A stretch of 64,000 nt of DNA from Schizochytrium sp. TIO01 (taxonomy: Eukaryota; Sar; Bigyra; Thraustochytrida; Thraustochytriidae): assembly GCA_004764695.1 (NCBI GenBank), contig SMSO01000036.1, forward strand, positions 702,001-766,000, written 5' to 3'. This document shows positions 1 through 64,000 of the stretch, piece by piece. Both the position numbers and the translations under genes were made by a program. The notes under the pieces were generated by a model. The model did not search any database, was not told the origin of the DNA, and saw only the letters and a list, made by a program, of their open reading frames with translations. Numbering within the stretch: position 1 is the first letter of the stretch; each line of letters begins with the position of its first letter.

Positions 1-50
1 ACTGTATTCATTCTTCTTGCTACTGCTCGAAAGGCAGCTAATTAATGGCG

Positions 51-75
51 AATGAATGAATGAATGAATGAATGA
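51..75. repeat. (AATG)n microsatellite
   Basis: About six uninterrupted AATG units, followed by a related diverged stretch to about 120. Confidence 0.9.
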
Positions 76-356
76 GTAACCAATCGAAGACTCAACGAGA
101 GAAGGAATGAATGATTGAACGAAGCGATCATTCATGAATCCTCGCTCTGCTGTTCTTGCCTGTGTGTAATTGGCTGCCTGAGCTTGCGACTAGGCCTGGA
201 GGTGGTGGTCTACGGCAGAGCACATGAGTGGCGCTGGGCGGCTAGAGGGCGTCGCTGCAGTGCTTGGTGCTTGGTGGCGATAAGATCAGGAAGTCGAGTC
301 GATGGCAATGCGGAAGGATTCACCGCTTCAAGCCACTTGGAATTGGCCTTGAGAAT

Positions 357-409
357 AAAAGAAGAAGAAAGAAAGGAAGAAAGGAAGAAAGAAAGAAAGA
401 AAGAAAGAC
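357..409. repeat. GAAA/GAAG purine tract
   Basis: Pure A/G tract made of GAAG, GAAAG and GAAA units. It ends in a clean (GAAA)n run. Confidence 0.9.
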
Positions 410-512
410 TATGATCTTGGCTATAGCCTTTTCAATTCTGTTTTTAAAATAAAAAAGAAGTTAGGCTCTTTTTGTTAAAATAAAATAAAATAATAATAGA
501 ATATAATGTTTC

Positions 513-535
513 GTTTTGTTTTGTTTTGTTTTTGT
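513..535. repeat. (GTTTT)n pentanucleotide repeat
   Basis: Four GTTTT units inside an AT-rich stretch that also has short AAAAT runs at about 476-495. Confidence 0.8.
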
Positions 536-996
536 TATGCCCCTTTATTTAATTAAAAGTTTAAAGCCAGGCTGTATGAATGTACCAAGTCTCTCATCTA
601 GCGAGGTAAAAAAAACTGTTTTAAAGAGGTACCGATAGGTAGTACCTTTTTTAAATCAAGCTAAGGAAGGCAACAAAGTTTAAAAATAATATATATTTAA
701 AATGATAAAACAAGAGAACCATCGGGGCTTTTTTACTTCTAATAGTAGGTATATATATGTACGTATAAAGGTAAACATTGTTTAAACTTGTTCGAGACGC
801 TGTGAATGTAAATATTTGAAGTAAGTAATCAATCAATCAGAGGCTTCAAATGAGCAATGAAGGGTAGATAGATAGATGAGACGAGAGAGACGCCTAATAG
901 GCAGTGGTGAAAAGAACTTTCATGGTGCCCCGAAATCAAAGAAGGAGAAGAAGTATGATCTACGCTACTGCTCTACAGAGAAGGAGCACGGAAGCA

Positions 997-1021
997 AAGA
1001 AGAAGAAGAAGAAGAAGAAGA
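997..1021. repeat. (GAA)n trinucleotide repeat
   Basis: About eight GAA units. They would read as poly-Glu, but the surrounding frame shows no gene. Confidence 0.85.
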
Positions 1022-1448
1022 CTTGACAAGAAAAGAGCGTTTTACTCAACTGCCTGTCGCTCAGTCCATTCTCTGCGTTCTAATTACCAAATTGCAAGCT
1101 ACTGAGTACAAAAAGTTAAATACTACAATCACTCCATAGGATTCAAGCTAACCATCAGCCCGCCGGCATTAGCGACACATATTATCCGTCCTGGTCCGAA
1201 TGCTTTTTGCTGCCTGAGTAGGGAAGACTCTATTTTCTGTTCCATTCCAACTCGTATTCACAGCGGGTTTGGAGGGAACAGGTACTTAGGCTTCGAGTTC
1301 CATTTGGCGGCTGACGCCTCCGCCCACAAACCGTTTTTTTTCAAGGAGCATGGGGAGCATGGGCTAAAGTTTGGGAGTTTGTGACCGTGCTCTTGCCCAC
1401 GTGGCAGGGGCAGCTTGGTTCATAGGAGATCAGCACTTCTACGACCTG

Positions 1449-1478
1449 CATTCATTCATTCATTCATTCATTCATTCT
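1449..1478. repeat. (ATTC)n microsatellite
   Basis: About seven ATTC units. This is the reverse complement class of the AATG repeat at 51. Confidence 0.9.
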
Positions 1479-2280
1479 ATTTTTTTGAATAAAAATAAAC
1501 AGATCACTGAAATACTGGAATTGAATTAAATAAAGCATTCGAATTCCATTAATTATTAAATAAAAAAAGAAAGTGATGAATTAATGAATAGCTTTTTATA
1601 TATATTTGTTTTTAATTAATTAAAACATGAAAAAGTAATGTTTGCTTCAATTGCTCATTGTCGATTTAAATAAAGTATATTTTTTAATAATTAAAATAAA
1701 TCCCTCCTCTGTGCTGTACTTGCTGATGGAAATGAAAGCTGCTTTCAAGCTGTGTGGCCGTAGTACATAGAAGTCGCTCCTCAATTTTGCAATTTTGTCT
1801 GCGGAGCACGAAACCTCTCAATCCTCCTCGTCGCCTTGGAGCTCGTGATGTGTTTGCGCTCCTTCCCGCTGTCATCTCAATTCAAAGAAGCACGACACAA
1901 AGCATACGAGGTTAGCTCTGTGCGCAGCGTATGATCCGCATCCCACAAATTTAGACATACTCGCTCGACCCTCAAGAAAGAAAGTAATGATCGACGGTGT
2001 TCATATTTGCTTCTTCTTCTGCTTCTGCTTCTGCTTCCTCGAGGTAATTCTGTCTGCCTGCCCAATCAATTCGACGCGACTGATTGAGATTCCCGTTGCC
2101 AACTCCTCTGCCACAACGGTGGTTTTTTTGAAAGTGATGGACGCAGCATCATTGATCCCTTCGGCGATCAAACTGCTTTCTTTTCCTTCGCTCCCCTTCT
2201 CTTCTCTTTCAATCGCACCGATCGAAGGGACACCCTCCTCGCTTCTCTTCTCTTCTCGTGGATCTTCTTCTACTGCTTTT

Positions 2281-2380
2281 AAAAAGAGAAGAACAGAAAA
2301 GAAAGAAAGAAAGAAAGAAAGAAGGTCTAGCTAGCTAGTACTGCCGCTTACTCACCTGATAGCTGGCTAGCTAGCTAGGT
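2281..2380. repeat. GAAA tract joined to CTAG runs
   Basis: A GAAA purine tract (2,281-2,324) passes directly into a CTAG run (about 2,325-2,339). A second CTAG run follows at 2,366-2,379. CTAG is self-complementary, so the two runs can pair with each other around a spacer of about 25 bases. Confidence 0.8.
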
Positions 2381-2901
2381 CCCTGTGAATGTGGAAAGAA
2401 AGGAAGCTAATCTGGAAGTTCGTGGCGAGGGCAAGCTTCATTTTTGTACATTTCCGAAGCAGGGCCTAGTAATAAAATACCAAGGCCTTTAGCGAAATGG
2501 GACTTTTGGACGGATCACAATGGACGATGGTGTACCTGCACTGTAGCCGTCGCTCACCTTTCCCATGAGAGAGCAGATGAAGAATGCTGCTGGGGAGCCA
2601 GCAGGGGCTCGATGAAAGACACGCGATCTCGCCTTGACCATGGCTTGGCCTCAATGGGTCGATCGATTTATCAATCCAGCAATCCTACTCGCTCACTCGA
2701 TCGACCTCTTTCTTGCCAACTTACTGTAGCTCGGTACCACCAACTTTTAAAGCCTTCTCGTTATCACTGGTCAACTTAGTACTTTTATTTACTAAAATAG
2801 AATTTGTTCAACGAAAGTAAACAAACCTATACTAGCGTGTACACTAAAAGAAAAGAAGAAAACAATTTTATGTCTCGGCGCAAGTCGAATAGCTAAATCC
2901 T

Positions 2902-2977
2902 AAGAAAGAAAGAAAGAAAGAAAAGAAAAGAAAAGAAAAGAAATGAAAAGAAAAGAAAAGAAAAGAAAAGAAGGAAG
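2902..2977. repeat. GAAA to GAAAA graded repeat
   Basis: Starts as (GAAA)n and changes to (GAAAA)n, with one interrupting T. A change from a 4-base to a 5-base unit inside one array suggests slippage growth. Confidence 0.9.
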
Positions 2978-3240
2978 GCGAGTCGTCGTTATTTCGGATT
3001 GATTGATTGTTCACGAGATCTAATCCTCGTTGAGATCAAGTTGTGTCATCATCCTCGTACCAGGTAACAGTAGTGTTAGTGCGGTGCGCAAGCAATCGCC
3101 TTCGTCGACAGAGAGCATTCAACATACATACATACTGAGGCTGCCTTTTCTAGCTTCACCTGACAGTCAGTATTCATTGGGAACCTGACTCTTCTTCTCC
3201 TTGGGCCAATCGTTTTCGAGCACGTATTCGTCCCTCCCTA

Positions 3241-3350
3241 ACAGTCAGTCAGGCAGTAAGTCAATAAGTAAGTAAGTAAGTCAATAAGTAAGTAAGTAAG
3301 TAAGTAAGTAAATAAATAAATAAGTAAATTAGTCAGTAAGTCAGTAAGTT
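3241..3350. repeat. (AAGT)n with CAGT and AAAT variants
   Basis: An array of AAGT units with CAGT and AAAT variant units. The 14-base block reading TCAATAAGTAAGTA occurs twice, so short duplications are layered on slippage. Confidence 0.85.
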
Positions 3351-3907
3351 CCTCGACGAAGAAGAATGAGGCCTGAGTCTTCGGATCGACCCGCACGCAT
3401 TCTTGTAGGAATGAGACTGGTTTGGCGCTGTGGTTATAAGCCTCCTTCGAAAGAAGCGTGGATATAGCGGAGAACGCGTATCGAAGGCAGGCGTGCCTAG
3501 GTAGGGGTAGCGGCTTGGGCTGTTCTACGTGGTGCTGTGAAGGCTTTCCAGACCCGCCTCAACTGTAAGGGAAAGCTGGGAACCTGAACAGGCGGAGGAA
3601 GAGAGACCAAACCAATCAAATGACTTCGCGGAGAGGGGAAATCCGATCCGTTCTGATTCGTCCATTCGCTGAGAAATGGCTTTCAAGGAGAGGTGCAATC
3701 CGACCACTTCCATACTTGTTCGGCAGAAGCCCGCACACAACGCAGGTGTCATCAGCTCCAGGCTTGTTTATTGCTTGCTCATTGCTTGCTCATTGGAATC
3801 GCGGGGGCTTGAGATCTATTTTCGCATGATCATGGAGCTTGGTTTGTTCAAGGAGTTATCTCCTGGATTGTTTTGAAACTATCTTTCTGGAGACGTTAAA
3901 TCAAGAT

Positions 3908-3945
3908 TGTTTGTTTGTTTGTTGGTTTGTTTGGTTTGTTTGTTG
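3908..3945. repeat. (GTTT)n microsatellite
   Basis: GTTT units interrupted by two GG variants. Confidence 0.85.
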
Positions 3946-4115
3946 GGTACAAACTGTTAGGATGATGACGCCCTTTGGCTGCGCCAGTACTTGCAAGTAG
4001 TGCTCAAGTCGCGAATGGAGACGCAAATGACACGAGTGGTTGAAAGTGAAGTAGGGTGGCTGAGGATCGCTGATGCATGCATACATCATGGGTCGTTACA
4101 GGAGGTCTCGACTCG

Positions 4116-4205
4116 CATCATCATCTTCATCATCATCATCTTCATCATCATCATCTTCATCATCATCATCTTCATCATCATCATCTTCATCATTATCTTC
4201 ATCCT
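4116..4205. repeat. ATC-based higher-order minisatellite
   Basis: The basic triplet ATC is organised into a 15-base higher-order unit, TTCATCATCATCATC, repeated about five times in tandem. The forward frame reads as poly-Ser and carries no other coding signal. Confidence 0.85.
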
Positions 4206-4966
4206 CACCACAAACAAAGAAGCAAAGAAGCAAAGAAATCGATCAATTCTTGAATCCTTCCGATTGGGATTCGTTACGAACGAACTACTCGATTCGAAAC
4301 CTCAACTCGAATCGATTTAAACTCAACCCATTCCATTACATTCAATTCCATTCAATTTAGGTCAAGTTTACGCGGTTGAAAGACACGCAACTCATTCATA
4401 GGTCAGTATGGAGAAATCGTGAGAGGTCCTCGACTCATCATCACTCCTCCGCCGGCGCCCAGGACCTGAGAACTCTTCGAGACCGTCTCAAAGCGAGAAC
4501 GGACCACCAACAAACATCGCTTCTTCCTCCGTCTCAGACGCATGCAGTTCTACGCAACGCCAGCGCCAACAGCACTCTCAGCAGACGCGACAAAGGACAG
4601 ACCAGAAACAAAACAAGCAAAACAAAACAAACAGATACGCCAACAATAAGACGCGCGTCCATCAAAGATAACCGGACTTTTCAAACAGCGTCAGCTTCTT
4701 CGAAGCCTGAGGAAAACAAAAATCAAAAGCAAACAAAACAAACTAAGAAAAAGGAAGACAGAGAAGAGAAAGCACACATGCTGTCCCACACACGAAAACA
4801 GCCACCAGCAGAGAGGAACAGAACAGAACAAGCAGCTAGTGGTAGATAGCCGACTGCTAGGCGATCCTGCCAGGAGTGGTTTTTGGAAAGAAGATGGCAG
4901 AAGTGAAAGACAGCGCCGCACGAATGTGAGAGCGCCGCCGCGCTCGCTGCTTCCTGGTGCGTACTA

Positions 4967-5022
<56 letters not shown>

Positions 5023-5095
5023 GTAAGTAAGTAAGTAAGTAAATAAGTATGTATCTAAGTAAGTAAGTGAGTAAGTAAGTAAGTAAGTGAGTGAG
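4967..5095. repeat. Compound (CTAT)n-(GTAA)n repeat
   Basis: About fourteen CTAT units run directly into an imperfect (GTAA)n array with GTGA and GTAT variants. The two motifs share the TA core at the junction. Confidence 0.9.
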
Positions 5096-6410
5096 TACCG
5101 ATGTATGTAGGTAGCTACCATGTTGACAGTCAGTTGGCTGAAGCGAGTTAGTTGAATAAATGGGTGAAGCTGATTGGTTTCGGCATTCCTGGCTCCTTCC
5201 TCGTGGGAAAGATGCGAATGGAGCGGCTTCTACGTTGCGAGTGAGTGAGCTGTGCGTGAGAAGAACTCAGTCAGCTCAGTGGCCTAACTTAGCTCTGCTT
5301 AATGGACTTGGAGCCATGAACGGCGTTTTCCGAGTGGCCCTACCTACCATATTTAAAAGGGCAGTTGCTTCGAAAGGAACAGCCCGATCGAGCCATGGCC
5401 CCACAGCCCCTTCCCTTGCCACTGCAACTCCGCCCGGTCGCGAACGGCCTCGCACAGAGGGGGCTGTGGGCAGAGGAGCTCAGAGTGTACCTACTGATCA
5501 GTTGGAGAAATAAGTCCAATCCTTCCTTAATCCCACGGTGCACTCGAACGACCGTTGTGAGGCAACCATGCGGTCTCCACTGTAACTCCTTCGACTGAAG
5601 GCCGGGAAATTACATCCCACTTTCTTCAGTGGCGTCCTCTCATGCAGTCCCAGTGCAGAATGCCGTTAGCGACTCACACACTCGCATCGGAATTCTACCA
5701 CACGTCCCCCTGTCGCTAGTACTTTCACAGCGCTGTGGGAACCGTTCGCTTGCACCTCTTCCTGCTTCACACGTTCCTGCTGCCGCCCAGGCGACACAGC
5801 TATTTTAGACTGCCTCCTTTTCTTTTCACCAGGAAAGCAGATAAAGGAAGGATGAAATCAGGAATAGGAAAGTAGATATGTAAATGCATCTGCACCTCCC
5901 TGAGGTTGGACTAAGGCTAAACCCAACTAAGAAGCAGAGTGTTCTATAGCCTTGACCGCCTGTTTTCCCAGTAGCTTATTGGTCGGTCAGCCTGACCTCT
6001 ATTGGAAAAGCTACCCAAGCTAGCTTTGAAGAAATAAGCAGCTCCCTTCTCATTGTCTTGAGATAGGGACAGGACAAATATGTCCTAAAGATATTTTTCG
6101 ATTTTTCTTCTGTTTCTTTGAAAGGTTTTTTACGTGTAAAATGTGACAGACTCTTAGTCGTAGGTAGTCAAGCTTAGAGATTCATTATTGCTCCCTGTAC
6201 ATTTTCTGGTCCCACTTTCCCGCGTGGGTACACACTGAATTAGTCTGCAAGAGGGACTGATTATTGGAGGGGACTTATCACAAGTGTATCTGTGTTTTTT
6301 GTCTTAAATCACTTAACCTTTCACTTTAAATCATATTTAGAATATTTTAAAATAGTTTCTTTTTTCTTTTTTGATTGAACTGATTCTTTCAATTTTCATT
6401 TTAAAATGTT

Positions 6411-6424
6411 GGTACCGCGGTACC
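6411..6424. repeat. Palindrome GGTACCGCGGTACC
   Basis: A perfect 14-base palindrome built from two GGTACC cores around a central CG, inside AT-rich sequence. Confidence 0.85.
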
Positions 6425-6870
6425 AAAGCAGGATTGAAAATACTTTTCATTAAGATAGAATATTGTATTTATTATATTCAAAGTGCCTTCTCTCCAAGGA
6501 TGTTAACAAAACCATCAAACATTAAGAAGAAAAGTTATATTAAAGTAAAAAGGGTTATTTTTAGAGTGTAGCATTATAGTAGTATTGTAGATAGAAAAGA
6601 AAATGAGAATGAAAAGTTCCCCTTACCTAGTTCCGCTCTCCGATGCTTTCTGCAGTTCAATTATTAATTTGTTTAAAAAAAAATAAACGATTTAAAAGAA
6701 ACAGAGATAAAAAAAATTGGTTTTCATTCTTAGAAAAGCCCTCACCAAAATCAACGAGTGAGAAGAACCATCGCAAAGGGCAGGGAATAAGGGGCACAGT
6801 GGAGCGTGCATACGCAAATACATCTCTGGAATCGCGGTACACCTTTCTTTCCATCCATGTACTCACAGAT

Positions 6871-6900
6871 CTATCTATCCATCCATCCATCCATCCATCC
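6871..6900. repeat. (CCAT)n microsatellite
   Basis: CTAT units change to CCAT, about six copies. Confidence 0.85.
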
Positions 6901-7906
6901 GTCCACCCATAAATCTATCGATCAATGACTCTATCGCTTACCTCGCTGACTTTCTTGGCCCGTGGCTTCACGAAGCCTGTCTGATACTGGTGCAGGTGGT
7001 CTGCTCGATGATGGGTTCGCTCTGCTTGAGCAGCATCAGCATCGATAGCATCATTCGGTCAGTCAGCTCGAATGGACTGACTAACTAAGCAAAGCCCGTG
7101 TCCCGCTCGAGTCATCGTGCGTGTCCGGACGGCGTGGCGCTGCGACTGCTACTGCCGCGACTAAGCCCTCGCTAGTGGAAGCACGCACGCTTTGATGATT
7201 GCAAGCAGAAAATAGACAAGCAAGCCGCAAACTCGCGTGGGTTTGCTGCTGCAGGGCGCGGGAAGGCCCGTGCTGTCTATCCAGGGACGAGCCACCCACG
7301 CCTCGCAGCTGTGTGCAGGATACCTCTTGGCTTAGCCGGGGTGGCGCTCGAGTTCTCCAGCTATCGTCGAAGCTGCAGCTGATGGAAAGAGAAGAAGAAG
7401 TTAGAAGGTGTGCACTTACTTTCATGAGGTTTTAGTTCAAGTTATCTTGTTTTGTTTTTCAAGTGGAAATCAAATTTTAAAAGGCAGTAGTTTATTCATC
7501 GGTATTGTTATTTATAATAAATAATATAAAAAGAATAATAAATAAAAGAAGATGAGGAGAAGATGATAAGATAGATAATAAGAGCCTCAGGAATCGATTT
7601 CTGACGCTCCTGCGCTCTTTCTTTCTGATAGGTGCAAAACAAAGAATTAGGCGACTGGAGCCTTACGAAAGGCGCTGTTCTCCGCTGCTGCCAATACGCC
7701 GCGAAGAATGAACTTGTTTGGATGCGTTGATTTCTGGCAGGCCGCTTGCGAAGTAAAAGTAGTAGACAATTAACGCCTCCCTCGAAGGTGGCTGGCTGGC
7801 TTCAAAATTAGCATGATGGAAACGATTAGGAAAGTGGGAATTGCAGCGACAGCGACGTGACAGCCGAAGAGTTCTTTCAAAAGACGTGCATGGATGTACG
7901 TGGCCT

Positions 7907-7936
7907 CTTGCTTGCTTGCTTGCTTGCTTGCTTGCT
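7907..7936. repeat. (GCTT)n microsatellite
   Basis: About seven GCTT units. Confidence 0.9.
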
Positions 7937-8123
7937 GGTTTGTTTGCTGCCTCATCGCCTTATCGCCGCAGCCAATCGATGGCCATCGTAATTGCTCAAG
8001 AATCCTTTACTATCTACTGCCGCATCGGCAGCCTCTTTGTGCTTGTTGCCCATCTTTCATAAACCCAGAAGCTGCGAAGATCATGATTCCACTCATGCTG
8101 AAAAAATGCGCTTTTGCGGACAA

Positions 8124-8181
8124 TCAGTCAGTCAGTCAGTCAGTCAGTCAGTCAGTCAGTCAGTCAGTCAGTCAGTCAGTC
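8124..8181. repeat. (CAGT)n microsatellite
   Basis: About fourteen perfect CAGT units. All three forward frames are open through it and read a Ser-Gln-Ser-Val type repeat, which is an artefact of the missing stops. Confidence 0.95.
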
Positions 8182-8334
8182 ATCATCGTCGCAGCGAGGA
8201 ATTCATTCATTCACATGCCAAATCGAACATGTGCAAAAAAGAGAAGGACAACCAACTTCGAAACGAGGCCATCCAACCATGAAAAGGAGGGCCGGTTTCA
8301 GGCGCACTCAACCTCCAGCGAGGCGGACCCTCCC

Positions 8335-8551
8335 TCTGCTTTTGCTCTTTTGCTCTTTCGCTCTTTGGTCTTTGATCTTTTGTTCTTTGGTCTTTGATCT
8401 TTTGTTCTTTGGTCTTTGGTCTTTGGTCTTTTGCTCTTTGGTCTTTGGTCTTTTGCTCTTTGGTCTTTTGCTCTTTGGTCTTTGATCTTTTGCTCTTGGT
8501 CTTTGATCTTTGATCTTTGATCTTTGATCTTTGATCTTTGATCTTTTGCTC
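8335..8551. repeat. CTTTGRT-type minisatellite
   Basis: About 215 bases of 6- to 8-base units such as CTTTGGT, CTTTGAT, CTTTTGT and CTTTTGCT. Units are arranged in higher-order blocks, and the last part becomes a uniform CTTTGAT run. The pyrimidine/GT composition keeps several frames open on both strands, but I see no gene. Confidence 0.9.
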
Positions 8552-8564
8552 AAGAGCAGCGGTG

Positions 8565-8590
8565 GTTAGTTAGGTAGTTAGTTAGGTAGT
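8565..8590. repeat. GTTAGTTAGGTA tandem
   Basis: Two copies of a 12-base GTTAGTTAGGTA-like unit directly after the CTTTGRT array. Confidence 0.75.
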
Positions 8591-10584
8591 TCATTAGTTC
8601 TCCTCGAAAGCATGCATGCACTCATTCGTAGCCGATTCCTCGAGGCAGCCAGGCGGTGGTTAACCTCGGCTGCGGCGCCTTGTTCGTTGCAAGTTGAATC
8701 AAGACAGCAGCAGCAGCAGTTGTGCGAAACCCCCGAAAATCGCCAGGCCTCTTGGGCCTCTCAGCCAAGGTTTGAGCAGAGATTCTCCGTGGTACCTCGC
8801 CGCCTTTCGTCGGTGCCGCTGTTGCGTTGCTCGCTTGAGAGCGGATTGGAATTCGAATTGGAGACGATCTTCAGCGGCGATTTGGAGTGTCTTCTGCCAT
8901 CATCGAAAGATAGATAGAACGATAATTAGACACAACTCAAGAGCTCTCTAGTTTTTAGATATTTAGATAATAAGTACGTCATGGCTGGCGGAGATTTGTG
9001 CGTTGTGCGAGAATCTTCTGCGAGAGATCGAAATCGGTACCTAATTAAAAACTAGCTTCGCTTCTCTTGGGTGGTGAGGTGAAAGCGTGGGTACTAGATT
9101 CCAGGCTTTCAGACTCCCAGCCAAAATCAAGATCGAATGGGCCACGACCATCCTCGCATGGTCACCTTCCCTGCTTCTTTCTATCTATCCACCCGGGTAG
9201 GCTAAACACCAAACGACAGAGAGAAAGGAGCAATTATTAAACAATAAAGACGATGTATTTGTAGACGGATGATTTTATTTTTATAAGTTATTTTAAACAA
9301 AATAAAGATTATAATGTAATTTTTCAATCTATCGCTTATTGCAGAAAAGAAAATTTAAAAGCGTCTGTCCAAAAAAGAATTGAGGAAGCGGTGCCTTCTC
9401 TTTATTATTTTAGTTTTAAATGATAAGTTTCATCAAGTAGAGCATTAAAAAAAACGAATAGTAACTTTCAAAGAAAAAGAGAGACGACACCTAACTTACC
9501 TACAGAACAATGTTAATAAATAAATAAATAAAATTAACTTCGAAAGCAGAAGAAGAAGAAAATAAAAAGGAAAGTTTGAAAGAAAGCATTACAAATCAGA
9601 AAATAAAGTTTAAGTCTGGATGGATGGAATGGACAGCAGACTGCGCATTAGCATAACCAATAGCCACCTTTCTAACAGCGTCCTCAACAGGTTCCAAAAA
9701 CAGTCTCGAGCCTCGTGCCCATCTTTATCATGTTTTTCAGGAGTGTTTTTGATCGATCGAGCGAACAGCGCTCTAAAACTGCTGTTTTCGAGATTACTTA
9801 CACATGTCGGCAGCAATTGAAGGCAGGTTCTCCATCCCTTGCAGGCAGAAGAAGGAAAGATCAATCACACCGATCGACTGCCAAAGACTAAGACAGACTC
9901 AGAGAAGAGGCGATGCTTTCAAGCTCTTTAGTGCCAAGCACAGCGAAAATAAGCCAATGAGATATGGTAGTTTGGGGGGAGTGTAAAGAAGGAAGAGGAG
10001 ACCGATCAGACAGTAGGAGTCCTAGTTGCCTCCTAACTACTTCAGCTTTAGAGAGTGTGATCCTTAGTCTATTTAGCTTTGTTTGGGTTTGTTTATTGCC
10101 TTTCCTGCGCAGGTTCCCACCTAGAGTTTACAGTAGGATCGGCAAGCGAAGCCCTAGGAGTGCTCTCGGGATTGAGGCCTTCTAGGCGTTTCCGCTGAGG
10201 GCCCACTAGTAGCAGTGGAGACTGTTTTATAATTAGAGAGAAATAAAACTAAAAATAAAAGAGAACTATGAAATAAAATGACAAATTACGATAGTACCTA
10301 GGTAGCAGGAAGTAAGGTTGGATGCACGTCGGAATTTTGTACCGAAGGGTAAGTTGTCACAAAATACCCTTTCGTACTAGTTGTCTCGAAATGAATTTCC
10401 TTTTTGGACACTGTCGAGCTCTCATTGGATCTCCTTTTCTGTGAGATTCTAGGACCGTCTGAAAAGCTGAGGCGGCCATTTGTAGCACAACTAGGCAGCT
10501 TAGCTTAGCTACCCACCTACCCATGGCGCTAAGACTGCATTGGCCAGCAAGTGAATGGATGAAAGAGAACAAGAACGAGAACAA

Positions 10585-10613
10585 CGACAGCAACAACAAC
10601 AGCAACAACAACA
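10585..10613. repeat. (AAC)n trinucleotide repeat
   Basis: AAC units with AGC interruptions. One frame reads as poly-Asn. Confidence 0.8.
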
Positions 10614-10725
10614 ATGCCAAGAAGGAGAGAAGGGAAGTGGGTGGATGCGCCAATGAGCGAGAGCGGTCGAGGGCGTGGCTTATTTCGACACAGCCAAGCA
10701 GGGACGAGAAGAGAGCGACGGGGGA

Positions 10726-10761
10726 CGGCAGGCAGGCAGACAGGCAGGCAGGCAGGCAGGC
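10726..10761. repeat. (GGCA)n microsatellite
   Basis: About nine GGCA units with one GACA variant. Confidence 0.9.
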
Positions 10762-10890
10762 TGCGTGCTTCCCACGGTGATATATTTCAATCAAACAGAT
10801 CGATCGCAAGATTTTGTTGCCAGAATACAATGAAGGCTGTGGCCGCTTCTTTTGTGGCAATCAATGAGTGAGTGAAATATAATTAAACTT

Positions 10891-10919
10891 AGAAAAGAAA
10901 AGGAAAGGAAAGGAAAGGA

Positions 10920-10999
<80 letters not shown>

Positions 11000-11003
11000 A
11001 AAA
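10891..11003. repeat. GGAAA then (GAAA)n long purine tract
   Basis: A strand-asymmetric A/G tract of about 110 bases: GAAAA and GGAAA units first, then about twenty perfect GAAA units. Such long homopurine mirror-like tracts can form triplex DNA; that is general knowledge, not shown here. Confidence 0.95.
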
Positions 11004-11413
11004 GCATATGTGGCGACCCTGCGCGGTCTTAGAGGGAGGGTAGAGGCCCTTAGGGAATTCGAGCCCTGTTTCGAGGTGCTGAAGGAGAAGGTTCTCGCTT
11101 TCTGTGCTTCGGAGGACATGATTGTGCCACGTGTATTGGACAAATGTGAGGCTCGTAGGTGCGTACCTACCCACGTGCTAGAATTGCAAGCTAACTGATC
11201 GATGGCTATTCTGCACATTCAAGACTCGCAGCTCCTTCAACGAGACAACTCGTCGCTTTCTGAGTGCTGGAAACATTGGAAATCGAGCTAGTTCAAGTTT
11301 CCTTTGGAGGAAGCTGCTGGCGAGCGAGCGAACTCGTTGACGCAGCAGGCAGCAATCCGTCGGTCTGCACAGGAGCCTGGACTATTGTGGCTCGAAGTTT
11401 AGTTGGATTCTTC

Positions 11414-11494
11414 ACAAACAAACAAACAAACAAACAAACAAACAAACAAACAAACAAACAAACAAACAAACAAACAAACTAACTAACTAACTAA
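11414..11494. repeat. (AAAC)n-(AACT)n compound repeat
   Basis: About sixteen AAAC units pass into four AACT units. The same AAAC-to-AACT order recurs at 23,906-23,935. Confidence 0.95.
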
Positions 11495-14202
11495 CGCACA
11501 AAGAAGCAAACAACTCCTTTCGAAGTGCGCCAAACAAAACTCTAGAGGCATGATCGGATACCTTCAAGCACGGGAAAGAGGAAGAGGGAACGCCATTGAT
11601 CAAGATCTCGCGCTTTTCTTCTTCCAGTCGCCAAATAAACCTTGGCAGCAGGGAAGGGAAAGATCAAGCCAAGTGGCAAACATCACGACAAGATTCAAGG
11701 CCCGCGGAGTAAATCTAACAATAAGATAGGCGGCATTCTGATAGGTTTCAGAGAGCTTAGAAGCATGGTTTTCTAAAATTGTAAAATATTCACTACAAGC
11801 ATCAGTTTCGTGCGTCTATTGAGATGGCGATATTCACTGCATAGTTCCGTTTCTTTGGCCTTGGAAATAAGATCTAGCAAAGTATACATGCATGGGTGTT
11901 AACGTCTAAGTGAAGGGATCCGCTTGCGGAATGCATTGTGAGCTGTCATGTATTACTTTCAATCAGGAGGAGCGACGGTACCATATTCTTTTCGCCGGAA
12001 AGGGCTATACAGATGAGGTCAAAGATTTTAACAGTAGTTTCCTTTTTAAAAGCTTTACCTCACTCCTAAGTGAAGTCGCCCCAGGTGTGACAGTAAAGCA
12101 GTTGAGTCTAATACTTGGCGCCATGGATCTTTGCTTGTTCCAGCATTAAGTTTGCATATTCGCTCTGAAGAACTCACTCATTGATATGATGGAATGAATC
12201 CAATTATTTTGTGTGCACACGCATCGCAGATGCAAAGTAAACGAAAACATTACTCAAAGAACCAAAGTACGTCATCATTCAAAAGGGGTAAAACAGAATA
12301 AGCTAACAAAGCGTCTACGCTCCTTGTTTGACTTTCTGCGCTGAGATTTTAAAACTTGACAAAAGTAGAAAACTGTCGTAGATTAATCAACTCAACTCCT
12401 CAAACTAATCTCCGAATGTTCACATCAGAAACAAAACTCCAGCCAATCTGCTCTAGCTTTCCATTAGAACCACGGCCAAGTCAGCGCAAGCATGTGTTGG
12501 CGCGCGCCGACTCAATTGCCTGAATGAAGAGATCATCGTCACCAAACAGCCACATAAGCAGCCAGCCAGCCAGCCAGCCGGTGAGTCAGCCCACCGCTAA
12601 TATTCTTTCAACAGAGAGCACGCTCCCAGTTTACTCAAGGCCACGGCCTTGACCTTCACCACCCACTTAAGATTGGACAGAACATCCTGAGCATTGCATT
12701 GTCATGTTATTTATAAAGAACAGAAAATCGGCTGAAAAACAAACGTAAATTGAAGCATCCTGTAAAACATCTTCCTTCTGTAAAATTAACGCGTACCCTG
12801 GCGACAGTCTGTTTACCGATTTAGTTGTACGCGATCACCATGCAAGCGCACGAGCAAAGTTGTTTCTTTAATTTGTTTTTTTCAAAGTTCGTTCGACTTT
12901 TTAGATAACAAAATATATTAACACAGCTTGGAGATGACAACACCATTCCCAATCTCTCTAACAAAACAAAATAGCAAGGTCTGGCTGCTGCCAAGAGTGC
13001 CAACTTGCCAAGTACGATCAGAGTTAATCCGCGGCCGTGGAAGATAGGTGGCCGCTCGTCAAAGTTTCAGACTTCCTCGATACACCACGCCCTCCACCTT
13101 GAACTTGATGTTAGTTGCGGCCGACGGAATGGCCGACAGAATGGCCGACTCGCTCGTCATCTCAGTACTTCAACTAGCTCACCAGCCAAACAGCCCGTAA
13201 TTTACTATCACTGGCCACGGACAACCGTAGACCACCTCTCCTCGCCTGGCGATCTATTATCTATAGAGTTCAATCTCGATTGCCACTTCTCAAAGTTATT
13301 CACCGCTGTTGCACGACTTCCTAGGAGCGCCCCGCTCGAGCATGAAACTCAGTTGCGCCGCCTTCTGTGGGGAGGTGTGTACTGGCGACAATCACTACTA
13401 CGGTTTACAGTATGAGGACGATGTCTGAAAGCCCAAGAAGTGTAAACTCCCTGTCTTAGCAATGGTGGAATCTAAAGATGAGAGTTGAAGGCGCAGAAGA
13501 TGGAGGATGATAGATAAGAAGCGAACCGAGGAACCAAGAGAGCGACGCGGGCCTCAAGAGGGCGCTGAGCTGGCTACTGCGCTCACAAGGAACGCCGCAT
13601 ATGCTAGCTCTGTGGGAATCGGGAGGGTGAGGCAAGCGAACCCTCTGCCATTTCGCAGTCCTGTACTTGAAGTCTTCTCACTTTCTTGCTGTCCTTTTCA
13701 GGAATTTGTTGTGACGAGTATTTGCAAGAGCACTATTACGCTCTAGCTAGAGAGGCAGCTAGCGATTAGCTTGAATTTTGGTAACTAACTATATATCTAG
13801 GCAGGGAGGTACCTAGGAAGGTACCTGCTAACTGAGTGATGTCTTGGCGCACTGTGACTCGTCGTCAGATAATATCTTTTAGCAACTTCGGTAAAAGCTC
13901 AAGCCATAACCAATTACTCTGACTTTTGGGTGACAAAGATAATCCTGCGCTCGCAGCGAAAACGATGATGTATGTTTCCTTCATGTCTTTGAAGTTCGTT
14001 CATGAGCCATGAACGAGTCACAGACTCACCGATGTCCTGGAATGAGTGGGAAGAGCCAGGTAGAGAGAGGTCTGTGGGCCTCCGTTTTGGCCTTGATTTT
14101 CCCAGTCCGTCAGCGCCGATTTGGTTGTTTGTGCGAAACCTTCGTTCTGCCTCATGCACGCACCCGAAGAAAGAGAACTTGCACTGCAGCTTGTTGGTTT
14201 GA

Positions 14203-14583
14203 TTTTTTTTTTTTGTTTGTTTGTTTATTTGCTTATTTGTTTGTTTGTGTATTTGTTTATTTGCTTATTTGTTTGTTTGTGTATTTGCGTATTTGCTTAT
14301 TTAATTGTTTATTTGCTTATTTGCTTATTTAATTGTTTATTTGCTTAGTTGCTTATTTATTTGCTTATTTAATTGTTTATTTGTTTGGTTGCATAATTGC
14401 ATAATTACTTATTTGCTTATTTGCTTATTTGCTTATTTGCTTATTTGCTTATTTGCTTATTTGCTTATTTGCTTATTTAATTGTTTATTTGCTTATTTGC
14501 TTATTTGTTTGCTTATTTGTTTGCTTATTTAATTGTTTACTTGTTTATTTGTTCATTTGCTTGTTTATTTGTTTGATTGATTA
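14203..14583. repeat. TTTG/TTTA/CTTA tetranucleotide satellite
   Basis: About 380 bases of interleaved TTTG, TTTA and CTTA units, giving local 8-base periods (TTTGCTTA) and longer blocks. It is the largest array in the window. Forward frames read Cys-Leu-Phe-Ala-Tyr-Leu-Leu-Ile repeats that mimic a membrane protein but are only translated repeat. Confidence 0.95.
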
Positions 14584-15095
14584 ATCATGTATTTATTTGC
14601 CCAAAAGATCGTCAACTTTATATTCGGAACCCATACTTTAGCAAACCATACTTGCCATTGGCAGCCAGGATTACGACGATGGTATAAAGAAAGAAAGTCC
14701 AGGCGGCGCTTACTTTCCGATGGCGAGGTTGGTCGACGGTCGATTTCGGCAGAGTTTCGATGCTTTCGTCACCGTGGAGCACGCATCCTCTCGAGGCCGC
14801 CCGCTGCTGGATCTATAAAATCTTTCCTCTGGTCGGCGCTATCGCCGATAGCTATGAATTCCGGAGCTGCTCGTGCGAGCGAGGCGGCCGCAGCCAGGAA
14901 ATCCGTGGACCCCTGGCTTCGCAGAAGACGGATCTGAGCTGCTGCGGACAGGAAGAAAGCTCAGGCGGCCTCGAGCTTATTGGCCAGAGTAGTTCTCGCA
15001 ATCCAGGAGGGCTCGGGAAAGTCCTCGAGGACAGCGTCTTGAGGCCTCGGCACCTCTAGCAACAATCAAGATATTCAAAGATGCAGTGGGGCTCA

Positions 15096-15138
15096 AGGAT
15101 GATGATGATCATCATCATCATCGTGTTGTCATCATCGT

Positions 15139-15191
<53 letters not shown>
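15096..15191. repeat. GAT, then ATC, then CAG compound triplet repeat
   Basis: GAT units turn into the complementary ATC units through a GATCATC switch, making a hairpin-capable centre. A pure run of about ten CAG units follows. Frames on both strands read homopolymers (Ser, Ala, Asp), but no gene context is visible. Confidence 0.9.
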
Positions 15192-15193
<2 letters not shown>

Positions 15194-15338
15194 GGTGCCG
15201 TTCCCGAAGAACGTTGCTGCCATTTGCTGGGATGCCGGCATGGAAGAAGGAAAGCAGGAGGGGTTTCAAGACCGTTTGCGTACCCTGCAAACTACGTAAT
15301 TTCTGTGTATTTCTGGTCGGGAGGCATGGAATAAATGA

Positions 15339-15361
15339 ATGAATAAATAAATAAATAAATG
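15339..15361. repeat. (AAAT)n microsatellite
   Basis: AATG units change into AAAT, about five copies. Confidence 0.8.
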
Positions 15362-15620
15362 CTCATGGGAAAACGAGGCCCCCGAATGAAGTTAAGCTCA
15401 TCGAGTGTCCCTGCGATGGGGTAGCAGCGAGTGCAGATCAATTGTTTTGCATGCTGAATGAAAGCAGGAAATCAAAAGACAGCCTTGCCAAATTGAACTA
15501 GGCCTACGAAACACTCGGCGTGCCAAAGGTAAGCAGGTGTAGGTACCTATGAACTTTTTAAAACTTTCTTTGAAATATACTGCTAGGTAGGTATAACAGA
15601 TGTCATAGTCTTAGTCTTTT

Positions 15621-15657
15621 ATTCATTCATTCTTTCTTTCTTTCTTTCTTTCTTCCT
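15621..15657. repeat. ATTC-TTTC compound repeat
   Basis: Two to three ATTC units followed by about six TTTC units. Confidence 0.85.
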
Positions 15658-18379
15658 TTTTCAAAAAAAATAACTAGTTGATAGTACCTGCCGCTGTTGC
15701 TTAAAGGGAAGCAACAGCATTAGAAGCATGTAAAGAGAAAAGTACTTGGACAAAATTTTGCACTCAGTATTGTATATAAATGCAAGAACAAAAAGTAGAT
15801 TCGGATGATTTTTTTAATTTAATATGCTTATCTGAGTATCGTATATTTATATCTTTATTTTAAAATGTTGCTATTATATATTATCTTTATCCTTATGGTA
15901 TGATTAGTATTTTTTAATTTATATATTTTTTAATGATCATACTATATAGATCAGAAGAAGAAAAGCTATTAAAGTATATAGTACATGGTAGAAAGTGATA
16001 TTCTTTTGCTATTCGTGCTGTGTCGTGCGCCACCGCTATGCAGAGAATACCCAAAAGGAGACTTGTCATGATTTTCTTTCGGTAAGACCTATTCCTGGAT
16101 AAATAAAATAAATATTAAACTTTGCTTTGACTATGGATGGCCCTTTCATTTTTCTTTCTTCCCTCCTGAACCAGTAGCACCTTACCTACCTTATCTTGTA
16201 AATATATAGAATCATTAAAGTGAACAAGTTCGAACAGTTGTATATAATTTTGCCCTGGAAATACAGATTATGTTAGGTACTCATAAAGCACTTGAGCAGT
16301 TTGCTTTGAAGAAAATAATAAATTGAAAAGGATTACTTTTTCTTGGATGAACAAGTGACACACAGTTTTTATTTGCCAAATGTAAATGAGATAACGAAAT
16401 GATGCTTATAATTATGTTTCTGTGAAAATATTTGCAGTGATTGTGACAACTTGAATCAACAGTTGGGAAGTAATTATAATGATCTCATCTCAGTGTCCTA
16501 GTTATAGGCTACTCCAAGAACCTCAAAAAAAAATATGAATACCAGCTTTATACACAACTGAACTCTAACTTCAAGTTGCAGACTTCGCCTATGTTTAATG
16601 ATTCCATTCAATCTTGGATTGACAGTACGATAGAGTACTGACACAAATGAATAAAATGGTCAATTTCTTGATATATACGAAGGGGAAAGTAGTATCACGG
16701 CCACCTCTATAATTTCAAAATATTCTCTTGCGATACGAGGCGCTCAGCATCAGCTTGAATGACAACAGCTCAGCCGGGAATCACCGTTAGAGCTCATCAT
16801 GATTAGGAAACTAATTATCTGGTGATGATGACTTCCATTAAAAAAAGTAGCAAAGTATCTTCAAAGCCTAAATATCGCTCTTTAGGCCTAGGCGAAGGAG
16901 GAAGATCACAGTAGTTACGTTTTCGCTTGAGATACTTTCTAAACCTAAAGTAACCTCTTGAATAGAACAAGATATTTAGAATCAAATGATGAAACTCTAC
17001 TTTTAATGAGCGTAAATGAATGGTTTTCTGCATCATTCGGACACAATAGGGTTGTAAACTAACCTGTTATTCTCTTCTCCCATCTTTCTCCTGCAATACT
17101 TACTATAACCATTACCCAAATATGCTCAGCATCACTCAGACAAAGTCTTTTTTAAGTTATTGATGTGCCTTCAAAGTGATCTTTTTACTCTGTCAACCAC
17201 CGTCCCGGAAATGTGGTTTTCAAGACTTCGCATGAAGACACGATAGAGTTTGGCAGGTCTAAGACTATACTTTATATTTTAAGGTGCTCATAACCCTGCA
17301 TCATCAATTCAAGCATCCGAGGACGTGGTTTTATGTGCTTTCTTTTTATAAAGATTAAAGGAAAGGCGGTACGCTTCAGCGAAGATACAGAACGTCCTTG
17401 CTGGCGCGAATGAGATATTTTAACAATACAAAGGTACGTGTAATTTGAAATTATCTATTCTAGGGAAACAAGAAAGAAAGAGGAATGACGGCCTCCCCAT
17501 AGTGATACTGTTATACATCACTAATACTCATCAAGAAATACGGTTGCCAACTGTGGTCCAGGTCTTTCAAGGGAAACAGGGCTATCCTTTTTCGGCATGA
17601 GCACTGCCAAGCAATATTGGCAAGTTCGTATCGTCCTCTATTGAATTGAATAAAGAGTAAGCCTTAGTCGCTTCGGCTGATACCATTCGAGGCTTCTATA
17701 GGACATCCATCAATAAGGGTTGCGTGGTACAATTAAAGCTATATCTACCTCTATATATAGACATGTAGTGACGGGTAGAATCTTAATAAGAAGTTGAACG
17801 GAAAAAGATAAATGGGACGTAGACCCACGGTCCAATAATCAACCTGCCCAACACTCTAACTATGAGGCGTTTGCAGCAGCAGAAGTCATGACACGAAGCC
17901 TCTGCAGTACTCTTCATAGGGCCACTATGATCACTAGTAGTTTGCAACACCAAAGGGATAATCCTCTGAAAGATGTTGCGACTCAAAGAAGCGAAGGTGT
18001 ACCCCCACTTTCGTATCCTTGAGATCTGCTTATTGGCTTTTTTTTGGCTTTTTTTCTTCCTTCTTGAAGACCTATAAGCATTTCATACTAAAAGCTTTCA
18101 AATTGAAGCAAGTTACATTGGTACTTTGTCGTGTGAGGCAACAGCGCCGTGTCAGTCCTCCATGCAACGATTGAACAATCCAAACTGTGAGCCAATCAAA
18201 TCTGATTGGCAAGCCAACAAAGAGAAGGTACACAGGCTAGCAACAGGTTATTGTAGAACAGCAGCAATTGAATCCCAACGCTTGAAATAACGTCAGAGCC
18301 TATTCAAATCAACAAGAGCAGTCTTGCCGTAGTAATCGTCTAATGAATAGAAAGAACTAGGTCAGTTCAATAGGTAAAT

Positions 18380-18386
<7 letters not shown>

Positions 18387-18440
<54 letters not shown>

Positions 18441-18441
18441 T
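18387..18441. repeat. (CAGA)n microsatellite
   Basis: About thirteen perfect CAGA units, then two CATA units. Confidence 0.95.
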
Positions 18442-21262
18442 ACATACAAACGGAGACCCAAATACGCAAATACGTAGATATGTAAATAGCCAAACTGTCT
18501 CTTATGAGCTGGAGATGTCTAGTTGATCTGGCTAAAGTGCAGCTGAATCTCTTTCCCATTTATAGATTTCACATAGCCTGTCTTTAGAATTGGACAAACC
18601 AATCAAATTGAGTTTTTTAGCGCTTATTTGCAAAATGACTCATTGAACCTCAGAGAAAAGCATTTTCAATTAAGGCTGGAAGGTTGCAAATCCTATACTG
18701 GAAAGTACCTTGCACCGGTTCTTCAGGCTTCAACTTCATGAGAATTAATAAATAATGAAAATAGACAAAATTCACAGACAATTCATGAGACATAAAAAGT
18801 GGTTCTATTCTCTGGGCCTCTCACACAGACAACTAGTCGATAATTTTGGCTCCGGCAAAATCGAACGAATGGGTATGTTCTTGAAAAGCTCCAATCAAGA
18901 GCTTTCGGTTGATTTGTCGAGTGTCAGCTTTGCAAACAGTCAGTGCATGAGACGGACCGAACAATGGACGAGGAAATCTACTTCCGCTAGTTTATTGTAA
19001 ACATATCAACATGAAGATTTTGAAGATATCTGTACCTAAATAGCTAATGTGAAAAACTCATAGTATCGGTGACCCACAGGTTCTTTAGCCTCAGTCCATC
19101 TCAACACGGCTTGCTTTTGCGCGGTCTAAAATCTCCTTTCTATAGTTGCATCATACAAAGAACAAGAAGCTTCAATTGGCCACAACAGCATGCTCGATTG
19201 CTACTATATTAAGTCTTTACCAATAACTCTAGAGCATGTGGAAGATTTAGAGTTGAAAGACCACGATCTTGCCCTGCAGAACTTATGGAAGGCTTTAATG
19301 GAAGATTCATTGAAAGAGAGTGTGCATGACCACACTTACTGACCTTCCAGCCTCATTTGCTTCAACAACTTCTAGTGTTGCACATAATGCTGTCAGGCCT
19401 TTCAGCCTGGTCCTCGTGAACTGAAATCTACCTACTTAAAGCTGCCCACAGGGAGACCAAGTGAGGGCCAGATGAAAGAAAAGGCCATAGAAGGTCTTTC
19501 ATCGGGTGTTGGAAGATGGAGCAATAACAGAGGTACTAGTAGCCTGGTAAGAGTGTAATTTGTTGATTAGGCTGATTGTGACAGTAAAGATTTCGGTGGG
19601 TAGGGGCTCATGTAAATAGAGGGAAGTAGCTCGAGTAAATGCTTTGATGGCCCTTGATTGTGAGGCCAAGTTGTTTTGGCGGGCTCCATAGCACGATAGC
19701 CCCGTACCTGCAAGACTGAGTACCTTCCTTCAGATTGCCAAGGATCTCAGCCACAGAAGAGTAGGCTTTCCATGAGCATATGGATATTTGCAATGTTTTG
19801 CTGGCATGCTTCAGAGGAACTGACCTCACATCCGGAATCCAGGAATAAAATTTGCAGCTTTTAAGTGCGAAAAACTTTGGTACTTTCCAGCCAGTAGGAT
19901 CAGAGCCATTTGGATTGCTCCATAAGGCTTTGAGTAGGCTCTTTCGTGGGCTAACAGCTCCAAATTAAGCTCCGCTCGGAGTTCTTTTTCTACACTCCGT
20001 GCTTCCGAGTAGTGAGAATAACTGTGGGGCCGCAGACCCGTAATTCAAGCTTTTAACAGGTGGAGTTGTGGAAAGCCCACTGAATCACTTTGGCAGCCAA
20101 CTACTCTACAACTACTTTGTTATATTAAAAGTAAAATAAGGAAGAGGTCTAGACCAGGTATCGGTCGAGGAGTTGTTCTACAGTTTTGGCTCTTATGACC
20201 ACAGGCTTGCTCGCGAAATCATGAGATATATCATGACGATATAATGCACAGGATAAAGGTTTTTGTTTACCTCTGGCAGTTTGCGATGTACGTCTACTTC
20301 TTTTTTCTTTTTCTGCTCAATAGTCGCCTTTATTTTGCTGCTTGAGTTTCTCGTAGTTGATGGGCCTTGCGCTGCATAATTGTTTGTCAAAAACTGTAGT
20401 TCAATTATGGTTCAACTAATATCAGTGAACCTGAACACGTACGTTTGTTTTTCTTATTGACAGTATACCTTTGTGTAGAAAGAGAATATTGTTCAAGAAT
20501 ATGAATTACCTTCTTGGCTTATTTATTGGATGAGTTGAATTTATTACCAAATCATAGACATGTTCAAAACACTTCACTAACGATAGATTGTGAATAGCGA
20601 GCCACGCACGCCGCAAGTTGCATAGCACCAAGCAGAGTCCTGAGCAGAGAATTTTCAGAGGGTTGCCTGCGCAAAGATTGTGGTCGGCGGCTGTGGCAAG
20701 CCAAAAGGTTTCGTATACGGCCTGGAATATTTAAGAGAACCTTCTTCTCGCTGATTCTCTAGAGTGGCTTCGGCTGCGAATATTCCGCTCTGTTTGATCG
20801 TGTAGATCTTTAACCCTATTTGTTATTGATGTTTCTTTATCTGAATGCAAGTCATCCGAATGCAAGTAAGAGCATACTATTGACGGTTGCTCCACTTCGA
20901 GCTCTCACGTTCTGGCGCAGAAATTAAGGATGACGAGCTTTAGTCGAGCCGTCGTAATAAGTCCAACTTTTTGTTGCGTGGAGGCTGGAGAAAGCAAGCA
21001 AGGAGGAAGGCGACGAGGCAGAACTTTTCATGGGGTACAAACAAACACTAAGACACCAAGACAGCCAGCCATACAGCCAGCTACACTAAGAACTGCACGG
21101 AGAGCGCTGCAGAACGAAAGAGGGAACAGGCAGTAGGAGGAAGAAACGCAGCACAGCTGGCATGGCTTTCCGCCCCGTGCTTTGATATAAGTGACTATCA
21201 AGGAAGCGAGGTAGAAAGAAGAAAGAGAAAGAGTGAGCCGCGAAAACATCATATGATATTGT

Positions 21263-21378
21263 CTTTCTTTTTTCTCTTTTCTTTTCTTTTGTTGAATATT
21301 TTTTGAGGTTAAAAAGAAAAAGAAAAAGAAAAAGAAAAGAGTAAAACCAAAAATAAAATAAAATAAAATAAAATAAAA
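21263..21378. repeat. Pyrimidine tract, AAAAAG tract and AAAAT run
   Basis: A CTTTT-rich tract (21,263-21,291) faces an AAAAAG-rich tract (21,311-21,340) across a spacer of about 20 bases, so the two can pair as a long imperfect hairpin. An (AAAAT)n run follows at 21,351-21,378. Confidence 0.75.
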
Positions 21379-21743
21379 ATGTTTCAACATTTTTATTATT
21401 TATTCATTCATTTTCTTTTTAAATATTTTATGCTATACATATTCAATCACTAAGAATAATAAATAAAATGAAATGATAGAAACGATTTCATTTTTCAAAT
21501 GATGTTGTTGTGGAATAGAGGTACTCCAATCCGGTACCTCCTTTTTAAAAGACCGCATTTTAAAGCTTTAAAAACTTATTTTTAAAAGGCTGCTCCTACG
21601 CCTTCCCGTCAGCTCTGCTTTTTATAAAATAAAGTATATGGTAAATGAAAAGGGATTGATTGCTCGAAAGAACAATCATTCATTAGTATATCGTGCCTCG
21701 ACCATCAGCCAATCTCCTGATTTGATAGAGTCCAGAGAAACAA

Positions 21744-21785
21744 ACAAGCAAGCAAGCAAGCAAGCAAGCAAGCGAGCGAGCGAGC
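21744..21785. repeat. (AAGC)n-(GAGC)n repeat
   Basis: About seven AAGC units and then four GAGC units. Confidence 0.9.
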
Positions 21786-22270
21786 TGATGATTTATCTCA
21801 AAGAAAGAAAGACTCCATTCACGGGCATCCTGGACGCGAACCAAAGTCCTCAACCTCGTGAGTTAAATCGGATCGTGCGAAGGCCAACTCGAAGAAGCAG
21901 GAGCACGCTTGTGAAGGCCGCCAATGCTCTTTCTTTCTTATCAGCCCTCAATTCACTCCCCTGAGCACACATGAAAATGAACAGACAGGTTGCGGCCTAG
22001 CAGTGCCTACCGCCTGCATAGGAGCAAGCAGCCAGTCAGCACTGTAAAGATAGATGCAAAGATAGAACGCACTGCTCGCTGCCTGCTAGCTGCCTGAAGG
22101 AGGGGAGCGAGCAAGCGAGCAAGCAGGGCACCGGAGCGGAGAAGAGAACCCTCATAGAGTCCGGGCGAACAGGCGCTTTGGCAAACCCAACCCAGACTTA
22201 AGCTTAAACTCAAGCTCAAGCCAAACTTCAACTCAGAAAGAACCACCTATCCTCGACACTCCTTCTGCGC

Positions 22271-22329
22271 TTTCTCTCTCTCTCTCTCTCTTTCTATCTA
22301 TCTATCTATCTATCTATCTGTCTATCTAT
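22271..22329. repeat. (CT)n-(CTAT)n compound repeat
   Basis: A CT dinucleotide run is followed by about eight CTAT units with one CTGT variant. Confidence 0.9.
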
Positions 22330-22612
22330 GTATTAATGTACCTATTTTTAGTTCATTATTATAAATTCAGGAAAGCAGCGTTTGAGCGGCCAGAACAGCG
22401 GTGCGGCGCTCCAGCGAGCAGCTGATTGGCGAGGCTCTCGCTCTGCCTCTGCGGGGACTGTGGCTGCAGGCACGCCCAGAGACATGCGGCCGGGGCAGTG
22501 CTGAATGAGTGAAGGCGAGTAAACACGGGTCAATGAAAGCGGGAATCAAGCAAGCAAGCGAGAACTGGTAGGCACTGCTACCCTACTCCTACATACCTCA
22601 CTAGGGCTCCAT

Positions 22613-22739
<127 letters not shown>

Positions 22740-23905
22740 GTTGGCACAGCTGTAAAGAGGGAAAAGCTGCACACAGATGGCCATGAGATCTATAGGTATG
22801 GCTCTTGCGGCTTACCGCGGAAGGGCCTCTTTGTACCGGAGTTGCTGTGTGCAGTTGAGCTCCTGAGAGGCAGTAGGGTGATGATGCAGTCTCCTTGAAC
22901 AAAGCTTTCAGGCGAATTGCAAAACGTGCGTCGAAATGCACGAGTTTCCATGGCCGAGGGCGTGAGACTACTGCTACCTATGTGAAGGCACCTGCGTAGC
23001 TATTATATTTTTATTTTTATTGTCATTTTTAGTGTTGTTTTTACTTTGCTGTATTTTTAATAAGGTCTAAGACTAATCATGTGCGGTATATTATAAATAA
23101 GATTACTTAATAAAAGTTAGTACCTTCATTGATATTATAGTATTAGGTACCTGCGTAGTAGTATGGTTTTCTATTAGCTACGACCGGGTCGAGCTTGACT
23201 GAATGCCGACAGGAGCTAATGGGGCTGCATTCATTTTCTTTGTTCTTTCTTTGTAGCTAACCGCTGCAACCAGAAAAAGCGTTAGGCGGTCTTCTGCACG
23301 GATCATCATGAGGTCCTGACTTTGAAGTTCATCTTGGTATTTACATATTTTTGCGATGAAAAGATATTCATTGCGTCGCTTCAATTGCACTGAGGTTTCA
23401 AGAGGGAAATCTTTCGATTCTTAGTTTCTCCCTTCAATTATTTTTTCTTTTCCTTTTCCTTTCTTTTCTCTGATGAAATACAAGTTTAGAATTGAAAAAG
23501 GTTTTCCCAGTATTTTCATTTTGCTTTTAAAGTTAGAAAAGGCAATTGAACTAGACTTTACCCAGAGACCTTCTAGCATCAGAGTAATGAGTGATTGTTC
23601 TGGCTGAATTTTTTTACACAACTTGCCAAGAGACTTGAAGTACGTCTCGGACTAGCAAGAGAGGTATCACTAACCACTAGCTATACTTTCGCCGTTGCTA
23701 TCCTACAACCGCTGTCTAATCTAAACGTCATCAGGTTTATTTGTAGGCCCTGGTACTTCGCTACTGCTGCTCTTCTCAAAATCAGTTTCCCTGAGGCACA
23801 AGAATTACTTTGGCACAACGAGTATCGATCGCAGCGGTACCTGCTACAAATAAGGAAGGATCAGAAAGAAGCAAAGCGCAAATAAAGCACTGTTGCTGAG
23901 CAAGG

Positions 23906-23935
23906 AAACAAACAAACAAACTAACTAACTAACTA
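23906..23935. repeat. (AAAC)n-(AACT)n compound repeat
   Basis: A small copy of the arrangement at 11,414: AAAC units followed by AACT units. Confidence 0.85.
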
Positions 23936-24109
23936 AAGAACGGCCAGGAGAACAGCTGTGGAAAAGAAGACACATGCCGCGCCCAGATACGTGAGATTTG
24001 GCAACGGAGGAGCAGCACTTACAATCTGCAGTCAGGATCGTACGTCGCCAGCTTGTAGCGCCCGAATTCCTGTGATTAGTGTGGTCTTTCTGCCATGCGA
24101 TCATCGCTT

Positions 24110-24138
24110 CATCATCATCATCATCATCATCATCATCT
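24110..24138. repeat. (ATC)n trinucleotide repeat
   Basis: About nine ATC units. Confidence 0.9.
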
Positions 24139-27100
24139 GAAGCCTTGAGACGACTGCTTCTTAGTGGCCGGCCATCTTCCTGTACCCAGGTACTTGGAAA
24201 CCTTCAAGTACTTTGGCCGTTTGAAGGTTTTCTGCGCACTGGATTCCGCTGGTGCAGCCTTTTTGAAGAAATATTTGGCCATGTAGAGGCTGCAAAGAGC
24301 ACGAGGATCAAAAGAGTCCGAGGAAATCAGATGTCATGAAACCTCATTTCGCAGCATTCAGCTGCTCACGCAATAACACTTGAATTTTGAGAGGGAATGA
24401 AGCTGATAGCGTGTTAGGAATCGAGAAAATGGAACAGATTCACTCAAAGACTTCAAGTATCTCTAGAGAATAAGATCTTGAATTAATTTCAAAACCAGCC
24501 TTTGGATCCGTTGTGAAATCAAAGTGGCATAATACCGGCTGCTTGCCACGCATCTTCCTTGCGTTACTTATCCTCTTGCGCATTGCTATACCTTCAATAC
24601 AGATTCTGAGTCTCATGCACGCACCGCACACTGTCATGATGGTAGAATGCACAAAAATAGATAAATCAAGCTTCTGCAATATTAGTAGAAACCATACTTT
24701 TGTAGGATGGTCATATGGACAACGCGCGTGGAGCGAGAGATTCTCGCGGAAACGCAGAGGCTGGAATTGAACACTATTATCTGTGTGCTTTCTGCATTGC
24801 TCGGACAATTCGGCACGCAGGCAGTAGATGAGGCTGCAGCACGAGGAATCTGCGCGCGCTATTCTCTGTTATATATACCTCGTTAACTTAATCCTGATAA
24901 TATTTCTGGCTTTCATCGATGTTTTCAAAGCAAGGAAGGGCTTGGACGTGCGCAGTACTGATATTTATTTGTATGTGCCACATCAATCAGCGAACGAACA
25001 AGTCACCTCACTTAATTCTGACTGGACCTCTCAGTGGTATGCAGCGGCAAAGAGATAATCCGCCATTTTATGCTCTTGACAAGGACACAGGTGGATCAGT
25101 GAGCTCAGATCGAAAAAATGAATGGCTTTCTAGGGGGGGTCGAAGCCAAATGAAGGTGGAGGAAAGCGACTTCTTTGTGAGTCGGCTTGTGTTGCCTGTC
25201 TTTCAATTGAAACGAATTGCTTGCCAGATCCAAGATCGAGTAAGGAGAAAAATGGAAGAACTCGGTGAAAGATACTAGTACCAGTTTAATGGTTAGTGTT
25301 AGTAGTTGGCATACTCCTTTTTTATATCTAGTAAGTTTAAATTATTTTCAGTCCTTCTACCCAACATTCTAGTTTTGTTGCTTTTCAAGTTGAGTAATGA
25401 TTTTGTTTTTGTTTCTCAAGCTAGAAAATAAAAATATTGCCCACAAGCGCTGCTTCGAGATTGCAAAGGACCCATGGGCGAGTAGATCAGAGCAGTCGAA
25501 GAAACCAAACCATGTCAAGGCTCGTATCGCTAAGAATTAATTGAATATAATGCCAAAGACTGAAGCAATTGCCATAGTAAGAAACACCTATATTGATGGG
25601 CTGGTAAGCAGAACAACTGGGTGATCAGAATTGTATTTTACTTTTCGATCCGGCACTTTGGCCTTGGTAGTATATGAGCGTGCGACCGCTACGACCGGGT
25701 CGCATCAATATTCTTGGAAAAGGGGTAACAGGTAGCAGGGAATGCTGGAGGGCTGAGCACATGGAAACAACATCTACGTACCAAATAATAAACTCTTTAT
25801 ATATTGATGGCCAGAGCGGATGACAACATGTTTTTTGAGGCATAATGCGGGTGAGTTGGCAAGAGTCTTCAAGAAACCTATGAAATAGTGCTGATGCTCT
25901 TTATGTAAAGGTTTACCTTTTCGGAGGGTTTCCCTAAGGGTCGATACGCGCTAGTTTGAAGACGTGAGTAGGTCCGAACTAAAAGGCTGAATAACATGGA
26001 GCGTATGCAGCGGGTGGTTATTCACGAAAAGAACCTTGCAGACCCATAGCAGTTATTCAGCCTGTCTGAAAGATACATGAGAGGTAGTTTTCCATCAAGT
26101 TGCTGATGAAGAGCAATAATCCATGTTCCCTTTTTAAATGTGAGATTATGTATGACGTAATCTTTAAAAGTTTACTCCCAGCTTTCCAAACCACCAAATG
26201 CTGAATACTCTGTGTGATATTACAAGTTCGCTCGAGTGAGAAGTTGATTCCTCGTATCCTAACTAGTAATGAATGTCAAAGAATAGCACAATAACATGAG
26301 TTTGAGAATGCTAGAGGGTAGGTAGGTAATAGTACTCACCTAGTGTGCACGGAGCTCAAGGAAATTGAAAGACCTGAAAGACACGTTTATAAAGAAAAGA
26401 ATGTGTAGGTTATACCACAAAATAGGGAAGGGGTCGTAAAACAAAAATGGAAAAAGGAATCAACCCAAGCAATATTACTACGGTGTAAACAAAGGCGTAG
26501 ATCTTTTATTTTGACAAGATGAGGTCTCTAAGCCTGGAGAATCCAAACTTCGAGAGCCAAAGGTGGATATTTCACAGGTCCTACATCTCGCTTCAGTATT
26601 TGAGGAGGGTCTTTCACTCCCGCAGAAATGATGAGTGGGAACCCACAGAATTTCGCCAAAACCATTCAATTAGCTAAGAATAAATAGAATATATATTTCC
26701 ATTGCGTTCTTTCTTTTTCCTCTCATATATTCCAAATTCGATGGCTAAACACTCGACATTTACCAGAAAAAGGAGCCCTGAAATAACGTGCCATCAACCA
26801 CAGCGGCAGAAAAAGCAACTAGAATTATCCTCTTAGGGAACGCTTGCACGTGGCCGGATGGTTTGCAGCCCATCTTCTGAGCGCAGCGAGCCAGGCGTTG
26901 GGTAACCAGAGCAATTAGTTTTTGAGAATGCTGGCAATCGAGCCAAGGCACGTGAGGGGCTGTTAGTGCGGTTGAGTGGAGATTGTATGGAGTTCCTTCA
27001 TCCGCTCTTCATACAACAAACTCACCTCAAGTTACTACTTTTGGGCGTGCGTCAGAATTGTTGAAAGGCAATCTTTGAATTGGTTTCTCCTGAAGCTGGC

Positions 27101-27277
27101 TGTGGGCCATCATGCTGTGGCCGCAAATTTTCTTCCCCCCAACCTTCTTCATTGGCGCTGATTACTCCTCCATAGGACTTCGGCTCATAGAAACTTGAGC
27201 CTGTCTTTCTTGCAAAAGTAATAGCGTGAGAGCGGTCCCGTAGTTTTCGTTGGCAGACTTTAGGAATTGCTTTTCAC

Positions 27278-27303
27278 AAAAAAACAAAAACAAAAACAAA
27301 AAA
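27278..27303. repeat. (AAAAAC)n repeat
   Basis: Four A-rich units with C interruptions. Confidence 0.7.
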
Positions 27304-28330
27304 GGGAAAACCATGGGCAAGTACTGAAGAGTGGTGCACACCCTCACAAACCATGTACTTTGTCTTGCGCGCGCATGCTTCAAGCGCACTTTCTCCCTCC
27401 AGACTTTCGTCAGACCTTTTCTCTCGACTGGTAAGTTTAGCGAAAACTAACTTTGAAATAGAGTAGGTAGGGCCTTACAACCATAACTGCTGACGACACA
27501 ACTGCTTCCTTTCCGCAAATTGCAAGAAATCCTCCATTAACCACTGCATTTGCAAGCCTAGTCTTTAGAAGCGGCGATTTCTTTTGCGTGTGTTTACTTT
27601 TAGTTTTTCACTTGCTCACTTCATTTTCCTTTTTCCGTGCCAGCTTCAACTCCTCCTGTATTTTAACAAATAGCTCAGTTCGGGTAACTTTGCAAGCTCT
27701 CTCAAGAACAGCACTCCTTATTCAAAACGTCTCCTGAAAGACGCGATGATGAAAGACCCTCACGCTCGTTTGCCCACCAGCTGATCTCCATCGATTCGGA
27801 TTTTGAGACGTCTTGCTTCTCGATCCTTGAGTCATCTGGCTCGAGCCACCGTCGCGCACCGGCCCCAATTCAACTTCAAGGCTGAGCTCAAAATTTCCGC
27901 TTGGAATGGTACGGTTGTATTGGTTTGCGACGATTCGAAGCCTATCGTGGTGGGAATTAATTCAGGCCGACCCTCCGCCAAGTTGTTGTGGTCTGGACGC
28001 TTTGAGGGTTTCCGCCGCTTGAAGTTCCTGGCGAAATGCTTTTTCATCGCCACCCACAGAAGTAGCTCCCTGGCCAAGAAGATGGTGAATCTGACTACTC
28101 TTCTTTCAAGTACGTGGAGACCTCGCTACGCTACGCAAAGTACCTCCGGCCTTCGTTGATAGCTTGCACAAGTTCCTAGGCACTACTCTCCGCCGCAAAC
28201 GTTTCACCCGGAAAAGGTAGTCAAGCATTATATGGCTTTGTTCAGGCTATCTGGGCCTCATCAGACGATTTTACGTTTTTGAGATGCTGAACAGACTTCG
28301 CGGAAAGACGCATTTCTTTCTAGAACCTCT

Positions 28331-28353
28331 AGGTAGGTACGGTACCTACCTAC
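28331..28353. repeat. Near-perfect palindrome AGGTAGGTAC/GTACCTACCT
   Basis: Two 10-base arms, AGGTAGGTAC and GTACCTACCT, are exact reverse complements separated by one G. They contain the GGTACC core that recurs through the desert. Confidence 0.8.
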
Positions 28354-31210
28354 TGATGAGAGATAATGATGCAGCCCTCAGTCTACCAAACACCATAGGG
28401 TAGTAGCTCGTGTCCGTAAGATATCGTGCTTCACTAGGACAATGGTATTTTCTAAAGCTATTGTGTGCGGTGGTGCTTTTTATAACACAACTTTTGCTGT
28501 CTAATTAGGTATCCATACATATGTTTTGACATTGAGATAAATTAAAGCTGTCGATGAGTTTTTAATTTTGTTGTTTGGGTTGCTTGTCGTTTTTTTTTTC
28601 TTTTTTTTTGTTTACCTTTTTTTTTTTTTCACTTTCACGTTTCTTTATAAAGAAACAGTTCGTTTTCTCAAAGTCTTCCAGTAAAGAAGAAAAGGAAAGA
28701 TAAGAAAAACTATTTTTAACACTTTTAAATTAAAATATATATGCGCCCATATACTCCCTTTTTAAAACAAATAAATAAATAATAAAGAGTGGAGGTAGTA
28801 CATACATAAGTACCTACTTATGATTTAAAAGGTTAAAATATAAAGATCATAGCATGTTTCAATCAGGGACCCAAACGAAAGACTATAGAACCATAATGAT
28901 GGGCTGACGTCTTGATCAAGAAAACTAAGACTAAATTCTTAAATAGTGGCTCTATAAATTCTTTTCACAAGACTATGGTTGTGTGATATGAGATTTTAGT
29001 TGTGACCTGTCCCATTCCCCCTTTTTTTCAATTTTCTGTATTATTACTTTTCAAATTTAATCAAGCCAGTGGTTGAACTTGCGCATCTTGTCCACGAAGT
29101 TCTACGCCTATTAAGAACGGCTCAAGCTCTGTGGTACCTGCCGTCCGTATTGCTTTTGCGAAAAAGTAGACATCTTCCATGTTGAACTTGTTCATTCAGC
29201 ATTTGGAGCGTTTGTTGGTTATGCTTTTGCCATCCAAACCAAAACAAATGTCGCATCCGTCCTGTTTAGGTCTCTCCATGGAAGAGCTCCATTACTATAT
29301 GAATGAGTGGCTGTAATATTAACGACAGAGGAGATCTTTAAACTGTCAAGACTGGGTAATCTAACCTTCATGCCAGACCGGGTTCAGCCGCTGCTTTTAT
29401 TTGTTTTTGTCTTTTTATCAACCTTCTCTAAAGCTTGATGGGCCAGGCTCAGATTAGCTCATGATTTGCTACGCTTTTCAGATTAAAAGTAGTAGTTTGG
29501 ATGCCTTTATACCCTAGTATTCAACAACAACCCTACCTTTACGTGCTCCGATGAATGCAAGTAACTACCACAGAAATGTTTCTTCTTTACTTTAAAGCTC
29601 CTTCTAGCTCAATAAGTTGATGACATTATATTGTCGAGGTGAACGTGTCGGTTAGTTTGGACTTGGGCAGTTTTCGATAAAAACAACCAGCACAACAGGA
29701 AAATACAACATAACCCAGCCGATTAGTTCATGCAGCTCCTCTTATTCTGATGCGGCTCGTTTGCAATTTTGTACTGGGTACAGTCGTGCCCCACGATATT
29801 GTTTCGTATTTCTCTAAGATAATCCTCACCAAGGCATTGTAGCTTCTTTTTAAGGGGATCTTGATTTAGCTTTTAAGGACGGAATAAAGCATGAAATTTC
29901 CTCGTTCAAACTGACTTGACTTGAAAATAACGCCATAGAATTTAAAGAGGCGCAAGCATTTGCCTTTTTGGATTGCCTTAAGTACTCATCATACGTGAAA
30001 GAATGATTTAACATTCACAATTTGACAATTGACATTTTTAAAGTTTTTCTACAAGACCTAAAAATACTCTGGGCTGGCAAGAGACTCTACTACAGGAAGT
30101 GAATGCTGTTCTCAAGGTCTTTCACAAGGTCTTTCACATTTTAATAAAACTGTTTGTTTAGTTGATGTTCGACAAGCTGGTGAATCTTTAGGCAATGCAC
30201 TAGGTGGCAGGGGTGCGTAAGTTCTTTGAAGAAGTTTCGGCAAAGAAAACTCGCTGAGTTAATCAGGCTAAGGTGCTCAACGTACTACTTAGCCAAAATG
30301 TGTCCAATTTCGGTTGTTAAAAGCGAGCTTTAATTATTTGTTTGTTCAATCACTACGAAGGTATATTTATGTAAAGGCTTGGTCACAGCATTCTCCAGGC
30401 TTTAGACAAAGAACAACAATCCCGCGTCTTCTATGGCTTGGAAAATTGTGTCAAGAGAGGTCTACGAAGAAAGTTTTTCCTTCTTCTTGGTCTATTATTT
30501 TATATTCTTTGAGCTAGGCAAGGCCTCACAAAGACTATCATGATACTGGTGAATTGGTATTGAGCAATTTCTTGAACCTTGAATGTTGAGATTATTTCAT
30601 TTTATTTTCTGATGAGGTGGAAATATTAAACCGCATTCCTACCTACGACTTTAGCTAAATTTCATAAATACACTCTAGAAGCCGCATGGGAAATAATAAT
30701 AAACACAGAAATTAGCCTACTTTTGTAAAACATTCACGAGGAGCTCTATCAGTATATTTGCATGTGGATTATGAAATCTTTACTTTTAAAGGACGCTTGA
30801 ATTTTGAAAAAGGCCCCTGAGATAACCTAGCATCTATGCTTCAATGCTACTGACGTATCATTGACAAGAACCACCTAAAGGCTTCTAAGATTAAAATGAT
30901 AAGAACGAGTTATCGTCCACCTCTCTTGCTTTGTTGATAAAAATCCTACTATACAATATACTTCTTAGTTAGCATACTTTTATACATATTATAAATGTAC
31001 ACGACGAACCACATTAACAAAGGTTTCTTCAGGGATCCTGAAACTTGTGCTACGCGAACCTTTCTACTGGCTGGTTAAAAGCCGAGCTCGAACAGGAAAT
31101 CTGAATATTATCTAGCACGTCCCCCCTCTCACCCACTCATGCAGACTGGCTTAGGCCTTCCTCGCTTCTGAGCTGTACAGCCATAACACAACATAAAGAC
31201 GCCGGAAAAC

Positions 31211-34200
31211 ATGCTTAGACACGACGATCAACATGGGGAAACGCGGTGGTCATCGCCCACGCCCTCCATGAAAGAGTACTTTCGACCACAAGACTCTAAC
31301 GGAGTAAAGTGGCTGCAGCCAGGTCTTGACAGAATCCGCTCAAATGACCGACGTGCTCAGGAGAAACACTGGCGAGGCCGGAGCCGATTCTTTGAAGCAG
31401 AAGCGAGCCACGCCGCGAGCTTGCCTCCTCGTAGCGCGTGGAAACCCTTAAACTGTTGTGTCCCATTGGAGCTCTTGCTTGAAAACTATAACGTCAAAGT
31501 ACAGCAAGGCCGTCTGCAGCGAGGTATGCTTCTTCATGTGGTCTGGCTTGTGGTTCTCATTACTTTTTTCTTTGCGACCATGGGCGGCAAAGCATCAGCA
31601 CTCATGTTTACAGGATATCAACTCCTTGCGAGCATCGACGCCTCAACATTTGTAACACGATCTTATTTTCGTTTGGGATCATCACAGGAGAGCGATGAGT
31701 TTTTCTCCGCAGAGGAAATTAGCCTTGCGAATTTGCGCCGAATGCAAGATTCAAATGATGATTCCTCTACATCCTCAGAGTGCGACCTTATTGTTTTGTT
31801 ATCAGAGAATGAACTTATCTACAATTATTCGCAGAGAGTTCGTCCATTTGAAACAAATAATTTCCAGGAATATCTTGCGTACTATGCAAATATTCTCGCG
31901 CTTCGTGCATGCCAGCCAAACTCGTCCTCCGGAGTATGTGCATCGAAGTCGTTCCAGAAGCAGCAAAGAAGCACTGTTTTTGAAGGGTCTGAGGCAAGCT
32001 CTTCCTCTTCTTCTTGCCTTGCAGACCCTGCAATGTCAACGCTTGCATTCCCAGATATAAATTTAGTATGTTCTTCTGTTGAACTGGCACCATGGTCAGA
32101 CCTATTCTGCTTCCCTGGCTTTCAGGGTGACATCCAAGAAAGATCAGATGTTCTCAATACCCTGTGGCGAACAGGAGCGTTGTCATCGCCACTTGCAGAC
32201 AATATCACTCTTCATGAAACTCTCGACTCATGTCTCGCTGTGCCATTCGGGGCGCAATCCGGATGTTTTTTAGATATGCATGAATGGCGTAGTTTCTCCT
32301 TAAATACTGCGTTATCAGATGATGACTTTGCTCAACGCATCCAAGGTATCAACTTTACATTACAATTTCAGCATGTGACAGAAACTACGGTAGATCCTCT
32401 CACCTATAAATACACATGGGCTGATCTTAATACGAAAAGTCTAACAACAGCACTCTCTATCGGAAACGTACCACTGACCTCAATGGCAGCTATGCGAATA
32501 TCGTTTCAAGGGAGCCTCACAGGCGCAGTAACAGCCTCGCAACAGGTACTTGTTTATGCTAATCTTAAAATCGCCAAGCCAGATGGAGGTTTGACAGTTG
32601 GTGGTATCATCATGTGTGTAATTGTAGCCCTTGTTGTGACATATATAGCTGTAGATCTTTTTCTACCCCTGGCACTCATCACATGTGCGAGACAAGGGAC
32701 CCGTTCAACACGGTTGAGCCATTACTTTAAGTACTCGTCCCTTTGGAATCTCATGGATCTCGTTCTCCTAATGCTTTATTGCTTCCTTTTAGCCCATATG
32801 GCGCAACATGGTCTTGATACGAGTCATCTATACCCAAACAATATCAATGACGGTTCAACTTGTGCACATGAAAGTTATATTATCAAAATCAACCGAACAA
32901 AGCAAATTGTAGGCCTACTTCTTTTGGCAACCTTTATTCGACTCATGAAGTATATCTCTCTCGTCCCGGCACTCAATATGACATGGCGCGCAATTGTTAA
33001 GGGTTTCTATTACTATTTACCAGCACTTTTGATTTTAGTTGCACTCTGGCTTGTATTTGCCTTTGCAAATCTTATCACGTTGCATAATCACTATGCACAA
33101 TTCAGCAACTATTACGAGGCCCTCCTTTCTGTCATCATCATGCATGTCGATGCAGGAAGCTCTGCCTGGGCATCCCTCATGCACCCTCAGCAGCTTTCCG
33201 GAATGCCATTGGATGTGGCTTCTGATACGGAAGTTCATTTCTTCACCATTTTGTGGATCTTCGAATTTTTTGTTGTCTTTCCATTCACGGCCCTTTCAAT
33301 TTCTGCATTTTATCATGCCATTGTATCAGTAACTGTCGATCACCATCAGAAAAATGAGCAAGCTCGCGCTGACTTCCGTGCCTCGAGGGCTCAAGCTGTG
33401 CTAACCCAACTATATGAAACAAATAATCATGCAATGCTCACATCTCTCAGAGCTGGATCTGGTCATTTCCACCAAAGCCAGCATACCCTGAGTTCTCCAG
33501 AAATTCAGCCTCTGAACCCGTCAACATCTGTACCACCAGGTACACCAGGCCAATCACGGTACCGCGCCGAGGAGGAGGAAGAATACTCTACACGGCTAAA
33601 TAATATCCTTGATACCTATGCGGGGGAAGCTCTACTATCCTCAGAGACACTTGGCAGGCATAATCACGCCAAACCCAAAAGTAAAGGTGCGTTTCATTTT
33701 AATTACCGAAAAACTTGCGCTGCGCTTCACAGAAACATGAGCAAATGTTTTCTGCGCACTAAGCTGTGTTTCCTTAAATCAGAGGCTGCTATCAAAGCAA
33801 CTGCAGACCTTCGAAGACTCCAGAGAAGCCACATTTCGCACAAAGATGCCCTCTACAGGTTGCAAATTTATGCGGCCAGCGCTGAGAATCAGCATAGCGT
33901 GTTCATCAGCTACAATGAAATCGCTGCAGTCATCTCGACTCGTGCCAACGGCAAGCGTAGCTCAGTAACAGAAGACTTGGTCCTTGGAATCATGGATCTT
34001 GTCGGCGCCGGAAATGTGTACTATGAAAACGTAAGGCATCGCCACGAAGGTCGTCGTTATTACCATTTAGTTTCAGGTGGGAACGGTAATAAGCCTTCTG
34101 CGACGGACATTGCTGCTGCAGAGGGCCGTCGCCGGCGTATTACGATCGCTCAATGGCAAGAAGCTTCGTCTGATGCCGTGGATATTCGTGCAATGACCGA

Positions 34201-34342
34201 GAGAATTCATAAACTAGAAGACACTAGTACGATCGCTCTTGGCATCCTAACTCATGATGTACAAACCATTCGAGACCAACAGCATCGCATGCTCAGTAGT
34301 CTTATGAAAATGCGTCACAGCCTCGACAGCATTTCTTCATAA
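31211..34342 (+). CDS. Polycystin-2-like (PKD2/TRPP) cation channel
   Basis: The 1,043-residue product has the layout of the polycystin/TRPP group of cation channels. A basic cytoplasmic N-terminus (1-104) is followed by a first membrane helix (about 105-124). A long loop of about 340 residues with several N-x-S/T sites fits the extracytoplasmic polycystin domain. Five hydrophobic segments follow at about 463-485, 511-532, 565-590, 597-625 and 673-705. The pore-loop candidate is about 630-655, with YYEALLSVIIMHVD just before the last helix, as in PKD2. The C-terminal tail (705-1,043) is hydrophilic and ends in a probable coiled coil (about 990-1,035). The family conducts cations, often Ca2+, in ciliary, ER or plasma membranes. 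Which membrane and ions apply here is not shown. The gene is one exon and starts at the first in-frame ATG. A mucolipin relative is the main alternative. Confidence 0.8.
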   Translation: MLRHDDQHGETRWSSPTPSMKEYFRPQDSNGVKWLQPGLDRIRSNDRRAQEKHWRGRSRFFEAEASHAASLPPRSAWKPLNCCVPLELLLENYNVKVQQGRLQRGMLLHVVWLVVLITFFFATMGGKASALMFTGYQLLASIDASTFVTRSYFRLGSSQESDEFFSAEEISLANLRRMQDSNDDSSTSSECDLIVLLSENELIYNYSQRVRPFETNNFQEYLAYYANILALRACQPNSSSGVCASKSFQKQQRSTVFEGSEASSSSSSCLADPAMSTLAFPDINLVCSSVELAPWSDLFCFPGFQGDIQERSDVLNTLWRTGALSSPLADNITLHETLDSCLAVPFGAQSGCFLDMHEWRSFSLNTALSDDDFAQRIQGINFTLQFQHVTETTVDPLTYKYTWADLNTKSLTTALSIGNVPLTSMAAMRISFQGSLTGAVTASQQVLVYANLKIAKPDGGLTVGGIIMCVIVALVVTYIAVDLFLPLALITCARQGTRSTRLSHYFKYSSLWNLMDLVLLMLYCFLLAHMAQHGLDTSHLYPNNINDGSTCAHESYIIKINRTKQIVGLLLLATFIRLMKYISLVPALNMTWRAIVKGFYYYLPALLILVALWLVFAFANLITLHNHYAQFSNYYEALLSVIIMHVDAGSSAWASLMHPQQLSGMPLDVASDTEVHFFTILWIFEFFVVFPFTALSISAFYHAIVSVTVDHHQKNEQARADFRASRAQAVLTQLYETNNHAMLTSLRAGSGHFHQSQHTLSSPEIQPLNPSTSVPPGTPGQSRYRAEEEEEYSTRLNNILDTYAGEALLSSETLGRHNHAKPKSKGAFHFNYRKTCAALHRNMSKCFLRTKLCFLKSEAAIKATADLRRLQRSHISHKDALYRLQIYAASAENQHSVFISYNEIAAVISTRANGKRSSVTEDLVLGIMDLVGAGNVYYENVRHRHEGRRYYHLVSGGNGNKPSATDIAAAEGRRRRITIAQWQEASSDAVDIRAMTERIHKLEDTSTIALGILTHDVQTIRDQQHRMLSSLMKMRHSLDSISS

Positions 34343-35547
34343 GCAACAAATACTCATCATGGAGTCATTTTTCTCCATGCCTTCATGAAGATAGTGCATA
34401 TAGCCTACAACATCTAAACATGTGTGTAATTTATTTGATAATGATTTGCGAAAAATTAAATTTTGAACTTATGAGAGTTACAGAACTCATTGATGAGTAG
34501 ATACGGGGTAAAATCTTCTACTAAGGAAACAAAGTCTTCAAAGAAATAGACGCATTAAGAACGGATGGCTCGAGGATGACGGATTATGTTATTTCGTTCT
34601 GATCTCACCCTATAACGTTTCTGGAACAGAGACCCAAGGTAAACTAATTGTATTCTCTATACTGTCTACAATTTAGGGGGAGAAAATTAAACATCATACA
34701 GCTTGGAGTTTATATTTTGCTAGAAGAAGAAAAGAAGAAAAATACTCTTGGCTATAGCACAAGAGTAAGAGTTGACATACAAGTTTCCGGATGAGTTAAT
34801 CAAGAATAAGAAATTAAGAACAGATAGATCGCCAGAAGTGAAAACAAATCTTTTACTACGTTTGATTAGAGCACGAGATCAGGATCAACGAAACTAAGCA
34901 CCGCAGCAAGGACTTGTCCTCACCCCTTGAGTGGCGAGAATAGACCTGCGCGACGGAATTTGCGGGGCCCCGGCAAAAGCTGGGCGCCGATGGTTCGAGC
35001 AAACCAGCGAACAAAAAGAGCAAAGGAGAAGAGTCCTTTTGTTCCCTAGAATGCAGAGCCCCCGACGGCCACTCTTGCGCGACGGCGTGTCGGCTCGGAC
35101 CCCAAGAAGCCCGACACTTGATAAAACGAGCAGACTACAATGATACCGCTCTCGAGGAGAACGAGCCTCGCGCAGACTCTTCGAGAGCACCATCACTGCA
35201 GCCTGAACCCTTCAATACCCTCCGATTATAGTGAGCACCTCCAGGTCCACGCTGCCCTAAATTGCCTCTATGAGATTAGTTTGGCCACCTCATTCTATCA
35301 TCCATCATTCAGGCTAGCTGTTCTCCCTGTGCCCTAGAGCACAAGGGATTACTGGCATGTCTGTCTTGTAGAGGATACAATAAGATAATCTCCCCAACCC
35401 CATAAAGCAAACACTCAGACACTCATAAGGTCTCTCCAGTCGTTCTCATCAACATCACCAAACAGCGAACGAAATCGCCGAATTGACAAAGTGGCGAAGA
35501 AGACTGTAGAAATACATGAGGCTCCGAGAGTCGTAAAAAGAGGCAAC
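34343..35547. other. Intergenic region with a GC-rich island
   Basis: Between the convergent channel and RPS14 genes. 34,343-34,880 is AT-rich and presumably holds the channel 3' end. A GC-rich island at about 34,890-35,235 is open in several frames on both strands. The plus frame 34,944-35,231 has 95 sense codons after a TAG, with no ATG; it contains two Cys pairs (CSLEC, CATAC) and an acidic tail. I recognise no family, and with several frames open at once coding is not established. 35,236-35,547 shows nothing further. Confidence 0.5.
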
Positions 35548-36003
35548 TTAGAGACGGCGACCGCGCTTACCACCCTTACGGCGGGTGCTATCGTGGGGGA
35601 TGGGGGTGACATCCTCAATGCGGCCGATGGTCATGCCAGCACGGGCAAGAGCACGCATGGCGGACTGGGCACCGGGTCCGGGGGTCTTGGTCTTGGAGCC
35701 ACCGGTGGCACGGAGCTTGATGTGGAGGGCGGTGACGCCGAGGTCCTTAAGACGGGCGGCAACGTCCTGGGCGGCAAGCATGGCAGCGTAGGGGGAAGAC
35801 TCATCGCGATCAGCCTTGACCTTCATACCACCGGTGACGCGGACGAGGGTCTCGCGGCCGGAGATATCAGTGACATGGACGAAGGTGTCGTTGAAGGAGG
35901 CGAAGATGTGGGCCACGGCAAAGAGGTGCTCGTTCTCACGGCGGTTGGGGCCGAGGGTCGTCTTCTCCTCGACGGCGGCGCCCTTCTTCTTGATGCTGGC
36001 CAT
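35548..36003 (-). CDS. RPS14: Small ribosomal subunit protein uS11 (RPS14)
   Basis: A 151-residue protein of the exact usual length for eukaryotic RPS14/uS11, a component of the 40S platform that contacts the 3' end of 18S rRNA and helps late 40S maturation. Diagnostic stretches are visible: [16 protein letters not shown] near residue 35, [18 protein letters not shown] in the middle, [18 protein letters not shown] near 100, and the basic C-terminus [15 protein letters not shown]. The frame is open upstream to 36,120, but the ATG at 36,003 gives the family start (MASIKKKG), so the 39 upstream codons are taken as leader. Third codon positions are strongly G/C, unlike the neighbouring genes, as expected for a highly expressed ribosomal gene. 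It is transcribed divergently from CFAP251. Confidence 0.97.
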
Positions 36004-37622
36004 CTTGCTGCTGCTTGCGGTTGCTGACAACGAAAGCGGAGGCGAGTAGTTCTCTGATTGTTTGCAGCTCTTCTCCTCTCCTGCCTTCTCCTTAGCCTTC
36101 GTTAGCCTCCTCGGTGCCACTCATTCGCTTAAAGCACTATTCTTCACTTGTGAGGGCAATTACTCGACTTACGAGAAGGTATACTGCACTTGCCTCAAGA
36201 TTTATACCTACTTGTACAAGTGAAACAAACTTTGGCGCATTAGCTCGAGGGGCAGAGGAGAAAAGAGAATAAAAGAGCTTTTTAAACAAGAACAAACTGA
36301 AGTCTTTACAGATAGCTACAGTAAACTAATAGAAAACATACGCAGTGGGGAAGAGGGGGAGAGACTAAGACCTGGCTATACAGTCACTAAGGGTAAATCG
36401 CTACCTTAGCATAGGTTAATGAAGAGATAGAGAGAAGGGAAGTATTAGTGTTTAAGATAGGAAGCATTATCAGAGCGACGAACCACTCATTTAGGGAAAG
36501 TAAAGAACAGCCTTAAAGTTTATCTCGTAAAAATATGGTCCATCATAAGTAAACATCCCTCAACTGTATTATAGAAGGTACCTTAAAGTGGTTGAAAGGC
36601 TCGCGTCCACGAATTTGAGTTGTATATACCTTAAGTAATCATCATAACCATAGAGCTTCATTAAGGTGGCAGACTGAGTCGGAAGAACACTCAATACTTT
36701 TCAGTGATGAAAGGAGACAGTGGCTACTCTCGGATTTACTCCAAATCCCAAGTATTTAATATAGACACAAAAACTAAGTTATTTGATTATTACAATATGA
36801 AGAACTCTTATTTCGGGTAAATTGATAATGAGAGGCGGTAGAAGTAGAACATGAGGAAATGAATATGATCACTACCAGTAGGTGGAAAGAGGTAGGAGAC
36901 GTAAAGGCAGGTAGTAGTAAATGGACTTAGCACTTGAGAGATCCGTTGATGGCGAAGGTGCACACCGTAGCAAGGGTTGAAACTGCGAGGTTGCAGAGTT
37001 GAGAATGCAAAAAGAAAAAAGGTTCGCTCGAGAAAGAATACTTTGATATGTTTTTCCAGTTCATAAAGAGATACTTGGGAAATTCGCTTGAGGGCAGAGT
37101 TATAAATCGAATATTATATTGATGAAACAAACGCATACGTGCACGCGCTGTAGAACAAAGGAGGCTCTTGCTAGGTACTTTAAAAAAAACAAAAAAAACA
37201 TCTCAAGTTCTACCGTTCTCGTGTAAAATACTGACGCAGGTCCTATCTGCAAGTTTGCCCCATATCTGTGTACTTCAGGTTTTTGGCGGGTGCCTACAAA
37301 ACAGCAGCACTAAAAACTGCGACGGCTGCGTAGGCTGTGCAGCCTGTGTAGGCGCGTGTTCTGCAACAGCTAGCGAGCGCTTTACCAGTGAATGCAATTG
37401 AAGAAAGCTCTCGGGGGATTAAACCTTGGTGTTATCACTGTAAACAAATCTGCATTAGCACCCATTTCTTGTAATTCACAATTTGAGCTTTAGTGCAACC
37501 TCCCTCCATCTGAGTTTCGAAGGCTTGCGAGGGATCAGCGGCGCAGCCTCTACGGCTTTACACCATCGTGAAAACATCTTGGCAGCAACAATAAAATCTC
37601 TAAAAAAAAAAGTATAGCTAAT
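36004..37622. promoter_or_regulatory. Divergent intergenic region RPS14 / CFAP251
   Basis: About 1.6 kb that must contain the upstream regions of both genes. The first 120 bases carry the RPS14 leader, pyrimidine-rich on the coding strand's complement. 36,250-37,150 is AT-rich with no recognised element. 37,230-37,400 is GC-richer, and one frame gives closely spaced cysteines, judged accidental. I cannot define a TATA box or initiator with confidence. Confidence 0.4.
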
Positions 37623-40600
37623 ATGGAGCCGGACTTCGAAAACCAAGGCGAAATGCACTCCAGCGACGTTGATGATATGGACCACCATGGGCAGGCTTTG
37701 GTAAGTTATTCATTAGTATATGATCATGCACTTTCCCGGCAAGTACTAACTAGCAAATTCTCTTGTGAATGGGAATCGCTTCAATTTGACTCAAAACTTC
37801 AATTCCAAAATTCTGTTTCTTCTTTGAAAACCTTGCCCTAACAGATGCTGCGATGGAGCTTTGGTCTTAATAAAGACGTTCGAGGAGGCGTACACAACCT
37901 TTCTGATGACAATCGTAACGTAAGTTCAATTTCTCACATTATAAGCTTGCACGTGGATCCAACAAGAGACTAATCTTTGCATAAACTTAACAGGTTGTAT
38001 TCTATGTGAGTGCACATACCGGAGTACTCTATGATTACGTACACCGAAGGCAAACACTTCTCCAGGGTCACTGCAATCCAATTACAAGCTGTGCTGTAAG
38101 TGCCGATAAGCGCTGGATTGTGACAGCTGACGCAGGATCTGATTCCATGGTTGTAGTATGGGACTCATACTCTGGTACACCAATTAAAACCATCTTTACA
38201 CCTCATGCAAATGGAGTTACAGCAGTTGATCTTTCACCTGATGCAATGCTCATTGCCACACTCGGTGAGACCAGTGCTGGCTTGCAGGAAGTTTCTGTGT
38301 GGGAGTGGACGGTAGATCATGATGGAGCACTCTACACTCGAGCATGCCCAACTGCACCTGTAGAACCGCAAACCTCTCCATCTACAGGTAGCCCAGCTTC
38401 CACTCCAAAATCCTCTGCCCGCAGTAGTAATCACACAGACACGAGTAAGAACCGAATTCCAAGCAAATACACCTACACCAGCATCCAATTTAATGGCGGA
38501 GATGTTCACGAATTTATTACAACCTCCCCACAGCGTGTAACATTTTGGTCGTGGGCAGCTCACAAACTTGAGTTTCGGACACCAGCCCCTCTTGAGGTAG
38601 CTGACTTTGGAGCGAAGATCGGTGATTTCACCCATAGTATCTTTCTTTACCCCACTCATAGCAAGCACAGCGGCCCAGCCCGAGCAGTGTCCGGCACTAC
38701 CGAAGGCAACCTGGTCTTGTGGGAAGTCATTTCTGGTGCTGATGGTGCAAGTGTAGCTAAGGACAATGACGCCTTCGTTGATGAGCTAACCATCGAGACA
38801 AAAACAACCACAATGTCTGATATGCCTGCCCGCGTTGGTGTCAAGGTCGTCAAGCTCAACCGTAATGGTGGGATTCCATTCATGACCATGTGTGATGACC
38901 TTTTAGTTGTTTGCGGGACGGACGAGAGTGTGCGCTTTTACGATATGGATTTCCGCATCGTTGCATGGTACGAAGATCTTGAAGCAGGACCAATCAATAG
39001 CGTTTCATTTGCAAATACATCACAACTTCATTACATAGATGTCCCAGTAAATGAGGCATCTCAAGCGGCTGTTGCGGACCAACCTCAGATGGGAGATTCC
39101 GGTAGTGTGCCTGGACCTCCAAACTCTCGCCGCAAAAGTATCAAGCATGGCCTTCCAGACTTTGTTGTTGGTTCAACAAGAGCCTTGCTTGTTGGTGTTG
39201 ATGCAGCGATTTTTGACGAACCCTCCTCTGATAACCGTCATGGAACTCTATTACTTCAAGGATTTGATGGTGATATTGCAGCTCTTTGTACACACCCAAT
39301 GGAATCATATTTTGTAGCTGTCTCCAAGAATGGTGTCTTACAGGGGTGGGACTATGAGGAACACCGCTTAGAAATTGTGAAGGTTTTGCATCCGGATGAC
39401 AATCCATCATGTCTTGCCTTTTCCCCAGATGGTGCATTTTTAGCGGTGGGATTCGCCAATGGCATGGTCCGTCTTCTTCGCTGGGGGACCACGCATGATC
39501 TGGCAGAAGTGGCATGTTTTCAAATTTGCCATGGCATCGGTCTCACGAAGATCAAGTTCTCTCTCGACGGTCGCTTCTTGGGAGTCGCTGATCTTGAAAA
39601 CGCTGTAGGAATCTATCGATTTATCGCTAGTGATGTAGTTAGCGCTAATGGGCAGGCCTTCACAAGCGTGGATCACATGCGAGTTAATCGAGGCAAACGT
39701 AAAGGCGAGGCTGGGCCTGGGCTTGAACCTGGTGATGGAAGTGAGCCTCGAAATGGTTGGACATACCTTGGTCGCTACATTAGTCACACCGCCCCAGTGA
39801 CATGTTTAACGTTTGGTCTTTCTGCAGAGGGCAACAATCGTTTCTTTTCAACTGCTTGTGATGGCACGCTAGTTGAATATGACCTCGACAAAAGCTCTGT
39901 GGTAGATGGAATTCAGCTTGTAGCCGACCCAGCAATTATTGAGCAAGGAAATGCATATGCAACCTGCTGTGTCGTGCAGGCTGCTACGCGCGAATCACGA
40001 GAAGATACTGTAATATGCTCAAACTCAGCCTACAAACTTAAGGTTTTCAACTCAAGCACATATGGCTGCCGAAAGACAACTCTTGGGCCTACTTTTGGAG
40101 GACCCATCACAAATATGGAGGTTCTTGGTCGAAAAGTTGGCAGCAGGGAACGTGATGTCACTTTGAATTACCTTGCCTATACTACTGATGAAAAGGTTAT
40201 TGGCTTAGTGAAGATGCCTTTGGATGGTAATCCTTTTAAAAGTATGGGACTTATCGCTCACCCTGGTGAAATTTCTGGATTTGCAGTCTCGTTTGACGGA
40301 CGGTTTTTGATCACTGCTGGCGGATCGGATATGGCAATTAACCTGTGGACAGTCAATACAGCAGCTCTTGACGTTGCTGCAATGTCGTCTGGGAACATCC
40401 CTTCCGTAACAGGAGTACCAAAATCCCTCCTACCTTATATGCCTCTGCTTGACCCTACCTCGTATCCACCGGGAGAGCGGAGCGCCGTCTATGAAGATAT
40501 TGTCGATTTCTTCTACTATGCTCAAATTCGTTGTCAAGGTGAGGAAACTACCTCGCCTCGACGGGCAGAAGGCACTATTCCGCTTCATGAGATCTCAAAC

Positions 40601-41041
40601 TTTATGCGTGCTCTTAGCTTCTACCCGACAGAACAACAGATCGAGGATATGTGTTCAGAGATTCGCTACTCCGATTTCGTCAACAGCGCACAGACTAAGG
40701 ATCGTATCAATTTGGAGGATCTGGTTCGACTTTATCTTAATCATCGTCCGGTTGTTGGTCCAACCCTTGATGAGATTCAGGCCGCCTTTGCAACCATTGA
40801 AGCTGCGCAGCCTCAGGATTCCATTTCTACTAAACTGAATTGGAACGCTTTGCAAAGTTACTTGGCCGATTACGCAGAGACGATGCCTTCAACAGAGCTT
40901 CAGAGTTACCTAACAATGCTGATTGGACGTTCGGCAGTAGAAGCCCTAAAGCCATCTTCAAAAATCACTCCAGAACAGTTTTGCTCTGAAGTTTTGGGAC
41001 TGTTTGAAAATCGCATCGAAGATCTTGAAACGTATTCTTAG
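37623..41041 (+). CDS. CFAP251: Cilia- and flagella-associated protein 251 (CFAP251/WDR66), three exons
   Basis: Exons 37,623-37,700, 37,845-37,919 and 37,994-41,041 join to a protein of about 1,066 residues. Both introns are phase 0 with GT-AG ends. Joining exons 2 and 3 restores the family start of the propeller region: LRWSFGLNKDVRGGVHNLSD, then VVFYVSAHTGVLYDY, then LLQGHCNPITS. WD40 repeats fill residues 55 to about 860, as tandem beta-propellers (VVVWD, LVLWEV, INLWTV strands). The C-terminal part (about 880-1,060) is the EF-hand-like region of this family, with YPTEQQIEDM and LVRLYLNHRPV. CFAP251 belongs to the calmodulin- and spoke-associated complex at the base of radial spoke 3 in motile axonemes, so the organism should have a flagellated stage. 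A model starting inside exon 3 would lose the conserved N-terminus. Confidence 0.9.
37701..37844 (+). other. CFAP251 intron 1
   Basis: 144 bases, starting GTAAGT and ending CTAACAG. Phase 0, between codons for Leu26 and Met27. Confidence 0.85.
37920..37993 (+). other. CFAP251 intron 2
   Basis: 74 bases, starting GTAAGT and ending CTTAACAG. Phase 0. The repeated TAACAG acceptor in both introns suggests the local branch/acceptor consensus. Confidence 0.88.
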
Positions 41042-41736
41042 GCGTTTGTTTCCTCACGCCATTTCTCACATCTTGTGATTTCCATTCGTGTTTTTGCTTG
41101 CTACCCAACTGCATGTTACGATCCACGTCACCAATCCAATTCTTTCACTTCTGCAAGTACCAGTGACACATTGTAGATACAGTCTGTTTCATATTACTAG
41201 CCCACTAAAATCGCCAGCTCTATACGCCATAGGAATACTTAGGAAAAAAACAACAACATATACAAATTCTCTTCATCCTCTCGACCAACTCTGACTGTCC
41301 TTCCTCCCTCCCTGCATTGGTCCACAAACCAAGTACAATATTGTCATTTATCACCAACGGCACGCATTTATCCGGCGCAGTCCAGCGCCGATATCTGACA
41401 CCTTTTACTAAGCTGGTTCATCGTTCCTTTGTAAGATCTATTTTCTAGGCTAGGATCTCACCTTAAGAGGGGGATAGCTGGCTGCTAGCAGTGAGAGTAG
41501 AAGTAAATACTAATAGAAAGATACGAAATAAAACGGGAAAGAAAGAGGAGAGAACTCCAAAGAAGTATCCATGCAAACCCAAATCTGTCCCGCGAAGATT
41601 TTGCGGGCGAGGTTCTGAGCTGAGGCTCGAAGGAAGGCAGTCATAAATCGTGAGCGAGGTTTGTGTGCAAGGTTCAAGAGATATTTTAGGGTCGCTGTAG
41701 GGTAGATAGCTGGGCAGAAGTAAACTTGGGGGAAAG
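41042..41736. other. Intergenic region CFAP251 / carboxypeptidase
   Basis: About 0.7 kb holding the CFAP251 3' end and the carboxypeptidase 5' region. The pyrimidine-rich stretch at 41,270-41,330 and the sequence around 41,460-41,730 give open frames on the minus strand only, with no recognised product. Confidence 0.5.
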
Positions 41737-43377
41737 ATGGTGCTCGTAAAGCTGACAAACCGGGTTTCGGCCTTGCTTATTCTGGTGATCACGCTCCTTG
41801 CGTGCGCCAATTTGGGATATGCCGAAGACGTAGATTGCATCGAAAAGTATAAAGATGAATCTGCGTGTAATGCTGATAGCTCTTGTGTGTGGTGCAAGGC
41901 TAAGGCGATTCCTTCTGAATGCCTCACCCTGGATCAATCAAAGATGGTGCCGCCTGGTGTTTTCATCTGTGACTCTAAGAGCTCTGAGGAAGACAAGTCT
42001 TCGAGCTCTTCCTCTACAAAGGGATTTCTCGACGTCAAACGAGATACCAGCCGTCTCAAGAGCTCTTTCCGTAAACCCAGCAGTGGTGTTCGTATGGAGC
42101 GTAGTCTCAAGATCGCCGAAGACTTCTGCGACCCTTCTGTTCGTCAGGTGACAGGTTACTTCCGCCTGCCAGAGGCCAACAAACACTACTTCTTCTGGTT
42201 CTTCGAAAGTCGCAACGACCCTGCTAACGACCCAGTGATCCTCTGGCTTACTGGTGGTCCAGGGTGCTCTTCTTCGCTCGCTCTTCTTGTAGAAAATGGT
42301 CCCTGCAAGGTCAACAGTGATGGAACAGGCACCGTCATCAACCCTTACTCTTGGAACGCAAACGCATCTGTCATCTTCGTCGACAGCCCTCCTGGCACTG
42401 GCTGGTCGTATGGCACCCCAGACTTTTCTGAGAAAAAAGTGGGTCAGGATCTCAATCTATTCTTGCGTGAGTTCTTTGAGAAGTACAGCAGCTTTGCTGA
42501 CCGTGACTTTTACATCTTCGCGGAGAGCTATGGTGGAAAGTGGGCTCCGCACACAGCATCTGCGGTGAACGATGCAAACAAGGTCCTCAGCGCTGGTGAG
42601 AAGCCCATTAACCTGAAGGGTGTTGGCATTGGCAATGGTCTTACCAACCCGGAGGAGCAGGTCCGCTGGTACGCCGATATGGCGTATAACAGTGGCACCG
42701 CCCCGTCTCGTATTGGTAAGACTGAGTACACTTTGTTAAAGAATGTAGCAACCCCTGTGGCATATGCTGCTACCAAAGCGTGCAACACCATTGGAACCTT
42801 CCCTATATGCCAAGCTGCCCAAGAAGCTTGGACAATGGGTCTGATGCTTCCTTTTGCTGCCACTGGATACAACCACTATGACATGCGCATTAAGTGTGAG
42901 GTGCCAGGTTTGTGCTACAATTTTACCTCTGTCTCGGACTTTCTCAATCGCGAAGATGTGCAGGAGGCTTTGGGTGTTGATAAAGCTTGGACAGAATGTG
43001 ATCGCACTACTGCACTAGAGTTTGCTGGCCAAGAAATGCGTAATGTGGACTACTTAATCCCGCAGCTCTTAGAGGATGGCATTAATGTTATGCTTTACGC
43101 TGGTGACTGTGACTACATCTGCAATTGGATTGGCAACAAAGCCTGGGCTGTTAAAATGGAATGGCCTGGTCGTGACAACTTTGCAAATGCTGTAGATAAC
43201 GACTACATGTTTGAGGGAAAGTCTGTTGGCAAGATCCGTTCTTACCGCGCGGCTGATGGTCAGGGCGCATTTAGCTTCCTTCAAATTCATGAAGCAGGCC
43301 ACATGGTGCCCCTCGATCAGCCTGAGGTAGCACTGCACATGGTGCGCGAATTCACTCTTCCCGCAAACAGCAAGTAA
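41737..43377 (+). CDS. Secreted serine carboxypeptidase (peptidase S10) with N-terminal PSI-like module
   Basis: 546 residues. A signal peptide (about 1-29, hydrophobic core ALLILVITLLACA) precedes a short cysteine-rich module (about 32-80, with CNADSSCVWC) resembling a PSI/plexin-type domain. A serine-rich linker follows, then a full S10 carboxypeptidase. The catalytic triad reads as Ser264 in ESYGG, Asp459 in GDCDYICNW and His522 in EAGHMVPLDQP. The substrate-carboxylate site WLTGGPGCSS is also present. Family members remove C-terminal amino acids at acid pH in vacuoles, lysosomes or outside the cell. The catalytic part resembles carboxypeptidase Y more than the plant two-chain enzymes. It is a single exon, and the start puts the signal peptide at the N-terminus. 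The PSI-like assignment rests on cysteine spacing alone. Confidence 0.93.
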   Translation: MVLVKLTNRVSALLILVITLLACANLGYAEDVDCIEKYKDESACNADSSCVWCKAKAIPSECLTLDQSKMVPPGVFICDSKSSEEDKSSSSSSTKGFLDVKRDTSRLKSSFRKPSSGVRMERSLKIAEDFCDPSVRQVTGYFRLPEANKHYFFWFFESRNDPANDPVILWLTGGPGCSSSLALLVENGPCKVNSDGTGTVINPYSWNANASVIFVDSPPGTGWSYGTPDFSEKKVGQDLNLFLREFFEKYSSFADRDFYIFAESYGGKWAPHTASAVNDANKVLSAGEKPINLKGVGIGNGLTNPEEQVRWYADMAYNSGTAPSRIGKTEYTLLKNVATPVAYAATKACNTIGTFPICQAAQEAWTMGLMLPFAATGYNHYDMRIKCEVPGLCYNFTSVSDFLNREDVQEALGVDKAWTECDRTTALEFAGQEMRNVDYLIPQLLEDGINVMLYAGDCDYICNWIGNKAWAVKMEWPGRDNFANAVDNDYMFEGKSVGKIRSYRAADGQGAFSFLQIHEAGHMVPLDQPEVALHMVREFTLPANSK

Positions 43378-43980
43378 ACAGAATCAGGTTCAGTCTTAGT
43401 TGTAAAACATACATGCTATCCTAGTTCCCGTGAGCTGGTGCCATTTACGCCAACTGCCAAGAGCTCATATCCCACTTTTCTTCTTTACAAATCATTTTCT
43501 AGTGTTGTGCTTGATACGCATGCTTGCAGGCATTTTGCCAGGACAGATTAACATATAATCATCATTTCCTCTTTGTTTCCTTTCCCCGTTCCCCTTCCGA
43601 AGGTCTTCCCGGTCTCCTTTTTAGGGAGGCATAGTAGAAAGAAAATAGAAATAAGTTACTTATATCTATCTACGTTCTTTATGACATTATCATTTTGGTT
43701 CTTGTTCTGTAATAATTCAGGCTCTGTGATTTGCGGATTTGTTTTTGGGTACTGCTACTACTAGTAGTATTACTACTACTATTACTACTACTACTACTAC
43801 AGTAGTATAATATAGCGACCTATCAGTAGTAACTACGTAAAAATGGGGAAAAAAATTTAACGTGAAGGCAGGGTATCTACTGATGATCGACTTTAAAAAA
43901 TAAAATCAGAACAATGTCAAAAGACTAAGAGAAGCTTTGCTGATGCCAAACAAAGCTCGATTCTTGGGCGTTCAACGATA
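43378..43980. other. Intergenic region carboxypeptidase / sulfotransferase
   Basis: About 0.6 kb, AT-rich. It holds the carboxypeptidase 3' end, the ACT triplet repeat at 43,751 and the upstream region of the sulfotransferase. No other feature seen. Confidence 0.55.
43751..43808. repeat. (ACT)n/(AGT)n self-complementary triplet repeat
   Basis: ACT units flank two AGT switches (ACTACTAGTAGT and the final CAGTAGTA), so parts of the array are self-complementary and could fold. Confidence 0.85.
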
Positions 43981-44187
43981 ATGTCCGAATCCAATGATGC
44001 TCGGAATGCCCATAGACCTCCGTGGAGATCTCCTGCTCGAACTCCGCTGCTCGTGTTGAGTCTTTTGTGCATTTTGGCGATTGTAGCAACACAAACTCTA
44101 ACCATGGATGGCCAGTGCTTTAGCGACACTTGGAGAACCTTTGCAGAGCGAGTCTGCAATTCATTTGAACGTGCAAAAGATTATTAA
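43981..44187 (+). CDS. Probable N-terminal membrane anchor of the sulfotransferase (separate frame)
   Basis: A 68-residue frame overlapping the start of the sulfotransferase frame. It has a basic, Pro-rich head (1-21) and one strong hydrophobic helix (about 22-42, LLVLSLLCILAIVATQTL), the layout of a Golgi type II anchor. It ends with a stop 80 bases inside the downstream frame. The simplest reading is that this is the true N-terminus of the enzyme at 44,108, separated by a +1 change of frame: a sequencing or assembly indel, a real frameshift, or an unrecognised intron of length 3n+1. I found no convincing GT-AG pair that keeps the anchor. It could also be a short independent protein. Confidence 0.5.
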   Translation: MSESNDARNAHRPPWRSPARTPLLVLSLLCILAIVATQTLTMDGQCFSDTWRTFAERVCNSFERAKDY

Positions 44188-45400
44188 TACCTTAGACACA
44201 ATTGACGCGACATGCAAAGAAACCTCAAAGATCTCTGAAGTTGACCAAGACCCGTGTTATTCTCCGGCGTTGCGGACAGAGATTCGTCGCTGCAATTGCA
44301 GGTCTTCTATGCTCGAGGCTAACTCGGTGACCTACATGATTGATGTGAAAACTCCGCAGTTCTCGAGTGTTGAGCGCGTTAGTCTTGATGAAGAGACGAT
44401 CGCAAACCGTTTGATGATTTCCTTTATTCACATCAACAAGGCTGGAGGATCCACAATTAAAAAGGATGTTATCTTCCCTTCTTTAGCTGAGCATAAATGG
44501 GACGGAGCAGGACTTGGCACCTTTAGAGGCTGGCAGAGCTTGGGAAATCCGTGGAACTCAAGACGTTCTCTTTCTTATATGAACAGCATAAATGCATCCG
44601 CAGGAGATGAGAAGGGGATGACTATTGAAGAACAGGGTCTTGGAGGAAGGCGTTCTCTTGTTAGTGGCCATGATACCTCTGGATTTGGAGGAAATGAGTT
44701 CTTCGGCGACGGCGGGTCAGAGCCTTTGTACATTCGATGCGGAAAACTACAACCAAACCCGAAGAATTCGTTTGAAGCGGAGAATCGCGAAAGCGGTTGC
44801 CCATTGCGCGCAATCTGGGGCAGTATGACAATGGGACTCTGCGACCATTTCCCCGGACGTCCCTGTTCGTACCTAGTGATCCTGAGAGATCCCTTAGAGC
44901 GAGCTATCAGTAACTATAATTATGTCTGCATCCAGGGCGCAGAAGGGCGTAAGAAATGGAGACCAGATTGGCGTAAGCAAGGTTTTTGCCCATTGGACAT
45001 TCGCGAGTTCTTCGAGGTGGGTCTTGGCGAACCCAACTTTCTACTTTGGCGACTAACACGTGGTTGTGACACGGGGTGTGGAGCTCAGGCTGCCATTAAA
45101 AACCTTGCACATCCATGCACACGATTTCTTCTTCTCGAAGAGCTTCAAGATGGTTTGCTTCATCTCGAGCAAGAACTTGGTTCTGCCTATGGTACAGCCC
45201 TTCGCACAGTTCGTGAGACCCATGCTACTGCAAATGCAGCAAAATATGGAGCTCGTATTGAAACGCAGCTGGCAAATGAGACACTAATGGAATACCTTCG
45301 CGAGCGTCTCAAAGATGACATCATAATTTATGAAGCTGCGAAGAAACTCTATAAGGAGCAGTGGAACCAGCCATTGCAATCCTGTAACTCTTTCATGTAA
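44108..45400 (+). CDS. Sulfotransferase-family protein
   Basis: 430 residues from the first ATG in this frame. Two signatures of PAPS-dependent sulfotransferases are visible: a 5'-phosphosulfate loop, FIHINKAGGSTIKK (106-119), and a 3'-phosphate site, YLVILRDPLERAISNY (about 255-270), with the usual Arg and Ser. Golgi carbohydrate sulfotransferases of the heparan/chondroitin type share this F-x-H-I-x-K-x-G-G pattern. An even number of cysteines in the N-terminal third fits a lumenal enzyme. The acceptor is not predictable. The first 30 residues look non-native, because a type II anchor sits just upstream in another frame. It is convergent with PWP1. Confidence 0.75.
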   Translation: MASALATLGEPLQSESAIHLNVQKIINTLDTIDATCKETSKISEVDQDPCYSPALRTEIRRCNCRSSMLEANSVTYMIDVKTPQFSSVERVSLDEETIANRLMISFIHINKAGGSTIKKDVIFPSLAEHKWDGAGLGTFRGWQSLGNPWNSRRSLSYMNSINASAGDEKGMTIEEQGLGGRRSLVSGHDTSGFGGNEFFGDGGSEPLYIRCGKLQPNPKNSFEAENRESGCPLRAIWGSMTMGLCDHFPGRPCSYLVILRDPLERAISNYNYVCIQGAEGRKKWRPDWRKQGFCPLDIREFFEVGLGEPNFLLWRLTRGCDTGCGAQAAIKNLAHPCTRFLLLEELQDGLLHLEQELGSAYGTALRTVRETHATANAAKYGARIETQLANETLMEYLRERLKDDIIIYEAAKKLYKEQWNQPLQSCNSFM

Positions 45401-45725
45401 CTAAAGAATCACCCTATTTGACTTCTGTTTTCCCACAGTAGTTTCATAAGCAAAACCAAAAGGTCTTTCACCATTATATTTTGATTTTGAAGTGAGCGAA
45501 GTGCTTTAGGATCGGTAAACCAGAAAATAGTACTAGTAACTTTTATCAAAGGAAATATTCAGAATCGACAAGGAGAGGCGCGCATGGTTGGTTGCAAGGC
45601 ACAGAGGATCAGGTCTCATTGAAGTTGCTATGATGGAAGTGAGTAGATTGGAGCTACGATCCGTTGACTTGATGGAAGTTGATGCACACAAATTTAGAGT
45701 CGTGGCGTAATAGTGTTTGTTTTAT
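45401..45725. other. Convergent intergenic region sulfotransferase / PWP1
   Basis: 325 bases between two gene ends facing each other. Nothing beyond presumed 3' ends is seen. Confidence 0.6.
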
Positions 45726-47372
45726 TTAGTTCTTCTTTTTGTTTTTCTTCTTGTTATTCTTCTTCTTCTTTGCAGATCCGGGTGCTTTCGAGGCGGCGTC
45801 CATGCTGTCACCAGATGCACCAGCTGTGTTGTTGTTCATCGCTGCAGAGAGGATGCTGGGTCCAGTTTGGTTTCCACGTTGCACAAGACGAGACCTGAAG
45901 ATCTTCTCAACATCGCCTTCCTCTTCAATATCCCACAACGCAAGGGGTCCCTGTCCTGCCGCAGCGAGCATGTACGGCGTATCCGGGTCAAACGCAACGT
46001 CAAAGAGCGGTCCTACGCTCATGGTCTTCTGGCCGATGCATCGTGGTGCTGGCAAGGACTCAAGGTCCCAGAGTTTAACGGACTTGTCCACGGAGCAAGT
46101 GGCCAGCAGGCCCCTGGCCAATGGACTTACGGAGAGCGAGGAGCATGGCTTGCGTGCATGAGCCTGGAAAGTGTACAGAGGGCCGGCGCCTGCGTTGCGG
46201 ACGTCAAAGCAGGTAACTTTTCCGTCTTCGGTGGAGGCGAGGACCTGCTCGGGGCGGTGAGTGTTCCAGATGCAGCTCTCAACGTCGGCGGTGAGTTTCA
46301 TAGAGAGGACCTGCGCGGAGGGACCTGCGTTAGCGTCAAAGACCGCAATGCTCTGGTCGAATGAGCCTGAAAGCAGTACACTGGACTCAACAGGGTTCCA
46401 CGCCACAGATTGGACCTTATCCTTGTGGTGCGTAAAGGTGTGAACACAGGCGTTCTTGCTCATGTCCCAAAGTTTCACGGTCTTGTCCGCCGACGAACTT
46501 GCCAACAGGTTAGGGTGCACACGGTTCCAGTCGAGGCCCATCACGGCATCAGTATGGACAGCACCAGAGGTTGGCGTACCACGGCCCTCTTCGCCCTCAC
46601 GCTTACCAAGCTCCAAAGTTGGCTCGAGGGCATCGATAACATCCAAGTTCCATACCTCAATCACGGGCTTGAAAGTACCCACGCCGATCATGTTGCGCGA
46701 GCCGTTTGAGATGGCATTGCCAAATACCTCAGAACCCGCTCCGATCCATGTTGTCACAAGGGGGAAAGCAGGCATCGGGATATCATGGTGAACGTACATG
46801 CTACCGTCTTCCTCGTCATACAGATAGACCTCCAAGTTGCTGTATTCCTCGTCTGTGTTGGCGACGACAACCACGCGATCTGTTGGCTTGATCATGAGGT
46901 CCTCCGCCTCCTCTTCGTCGTCATCATCGTCGTCATCATTTGCAAAAGCAGGTGGCTTGGCTTTATCCTCGCCATCATCCTCATCCTCATCGTCCTCGTC
47001 TTCGCTCATGTCTTCTAAGCCTTCGATGTCAACATCATCGTTGTCATCGTCCTCGTCTTCGTCGTCCTCCTTGGCAGCCTTACCAACCGCGTCCTCCATG
47101 TGCGCCGCTGCGTGTCCATCTTCGTCCTCCTCGTCGTCATCGGCGGCCCAGTTCAGAGCGTCGTCCTCCTCGCCATAGTCATCCATGCGGAGCTCCGCGG
47201 GGAGGCCATAGCGGTCCTTGCTCTGGTCACCCATGGCAGCATCCTCTCCTCCAGAGCCAGCTTCTGCAGCCTGTGCCCTGCGAATAGCTTCCAGCTCCTC
47301 GGCAGATAGTTCGTACCGGTCAGGCTTGGCCTTTGCCGCACCGCGTGGCACCCAGCTAATGGACGAGATCAT
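45726..47372 (-). CDS. PWP1: Periodic tryptophan protein 1 (PWP1), WD40 ribosome-biogenesis factor
   Basis: 548 residues. The start MISSISWVPRGAAKAKPDRY matches the conserved N-terminus of PWP1, which fixes the start codon. Residues 60-160 hold a long Asp/Glu tract, as in homologues. WD40 repeats follow, for example 272-303 (HTDAVMGLDWN to KTVKLWD), 314-346 (HHKDKVQSVAWN to SIAVFD), and a later one ending DKSVKLWDLE. The end is a Lys/Asn run (KKKKNNKKKNKKKN) typical of nucleolar proteins. PWP1 is a nucleolar factor for pre-60S assembly and rRNA production. The coding region is one exon and is G/C-rich at third positions. The acidic tract is coded by GAT/GAC/GAG triplets and leaves all antisense frames open. 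Confidence 0.95.
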   Translation of the reverse strand: MISSISWVPRGAAKAKPDRYELSAEELEAIRRAQAAEAGSGGEDAAMGDQSKDRYGLPAELRMDDYGEEDDALNWAADDDEEDEDGHAAAHMEDAVGKAAKEDDEDEDDDNDDVDIEGLEDMSEDEDDEDEDDGEDKAKPPAFANDDDDDDDEEEAEDLMIKPTDRVVVVANTDEEYSNLEVYLYDEEDGSMYVHHDIPMPAFPLVTTWIGAGSEVFGNAISNGSRNMIGVGTFKPVIEVWNLDVIDALEPTLELGKREGEEGRGTPTSGAVHTDAVMGLDWNRVHPNLLASSSADKTVKLWDMSKNACVHTFTHHKDKVQSVAWNPVESSVLLSGSFDQSIAVFDANAGPSAQVLSMKLTADVESCIWNTHRPEQVLASTEDGKVTCFDVRNAGAGPLYTFQAHARKPCSSLSVSPLARGLLATCSVDKSVKLWDLESLPAPRCIGQKTMSVGPLFDVAFDPDTPYMLAAAGQGPLALWDIEEEGDVEKIFRSRLVQRGNQTGPSILSAAMNNNTAGASGDSMDAASKAPGSAKKKKNNKKKNKKKN

Positions 47373-48121
47373 CGTATAGGAAAGAAAATGTCTATGGTTC
47401 TGCTATCCTTGTCAGAGAGACGCAATTGGACTGATTGGTACAGTCGCTGTGATTAGTGCTATATATTCGGTTGACGCAACGAATGCGATAAAACCAACGT
47501 GCTGAGGTTGATCTCCAGAAGTTAAGACCTCGGGATGAAGACGGACTCCTGTGTCCTTGTAGCTCCTAAATCTGTGCGGGCAACCAGGGTCGGCTGCTGC
47601 AAGGGAGATCGGCGGCTGCTCTAGGGCAGAGCGAGGACCTCAACTCCCTGTTGGTCCTTCCTTCGAGTGGTGGTGAGGTTTGGTGATCTCCGCGGCGCTT
47701 CACGAGGCCAAGGAGGCTTGCCGCTCGCAGCCAGCCAAGTACTCCGCCTCAATGGGATTGGGTATTAGTATGCTAAATTTATGAGCTACAACTAGTGGTA
47801 GTTCATCAGGTCAATAATAGACTAGCATATGAGATAGGAAGCACAACTAACACTGGTGGTCATAGTATAGTCACTGCATATTATGTGGTCACTATTTCGC
47901 TCTTGATGAAGGAAAATATGGGAGATGAAATGAAAGGCAACAAAACTAGCTAAGAACAAGACTTGGTTAAAGTTGGAGAGATTTATGAAATAGAGGAGAC
48001 GCACCGCCGCGATCTCTGATCGACAGATTCTGTTTAGACAGCGAATTCTAAAGGAAGTGTGGAAACGTCGTTAATGTGAAGATGACGCCACCAGCAATGC
48101 TTGACTTTGCCTAGCTCAGAA
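47373..48121. other. Upstream region of PWP1
   Basis: About 0.75 kb. 47,373-47,750 is GC-balanced and presumably contains the PWP1 promoter and leader on the minus strand. 47,760-48,121 is AT-rich. No gene recognised. Confidence 0.5.
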
Positions 48122-48324
48122 AGCGTCAGAACTTATGCAGCCTCCAAATGGTACGTATTGTGTATTCTATATAAATGATATATTATTTTGGAGGTTAGGT
48201 AAGAAAATGGCACAGCCAAGGAACCACCAAGCTCCGAACACTACAAATGAAGCAAGTGACGATGTTGAGCCCATCTATGGCTGCGGTTTGCTCCAGCGGC
48301 GGCGAGCAGCACAGCACTGATCGT

Positions 48325-48510
48325 ACCATTGTCTACGCCAGAGCGTCCTCCGTCAAACAAAGCGAGAATTTTGCTGATCTCCAGTGTGCCTATCCAGACG
48401 CCTTCGCCATTTACAAAGACATCGGTAGAGGGGCCAGCATCAACAAACCGGTCTTACGCGCCCTGCTGCACTACCGAGATTCGCCACAAACTTTCAGTTT
48501 GGCTCTGTGA
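48325..48510 (+). pseudogene. IS607-type serine recombinase (TnpA) fragment
   Basis: Frame 1 gives TIVYARASSVKQSE, the N-terminal catalytic motif of serine recombinases (Y-A-R-x-S, with the nucleophile position in the two Ser). YPDAFAIYKDIGRGASIN and KPVLRALL follow, matching the D-I-G-S-G-x-x-x-x-R-x-x-L-x-x-L-L pattern of IS607 resolvases. A few residues are missing between KQSE and YPDA, where the family has an R-Q helix. The remaining C-terminal part of the domain is absent: the frame runs into the nuclease remnant and stops at 48,508. It is too short and too damaged to be active. An upstream stretch in another frame (DDVEPIYG, 48,261-48,284) may be the linker that precedes the catalytic domain in intact relatives. 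Confidence 0.75.
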
Positions 48511-48571
48511 AAATTACCGTATTATCCTTTTGCCTAAATCTGAAACCTTGACAAATAATCAAGAAGGATAA
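48482..48571 (+). pseudogene. TnpB/Fanzor RuvC-region fragment
   Basis: Frame 2 reads HKLSVWLCENYRIILLPKSE then a stop at 48,569. This matches the stretch of IS607-type TnpB and Fanzor nucleases in which a helix (H-x-K-x-x-x-x-L-x-x-N-Y) leads to a buried strand (I-I-L-L-P-x-F/S-E-T) in the RuvC fold. Here it joins the resolvase fragment directly, so everything from the nuclease start to this point (several hundred residues in intact relatives) has been deleted. Confidence 0.75.
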
Positions 48572-48596
48572 AAATCAAGACAGCTCGAATAATGTT

Positions 48597-48750
48597 GGCT
48601 TCCGGGAAGTGTCCATTTACAAAGCCGAGCTTCTCCTGTCAGTAGTGTAAACTAGTTACTTGCCGAGATCATCGCACTTCAAAACCATGCAGTAATGTGG
48701 TAACATCAACAACAAGCTCGGAACATCCAAGGTTTTCAAAAGCCCCCCTC
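48597..48750 (+). pseudogene. TnpB/Fanzor zinc-ribbon fragment, frameshifted
   Basis: Frame 3 gives FREVSIYKAELLL (48,600-48,638), like the F-R-x-x-L-x-x-K-A-E helix before the zinc ribbon. Frame 1 then gives TSKPCSN (48,676-48,696), equivalent to the Y-T-S-K-T-C-S-x-C-G motif. Frame 3 resumes with CGNINNKLGTSKVFKS (48,696-48,743), the rest of the ribbon. One lost base between TSKPCSN and CGNI explains the frame change. The second Cys pair is damaged: the first of the pair reads Ser and the next is not found. Zinc ribbons of exactly this form are diagnostic for TnpB-family nucleases. Confidence 0.82.
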
Positions 48751-48781
48751 CCCAAAAAATGAAAATAAAAATAATAGATAT

Positions 48782-48856
48782 AAACACGTAGCCGATTGCG
48801 ATGCCCATGTCGCCAGAGGCATCCTTTTGCGCTACCTATCCAAGGACATGATCTAA
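48782..48856 (+). pseudogene. TnpB/Fanzor C-terminal (RuvC-III) fragment
   Basis: Frame 2 reads KHVADCDAHVARGILLRYL and ends at a TAA (48,854-48,856). It corresponds to the C-terminal A-D-R-D-x-N-G-A-R-N-I-L-L-R-Y-L block, in which an Asp is the third RuvC catalytic residue. Both Asp residues survive, but the Asn residues have changed (N to H/V, N to G). The preceding 30 bases (A-rich) have lost the second half of the zinc ribbon. Confidence 0.82.
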
Positions 48857-51765
48857 GAGTTGTCTTTGAGTCACGGGTGAGTTTTAACCCGAGATTGGGT
48901 CTTAACCCCACGTCACCATAGGAAATGCAAGTTTTGCAAATTTAATAGGTTAAATTTTAGATGTACTTTGTTTTGTCCTCCCCATGATTATGTTCTTTCT
49001 TTTAGTCTTAGGATTTCCGTTCTCTATGAACAATTGCTGGTTACAAAGAGTAGTCTGCCTAACTATAAAAATTCATTGTACAGTACAACCAATAGATCTC
49101 TGGCTGGTCAATCAAATTGCTTTGTGAATATGCAGCAGCATGTCGGCGCTTCCTGCACATATACTAGAATTTTATATATAGCGTAATCAAATAGCCCCAG
49201 ATCAAGCAATCTTGTCGTTGCCAGTGAACATTCTTAAGCAAACTCTGAAACTAGGTGCACTTACTCACTCAAGTTGCTCACGGCTATCCAATCGCACGAT
49301 GCGCATCAAGGTATTTCCATGACATTCATATTCTTTCTTTCCGATCAATCATATCGTTGCACATAACCAACTACAGATGACCCGTGGTCCTTGTGTTGTG
49401 AAAGGGTAATTTTTGCACTTCTTGCGCGAATGCTTCATTGCACTGCAAAAAACGCTAAGCTCTTGCTTGCACACGATGCCGATGCTCTTCTCCTCTTCCT
49501 TGCCATAGTCGCAGTAGGCACTAGGAACTAGTAAACTATTTTGAGTGATGACTTGAGTTTCTACTCCAAAAGAAAATCAAATGATTTAGTGGAGTGGCCT
49601 CTAACGAGAGTAGTAGCTTTAGCTTAGTATATTAAAGTTCTATAGAGTTTACGTTTCAAGTACACAGTAAGTATGTACCTATATATCAGGAACTCGGTGT
49701 GGTCTTCCTCGAGAACCAGCCAATCTCAGTTCCAAGGTCCACTTCCATGCTAGCATATTATATAGTGTATACGCTATACAAGCGTGAGGGAAAAGGAGAA
49801 AAAGAGGCAGCAGTGGGGACACCTGAGGAGAGTCAAAAATTATTTCCATTGGACATGAGAGCAGAGGTTGTGGTTGGAGACTTTTTTAACAAACGGGTAG
49901 GAAGGGGCAGAAATAAATATCTAGCCCGTGCTGCAGCTGATATAGAATCACTACTCTATGTAGGGATATGTCCAATGCTGGTGAATTACTCACGTTGGAA
50001 TTAAGCAGTAAATATCGATGTAGTTTGTGGTCCACGGGGCATCCAAATATTTTATTTCATGGAGCAACCGAAATTAATTGTACAAAGATTTGTAGTGTAT
50101 TGCTCTGAAAATTAATTGCTGCTCTTTGCTCTTGACTTCACACATTCTGGACATTCTTCCGCGTCCGATTTCGTGATCGAATCTCATATCTTAATCTCTT
50201 CTCTATGCTAATTCTTTTACAAACTTTCATCAATTATTTCTGCCAGTAGGTTTTTACATTCTATGTATTTCTTGATTTGTACCTCACATTTGCGATGCCT
50301 CCACTAGACTATAGATTATGTGTTCATTAAACTTGCTCAATCCTTTACTCTGTGCACTGTGTTGCCATAGCACCACTAGGTTCTGTTCGCTAAGCCTTCC
50401 CAGAACCGGCTTCTGTTACTGCCACGATGTGTTATGTCAACCCTTAATCCTTGCTTCTTAAGTGATGCTGCTCCATATTTGTCGAGTGTTCATTCTCTTC
50501 TCTCAAGTTGTCAATCCTTCAGAGTTCCATTCATAGGAGGAAATGTGATTTTTCCCTTCCTCTACCTTTCTGATGTTTCAAAGCTTCCTATGCTTTTGCA
50601 TAGGCAGATGTGCACCTGCAACAACCTAAGTAAGTACCTAAGGATAGGTGGTCCCTACTGTTTAATTAAAAATCGCAAAGAATGAAACAAGAACCAGAAT
50701 TACGAAGATAATGTAGGTACTGGAATCGCTCCCAATTCTTTCATCCAACCCAGGCATATGAATGGCCGCCGTTAGACTCATATGTCGGCCTTTCTTTAGT
50801 TTCCCTTAGATGGAGCTACGCTATGCCACCCAATTCAATCACAGACGAAGGAGCATCTCCACAGCGGAATCTGCGCCAAGCGTTCCTTTCTTTCAATACT
50901 ACTGGTAGACTTTCTATTTCACTATTTCATTTCATTTCAAAAAAAGAAAAAGGATTAAAATACCTAGGCCTATTAAGTGCCTACTATGCATTTCTATTGG
51001 CTCTTGCAAAGTAGAAAGAAAGGTAAAATAAATTACCTTGGAGCAATAGTTAGTAAGTAGGTATGTACTTACTAGTAGTAGCGTTGAGAGTACCTAGGTT
51101 CCGTGGTGTTAGTAGGCATTAGGTGGGGCTTAGCGATAGTTCTCATTGGAGGGTTCTGCCTAGAGTGTCCTAGAGGTGACTAGCGCCCCTCTTAGCTCCG
51201 CCATTGACTCGCACAGCCACCCAGACAGGCGCTCAAAAGCGCATTGGCGGCAGAGACCTTTGTTTGTGGGCCTCTTGCTGAAGCTGCGCGGAAGGCCGCG
51301 GCAGACAGGCAGGTGGAGGCAAGCAGAGAAAGGTGCCCTGCTGGTGCTCGATCTCTGAGACACCCTACGAGGTAGGCCAACGACTGGCTTGCTCCAGTTA
51401 ATCTGTCTGGCTGGCGTATAAACCCTGCTCGTCAAAAAACTGCATACATACAAATATTCTTATATCCATACGCAGATTCACCGAGTTGGCTTGAAGTACG
51501 ATCAGGTGATATCAAACAAGGACGGACCCTTGATTTTGGGATCTGTCTCTGATTACTTTGCTAGCTAATTTCCTCGATTTTATCATTCGGTTCGTTGATC
51601 AAATTTGATACAAGGATCGCTTTTCGTTCGAGATCATTCAAATTTAATTCGATCAAAACAACACAAGGCTTTCAATATCTCACTCCCAACAACAGTTTGT
51701 AGTAAACTTTCAAGTCTTTGGGTGAAGCCACATATTTAAAGCTAAAAAGTTTCGTTACGTTCACC
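48857..51765. other. Intergenic region transposon remnant / midasin
   Basis: About 2.9 kb, mostly AT-rich. A plus-strand frame at 49,699-50,004 (101 aa from a GTG) is free of repeats but matches no family I know. The patch at 51,170-51,420 is GC-richer with no recognised gene. The final few hundred bases (51,470-51,765) must include the midasin promoter and leader. No tRNA or snRNA recognised. Confidence 0.5.
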
Positions 51766-54700
51766 ATGGCTCGCGGTAAATCTGTTCCTGTTGGCGGTGT
51801 TTCTGCTGACGCCAAAAATAAGGACCCCATCGCAATTGTGCATGCCTCGTTGGGGAATTTGGGTAGTTTTGAGGATGGTCTCGAGGCACTCATGCGCAGC
51901 GCTACCACACAGCTTGCTGAGGATATTATCAATGGCAACAAGACAAAACTAAACAAGAACAAGAACAAGAGCAAGAAGAACCTCGACAATTCTAGTGACT
52001 CATATGTCGTCTCTTTGGAGTCACGTGTGGTCGCGGTTGTGGCAGGTCTGGCAGAAGCCTCTCGCGTTAACGACGCATGTCTTGAGATGGCTCTTGACGT
52101 AGTTGGATGCTCCGGTGCCTTTGCAGGCGTTGATTTCCTTGAAGCAGCCTCAACAGATGCTGATCTCATTGCTGTCTGCAGAGCGTGCGAGTTGCTCTTT
52201 ACGAGCTCAGCTGGTGCCTCCGTTGTGGCCTCTAGGTCATGGCACTCTCTCTACGCGTTATGCATGCACTCCAGCGCTATTGTGCGCGCCCACGCCAGCA
52301 GAGCTGTGCGAGAGCTTCTAGGGCTTCCTCCCAGCGCTGTTCTCGCCAGCGCCGCAGTCTCTAAGGACTTTAAGACATCCAAAAAGACAAAGGAGTCTGC
52401 ATCTGCACAGATCCCTGAATCAGCTGCTGCTCGAGACACTGCAGCTCTTCTTAGACCTCCCGTGCGTCTCCATAATGGTGCCGGAGAAGACATCGAAGAC
52501 GATAATACAAAAAACAACCAAAGCAGTGTTTTGGAGGCCATCGAAAAACACTGGGCTCGTGGAGGGAATTCCAAGGCTGTTCGGTCTGCGACAACAGAGC
52601 GTAATCTTCGCGCTGCTTTGGTAGCTGTTCGTAATGGCGCCCCTGTGCTTCTCGAGGGTCGCAGCGGTGCGGGCAAGTCGCTCCTGGTGCATGAATTGGC
52701 TCGGATGCATGGCAAGGAGCGCACTCTCGTAGAGCTACAGCTCGACGACCAAATGGATAGTAAGACGCTCTTGGGCACCTACGTCTGCACAGATGTTCCT
52801 GGTGAGTTCAGATGGCAACCTGGAGCGCTGACCCAGGCTGTGACAAGCGGCTGCTGGGTCTTCATTGAAGACATTGACCGAGCACCCTTTGAGGTGCTGG
52901 CAGCACTCATTCCCCTGTTCGAGTCCAGGCAACTCTTGCTCCCAAACAGAGATCAAGTCATCTCGGCAGGACCTGGGTTTCAGCTTCTCGCCACACGCAG
53001 AACGGCACTCAGAGGACCGCCGCTGCTGGAACGTCTCTGGACTTCTGTGCATGTACAACCTCTGCCTCCACAGGAACTCCTCGCGGTCGTCAAGCATCTT
53101 TATAAGGATATGAGTGCATCGTTGCTTGCCCTCATACTCAGGACTTTTCAGTGCATCGTGAGAGCCGCAAGCACTCCGTCGCGCAGGCCTAAACTGGTCG
53201 CAGATGAAGCACATGCAAATGGCGAAAAAACAGCCAAATCCACACGAAACTCTGGCGACAAAACGACAAACGTAAGTGACGACGACTCGAGAATGGACCT
53301 CGAAGAAGAGGACGAGCAGCAGGACGATGACCTGCCAGCGCTTCCGATTGACCCCAAGCGAGTGATCCCTGGAAGAACCATGTCGGAACGTGATCTCTTC
53401 AAGTGGCTGCGACGCATTGGCACTCTCGTGCAGCTCTCCGCTCGAGAGCGAAAGAACAATGGAGGGATCTTTCTTACAGAGCAGGAACGCGAGGATATCC
53501 TAATGGAAGCAATGGATTGCTTTGTCGCCGCTGTACCGAGCTTCGAGGCACGCATTGCCATGGCTCAGTGGCTAGCTCAGGTCTGGCACCTCCCTGAAGA
53601 GCGCCTTGTGCATCGCGTTCGTGCTCACAAACCCGAAGTTGCTCCAAGAAGTCGTTCTAACCCCTCTCTACGCGTGGGACGTGCACGACTTCGCATGTCA
53701 CCCAGCGAAGACGCACCTGCTCCGAGTCGCGTGGCTGCGACGGGAGTTAGTATGCGACTTCTCGAGCAGATCGCTTGCAGCGTTAAAATGAACGAGCCTG
53801 TGCTACTCGTAGGAGAAACTGGTGCCGGAAAAACTTCCATGGTCCAACATCTCGCACGACTTCTTGGTAAAAAACTTGTCGTCCAAAATATGCATGTGCA
53901 AAGCGACACCACCGAACTCCTCGGTGGCTTCAAACCGGTGCAACTCCGCCATGTGGCCCTACCCTTATACGCCCATTTTGTAGATCTCTTCTGCAAAACC
54001 TTCTCGGAGAGCGCCAATCAACGCTTTCTCAGCGCTGTAGAAGAAGGAGTAGCCAAAGCAAACTGGAAAAAACTTAGCAAAGCATGTGCTGCAGCCTGTA
54101 AAATGGCAGATGCCAAATTTATTAAACTGCTCAAAGCTTGGGAAGCAAAGGAAAACCCTCGCAAGCGTAGGCGTAAGGGAACACCATCTAAGAAGGATGG
54201 GCAAGATGAAAATGAAGACGGCGAAGAGGAAGAAGAGCCCGAAATGGACAAACGCGAAATTGCAGAACGCGAGGCAGCGTGGGAGGTATTTCGTGTTGAG
54301 GCTGATCGCTTCGAGCGCCAGCGAAAACGTGTCGAAAACAGCTTTGCTTTCTCCTTTGAGGAAGGTGCTCTTGTCAAAGCCATCCGTGCTGGAGACTGGG
54401 TTTTGTTGGATGAGATCAATCTTGCTAGTGGCGAAACACTTGAGCGCCTTAGTGCTCTACTTGATGATGAAGAAGGTACTCTTTCTCTCACAGAACGTGG
54501 TGATTTAGAACGAGTGAAACGTCACCCCGATTTTCGTCTCTTTGCGGCCATGAACCCGGCGACGGATGTTGGCAAGCGTGATCTTCCACCTGCGCTTCGG
54601 AGCCGATTCACAGAGCTGTATGTAGATGAAGTGGAGGATGTTGCTGATTTGCAACTAGTAGTCGGGCTCTACCTTAGTGATATCCCAAATCCTCCTGTCC

Positions 54701-57700
54701 AGGATATTGTCGATCTCTATCTTATGGCAAGGAAACGCGCAAATGAACAAACACTTCTCGATGGAGCCAATCAGCCGCCGCGGTACAGCTTACGAACACT
54801 TTGTCGTGCTCTTATCACGGCTCGAGTTCTCCTTACTAAGGGTTTTGGCCTTCCGCGCGCCCTTTACGAAAGCTTCATCATGACATTTGCCACGTTACTT
54901 AATGAGAAGTCTCTCAAGGTTATGTCCAAACTTCTTAAGAAAACATTTGTATCCGAAATGAGCTCCAAAGCTCTGGAAAGTGCCCCACGCTGCCCAGGAA
55001 CAAGGAGTACACGTGACAGCTATATCCTCTGTGACAAGTTCTGGCTGCAAAAAGGTCCTCGGCTTCTGCGAAACATTCTTGACGCCATGCCTGAGTCTGG
55101 TCCTGCAGCTGAGGCTGCCAAACTCGAGGCCGCTATTGAAGACCGTGCCGCCCAGTCGTTGCTTGATGCATTTGTAGAGACCCCGACGGTTCTCCACAAC
55201 ATCCAGGCTCTTGCCAGAGCCATTGCGGCACAGAAGTACCCTGTCCTTTTGCAAGGTCCGACCAGTAGCGGTAAGACAACAATGGTTTCCTACCTCGCCG
55301 CAAAGGCTGGTTACAAATGTGTTCGTATCAACAACCATGAGCACACTGATCTACAAGAGTATATGGGTTCTTATGTCAGCGATGAACGCGGCAATTTGGT
55401 GTTTCGTGAAGGCGCTCTTGTGGAAGCCGTTCGCAAAGGATACTGGATCGTACTTGATGAGCTTAACTTAGCACCTTCAGAGGTTCTCGAGGCTTTGAAC
55501 CGTCTTCTCGATGACAATCGCGAAGTCTTCATCCCAGAAACCCAAGAAGTTGTCAAACCGCATCCGAACTTTATGCTCTTTGCAACCCAAAACCCTCCTG
55601 GACTCTACGGTGGTCGTAAAATGCTTTCTCGTGCATTTCGGAATCGCTTCCTTGAACTTCACGTTGGTGAAATTCCTACATCTGAGCTTGAGACAATTCT
55701 CAACAAGCGGTGTGCACTTGCTCCGTCCTTTTGTAAGGTCCTCGTAAACGTCATGACTGATTTGCAAATGCATCGTCAACAGAGTAAGCTTTTTGCAGGC
55801 AAAGAAGGCTTTATTACCCCACGTGACCTTTTGCGTTGGGCGAATCGCAACCCAGCATCATACGAAGAGCTGGCCGTCGAGGGATTTCGGCTTCTTGGTG
55901 ACCGCGTCCGTACAGATGCCGACAAGCTTGTTGTGCAAGCTGTTATTGAAAAGCATTGCAAGACTAAACTTACTGATGACCTTTTGTATCCTGTAATTGG
56001 GACTAACTTTGAGGCATGCCAAAGTGATCGTGCCAAAGAGGAGGGTGTTAGCAAAGTGGTCCCGACACGAGCCATGCGTCGTACCTATGCCCTTGTTCGG
56101 CGATGCCTTCAAGTGAAGGAGCCTGCACTTTTGATTGGTGAAACTGGCTGTGGTAAGACAACCGTATGTCAGATGTTAGCAATCGAAGCTAATCAGTTGC
56201 TTCAGATTCTCAACTGTCACCAAAATACCGATACTGCCGATATTCTTGGTAGTTTGCGACCTATGCGGAACAAAAACCAGCTCCAGAACAAAGCTTGGGA
56301 GTTGGCAGCGCAATTCAATTGGACAGTGCAGTCGTGTACAAGTCTTGATGACTTGGAGTCTAGGGCAACTGCAAAGATTGCCTCCCTGAAAGCTACTGTA
56401 GCTTCCGAGGCCATGAAAGATGCCACGGAGGAAGAGGATGCGAACTCTGAAATCCAGGATGCTAGCCTAGAACCATTGCAAGAAATTGTTGCCCTCGTCC
56501 GCCGTTATCGTGCTCTCTTTGAGTGGCAAGATGGCCCTCTAGTAGCATCTATGCGTGATGGTGATATGTTTTTGCTTGATGAGCTGTCCCTGGCTGAAGA
56601 TGCAGTTTTAGAGCGTCTCAATAGTGTTTTGGAGCCTTCTCGCACACTCTTCCTTGCTGAGCGCGGTGGAGACCAAGTTGAAGAAATTGTGGCAAATGCA
56701 AGCTTCCGGATTCTGGCCACCATGAACCCTGGCGGCGATTATGGAAAACGGGAGCTTTCACCTGCTCTCCGTAATCGCTTTACTGAAATCTGGATTCCAC
56801 CCGTTCATGACGAGTCTGATCTTCGCCTTATTCTTACCCAGCACCTCGGCGTTATTGCAGAAAATTCTCAGCAATCTGGATTAGCAGCAGCTCTTGCCTC
56901 GTTTTATACATGGTTTAACGGTCCCGCTCAAAATAATCATGCTTTGATTCAACTCACTTTGCGTGATCTTATTTCATGGGCTGCGTTTATGGTACACATT
57001 GCTCGCACAACTTACATCGAGCCATGGATCGCTTTTTTGCATGGTGCTGGTCTGGTTTTACTGGATGGTCTTGGTCTTGGTTCTGGTATCTCTGAGGAGA
57101 GCTGCCGTAGCCTCCGACTTCGCGCTTGTTCCTTTCTCCTCGATTCAGTTCCTCGCGAAACCCAAATGCTGGTGGAACGCGGGGACGATTTGCTGTTGCG
57201 AAACTTTCATTCCTCCAATAAGGATTCGGTCAAGGTGAAGGAAGAAGAAGTAGAAGTTAAAGAAGACTCCGAAATGCAAGATACAGGGACACGAGTGATT
57301 GAGGAGGGCGATGCTGAAAACAAGTTTGGTATGCACCCCTTCTATATCTCGATGGGCCCTGTGCAGGAACGAAATGCATCCTATGCTCTCGACGCTCCTA
57401 CCACTTCAGAAAATTTGGCTCGCGTTTTGCGCGCCATGCAATTAGAGCGCCCAATTCTTCTTGAAGGTAGCCCTGGAGTTGGTAAAACAAGTTTGATTGC
57501 ATCTTTGGCGAAGCGCTCTGGCCATCGCCTTGTGCGTATCAACTTGTCGGAACAGACTGACTTTGCTGACCTCATTGGTTCTGATATCCCCGCAGCTAGT
57601 ACACCTACAGAGGGAGATGGTATCACTGAAAAGGCGACTTCTGGCGCAAAGTTTACCTGGAGCGATGGTGTCTTCTTAGCCGCGCTTAAAGCCGGGGACT

Positions 57701-60700
57701 GGGTTCTTCTTGACGAATTGAACTTAGCTTCGCAGTCTGTTCTTGAAGGCCTGAACGCCTGTCTTGATCATCGTGGTACAGTGTATGTCCCGGAGCTTAA
57801 CCAGTCGTTTCATTGTCCTCCGTCTTTCCGTGTTTTTGCAGCCCAAAATCCTGTCCAACAAGGTGGTGGTCGTAAAGGTTTACCCAAGAGTTTCTTGAAC
57901 CGCTTCACCAAGGTCTTTGTGGAACAACTCACAGATACCGATTACCACTATATTGTGTCCCAAATGTACCCAGCGATGAGCGAGGATCTCATTCAGCGTC
58001 TTGTTGCTTTTAACGGTGCTATTGTACGCGATACTGTCACAACTTTGCGTTATGCACGAAATGGAGCTCCTTGGGAATTTAACTTGCGGGATATCTTCCG
58101 TCTTTGTGAACTGTGCACTGGCGCAGAAGATATGGAGGCTGCAATTATTCGTCACGTGGGTATGATCTATTTTGATCGCCTCCGCACCGAAGAGGATCGT
58201 GACAAGATGCGCGCAGCATTTGCTGAAAACTTTGGAAAACCTTGGGTCCCTCGCCGCATTGAATTGCGATCGTCCATGGGAATGTTGAGTGTAGGTGCTG
58301 CTGCTGTAGAACGTTCCATTTTTGCCAGCAACGAACGATCATCTTGTGATGAAGCAGAGACCCCTCAAGGATTTCTTCCTCGTACTACACTCCCAGCTCT
58401 CGAACACATTGCCCACTGTGTTGTGAAACAATGGCCTGTTTTGCTCCTAGGTGCAAGCGGAACTGGTAAGACATCAATTCTTCGTTCTTTTGCTCAGTTG
58501 TGTGGTCGCCGTCTGCACGAGTTTGCGGTGACTAGCTCTACGGATTCGACTGAACTCCTTGGCTGTTTTGAGCAAGTGGATTTAGATCGTAAGGTTCGTG
58601 AGTTACGGTCCAGCCTCATGACGTTGTGTTGCACCGTCCTTCGCCAGATATTTATGCTTGGGGATTCCACAGAAAGCAGCAAGACACTGGAATGTGCCAG
58701 GGCTCTCGAGGAGCATCGCCATATTCTTCTCCATGGACCAACTCCTCTTCCACGTCCTATGCTCGAAGCCGTTTTTACTGATCTTTGCAAGATTCTTGGT
58801 CCTAAAAACCCACACCATTTGCATGAATCGCAGTTAGAATACTTTCAATCTGAGTTGCAACGCTTGCAGCGAGAGTGGGCAGCAGAATTGGACGCATCTA
58901 CATCAGGTGCGCTCTTGGGAGCTTTTGAGTGGGTAGACGGAACCTTGGTACGTGCTATGGAGCGTGGTGACTGGGTAGTCTTGAACAATGCTAATTTATG
59001 CAACCCGACTGTTCTTGATCGATTAAATCCTGTGCTTGAGATGGGAGGTGAACTCATGATTAATGAGTGCGGCATGGTTAACGGTAAGCCCCGAATCATT
59101 CGTCCGCATAAGGACTTCCGGATCTTCTTGGTCGCTGACCCTTCATTTGGAGAGGTTTCGCGTGCGATGCGAAACCGCTGTGTTGAGATTTCACTACTTT
59201 CTCCATCGTGGTCGTCTGTTGTAGATGCTGGAGATGCCGCACGTGTGCTCGCGCAGTTGGGAATGTCACCACTAGTAACAGACAAAATGATTCGTACATT
59301 CTCTCTTCTTGCTGGCAGAGAAGAACGCATAGCAAAAGAAACTGCATGCCCTGGGCACCTTGTGCGCTGGGCAAAAATGTTTCGTACCTTTGATAGCTTT
59401 TCAGTATGTGGAGCTGGAAATGTCAGTGCAGCCTTGGCACAAAGTTTTACGGCATGTTTTGATATGGAGATGCCATCGGAGTCTTTGAACCCCACAGGAA
59501 CTGCAGATGCCGAGGCTGGAGTTCTTTCCGATTCTTCCAGAGCTCAGCTAGTGCTTGACACAGCTCGATTTCCATGGGCATGTGCACCTGTTCTTGGTGA
59601 TGGTGATGCAAGACTACTTCACGTCCTTCAAACAGGCGCTGCCTTGGCTCTTCTAGATATGAGTGAAGGTGATATGAATTCGAGCTCAATTCGAGCAGCT
59701 GTATCCCACTTTATTCACGCTGCCACAGAGTCAGACTGGTCACTGCGGGCAGCCTTTGCTATTGACCTTGGAAATGAAAATCTCGCCAATCTGACTGCTT
59801 TTATTCAACAGAAGTGGGAGTTGATGAGAAGTAATGATTCACCTCCTGTCTCTCGTAAGATGCTCCAAGAACAGCTTATAGATGAGGCTTTGGTGGACGA
59901 TACCATGCGATTCTGTGGCCATCTTGTCAACATTGCTTTCTCAATGTGGATTGATCTTTTTCTGGAGGATAACCGCGTACCCAAACCTCAGAGTCAGGCC
60001 AATGGTAACACAAGCGATTCGCGCGCCAACACTTTCTATGATGCAATTGTGTTGTGCGCACGAGGTGAATTATCGAAGTCTGAAATTCGAGTTCCTGGTG
60101 CAGCTATCCTTCCTGTCCTGTTGATGGCCTTGACGAAGTTTGTCGAGATTGTCGCAAAGGTGTTACTGAAAAATTGCCAGTATGTCGAACTAGAGACTCG
60201 CAATGTTGTCGTCAAACTCCTGCGTAATCTCATCACTATTCGAACAAACATGGTGCGTATCATGTTAGATGTAGGTATTCGTTTTAGTTCAAAGGACGTT
60301 CCTCAGCTTCATCTTGCAATGAGCAAGGTTTCGCTCGAAGCACGTGCTGCTGCGAAGTCATGTGGCCAAATTTGCAAAGCTTTATCTGCTCAAGGCGAGC
60401 TTCAAATTGCTGTGCAAGATCTTCGTCATGCTTTTAAACGTGTAGATAAGGCTCTTGGTGCTCACAGTAGTCAATGTGCACTTGCATTTTCAGCTTCCCA
60501 AAGCGTTTCTGATGAAAGCAGCAACAGTGCGACACTTGTTGTTGCTGAGCGAGATGCTCAAGTTGCTCGCAAGCTTTGGAAACAGTGTGGTCAGCCTCGC
60601 CCTATGCGATCAAAGCCACTTTTTGAAGCACTGTATCGTGCTCTTATGCTGTCTAAGCAAACCTGGCTTCTTTCTGGCACCAGTTTCCGAAGTGCGCTCG

Positions 60701-63700
60701 AAGCAGGCCACTTGTCTTTGATAGTCAATGATGAACATCGGCAAATGCTTATTGATGCTGCCTGTGCGTTACGCTGGGCAAATGCACAACGGAGCGATTC
60801 TGATGCAACAATGGAAGAGACTGCAAACGCTGTCGAGCAAATCATTCGTCGGATCGATGAGGTAGCTGTAGCCAAGCAGACGTTGATTCAGAGTGCAAAT
60901 ACCGAGTACCGTATGCTTGGAGCTGTTGACCAGTGGCCTGTTATGTCTAACGATCAACTTTGTAAACTAGCTGACCCAGAGGCAAATAAGGCACTCCGTG
61001 GCCAAGCCCCTGAAGCAAGTCTTCATTGGGGTCTTGTGCAGTTGCAGCCTCTTATGGATTTGTGGGCATGTAAAGCACTCTTGCGGGTAATCGTTCAAGC
61101 CTATGCAAACCCTGAATCTTCTGCAAACCCCGCCATCATCGAGGAGATGGTGAGTTATGTGTCAGAGGTTTCTTCTATCCCTCCACACATCCTTGTACCA
61201 TTCAAGGAGCTGGCTCTTCGTAAGGAAGCCAAAGCAGATTGCAGTAATCTGGAGCTTGACCTTATGCACAGTTTCTATGAAGCTGTATGGTCAGGAATGT
61301 TTAACGAACGAGAGGGTGTCGATGCTGATGCAAGTGCACACATTCGTGAGGATTTGGCTAAGTTCATCGTCAAGAACAAGAATTTTGGCCCACTTGTGGA
61401 AGTCGATACCTTCTCCGACGGGCTTGGCGCAGGTTTACCTCGTCTTTTTCAAGATCTCGTTAGTGTTGTGGTATTTCGTGTTGTGCGTGGTAGCGGTGTT
61501 GGTTTGGATAGCAATCAACCGCGTGATCGAGCAACTAAGCCGTTTGGTGAAACCATCTCTATTCGCGATCGGAGTATGCGTTTGGCACAACTTCAGGTTC
61601 TTTTGTCTCATCTTGTTCATGACTCAAGGAAAAACTTGGTTGGCGATCTAGACGCGTCGACTGTAGTAGAAGATGATCGTCAACTGTTTTGGTACCATTT
61701 GGAGACAACACTTCATAGTGTTTGTAACACAAGTGAAGAAGTACACTCTGTTCTTCGGATGCACTTGATGAATCCGGAGAAGATGGACAGAGTTACAGTA
61801 GAGCACTTTCAAAATGCTTTGCAATTGATTGACGCTAAGCTTGCCAAGTTTGAATCCCCTCTCATTGATCGAACTTTGCGGCAACTCATGCGCACTTTTG
61901 AAAATGCTATTGATCGCACGAATCTTGCAATGAGTTGGACTCTTCTTGCTCTGTTTCGCCTTCACATGCTTGCTCCGGCTTCCGCGGTTGACCCCTGTCT
62001 TAAGCCTCAAGTGCGTCTTCTGCGTGCATCCGGTACTTGTGAGGAGATCAAGGCAGAATTAATGGTTCGCGAGCAAAATGACTCTATCACTGGCCGTGCA
62101 TTCGGCCCGCTTGCACATGTACACGAGGGTTTGATCGAGCAGCGAGAGAAGCTTACGGAAGAAATCGCCGAGCTACGCGAGCGCGTGGTGTATCGTCCCA
62201 TGGTTGGTGACGCTGGTTTTTCATCTCTCTATTCTGCTGTGGCTGAATTCAATTCGTCAATTGGTGCTGTACAGCGGGTGCTTGATGTCACCCAGGCTAT
62301 TCAATCACGTCTTCACGACGCTGACACCCAAGAAGAGATGATCCTTGAGGCATGTAGACAACTTTGCATGTCCCTGGAACGGGACTACCAAGGATTTGAG
62401 GATGTAGTACGTCCTGTACAAGTTTCTCTTCGCCAGCTTCAACATGGTCTTCGCTCCTTGGGCTACGAATCACGTCGTAACTTAGAGTCTTCGCAGCGCA
62501 CTGAAAGTCTTTCAGAGGTGCGTCGTATTCTTGGAGCATTTCCATCGACTTTGGTGGATGCCTCTCATACTCGCACAAGAGATCCGCTTGTGGCGCTTGA
62601 ATCGACTTTGCATAGTCGTAACCTTGTGAATCGACGCACTTGGACTCGAATGCTAGAGGCTGTATTCGCTCGAACCGCTTGCTTGATGACCCAATTGTCT
62701 GGTGAGAAGCGTTCTGAGGAAGCATGGGGCCTTGTTTCCCGAATCTTGTCTTCATTTGCCGATGAGTATCTTACTGAGAAGGTCGAACGCAAGAAGCGAG
62801 AAGAGGAGGAGAATCTGAGTTTCCGGTTCAAAACTCGTGAACATTTAGCTGCGGGCACCCCAGAGGCAATTCAGGCTCAAGAAGAGGCTTCTTTTCGTGA
62901 AATGTTCCCTGATTTTCACGAGGAATTTGACCAAGTGGCTAAACAGGTTCTTGCCGATCTTGATGAATTTGCAATTGATGATGAAGATGACAGGCAACAA
63001 AAGATGGACGATGAGGACGAGGATGATGCTGATGGCGAGACTGGAGAGGCTGGGGATCGCCTAGAGGGTCTTGAACGTAGGAGTTATGTTGTTATTGTTG
63101 AAAGAGTACTTTCACTGCTAAGTGACGCAAGCAAACGCGTTGGTGTTTCCAAAATTAACCTTCAAGACTTCTTCGGTCCAGCATACCATGCAGCAGGTAT
63201 TTTTGCCGACCCCTTAGAGCTTCAAGTCGGCGCACCTCCCGGTGGTCTCCTTGGTGCACATCTTTTGGCTTTGGGATTGGGAGCAAGCGATTGTCAGCGA
63301 CGCAGCAAGCTGGTGCCTTTGGCCAATGAACCTCAGGATGTAACTGTGGACCTGGGAGAAGTTGTCCCTGTGAAGAAGAATCTTAACCAGGATAGCTTTG
63401 TTGAGGAGGTTGCACTTCTTGAAATACCGCTAATCCAACTGTCAACCAAGCTTGACGAGCTTTTGGCAATGTGGCCAGACAACGCTCCATTGCTGCAGCT
63501 TGCAAAGCTGACGATGCGTCTGCGTGAGCTTCCTCTGACCTGCCCTCTCATGCGAGCGCTTGTTGGTATTGAGACTCTCTTACGAGTTGCAAATGACTGG
63601 GAGATGGTTGCACACAAGGACGTAAGCATCAGAGCTTTCACCGCTCCTTTTGTGAGACTGGTGGTGCGTTGGCGGAAATTGGAATTGCGTTCATGGCCAT

Positions 63701-64000
63701 TTTTGCTGGAAGACCGTGCCCGCTCTGCAAAGGATGAGGCTAAACTATGGTTTTATGATACATTTGCCTTGGTAAATGGTGACCTTGAGGACGCTGACGC
63801 AGCGGACGGGCTGTTTAAAACTATGGATCAGTTCGCTCGTACTGGAACACTAGGTTGCTTTGAAACACGCCTTGAGCTTGTACGTGCTCTTGGTGAGCTT
63901 CTTCAGCGCAAGCGCATCTCGAGCGAAGAGGGCAGCAACAATGGTGAGAGCACCGAACTCGAGAACCAGTTCTGGCATCTGCAAAAGTACTACGCACAGT
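51766..64000 (+). CDS. MDN1: Midasin (MDN1/Rea1), dynein-like AAA+ ATPase, 3' end outside window
   Basis: A single open frame of 4,078 codons without a stop runs off the window end. After an N-terminal region come six AAA+ modules, with P-loops at about residues 298 (GRSGAGKS), 683 (GETGAGKT), 1164 (GPTSSGKT), 1458 (GETGCGKT), 1901 (GSPGVGKT) and 2229 (GASGTGKT). Walker B boxes include WVLLDEINLA, WIVLDELNLA, MFLLDELSLA and WVLLDELNLA; in AAA6 the box is WVVLNNANLC, lacking the acidic pair. From about residue 2,600 the long linker begins, and a short acidic stretch is seen near 63,005-63,060. Midasin pulls assembly factors (Ytm1, Rsa4) off pre-60S particles in the nucleolus and nucleoplasm. 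The acidic region and the MIDAS domain that binds those factors should lie beyond 64,000. The ATG at 51,766 follows an AT-rich leader and is the first in frame. Confidence 0.96.
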   Translation, partial: MARGKSVPVGGVSADAKNKDPIAIVHASLGNLGSFEDGLEALMRSATTQLAEDIINGNKTKLNKNKNKSKKNLDNSSDSYVVSLESRVVAVVAGLAEASRVNDACLEMALDVVGCSGAFAGVDFLEAASTDADLIAVCRACELLFTSSAGASVVASRSWHSLYALCMHSSAIVRAHASRAVRELLGLPPSAVLASAAVSKDFKTSKKTKESASAQIPESAAARDTAALLRPPVRLHNGAGEDIEDDNTKNNQSSVLEAIEKHWARGGNSKAVRSATTERNLRAALVAVRNGAPVLLEGRSGAGKSLLVHELARMHGKERTLVELQLDDQMDSKTLLGTYVCTDVPGEFRWQPGALTQAVTSGCWVFIEDIDRAPFEVLAALIPLFESRQLLLPNRDQVISAGPGFQLLATRRTALRGPPLLERLWTSVHVQPLPPQELLAVVKHLYKDMSASLLALILRTFQCIVRAASTPSRRPKLVADEAHANGEKTAKSTRNSGDKTTNVSDDDSRMDLEEEDEQQDDDLPALPIDPKRVIPGRTMSERDLFKWLRRIGTLVQLSARERKNNGGIFLTEQEREDILMEAMDCFVAAVPSFEARIAMAQWLAQVWHLPEERLVHRVRAHKPEVAPRSRSNPSLRVGRARLRMSPSEDAPAPSRVAATGVSMRLLEQIACSVKMNEPVLLVGETGAGKTSMVQHLARLLGKKLVVQNMHVQSDTTELLGGFKPVQLRHVALPLYAHFVDLFCKTFSESANQRFLSAVEEGVAKANWKKLSKACAAACKMADAKFIKLLKAWEAKENPRKRRRKGTPSKKDGQDENEDGEEEEEPEMDKREIAEREAAWEVFRVEADRFERQRKRVENSFAFSFEEGALVKAIRAGDWVLLDEINLASGETLERLSALLDDEEGTLSLTERGDLERVKRHPDFRLFAAMNPATDVGKRDLPPALRSRFTELYVDEVEDVADLQLVVGLYLSDIPNPPVQDIVDLYLMARKRANEQTLLDGANQPPRYSLRTLCRALITARVLLTKGFGLPRALYESFIMTFATLLNEKSLKVMSKLLKKTFVSEMSSKALESAPRCPGTRSTRDSYILCDKFWLQKGPRLLRNILDAMPESGPAAEAAKLEAAIEDRAAQSLLDAFVETPTVLHNIQALARAIAAQKYPVLLQGPTSSGKTTMVSYLAAKAGYKCVRINNHEHTDLQEYMGSYVSDERGNLVFREGALVEAVRKGYWIVLDELNLAPSEVLEALNRLLDDNREVFIPETQEVVKPHPNFMLFATQNPPGLYGGRKMLSRAFRNRFLELHVGEIPTSELETILNKRCALAPSFCKVLVNVMTDLQMHRQQSKLFAGKEGFITPRDLLRWANRNPASYEELAVEGFRLLGDRVRTDADKLVVQAVIEKHCKTKLTDDLLYPVIGTNFEACQSDRAKEEGVSKVVPTRAMRRTYALVRRCLQVKEPALLIGETGCGKTTVCQMLAIEANQLLQILNCHQNTDTADILGSLRPMRNKNQLQNKAWELAAQFNWTVQSCTSLDDLESRATAKIASLKATVASEAMKDATEEEDANSEIQDASLEPLQEIVALVRRYRALFEWQDGPLVASMRDGDMFLLDELSLAEDAVLERLNSVLEPSRTLFLAERGGDQVEEIVANASFRILATMNPGGDYGKRELSPALRNRFTEIWIPPVHDESDLRLILTQHLGVIAENSQQSGLAAALASFYTWFNGPAQNNHALIQLTLRDLISWAAFMVHIARTTYIEPWIAFLHGAGLVLLDGLGLGSGISEESCRSLRLRACSFLLDSVPRETQMLVERGDDLLLRNFHSSNKDSVKVKEEEVEVKEDSEMQDTGTRVIEEGDAENKFGMHPFYISMGPVQERNASYALDAPTTSENLARVLRAMQLERPILLEGSPGVGKTSLIASLAKRSGHRLVRINLSEQTDFADLIGSDIPAASTPTEGDGITEKATSGAKFTWSDGVFLAALKAGDWVLLDELNLASQSVLEGLNACLDHRGTVYVPELNQSFHCPPSFRVFAAQNPVQQGGGRKGLPKSFLNRFTKVFVEQLTDTDYHYIVSQMYPAMSEDLIQRLVAFNGAIVRDTVTTLRYARNGAPWEFNLRDIFRLCELCTGAEDMEAAIIRHVGMIYFDRLRTEEDRDKMRAAFAENFGKPWVPRRIELRSSMGMLSVGAAAVERSIFASNERSSCDEAETPQGFLPRTTLPALEHIAHCVVKQWPVLLLGASGTGKTSILRSFAQLCGRRLHEFAVTSSTDSTELLGCFEQVDLDRKVRELRSSLMTLCCTVLRQIFMLGDSTESSKTLECARALEEHRHILLHGPTPLPRPMLEAVFTDLCKILGPKNPHHLHESQLEYFQSELQRLQREWAAELDASTSGALLGAFEWVDGTLVRAMERGDWVVLNNANLCNPTVLDRLNPVLEMGGELMINECGMVNGKPRIIRPHKDFRIFLVADPSFGEVSRAMRNRCVEISLLSPSWSSVVDAGDAARVLAQLGMSPLVTDKMIRTFSLLAGREERIAKETACPGHLVRWAKMFRTFDSFSVCGAGNVSAALAQSFTACFDMEMPSESLNPTGTADAEAGVLSDSSRAQLVLDTARFPWACAPVLGDGDARLLHVLQTGAALALLDMSEGDMNSSSIRAAVSHFIHAATESDWSLRAAFAIDLGNENLANLTAFIQQKWELMRSNDSPPVSRKMLQEQLIDEALVDDTMRFCGHLVNIAFSMWIDLFLEDNRVPKPQSQANGNTSDSRANTFYDAIVLCARGELSKSEIRVPGAAILPVLLMALTKFVEIVAKVLLKNCQYVELETRNVVVKLLRNLITIRTNMVRIMLDVGIRFSSKDVPQLHLAMSKVSLEARAAAKSCGQICKALSAQGELQIAVQDLRHAFKRVDKALGAHSSQCALAFSASQSVSDESSNSATLVVAERDAQVARKLWKQCGQPRPMRSKPLFEALYRALMLSKQTWLLSGTSFRSALEAGHLSLIVNDEHRQMLIDAACALRWANAQRSDSDATMEETANAVEQIIRRIDEVAVAKQTLIQSANTEYRMLGAVDQWPVMSNDQLCKLADPEANKALRGQAPEASLHWGLVQLQPLMDLWACKALLRVIVQAYANPESSANPAIIEEMVSYVSEVSSIPPHILVPFKELALRKEAKADCSNLELDLMHSFYEAVWSGMFNEREGVDADASAHIREDLAKFIVKNKNFGPLVEVDTFSDGLGAGLPRLFQDLVSVVVFRVVRGSGVGLDSNQPRDRATKPFGETISIRDRSMRLAQLQVLLSHLVHDSRKNLVGDLDASTVVEDDRQLFWYHLETTLHSVCNTSEEVHSVLRMHLMNPEKMDRVTVEHFQNALQLIDAKLAKFESPLIDRTLRQLMRTFENAIDRTNLAMSWTLLALFRLHMLAPASAVDPCLKPQVRLLRASGTCEEIKAELMVREQNDSITGRAFGPLAHVHEGLIEQREKLTEEIAELRERVVYRPMVGDAGFSSLYSAVAEFNSSIGAVQRVLDVTQAIQSRLHDADTQEEMILEACRQLCMSLERDYQGFEDVVRPVQVSLRQLQHGLRSLGYESRRNLESSQRTESLSEVRRILGAFPSTLVDASHTRTRDPLVALESTLHSRNLVNRRTWTRMLEAVFARTACLMTQLSGEKRSEEAWGLVSRILSSFADEYLTEKVERKKREEEENLSFRFKTREHLAAGTPEAIQAQEEASFREMFPDFHEEFDQVAKQVLADLDEFAIDDEDDRQQKMDDEDEDDADGETGEAGDRLEGLERRSYVVIVERVLSLLSDASKRVGVSKINLQDFFGPAYHAAGIFADPLELQVGAPPGGLLGAHLLALGLGASDCQRRSKLVPLANEPQDVTVDLGEVVPVKKNLNQDSFVEEVALLEIPLIQLSTKLDELLAMWPDNAPLLQLAKLTMRLRELPLTCPLMRALVGIETLLRVANDWEMVAHKDVSIRAFTAPFVRLVVRWRKLELRSWPFLLEDRARSAKDEAKLWFYDTFALVNGDLEDADAADGLFKTMDQFARTGTLGCFETRLELVRALGELLQRKRISSEEGSNNGESTELENQFWHLQKYYAQ

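Follow-up and report, generated by a model that had tools for sequence, protein, structure and literature searches.

The closest described counterparts of the locus reported here are the ghost copies of Fanzor-bearing transposons and the IS607 elements that carry a Fanzor2 gene. In Spizellomyces punctatus, 134 ghost loci of Spu-1 have been described (Saito et al, 2023; PMC10432273), and the ghost wRNAs are reported there to support the activity of the Fanzor (PMC10432273). A figure legend of the same study places ghost loci also in G. theta, N. lovaniensis and M. mercenaria (PMC10432273); as characterised in that account, Spu-1 has no transposase, and GtFz1, NlovFz2 and MmeFz2 have no clear transposase association (PMC10432273). 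In TnpB and Fanzor systems the 3' tail is described as the scaffold of the guide RNA, with the flanking DNA beyond it acting as the guide (PMC10432273; PMC10711439), and recombination at a dinucleotide is described for IS607 (PMC10711439). The DPG motif and a displaced RuvC2 glutamate are given as fingerprints of Fanzor proteins, held in common with mostly cyanobacterial pro-Fanzor relatives (Yoon et al, 2023; PMC10711439). Neither “thraustochytri-” nor “Aurantiochytrium” occurs in the main text of the study that describes IS607-Fanzor2 elements (Bao and Jurka, 2013; PMC3627910), and in the literature searched, outside which most subscription papers lie, we found no paper that treats Fanzor together with a thraustochytrid.

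The window analysed here is a 64-kb stretch within contig C35 of a protist genome of 64.06 Mb in 37 contigs. It contains, on the + strand at 48,106–48,963, a relic of 0.86 kb, which is very probably an old member of a non-autonomous (mini or ghost) family that arose from an IS607-type transposon, multiplied in trans and then decayed neutrally. An earlier note, made from the letters alone, had recognised here a decayed IS607-Fanzor element spanning 48,122–48,856. The peptide segments that it named were all located at this place and on this strand; the locus was right, and the element proved longer, its right part being an RNA-like 3' tail. The identification as an IS607-Fanzor relic in a protist genome was borne out by frameshift-tolerant tblastn searches beyond the level of shuffled sequence and by the match of an intact relative's TnpA to the IS607 model (see below). 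When the TnpA and Fanzor proteins of that intact copy (L009) were compared with the whole window, both found their best matches at this locus. TnpA scored 58.9 bits at 48,292–48,468, with two further pieces upstream at 48,207–48,299 (joint E 5e-15), and Fanzor scored 66.2 bits at 48,473–48,853 (E 6e-14); the top scores in 100 dinucleotide-preserving shuffles were 26.2 and 29.3 bits, respectively. DNA comparison of the relic with eight intact-type loci gave E-values down to 1e-34. As the note had also anticipated, the interval 47,373–49,698 is free of any ORF of at least 100 aa, so that ORF-based annotation would miss the relic.

The relic opens with the non-coding left end of the mini-element (48,106–48,206, +). 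This stretch can be aligned to the left end in many of 20 other mini copies in the genome but not in every one; L042, L045 and L048 fit poorly there. The left terminal dinucleotide is placed at 48,106–48,107 (+), where we infer the exact first base, and between 48,189 and 48,255 the relic is 87% identical to intact L009. A frameshifted remnant of the 5' half of tnpA, the gene for the IS607 serine recombinase, follows at 48,207–48,468 (+) and runs from the start of the HTH through YARASS to LRALL. The resolvase segment reported earlier lies within it, and the TnpA start region at 48,207–48,255 was additionally found; the first half of TnpA is all that the window copy retains. Alignment with the other copies places a window-private deletion of ~95 bp at 48,255/48,256 (+). 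Comparison with L009 and the 21 copies, the window included, sets the junction of a common ~1.2-kb internal deletion at 48,469–48,473 (+), where the middle of tnpA meets the C-terminal part of Fanzor. The order noted before, a TnpA segment followed by Fanzor segments, is thus seen, and their adjacency is due to this common deletion.

The Fanzor remnant (48,473–48,856, +), likewise frameshifted, comprises WLCENYRIILLPK, the zinc-finger start TSKPC, GTSKVFK and VADCDAHVARGILLRYLSKDMI with a stop, and is interrupted at approximately 48,745–48,775 (+) by an A-rich insertion of ~26 bp that is private to the window in the alignment with the 20 other copies. The nuclease gene as such is absent from the relic: about the last 120 codons persist as the remnant, the RuvC1 part with the DPG motif is deleted, and the RuvC2 glutamate (Ealt) is absent from the window copy, where CRDHRTSKPC has an aspartate in this position, followed by a break in the frame. 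The 3' tail, with three predicted hairpins reminiscent of a guide-RNA (wRNA) scaffold, and the right end occupy 48,847–48,963 (+), as delimited by a covariance model hit, and the place of the right terminal dinucleotide TG is 48,962–48,963 (+). The left neighbour of the relic is an ORF for a WD40 protein (45,726–47,372, −). The window has genes of eukaryotic type (WD40/EML-like, serine carboxypeptidase, polycystin-like), and its GC in 2-kb steps ranges from 0.38 to 0.55, in keeping with the 45.01% of Aurantiochytrium sp. TWZ-97 (PMC12258536). The ORF at 31,211–34,342 encodes 1,043 aa and matches the polycystin channel family (PF08016, 23.8 bits, cut-off 22.4).

The intact copies for which a search of the same genome had been proposed do exist. 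Genome-wide, 34 places match the zinc-finger family PF07282 at E ≤ 0.001 and 28 match the Resolvase family at E ≤ 0.01. Of 20 loci examined from the Pfam-based search (L009–L028), 18 (L009–L025 and L027) belong to one 2.2-kb family about 88–99% identical to L009, with the left end missing in L011; of the other two, L026 is a full-length relic, decayed and more distantly related, and L028 is a mini copy. A genome search with the L009 Fanzor, which returned 100 match rows from 87 scored of 337 candidates, revealed frames open over all 492 codons and 90–100% identical to L009 at at least 14 places. The TnpA frame reaches its normal end in 10 of the 18 full-type copies, and both frames are open in eight. 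The TnpA of L009 (232 aa) matches the IS607 transposase model NF033518 (transpos_IS607) with 144.9 bits, where the cut-off is 110. Its Fanzor, of 492 aa from the likely ATG, matches PF07282 with 51 bits and PF12323 with 38 bits, and scores 95.8 bits with the guided-TnpB model NF040570, just below the cut-off of 100. The RuvC1 DPG motif is present (IALDPGVRSF), and the RuvC2 glutamate stands six residues ahead of the zinc finger (QESYTSKTC), a glutamate common to L052–L054. The TnpA and Fanzor frames overlap inside one 2.2-kb element, which is the Fanzor2 arrangement, an IS607 element with its TnpA. The overlapping frames of L009 lie at 2,270–2,968 and 2,310–4,250. The Fanzor frame is also open upstream of the likely ATG through nearly all of tnpA (646–662 codons), perhaps as a side effect of codon use in tnpA.

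Outside the overlap with tnpA, the Fanzor part of 14 copies has a mean dN of 0.028 and a mean dS of 0.087, a ratio of 0.32 in a sample chosen for open frames and hence with some bias toward low ratios; within the overlap the ratio is 0.97. Judged from these substitution patterns, the intact Fanzor is under purifying selection. Five copies (L012, L013, L015, L017 and L021) have one premature TnpA stop in common and an open Fanzor frame (dN/dS 0.35), and because of this combination a subfamily with dead TnpA and open Fanzor seems to have multiplied. Three of these (L013, L015 and L017) also have in common an insertion of ~295 bp inside tnpA.

The full copies align to one right end (...TCTAAGAG), and their left end starts near ACAAAA; the flanks are unrelated. 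No inverted repeats joining the tips were found in the three full copies searched. L010 has a weak subterminal inverted pair (23 nt, 78%), and end-to-end match scores in seven copies were 9–12 against a shuffle mean of 6.9 and a shuffle maximum of 12. In the search for target duplications, the longest word common to both flanks near the junctions was 3 nt or none in eight of 11 copies, 5 nt in two and 8 nt in one. As far as these alignments tell, the element has neither a terminal inverted repeat nor a target duplication, as is characteristic of IS607. One insertion can be compared with an unfilled homologue. In L022 (603–1,943, −, element orientation) a young full copy lies within an older inverted relic, in which more of the middle survives than in the minis. 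Relative to the mini consensus, a homologous sequence and not the exact pre-insertion site, the unfilled site carries one CT (AG in element orientation) and the filled site AG at both ends, which, for this one full copy and not for the window copy, fits the insertion of IS607 at a matching dinucleotide. In 12 of 17 copies a CAG lies no more than 9 nt from the left end, as against 0.115 of 9-nt background windows; in TnpB terms, such a CAG-bearing left flank may correspond to a target-adjacent motif. The minis have a blurred left end, and their terminal dinucleotide is no more than suggestive.

How the window copy came to lack its middle is the point at which the explanations part. The earlier note had it as a decayed copy of the element, and it is decayed and frameshifted; the middle, however, was not lost on the spot. 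When the relic was used as a DNA query against the genome, 40 of 238 candidates were scored, the window among these, and the longer matches were colinear with most of the relic at about 68–76%. The 20 other places examined, on 10 contigs, were chosen for likeness to the window, so their share is uninformative on other families. In the window and in all 20 relatives the stretch corresponding to L009 ~2,680–3,860 is missing: the TnpA match ends at L009 2,616–2,679 and the Fanzor match starts at 3,863–3,900 in 19 of the 21 copies, the exceptions being L044 (4,015) and L051 (3,981). The net deletion against L009 is 1,189–1,241 bp over all 21 and exactly 1,194 bp in eight, including the window. L028, found independently through the Pfam search, has the same mini form, with one unbroken match to mini positions 85–966. 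A 30-mer across the junction occurs, with up to three mismatches, at 22 genome places (reversed control 0), the more diverged window copy not being among them. That a single full-length copy instead lost its middle and decayed in place is suggested by the window-private indels and by other full-length copies decaying elsewhere, as seen in the many Fanzor match rows with stops. Independent deletions would not have common breakpoints, so this reading is contradicted by the one deletion in 20 of 20 copies on 10 contigs and by the 22 junction places, and we rejected it as highly improbable. Chance resemblance is further still from plausible, and we give it and bacterial contamination, in favour of which nothing was found, practically no weight: the 100 shuffles stayed far below the real scores, which rules out a chance match, the control patterns for the junction 30-mer and for the hairpin-3 29-mer described below found nothing, and copies stand on many long contigs, with eukaryotic-type genes in the window itself. 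Since the deletion is common to all 20 relatives, the window copy descends from a mini-element that was amplified as such. Its family has the composition of a ghost or non-autonomous family, namely several copies with common ends and one internal deletion and no intact gene. In the majority sequence of the minis, tnpA is frameshifted and the Fanzor part contains shifts of its own, from which it follows that the family was already gene-less when it multiplied.

A second question is what the 3' tail did in the spread of the minis. The last ~115 bases fold into three predicted hairpins, and relative to shuffled sequence the predicted fold reached z values of -4.5 and -6.0 in two full copies and -2.8 and -2.4 in two minis; the fold of the window tail was no better than that of shuffles (z -1.1). 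A covariance model for which 18 full-family copies alone were used had its sole window hit at the tail (48.2 bits, E 3e-9). Run on the 20 minis, it matched 17 (E ≤ 1), 15 of them at E ≤ 0.01, and missed L041, L047 and L048. The hairpin-3 29-mer, with up to three mismatches, occurs at 72 genome places (control 0), among them the window and 16 places with the sequence of the young full family. The minis may have retained the tail solely as the end to which the transposase binds, with Fanzor and guide RNA having no part in the spread, and this deserves a substantial chance, though short of an even one. Retention of both ends is common to all non-autonomous transposons, and conservation of the structure in the minis is expected from inheritance: 80% of cells keep the pairing of the stem model, as against 29–43% when the model is slid, and covariation is weak, with double changes in 10 pairs (shuffle mean 6.7, with 10 reached by 38 of 500 shuffles) and in 6 to 11 pairs in slid versions of the model. 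Tails of full copies showed no double changes, and RNAalifold on the mixed alignment A1 returned fragments only. Covariation was tried as proof of a tail RNA and found weak. As the pairs hold with few double changes, the tail structure is clearly inherited, and it may or may not be under selection. What argues against a binding end only is that the consensus of the mini lineage, about 25% diverged from the intact lineage, retains the three hairpins, and that hairpin 2, by eye, differs in sequence between subfamilies and still pairs, with no double change in the alignment count. The tail may have been, or may still be, used as a guide RNA.

The divergence of the minis is consistent with an old, non-autonomous family. 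The 21 copies differ from their majority sequence by 12.1–20.5%, the window by 13.0%. In the tnpA remnant, substitutions in the 21 copies amount to 0.130 per site at the first, 0.129 at the second and 0.148 at the third codon position, and three Fanzor segments have 0.10–0.12 at position 3 and 0.14–0.15 at position 1. One Fanzor segment of 23 codons is free of stops in all 21 copies, with a frame-breaking length there in eight. Going by these rates, the minis diverged without coding constraint. A coding role for the mini, as a truncated TnpA that acts as a repressor, was considered and is not supported, given the consensus frameshift, the stop after the HTH and the about equal divergence of codon positions. 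We also considered whether L026 was the minis' autonomous parent. Compared with L009, it is nearer to the mini consensus over the right half (84% against 76%) but not over the left (75% against 78%), and would therefore be only a possible relic of the lost autonomous partner. L026 spans about 2,242–4,224, and a second tail lies on the other strand just to its left (2,138–2,275). In L016 (1,497–2,115, −) and L025 (4,425–5,156, +; both in element orientation), young full copies sit beside old minis, and these two minis have a second internal deletion in common (mini positions 397|631), a smaller deletion class.

The mechanism that we propose for the non-autonomous family starts from an autonomous 2.2-kb element, which would encode TnpA, a serine recombinase acting at a matching dinucleotide (AG), and, overlapping tnpA in another frame, a Fanzor2 nuclease, followed by the structured 3' tail that ends at the right end. 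TnpA would recognise both ends and move the element through dinucleotide recombination. Fanzor, with the RNA of the tail and a guide from the flank, would cut the matching empty site, and repair would restore the copy, as proposed from what published TnpB and Fanzor work describes (PMC10432273; PMC10711439). A derivative would then have lost ~1.2 kb, amounting to the second half of tnpA and the greater part of Fanzor, and acquired a frameshift in tnpA, with both ends and the tail kept; because these were kept, it could have borrowed both proteins. It would have multiplied in trans, then stopped and decayed neutrally. Mobilisation of the minis in trans by TnpA is the most likely route; none of the 21 differs from the consensus by less than 12%, and so we infer it from copy number alone. 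We offer as an improbable extension a layered and still selected system, in which Fanzor from about 14 intact copies would be loaded with their own guides and with the tails of dozens of minis, and the minis, together with the TnpA-dead Fanzor copies, would form a shared guide repertoire.

Among solved structures, the best relative of the L009 Fanzor is the TnpB-like protein L79 (PDB 9b0l, E 3.7e-19), which we take to be a Mimivirus protein; it differs in being viral, and the best stretch covers only residues 284–483 of 492. Single-protein scans of viral contigs found no relatives. Alignment scans of viral contigs gave 53 Fanzor/TnpB loci (23–49% in best segments), with TnpA in 10 viral-contig loci (31–44%), and the best phage record reached 32.9%. 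From genome contigs, 80 of 308 confirmed Fanzor/TnpB loci were kept (26–44% in best segments); 74 of the 80 are cyanobacterial by their titles, a count biased by the one cyanobacterial and one cyanophage row in the query alignment. Six IMG/VR contigs carry an IS607-type TnpA and a Fanzor/TnpB relative, in the locus pairs L109/L092, L111/L089, L112/L074, L113/L056, L116/L085, L117/L064 and L118/L096. In trees of 56 rows each, the protist proteins stand on long branches (3.29 changes per column for Fanzor and 1.85 for TnpA), and for the Fanzor tree treekit warned of long-branch joining; the trees hold no eukaryotic or named giant-virus rows; they do not place the protist proteins or discriminate between the bacterial and the viral route of entry that the note had offered. 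A Capsid_NCLDV scan was silent on all 25 virus records, and equally so on the controls, so that it carries no information.

Taken alone, the relic is a fossil, and its value is as a pointer to a complete set. This one protist genome appears to hold a recombinase, a selected Fanzor, multiplied TnpA-dead copies and old gene-less copies with guide-like tails, and such a set bears on the question of what role Fanzors have for eukaryotic transposons. If the host is a thraustochytrid, as it seems to be, genetic tools exist for its relatives, which would make it directly testable whether Fanzor helps an IS607 element to persist. If a shared guide repertoire were real, a serine recombinase, a nuclease and ghosts could be tested together in one eukaryote. 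Elsewhere in the genome, C4:591,651–617,209 carries genes like those of PUFA synthase, among them a PfaA-like gene that, in context, exceeds the cut-off of its family; close by, on the opposite strand, lies a second long ORF with a ketosynthase. Such an arrangement marks thraustochytrids, and the host is probably one of them.

Set beside the described systems, the intact element resembles the cyanobacterial pro-Fanzor TnpBs of IS607 elements in the DPG of RuvC1, the displaced RuvC2 glutamate and the IS607 TnpA partner, as far as these are characterised in the published account (PMC10711439); those TnpBs are only 26–44% identical to the protist Fanzor in best segments. The minis share with the Spu-1 ghosts, as these are described, short copies that have transposon ends and a wRNA region (here a predicted one) without a Fanzor gene, and the presence of full copies in the same genome. 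Spu-1, however, is given as a Fanzor1 system with inverted repeats and without a transposase, whereas the element here carries Fanzor2 in an IS607 transposon with its own serine recombinase and tips without inverted repeats. In contrast to the Spu-1 ghosts as described, the minis arose by internal deletion and retain parts of both genes. In the combination of a serine recombinase with Fanzor2 and in the reported lack of terminal inverted repeats and target duplications, the element resembles ACa-1 and ACa-2 of Acanthamoeba, ISvMimi_1 and ISvMimi_2, and ISvAR158_1 (Bao and Jurka, 2013; PMC3627910); compared with the IS607-Fanzor2 elements as that study presents them, it occurs here in many near-identical copies and is accompanied by a mini family.
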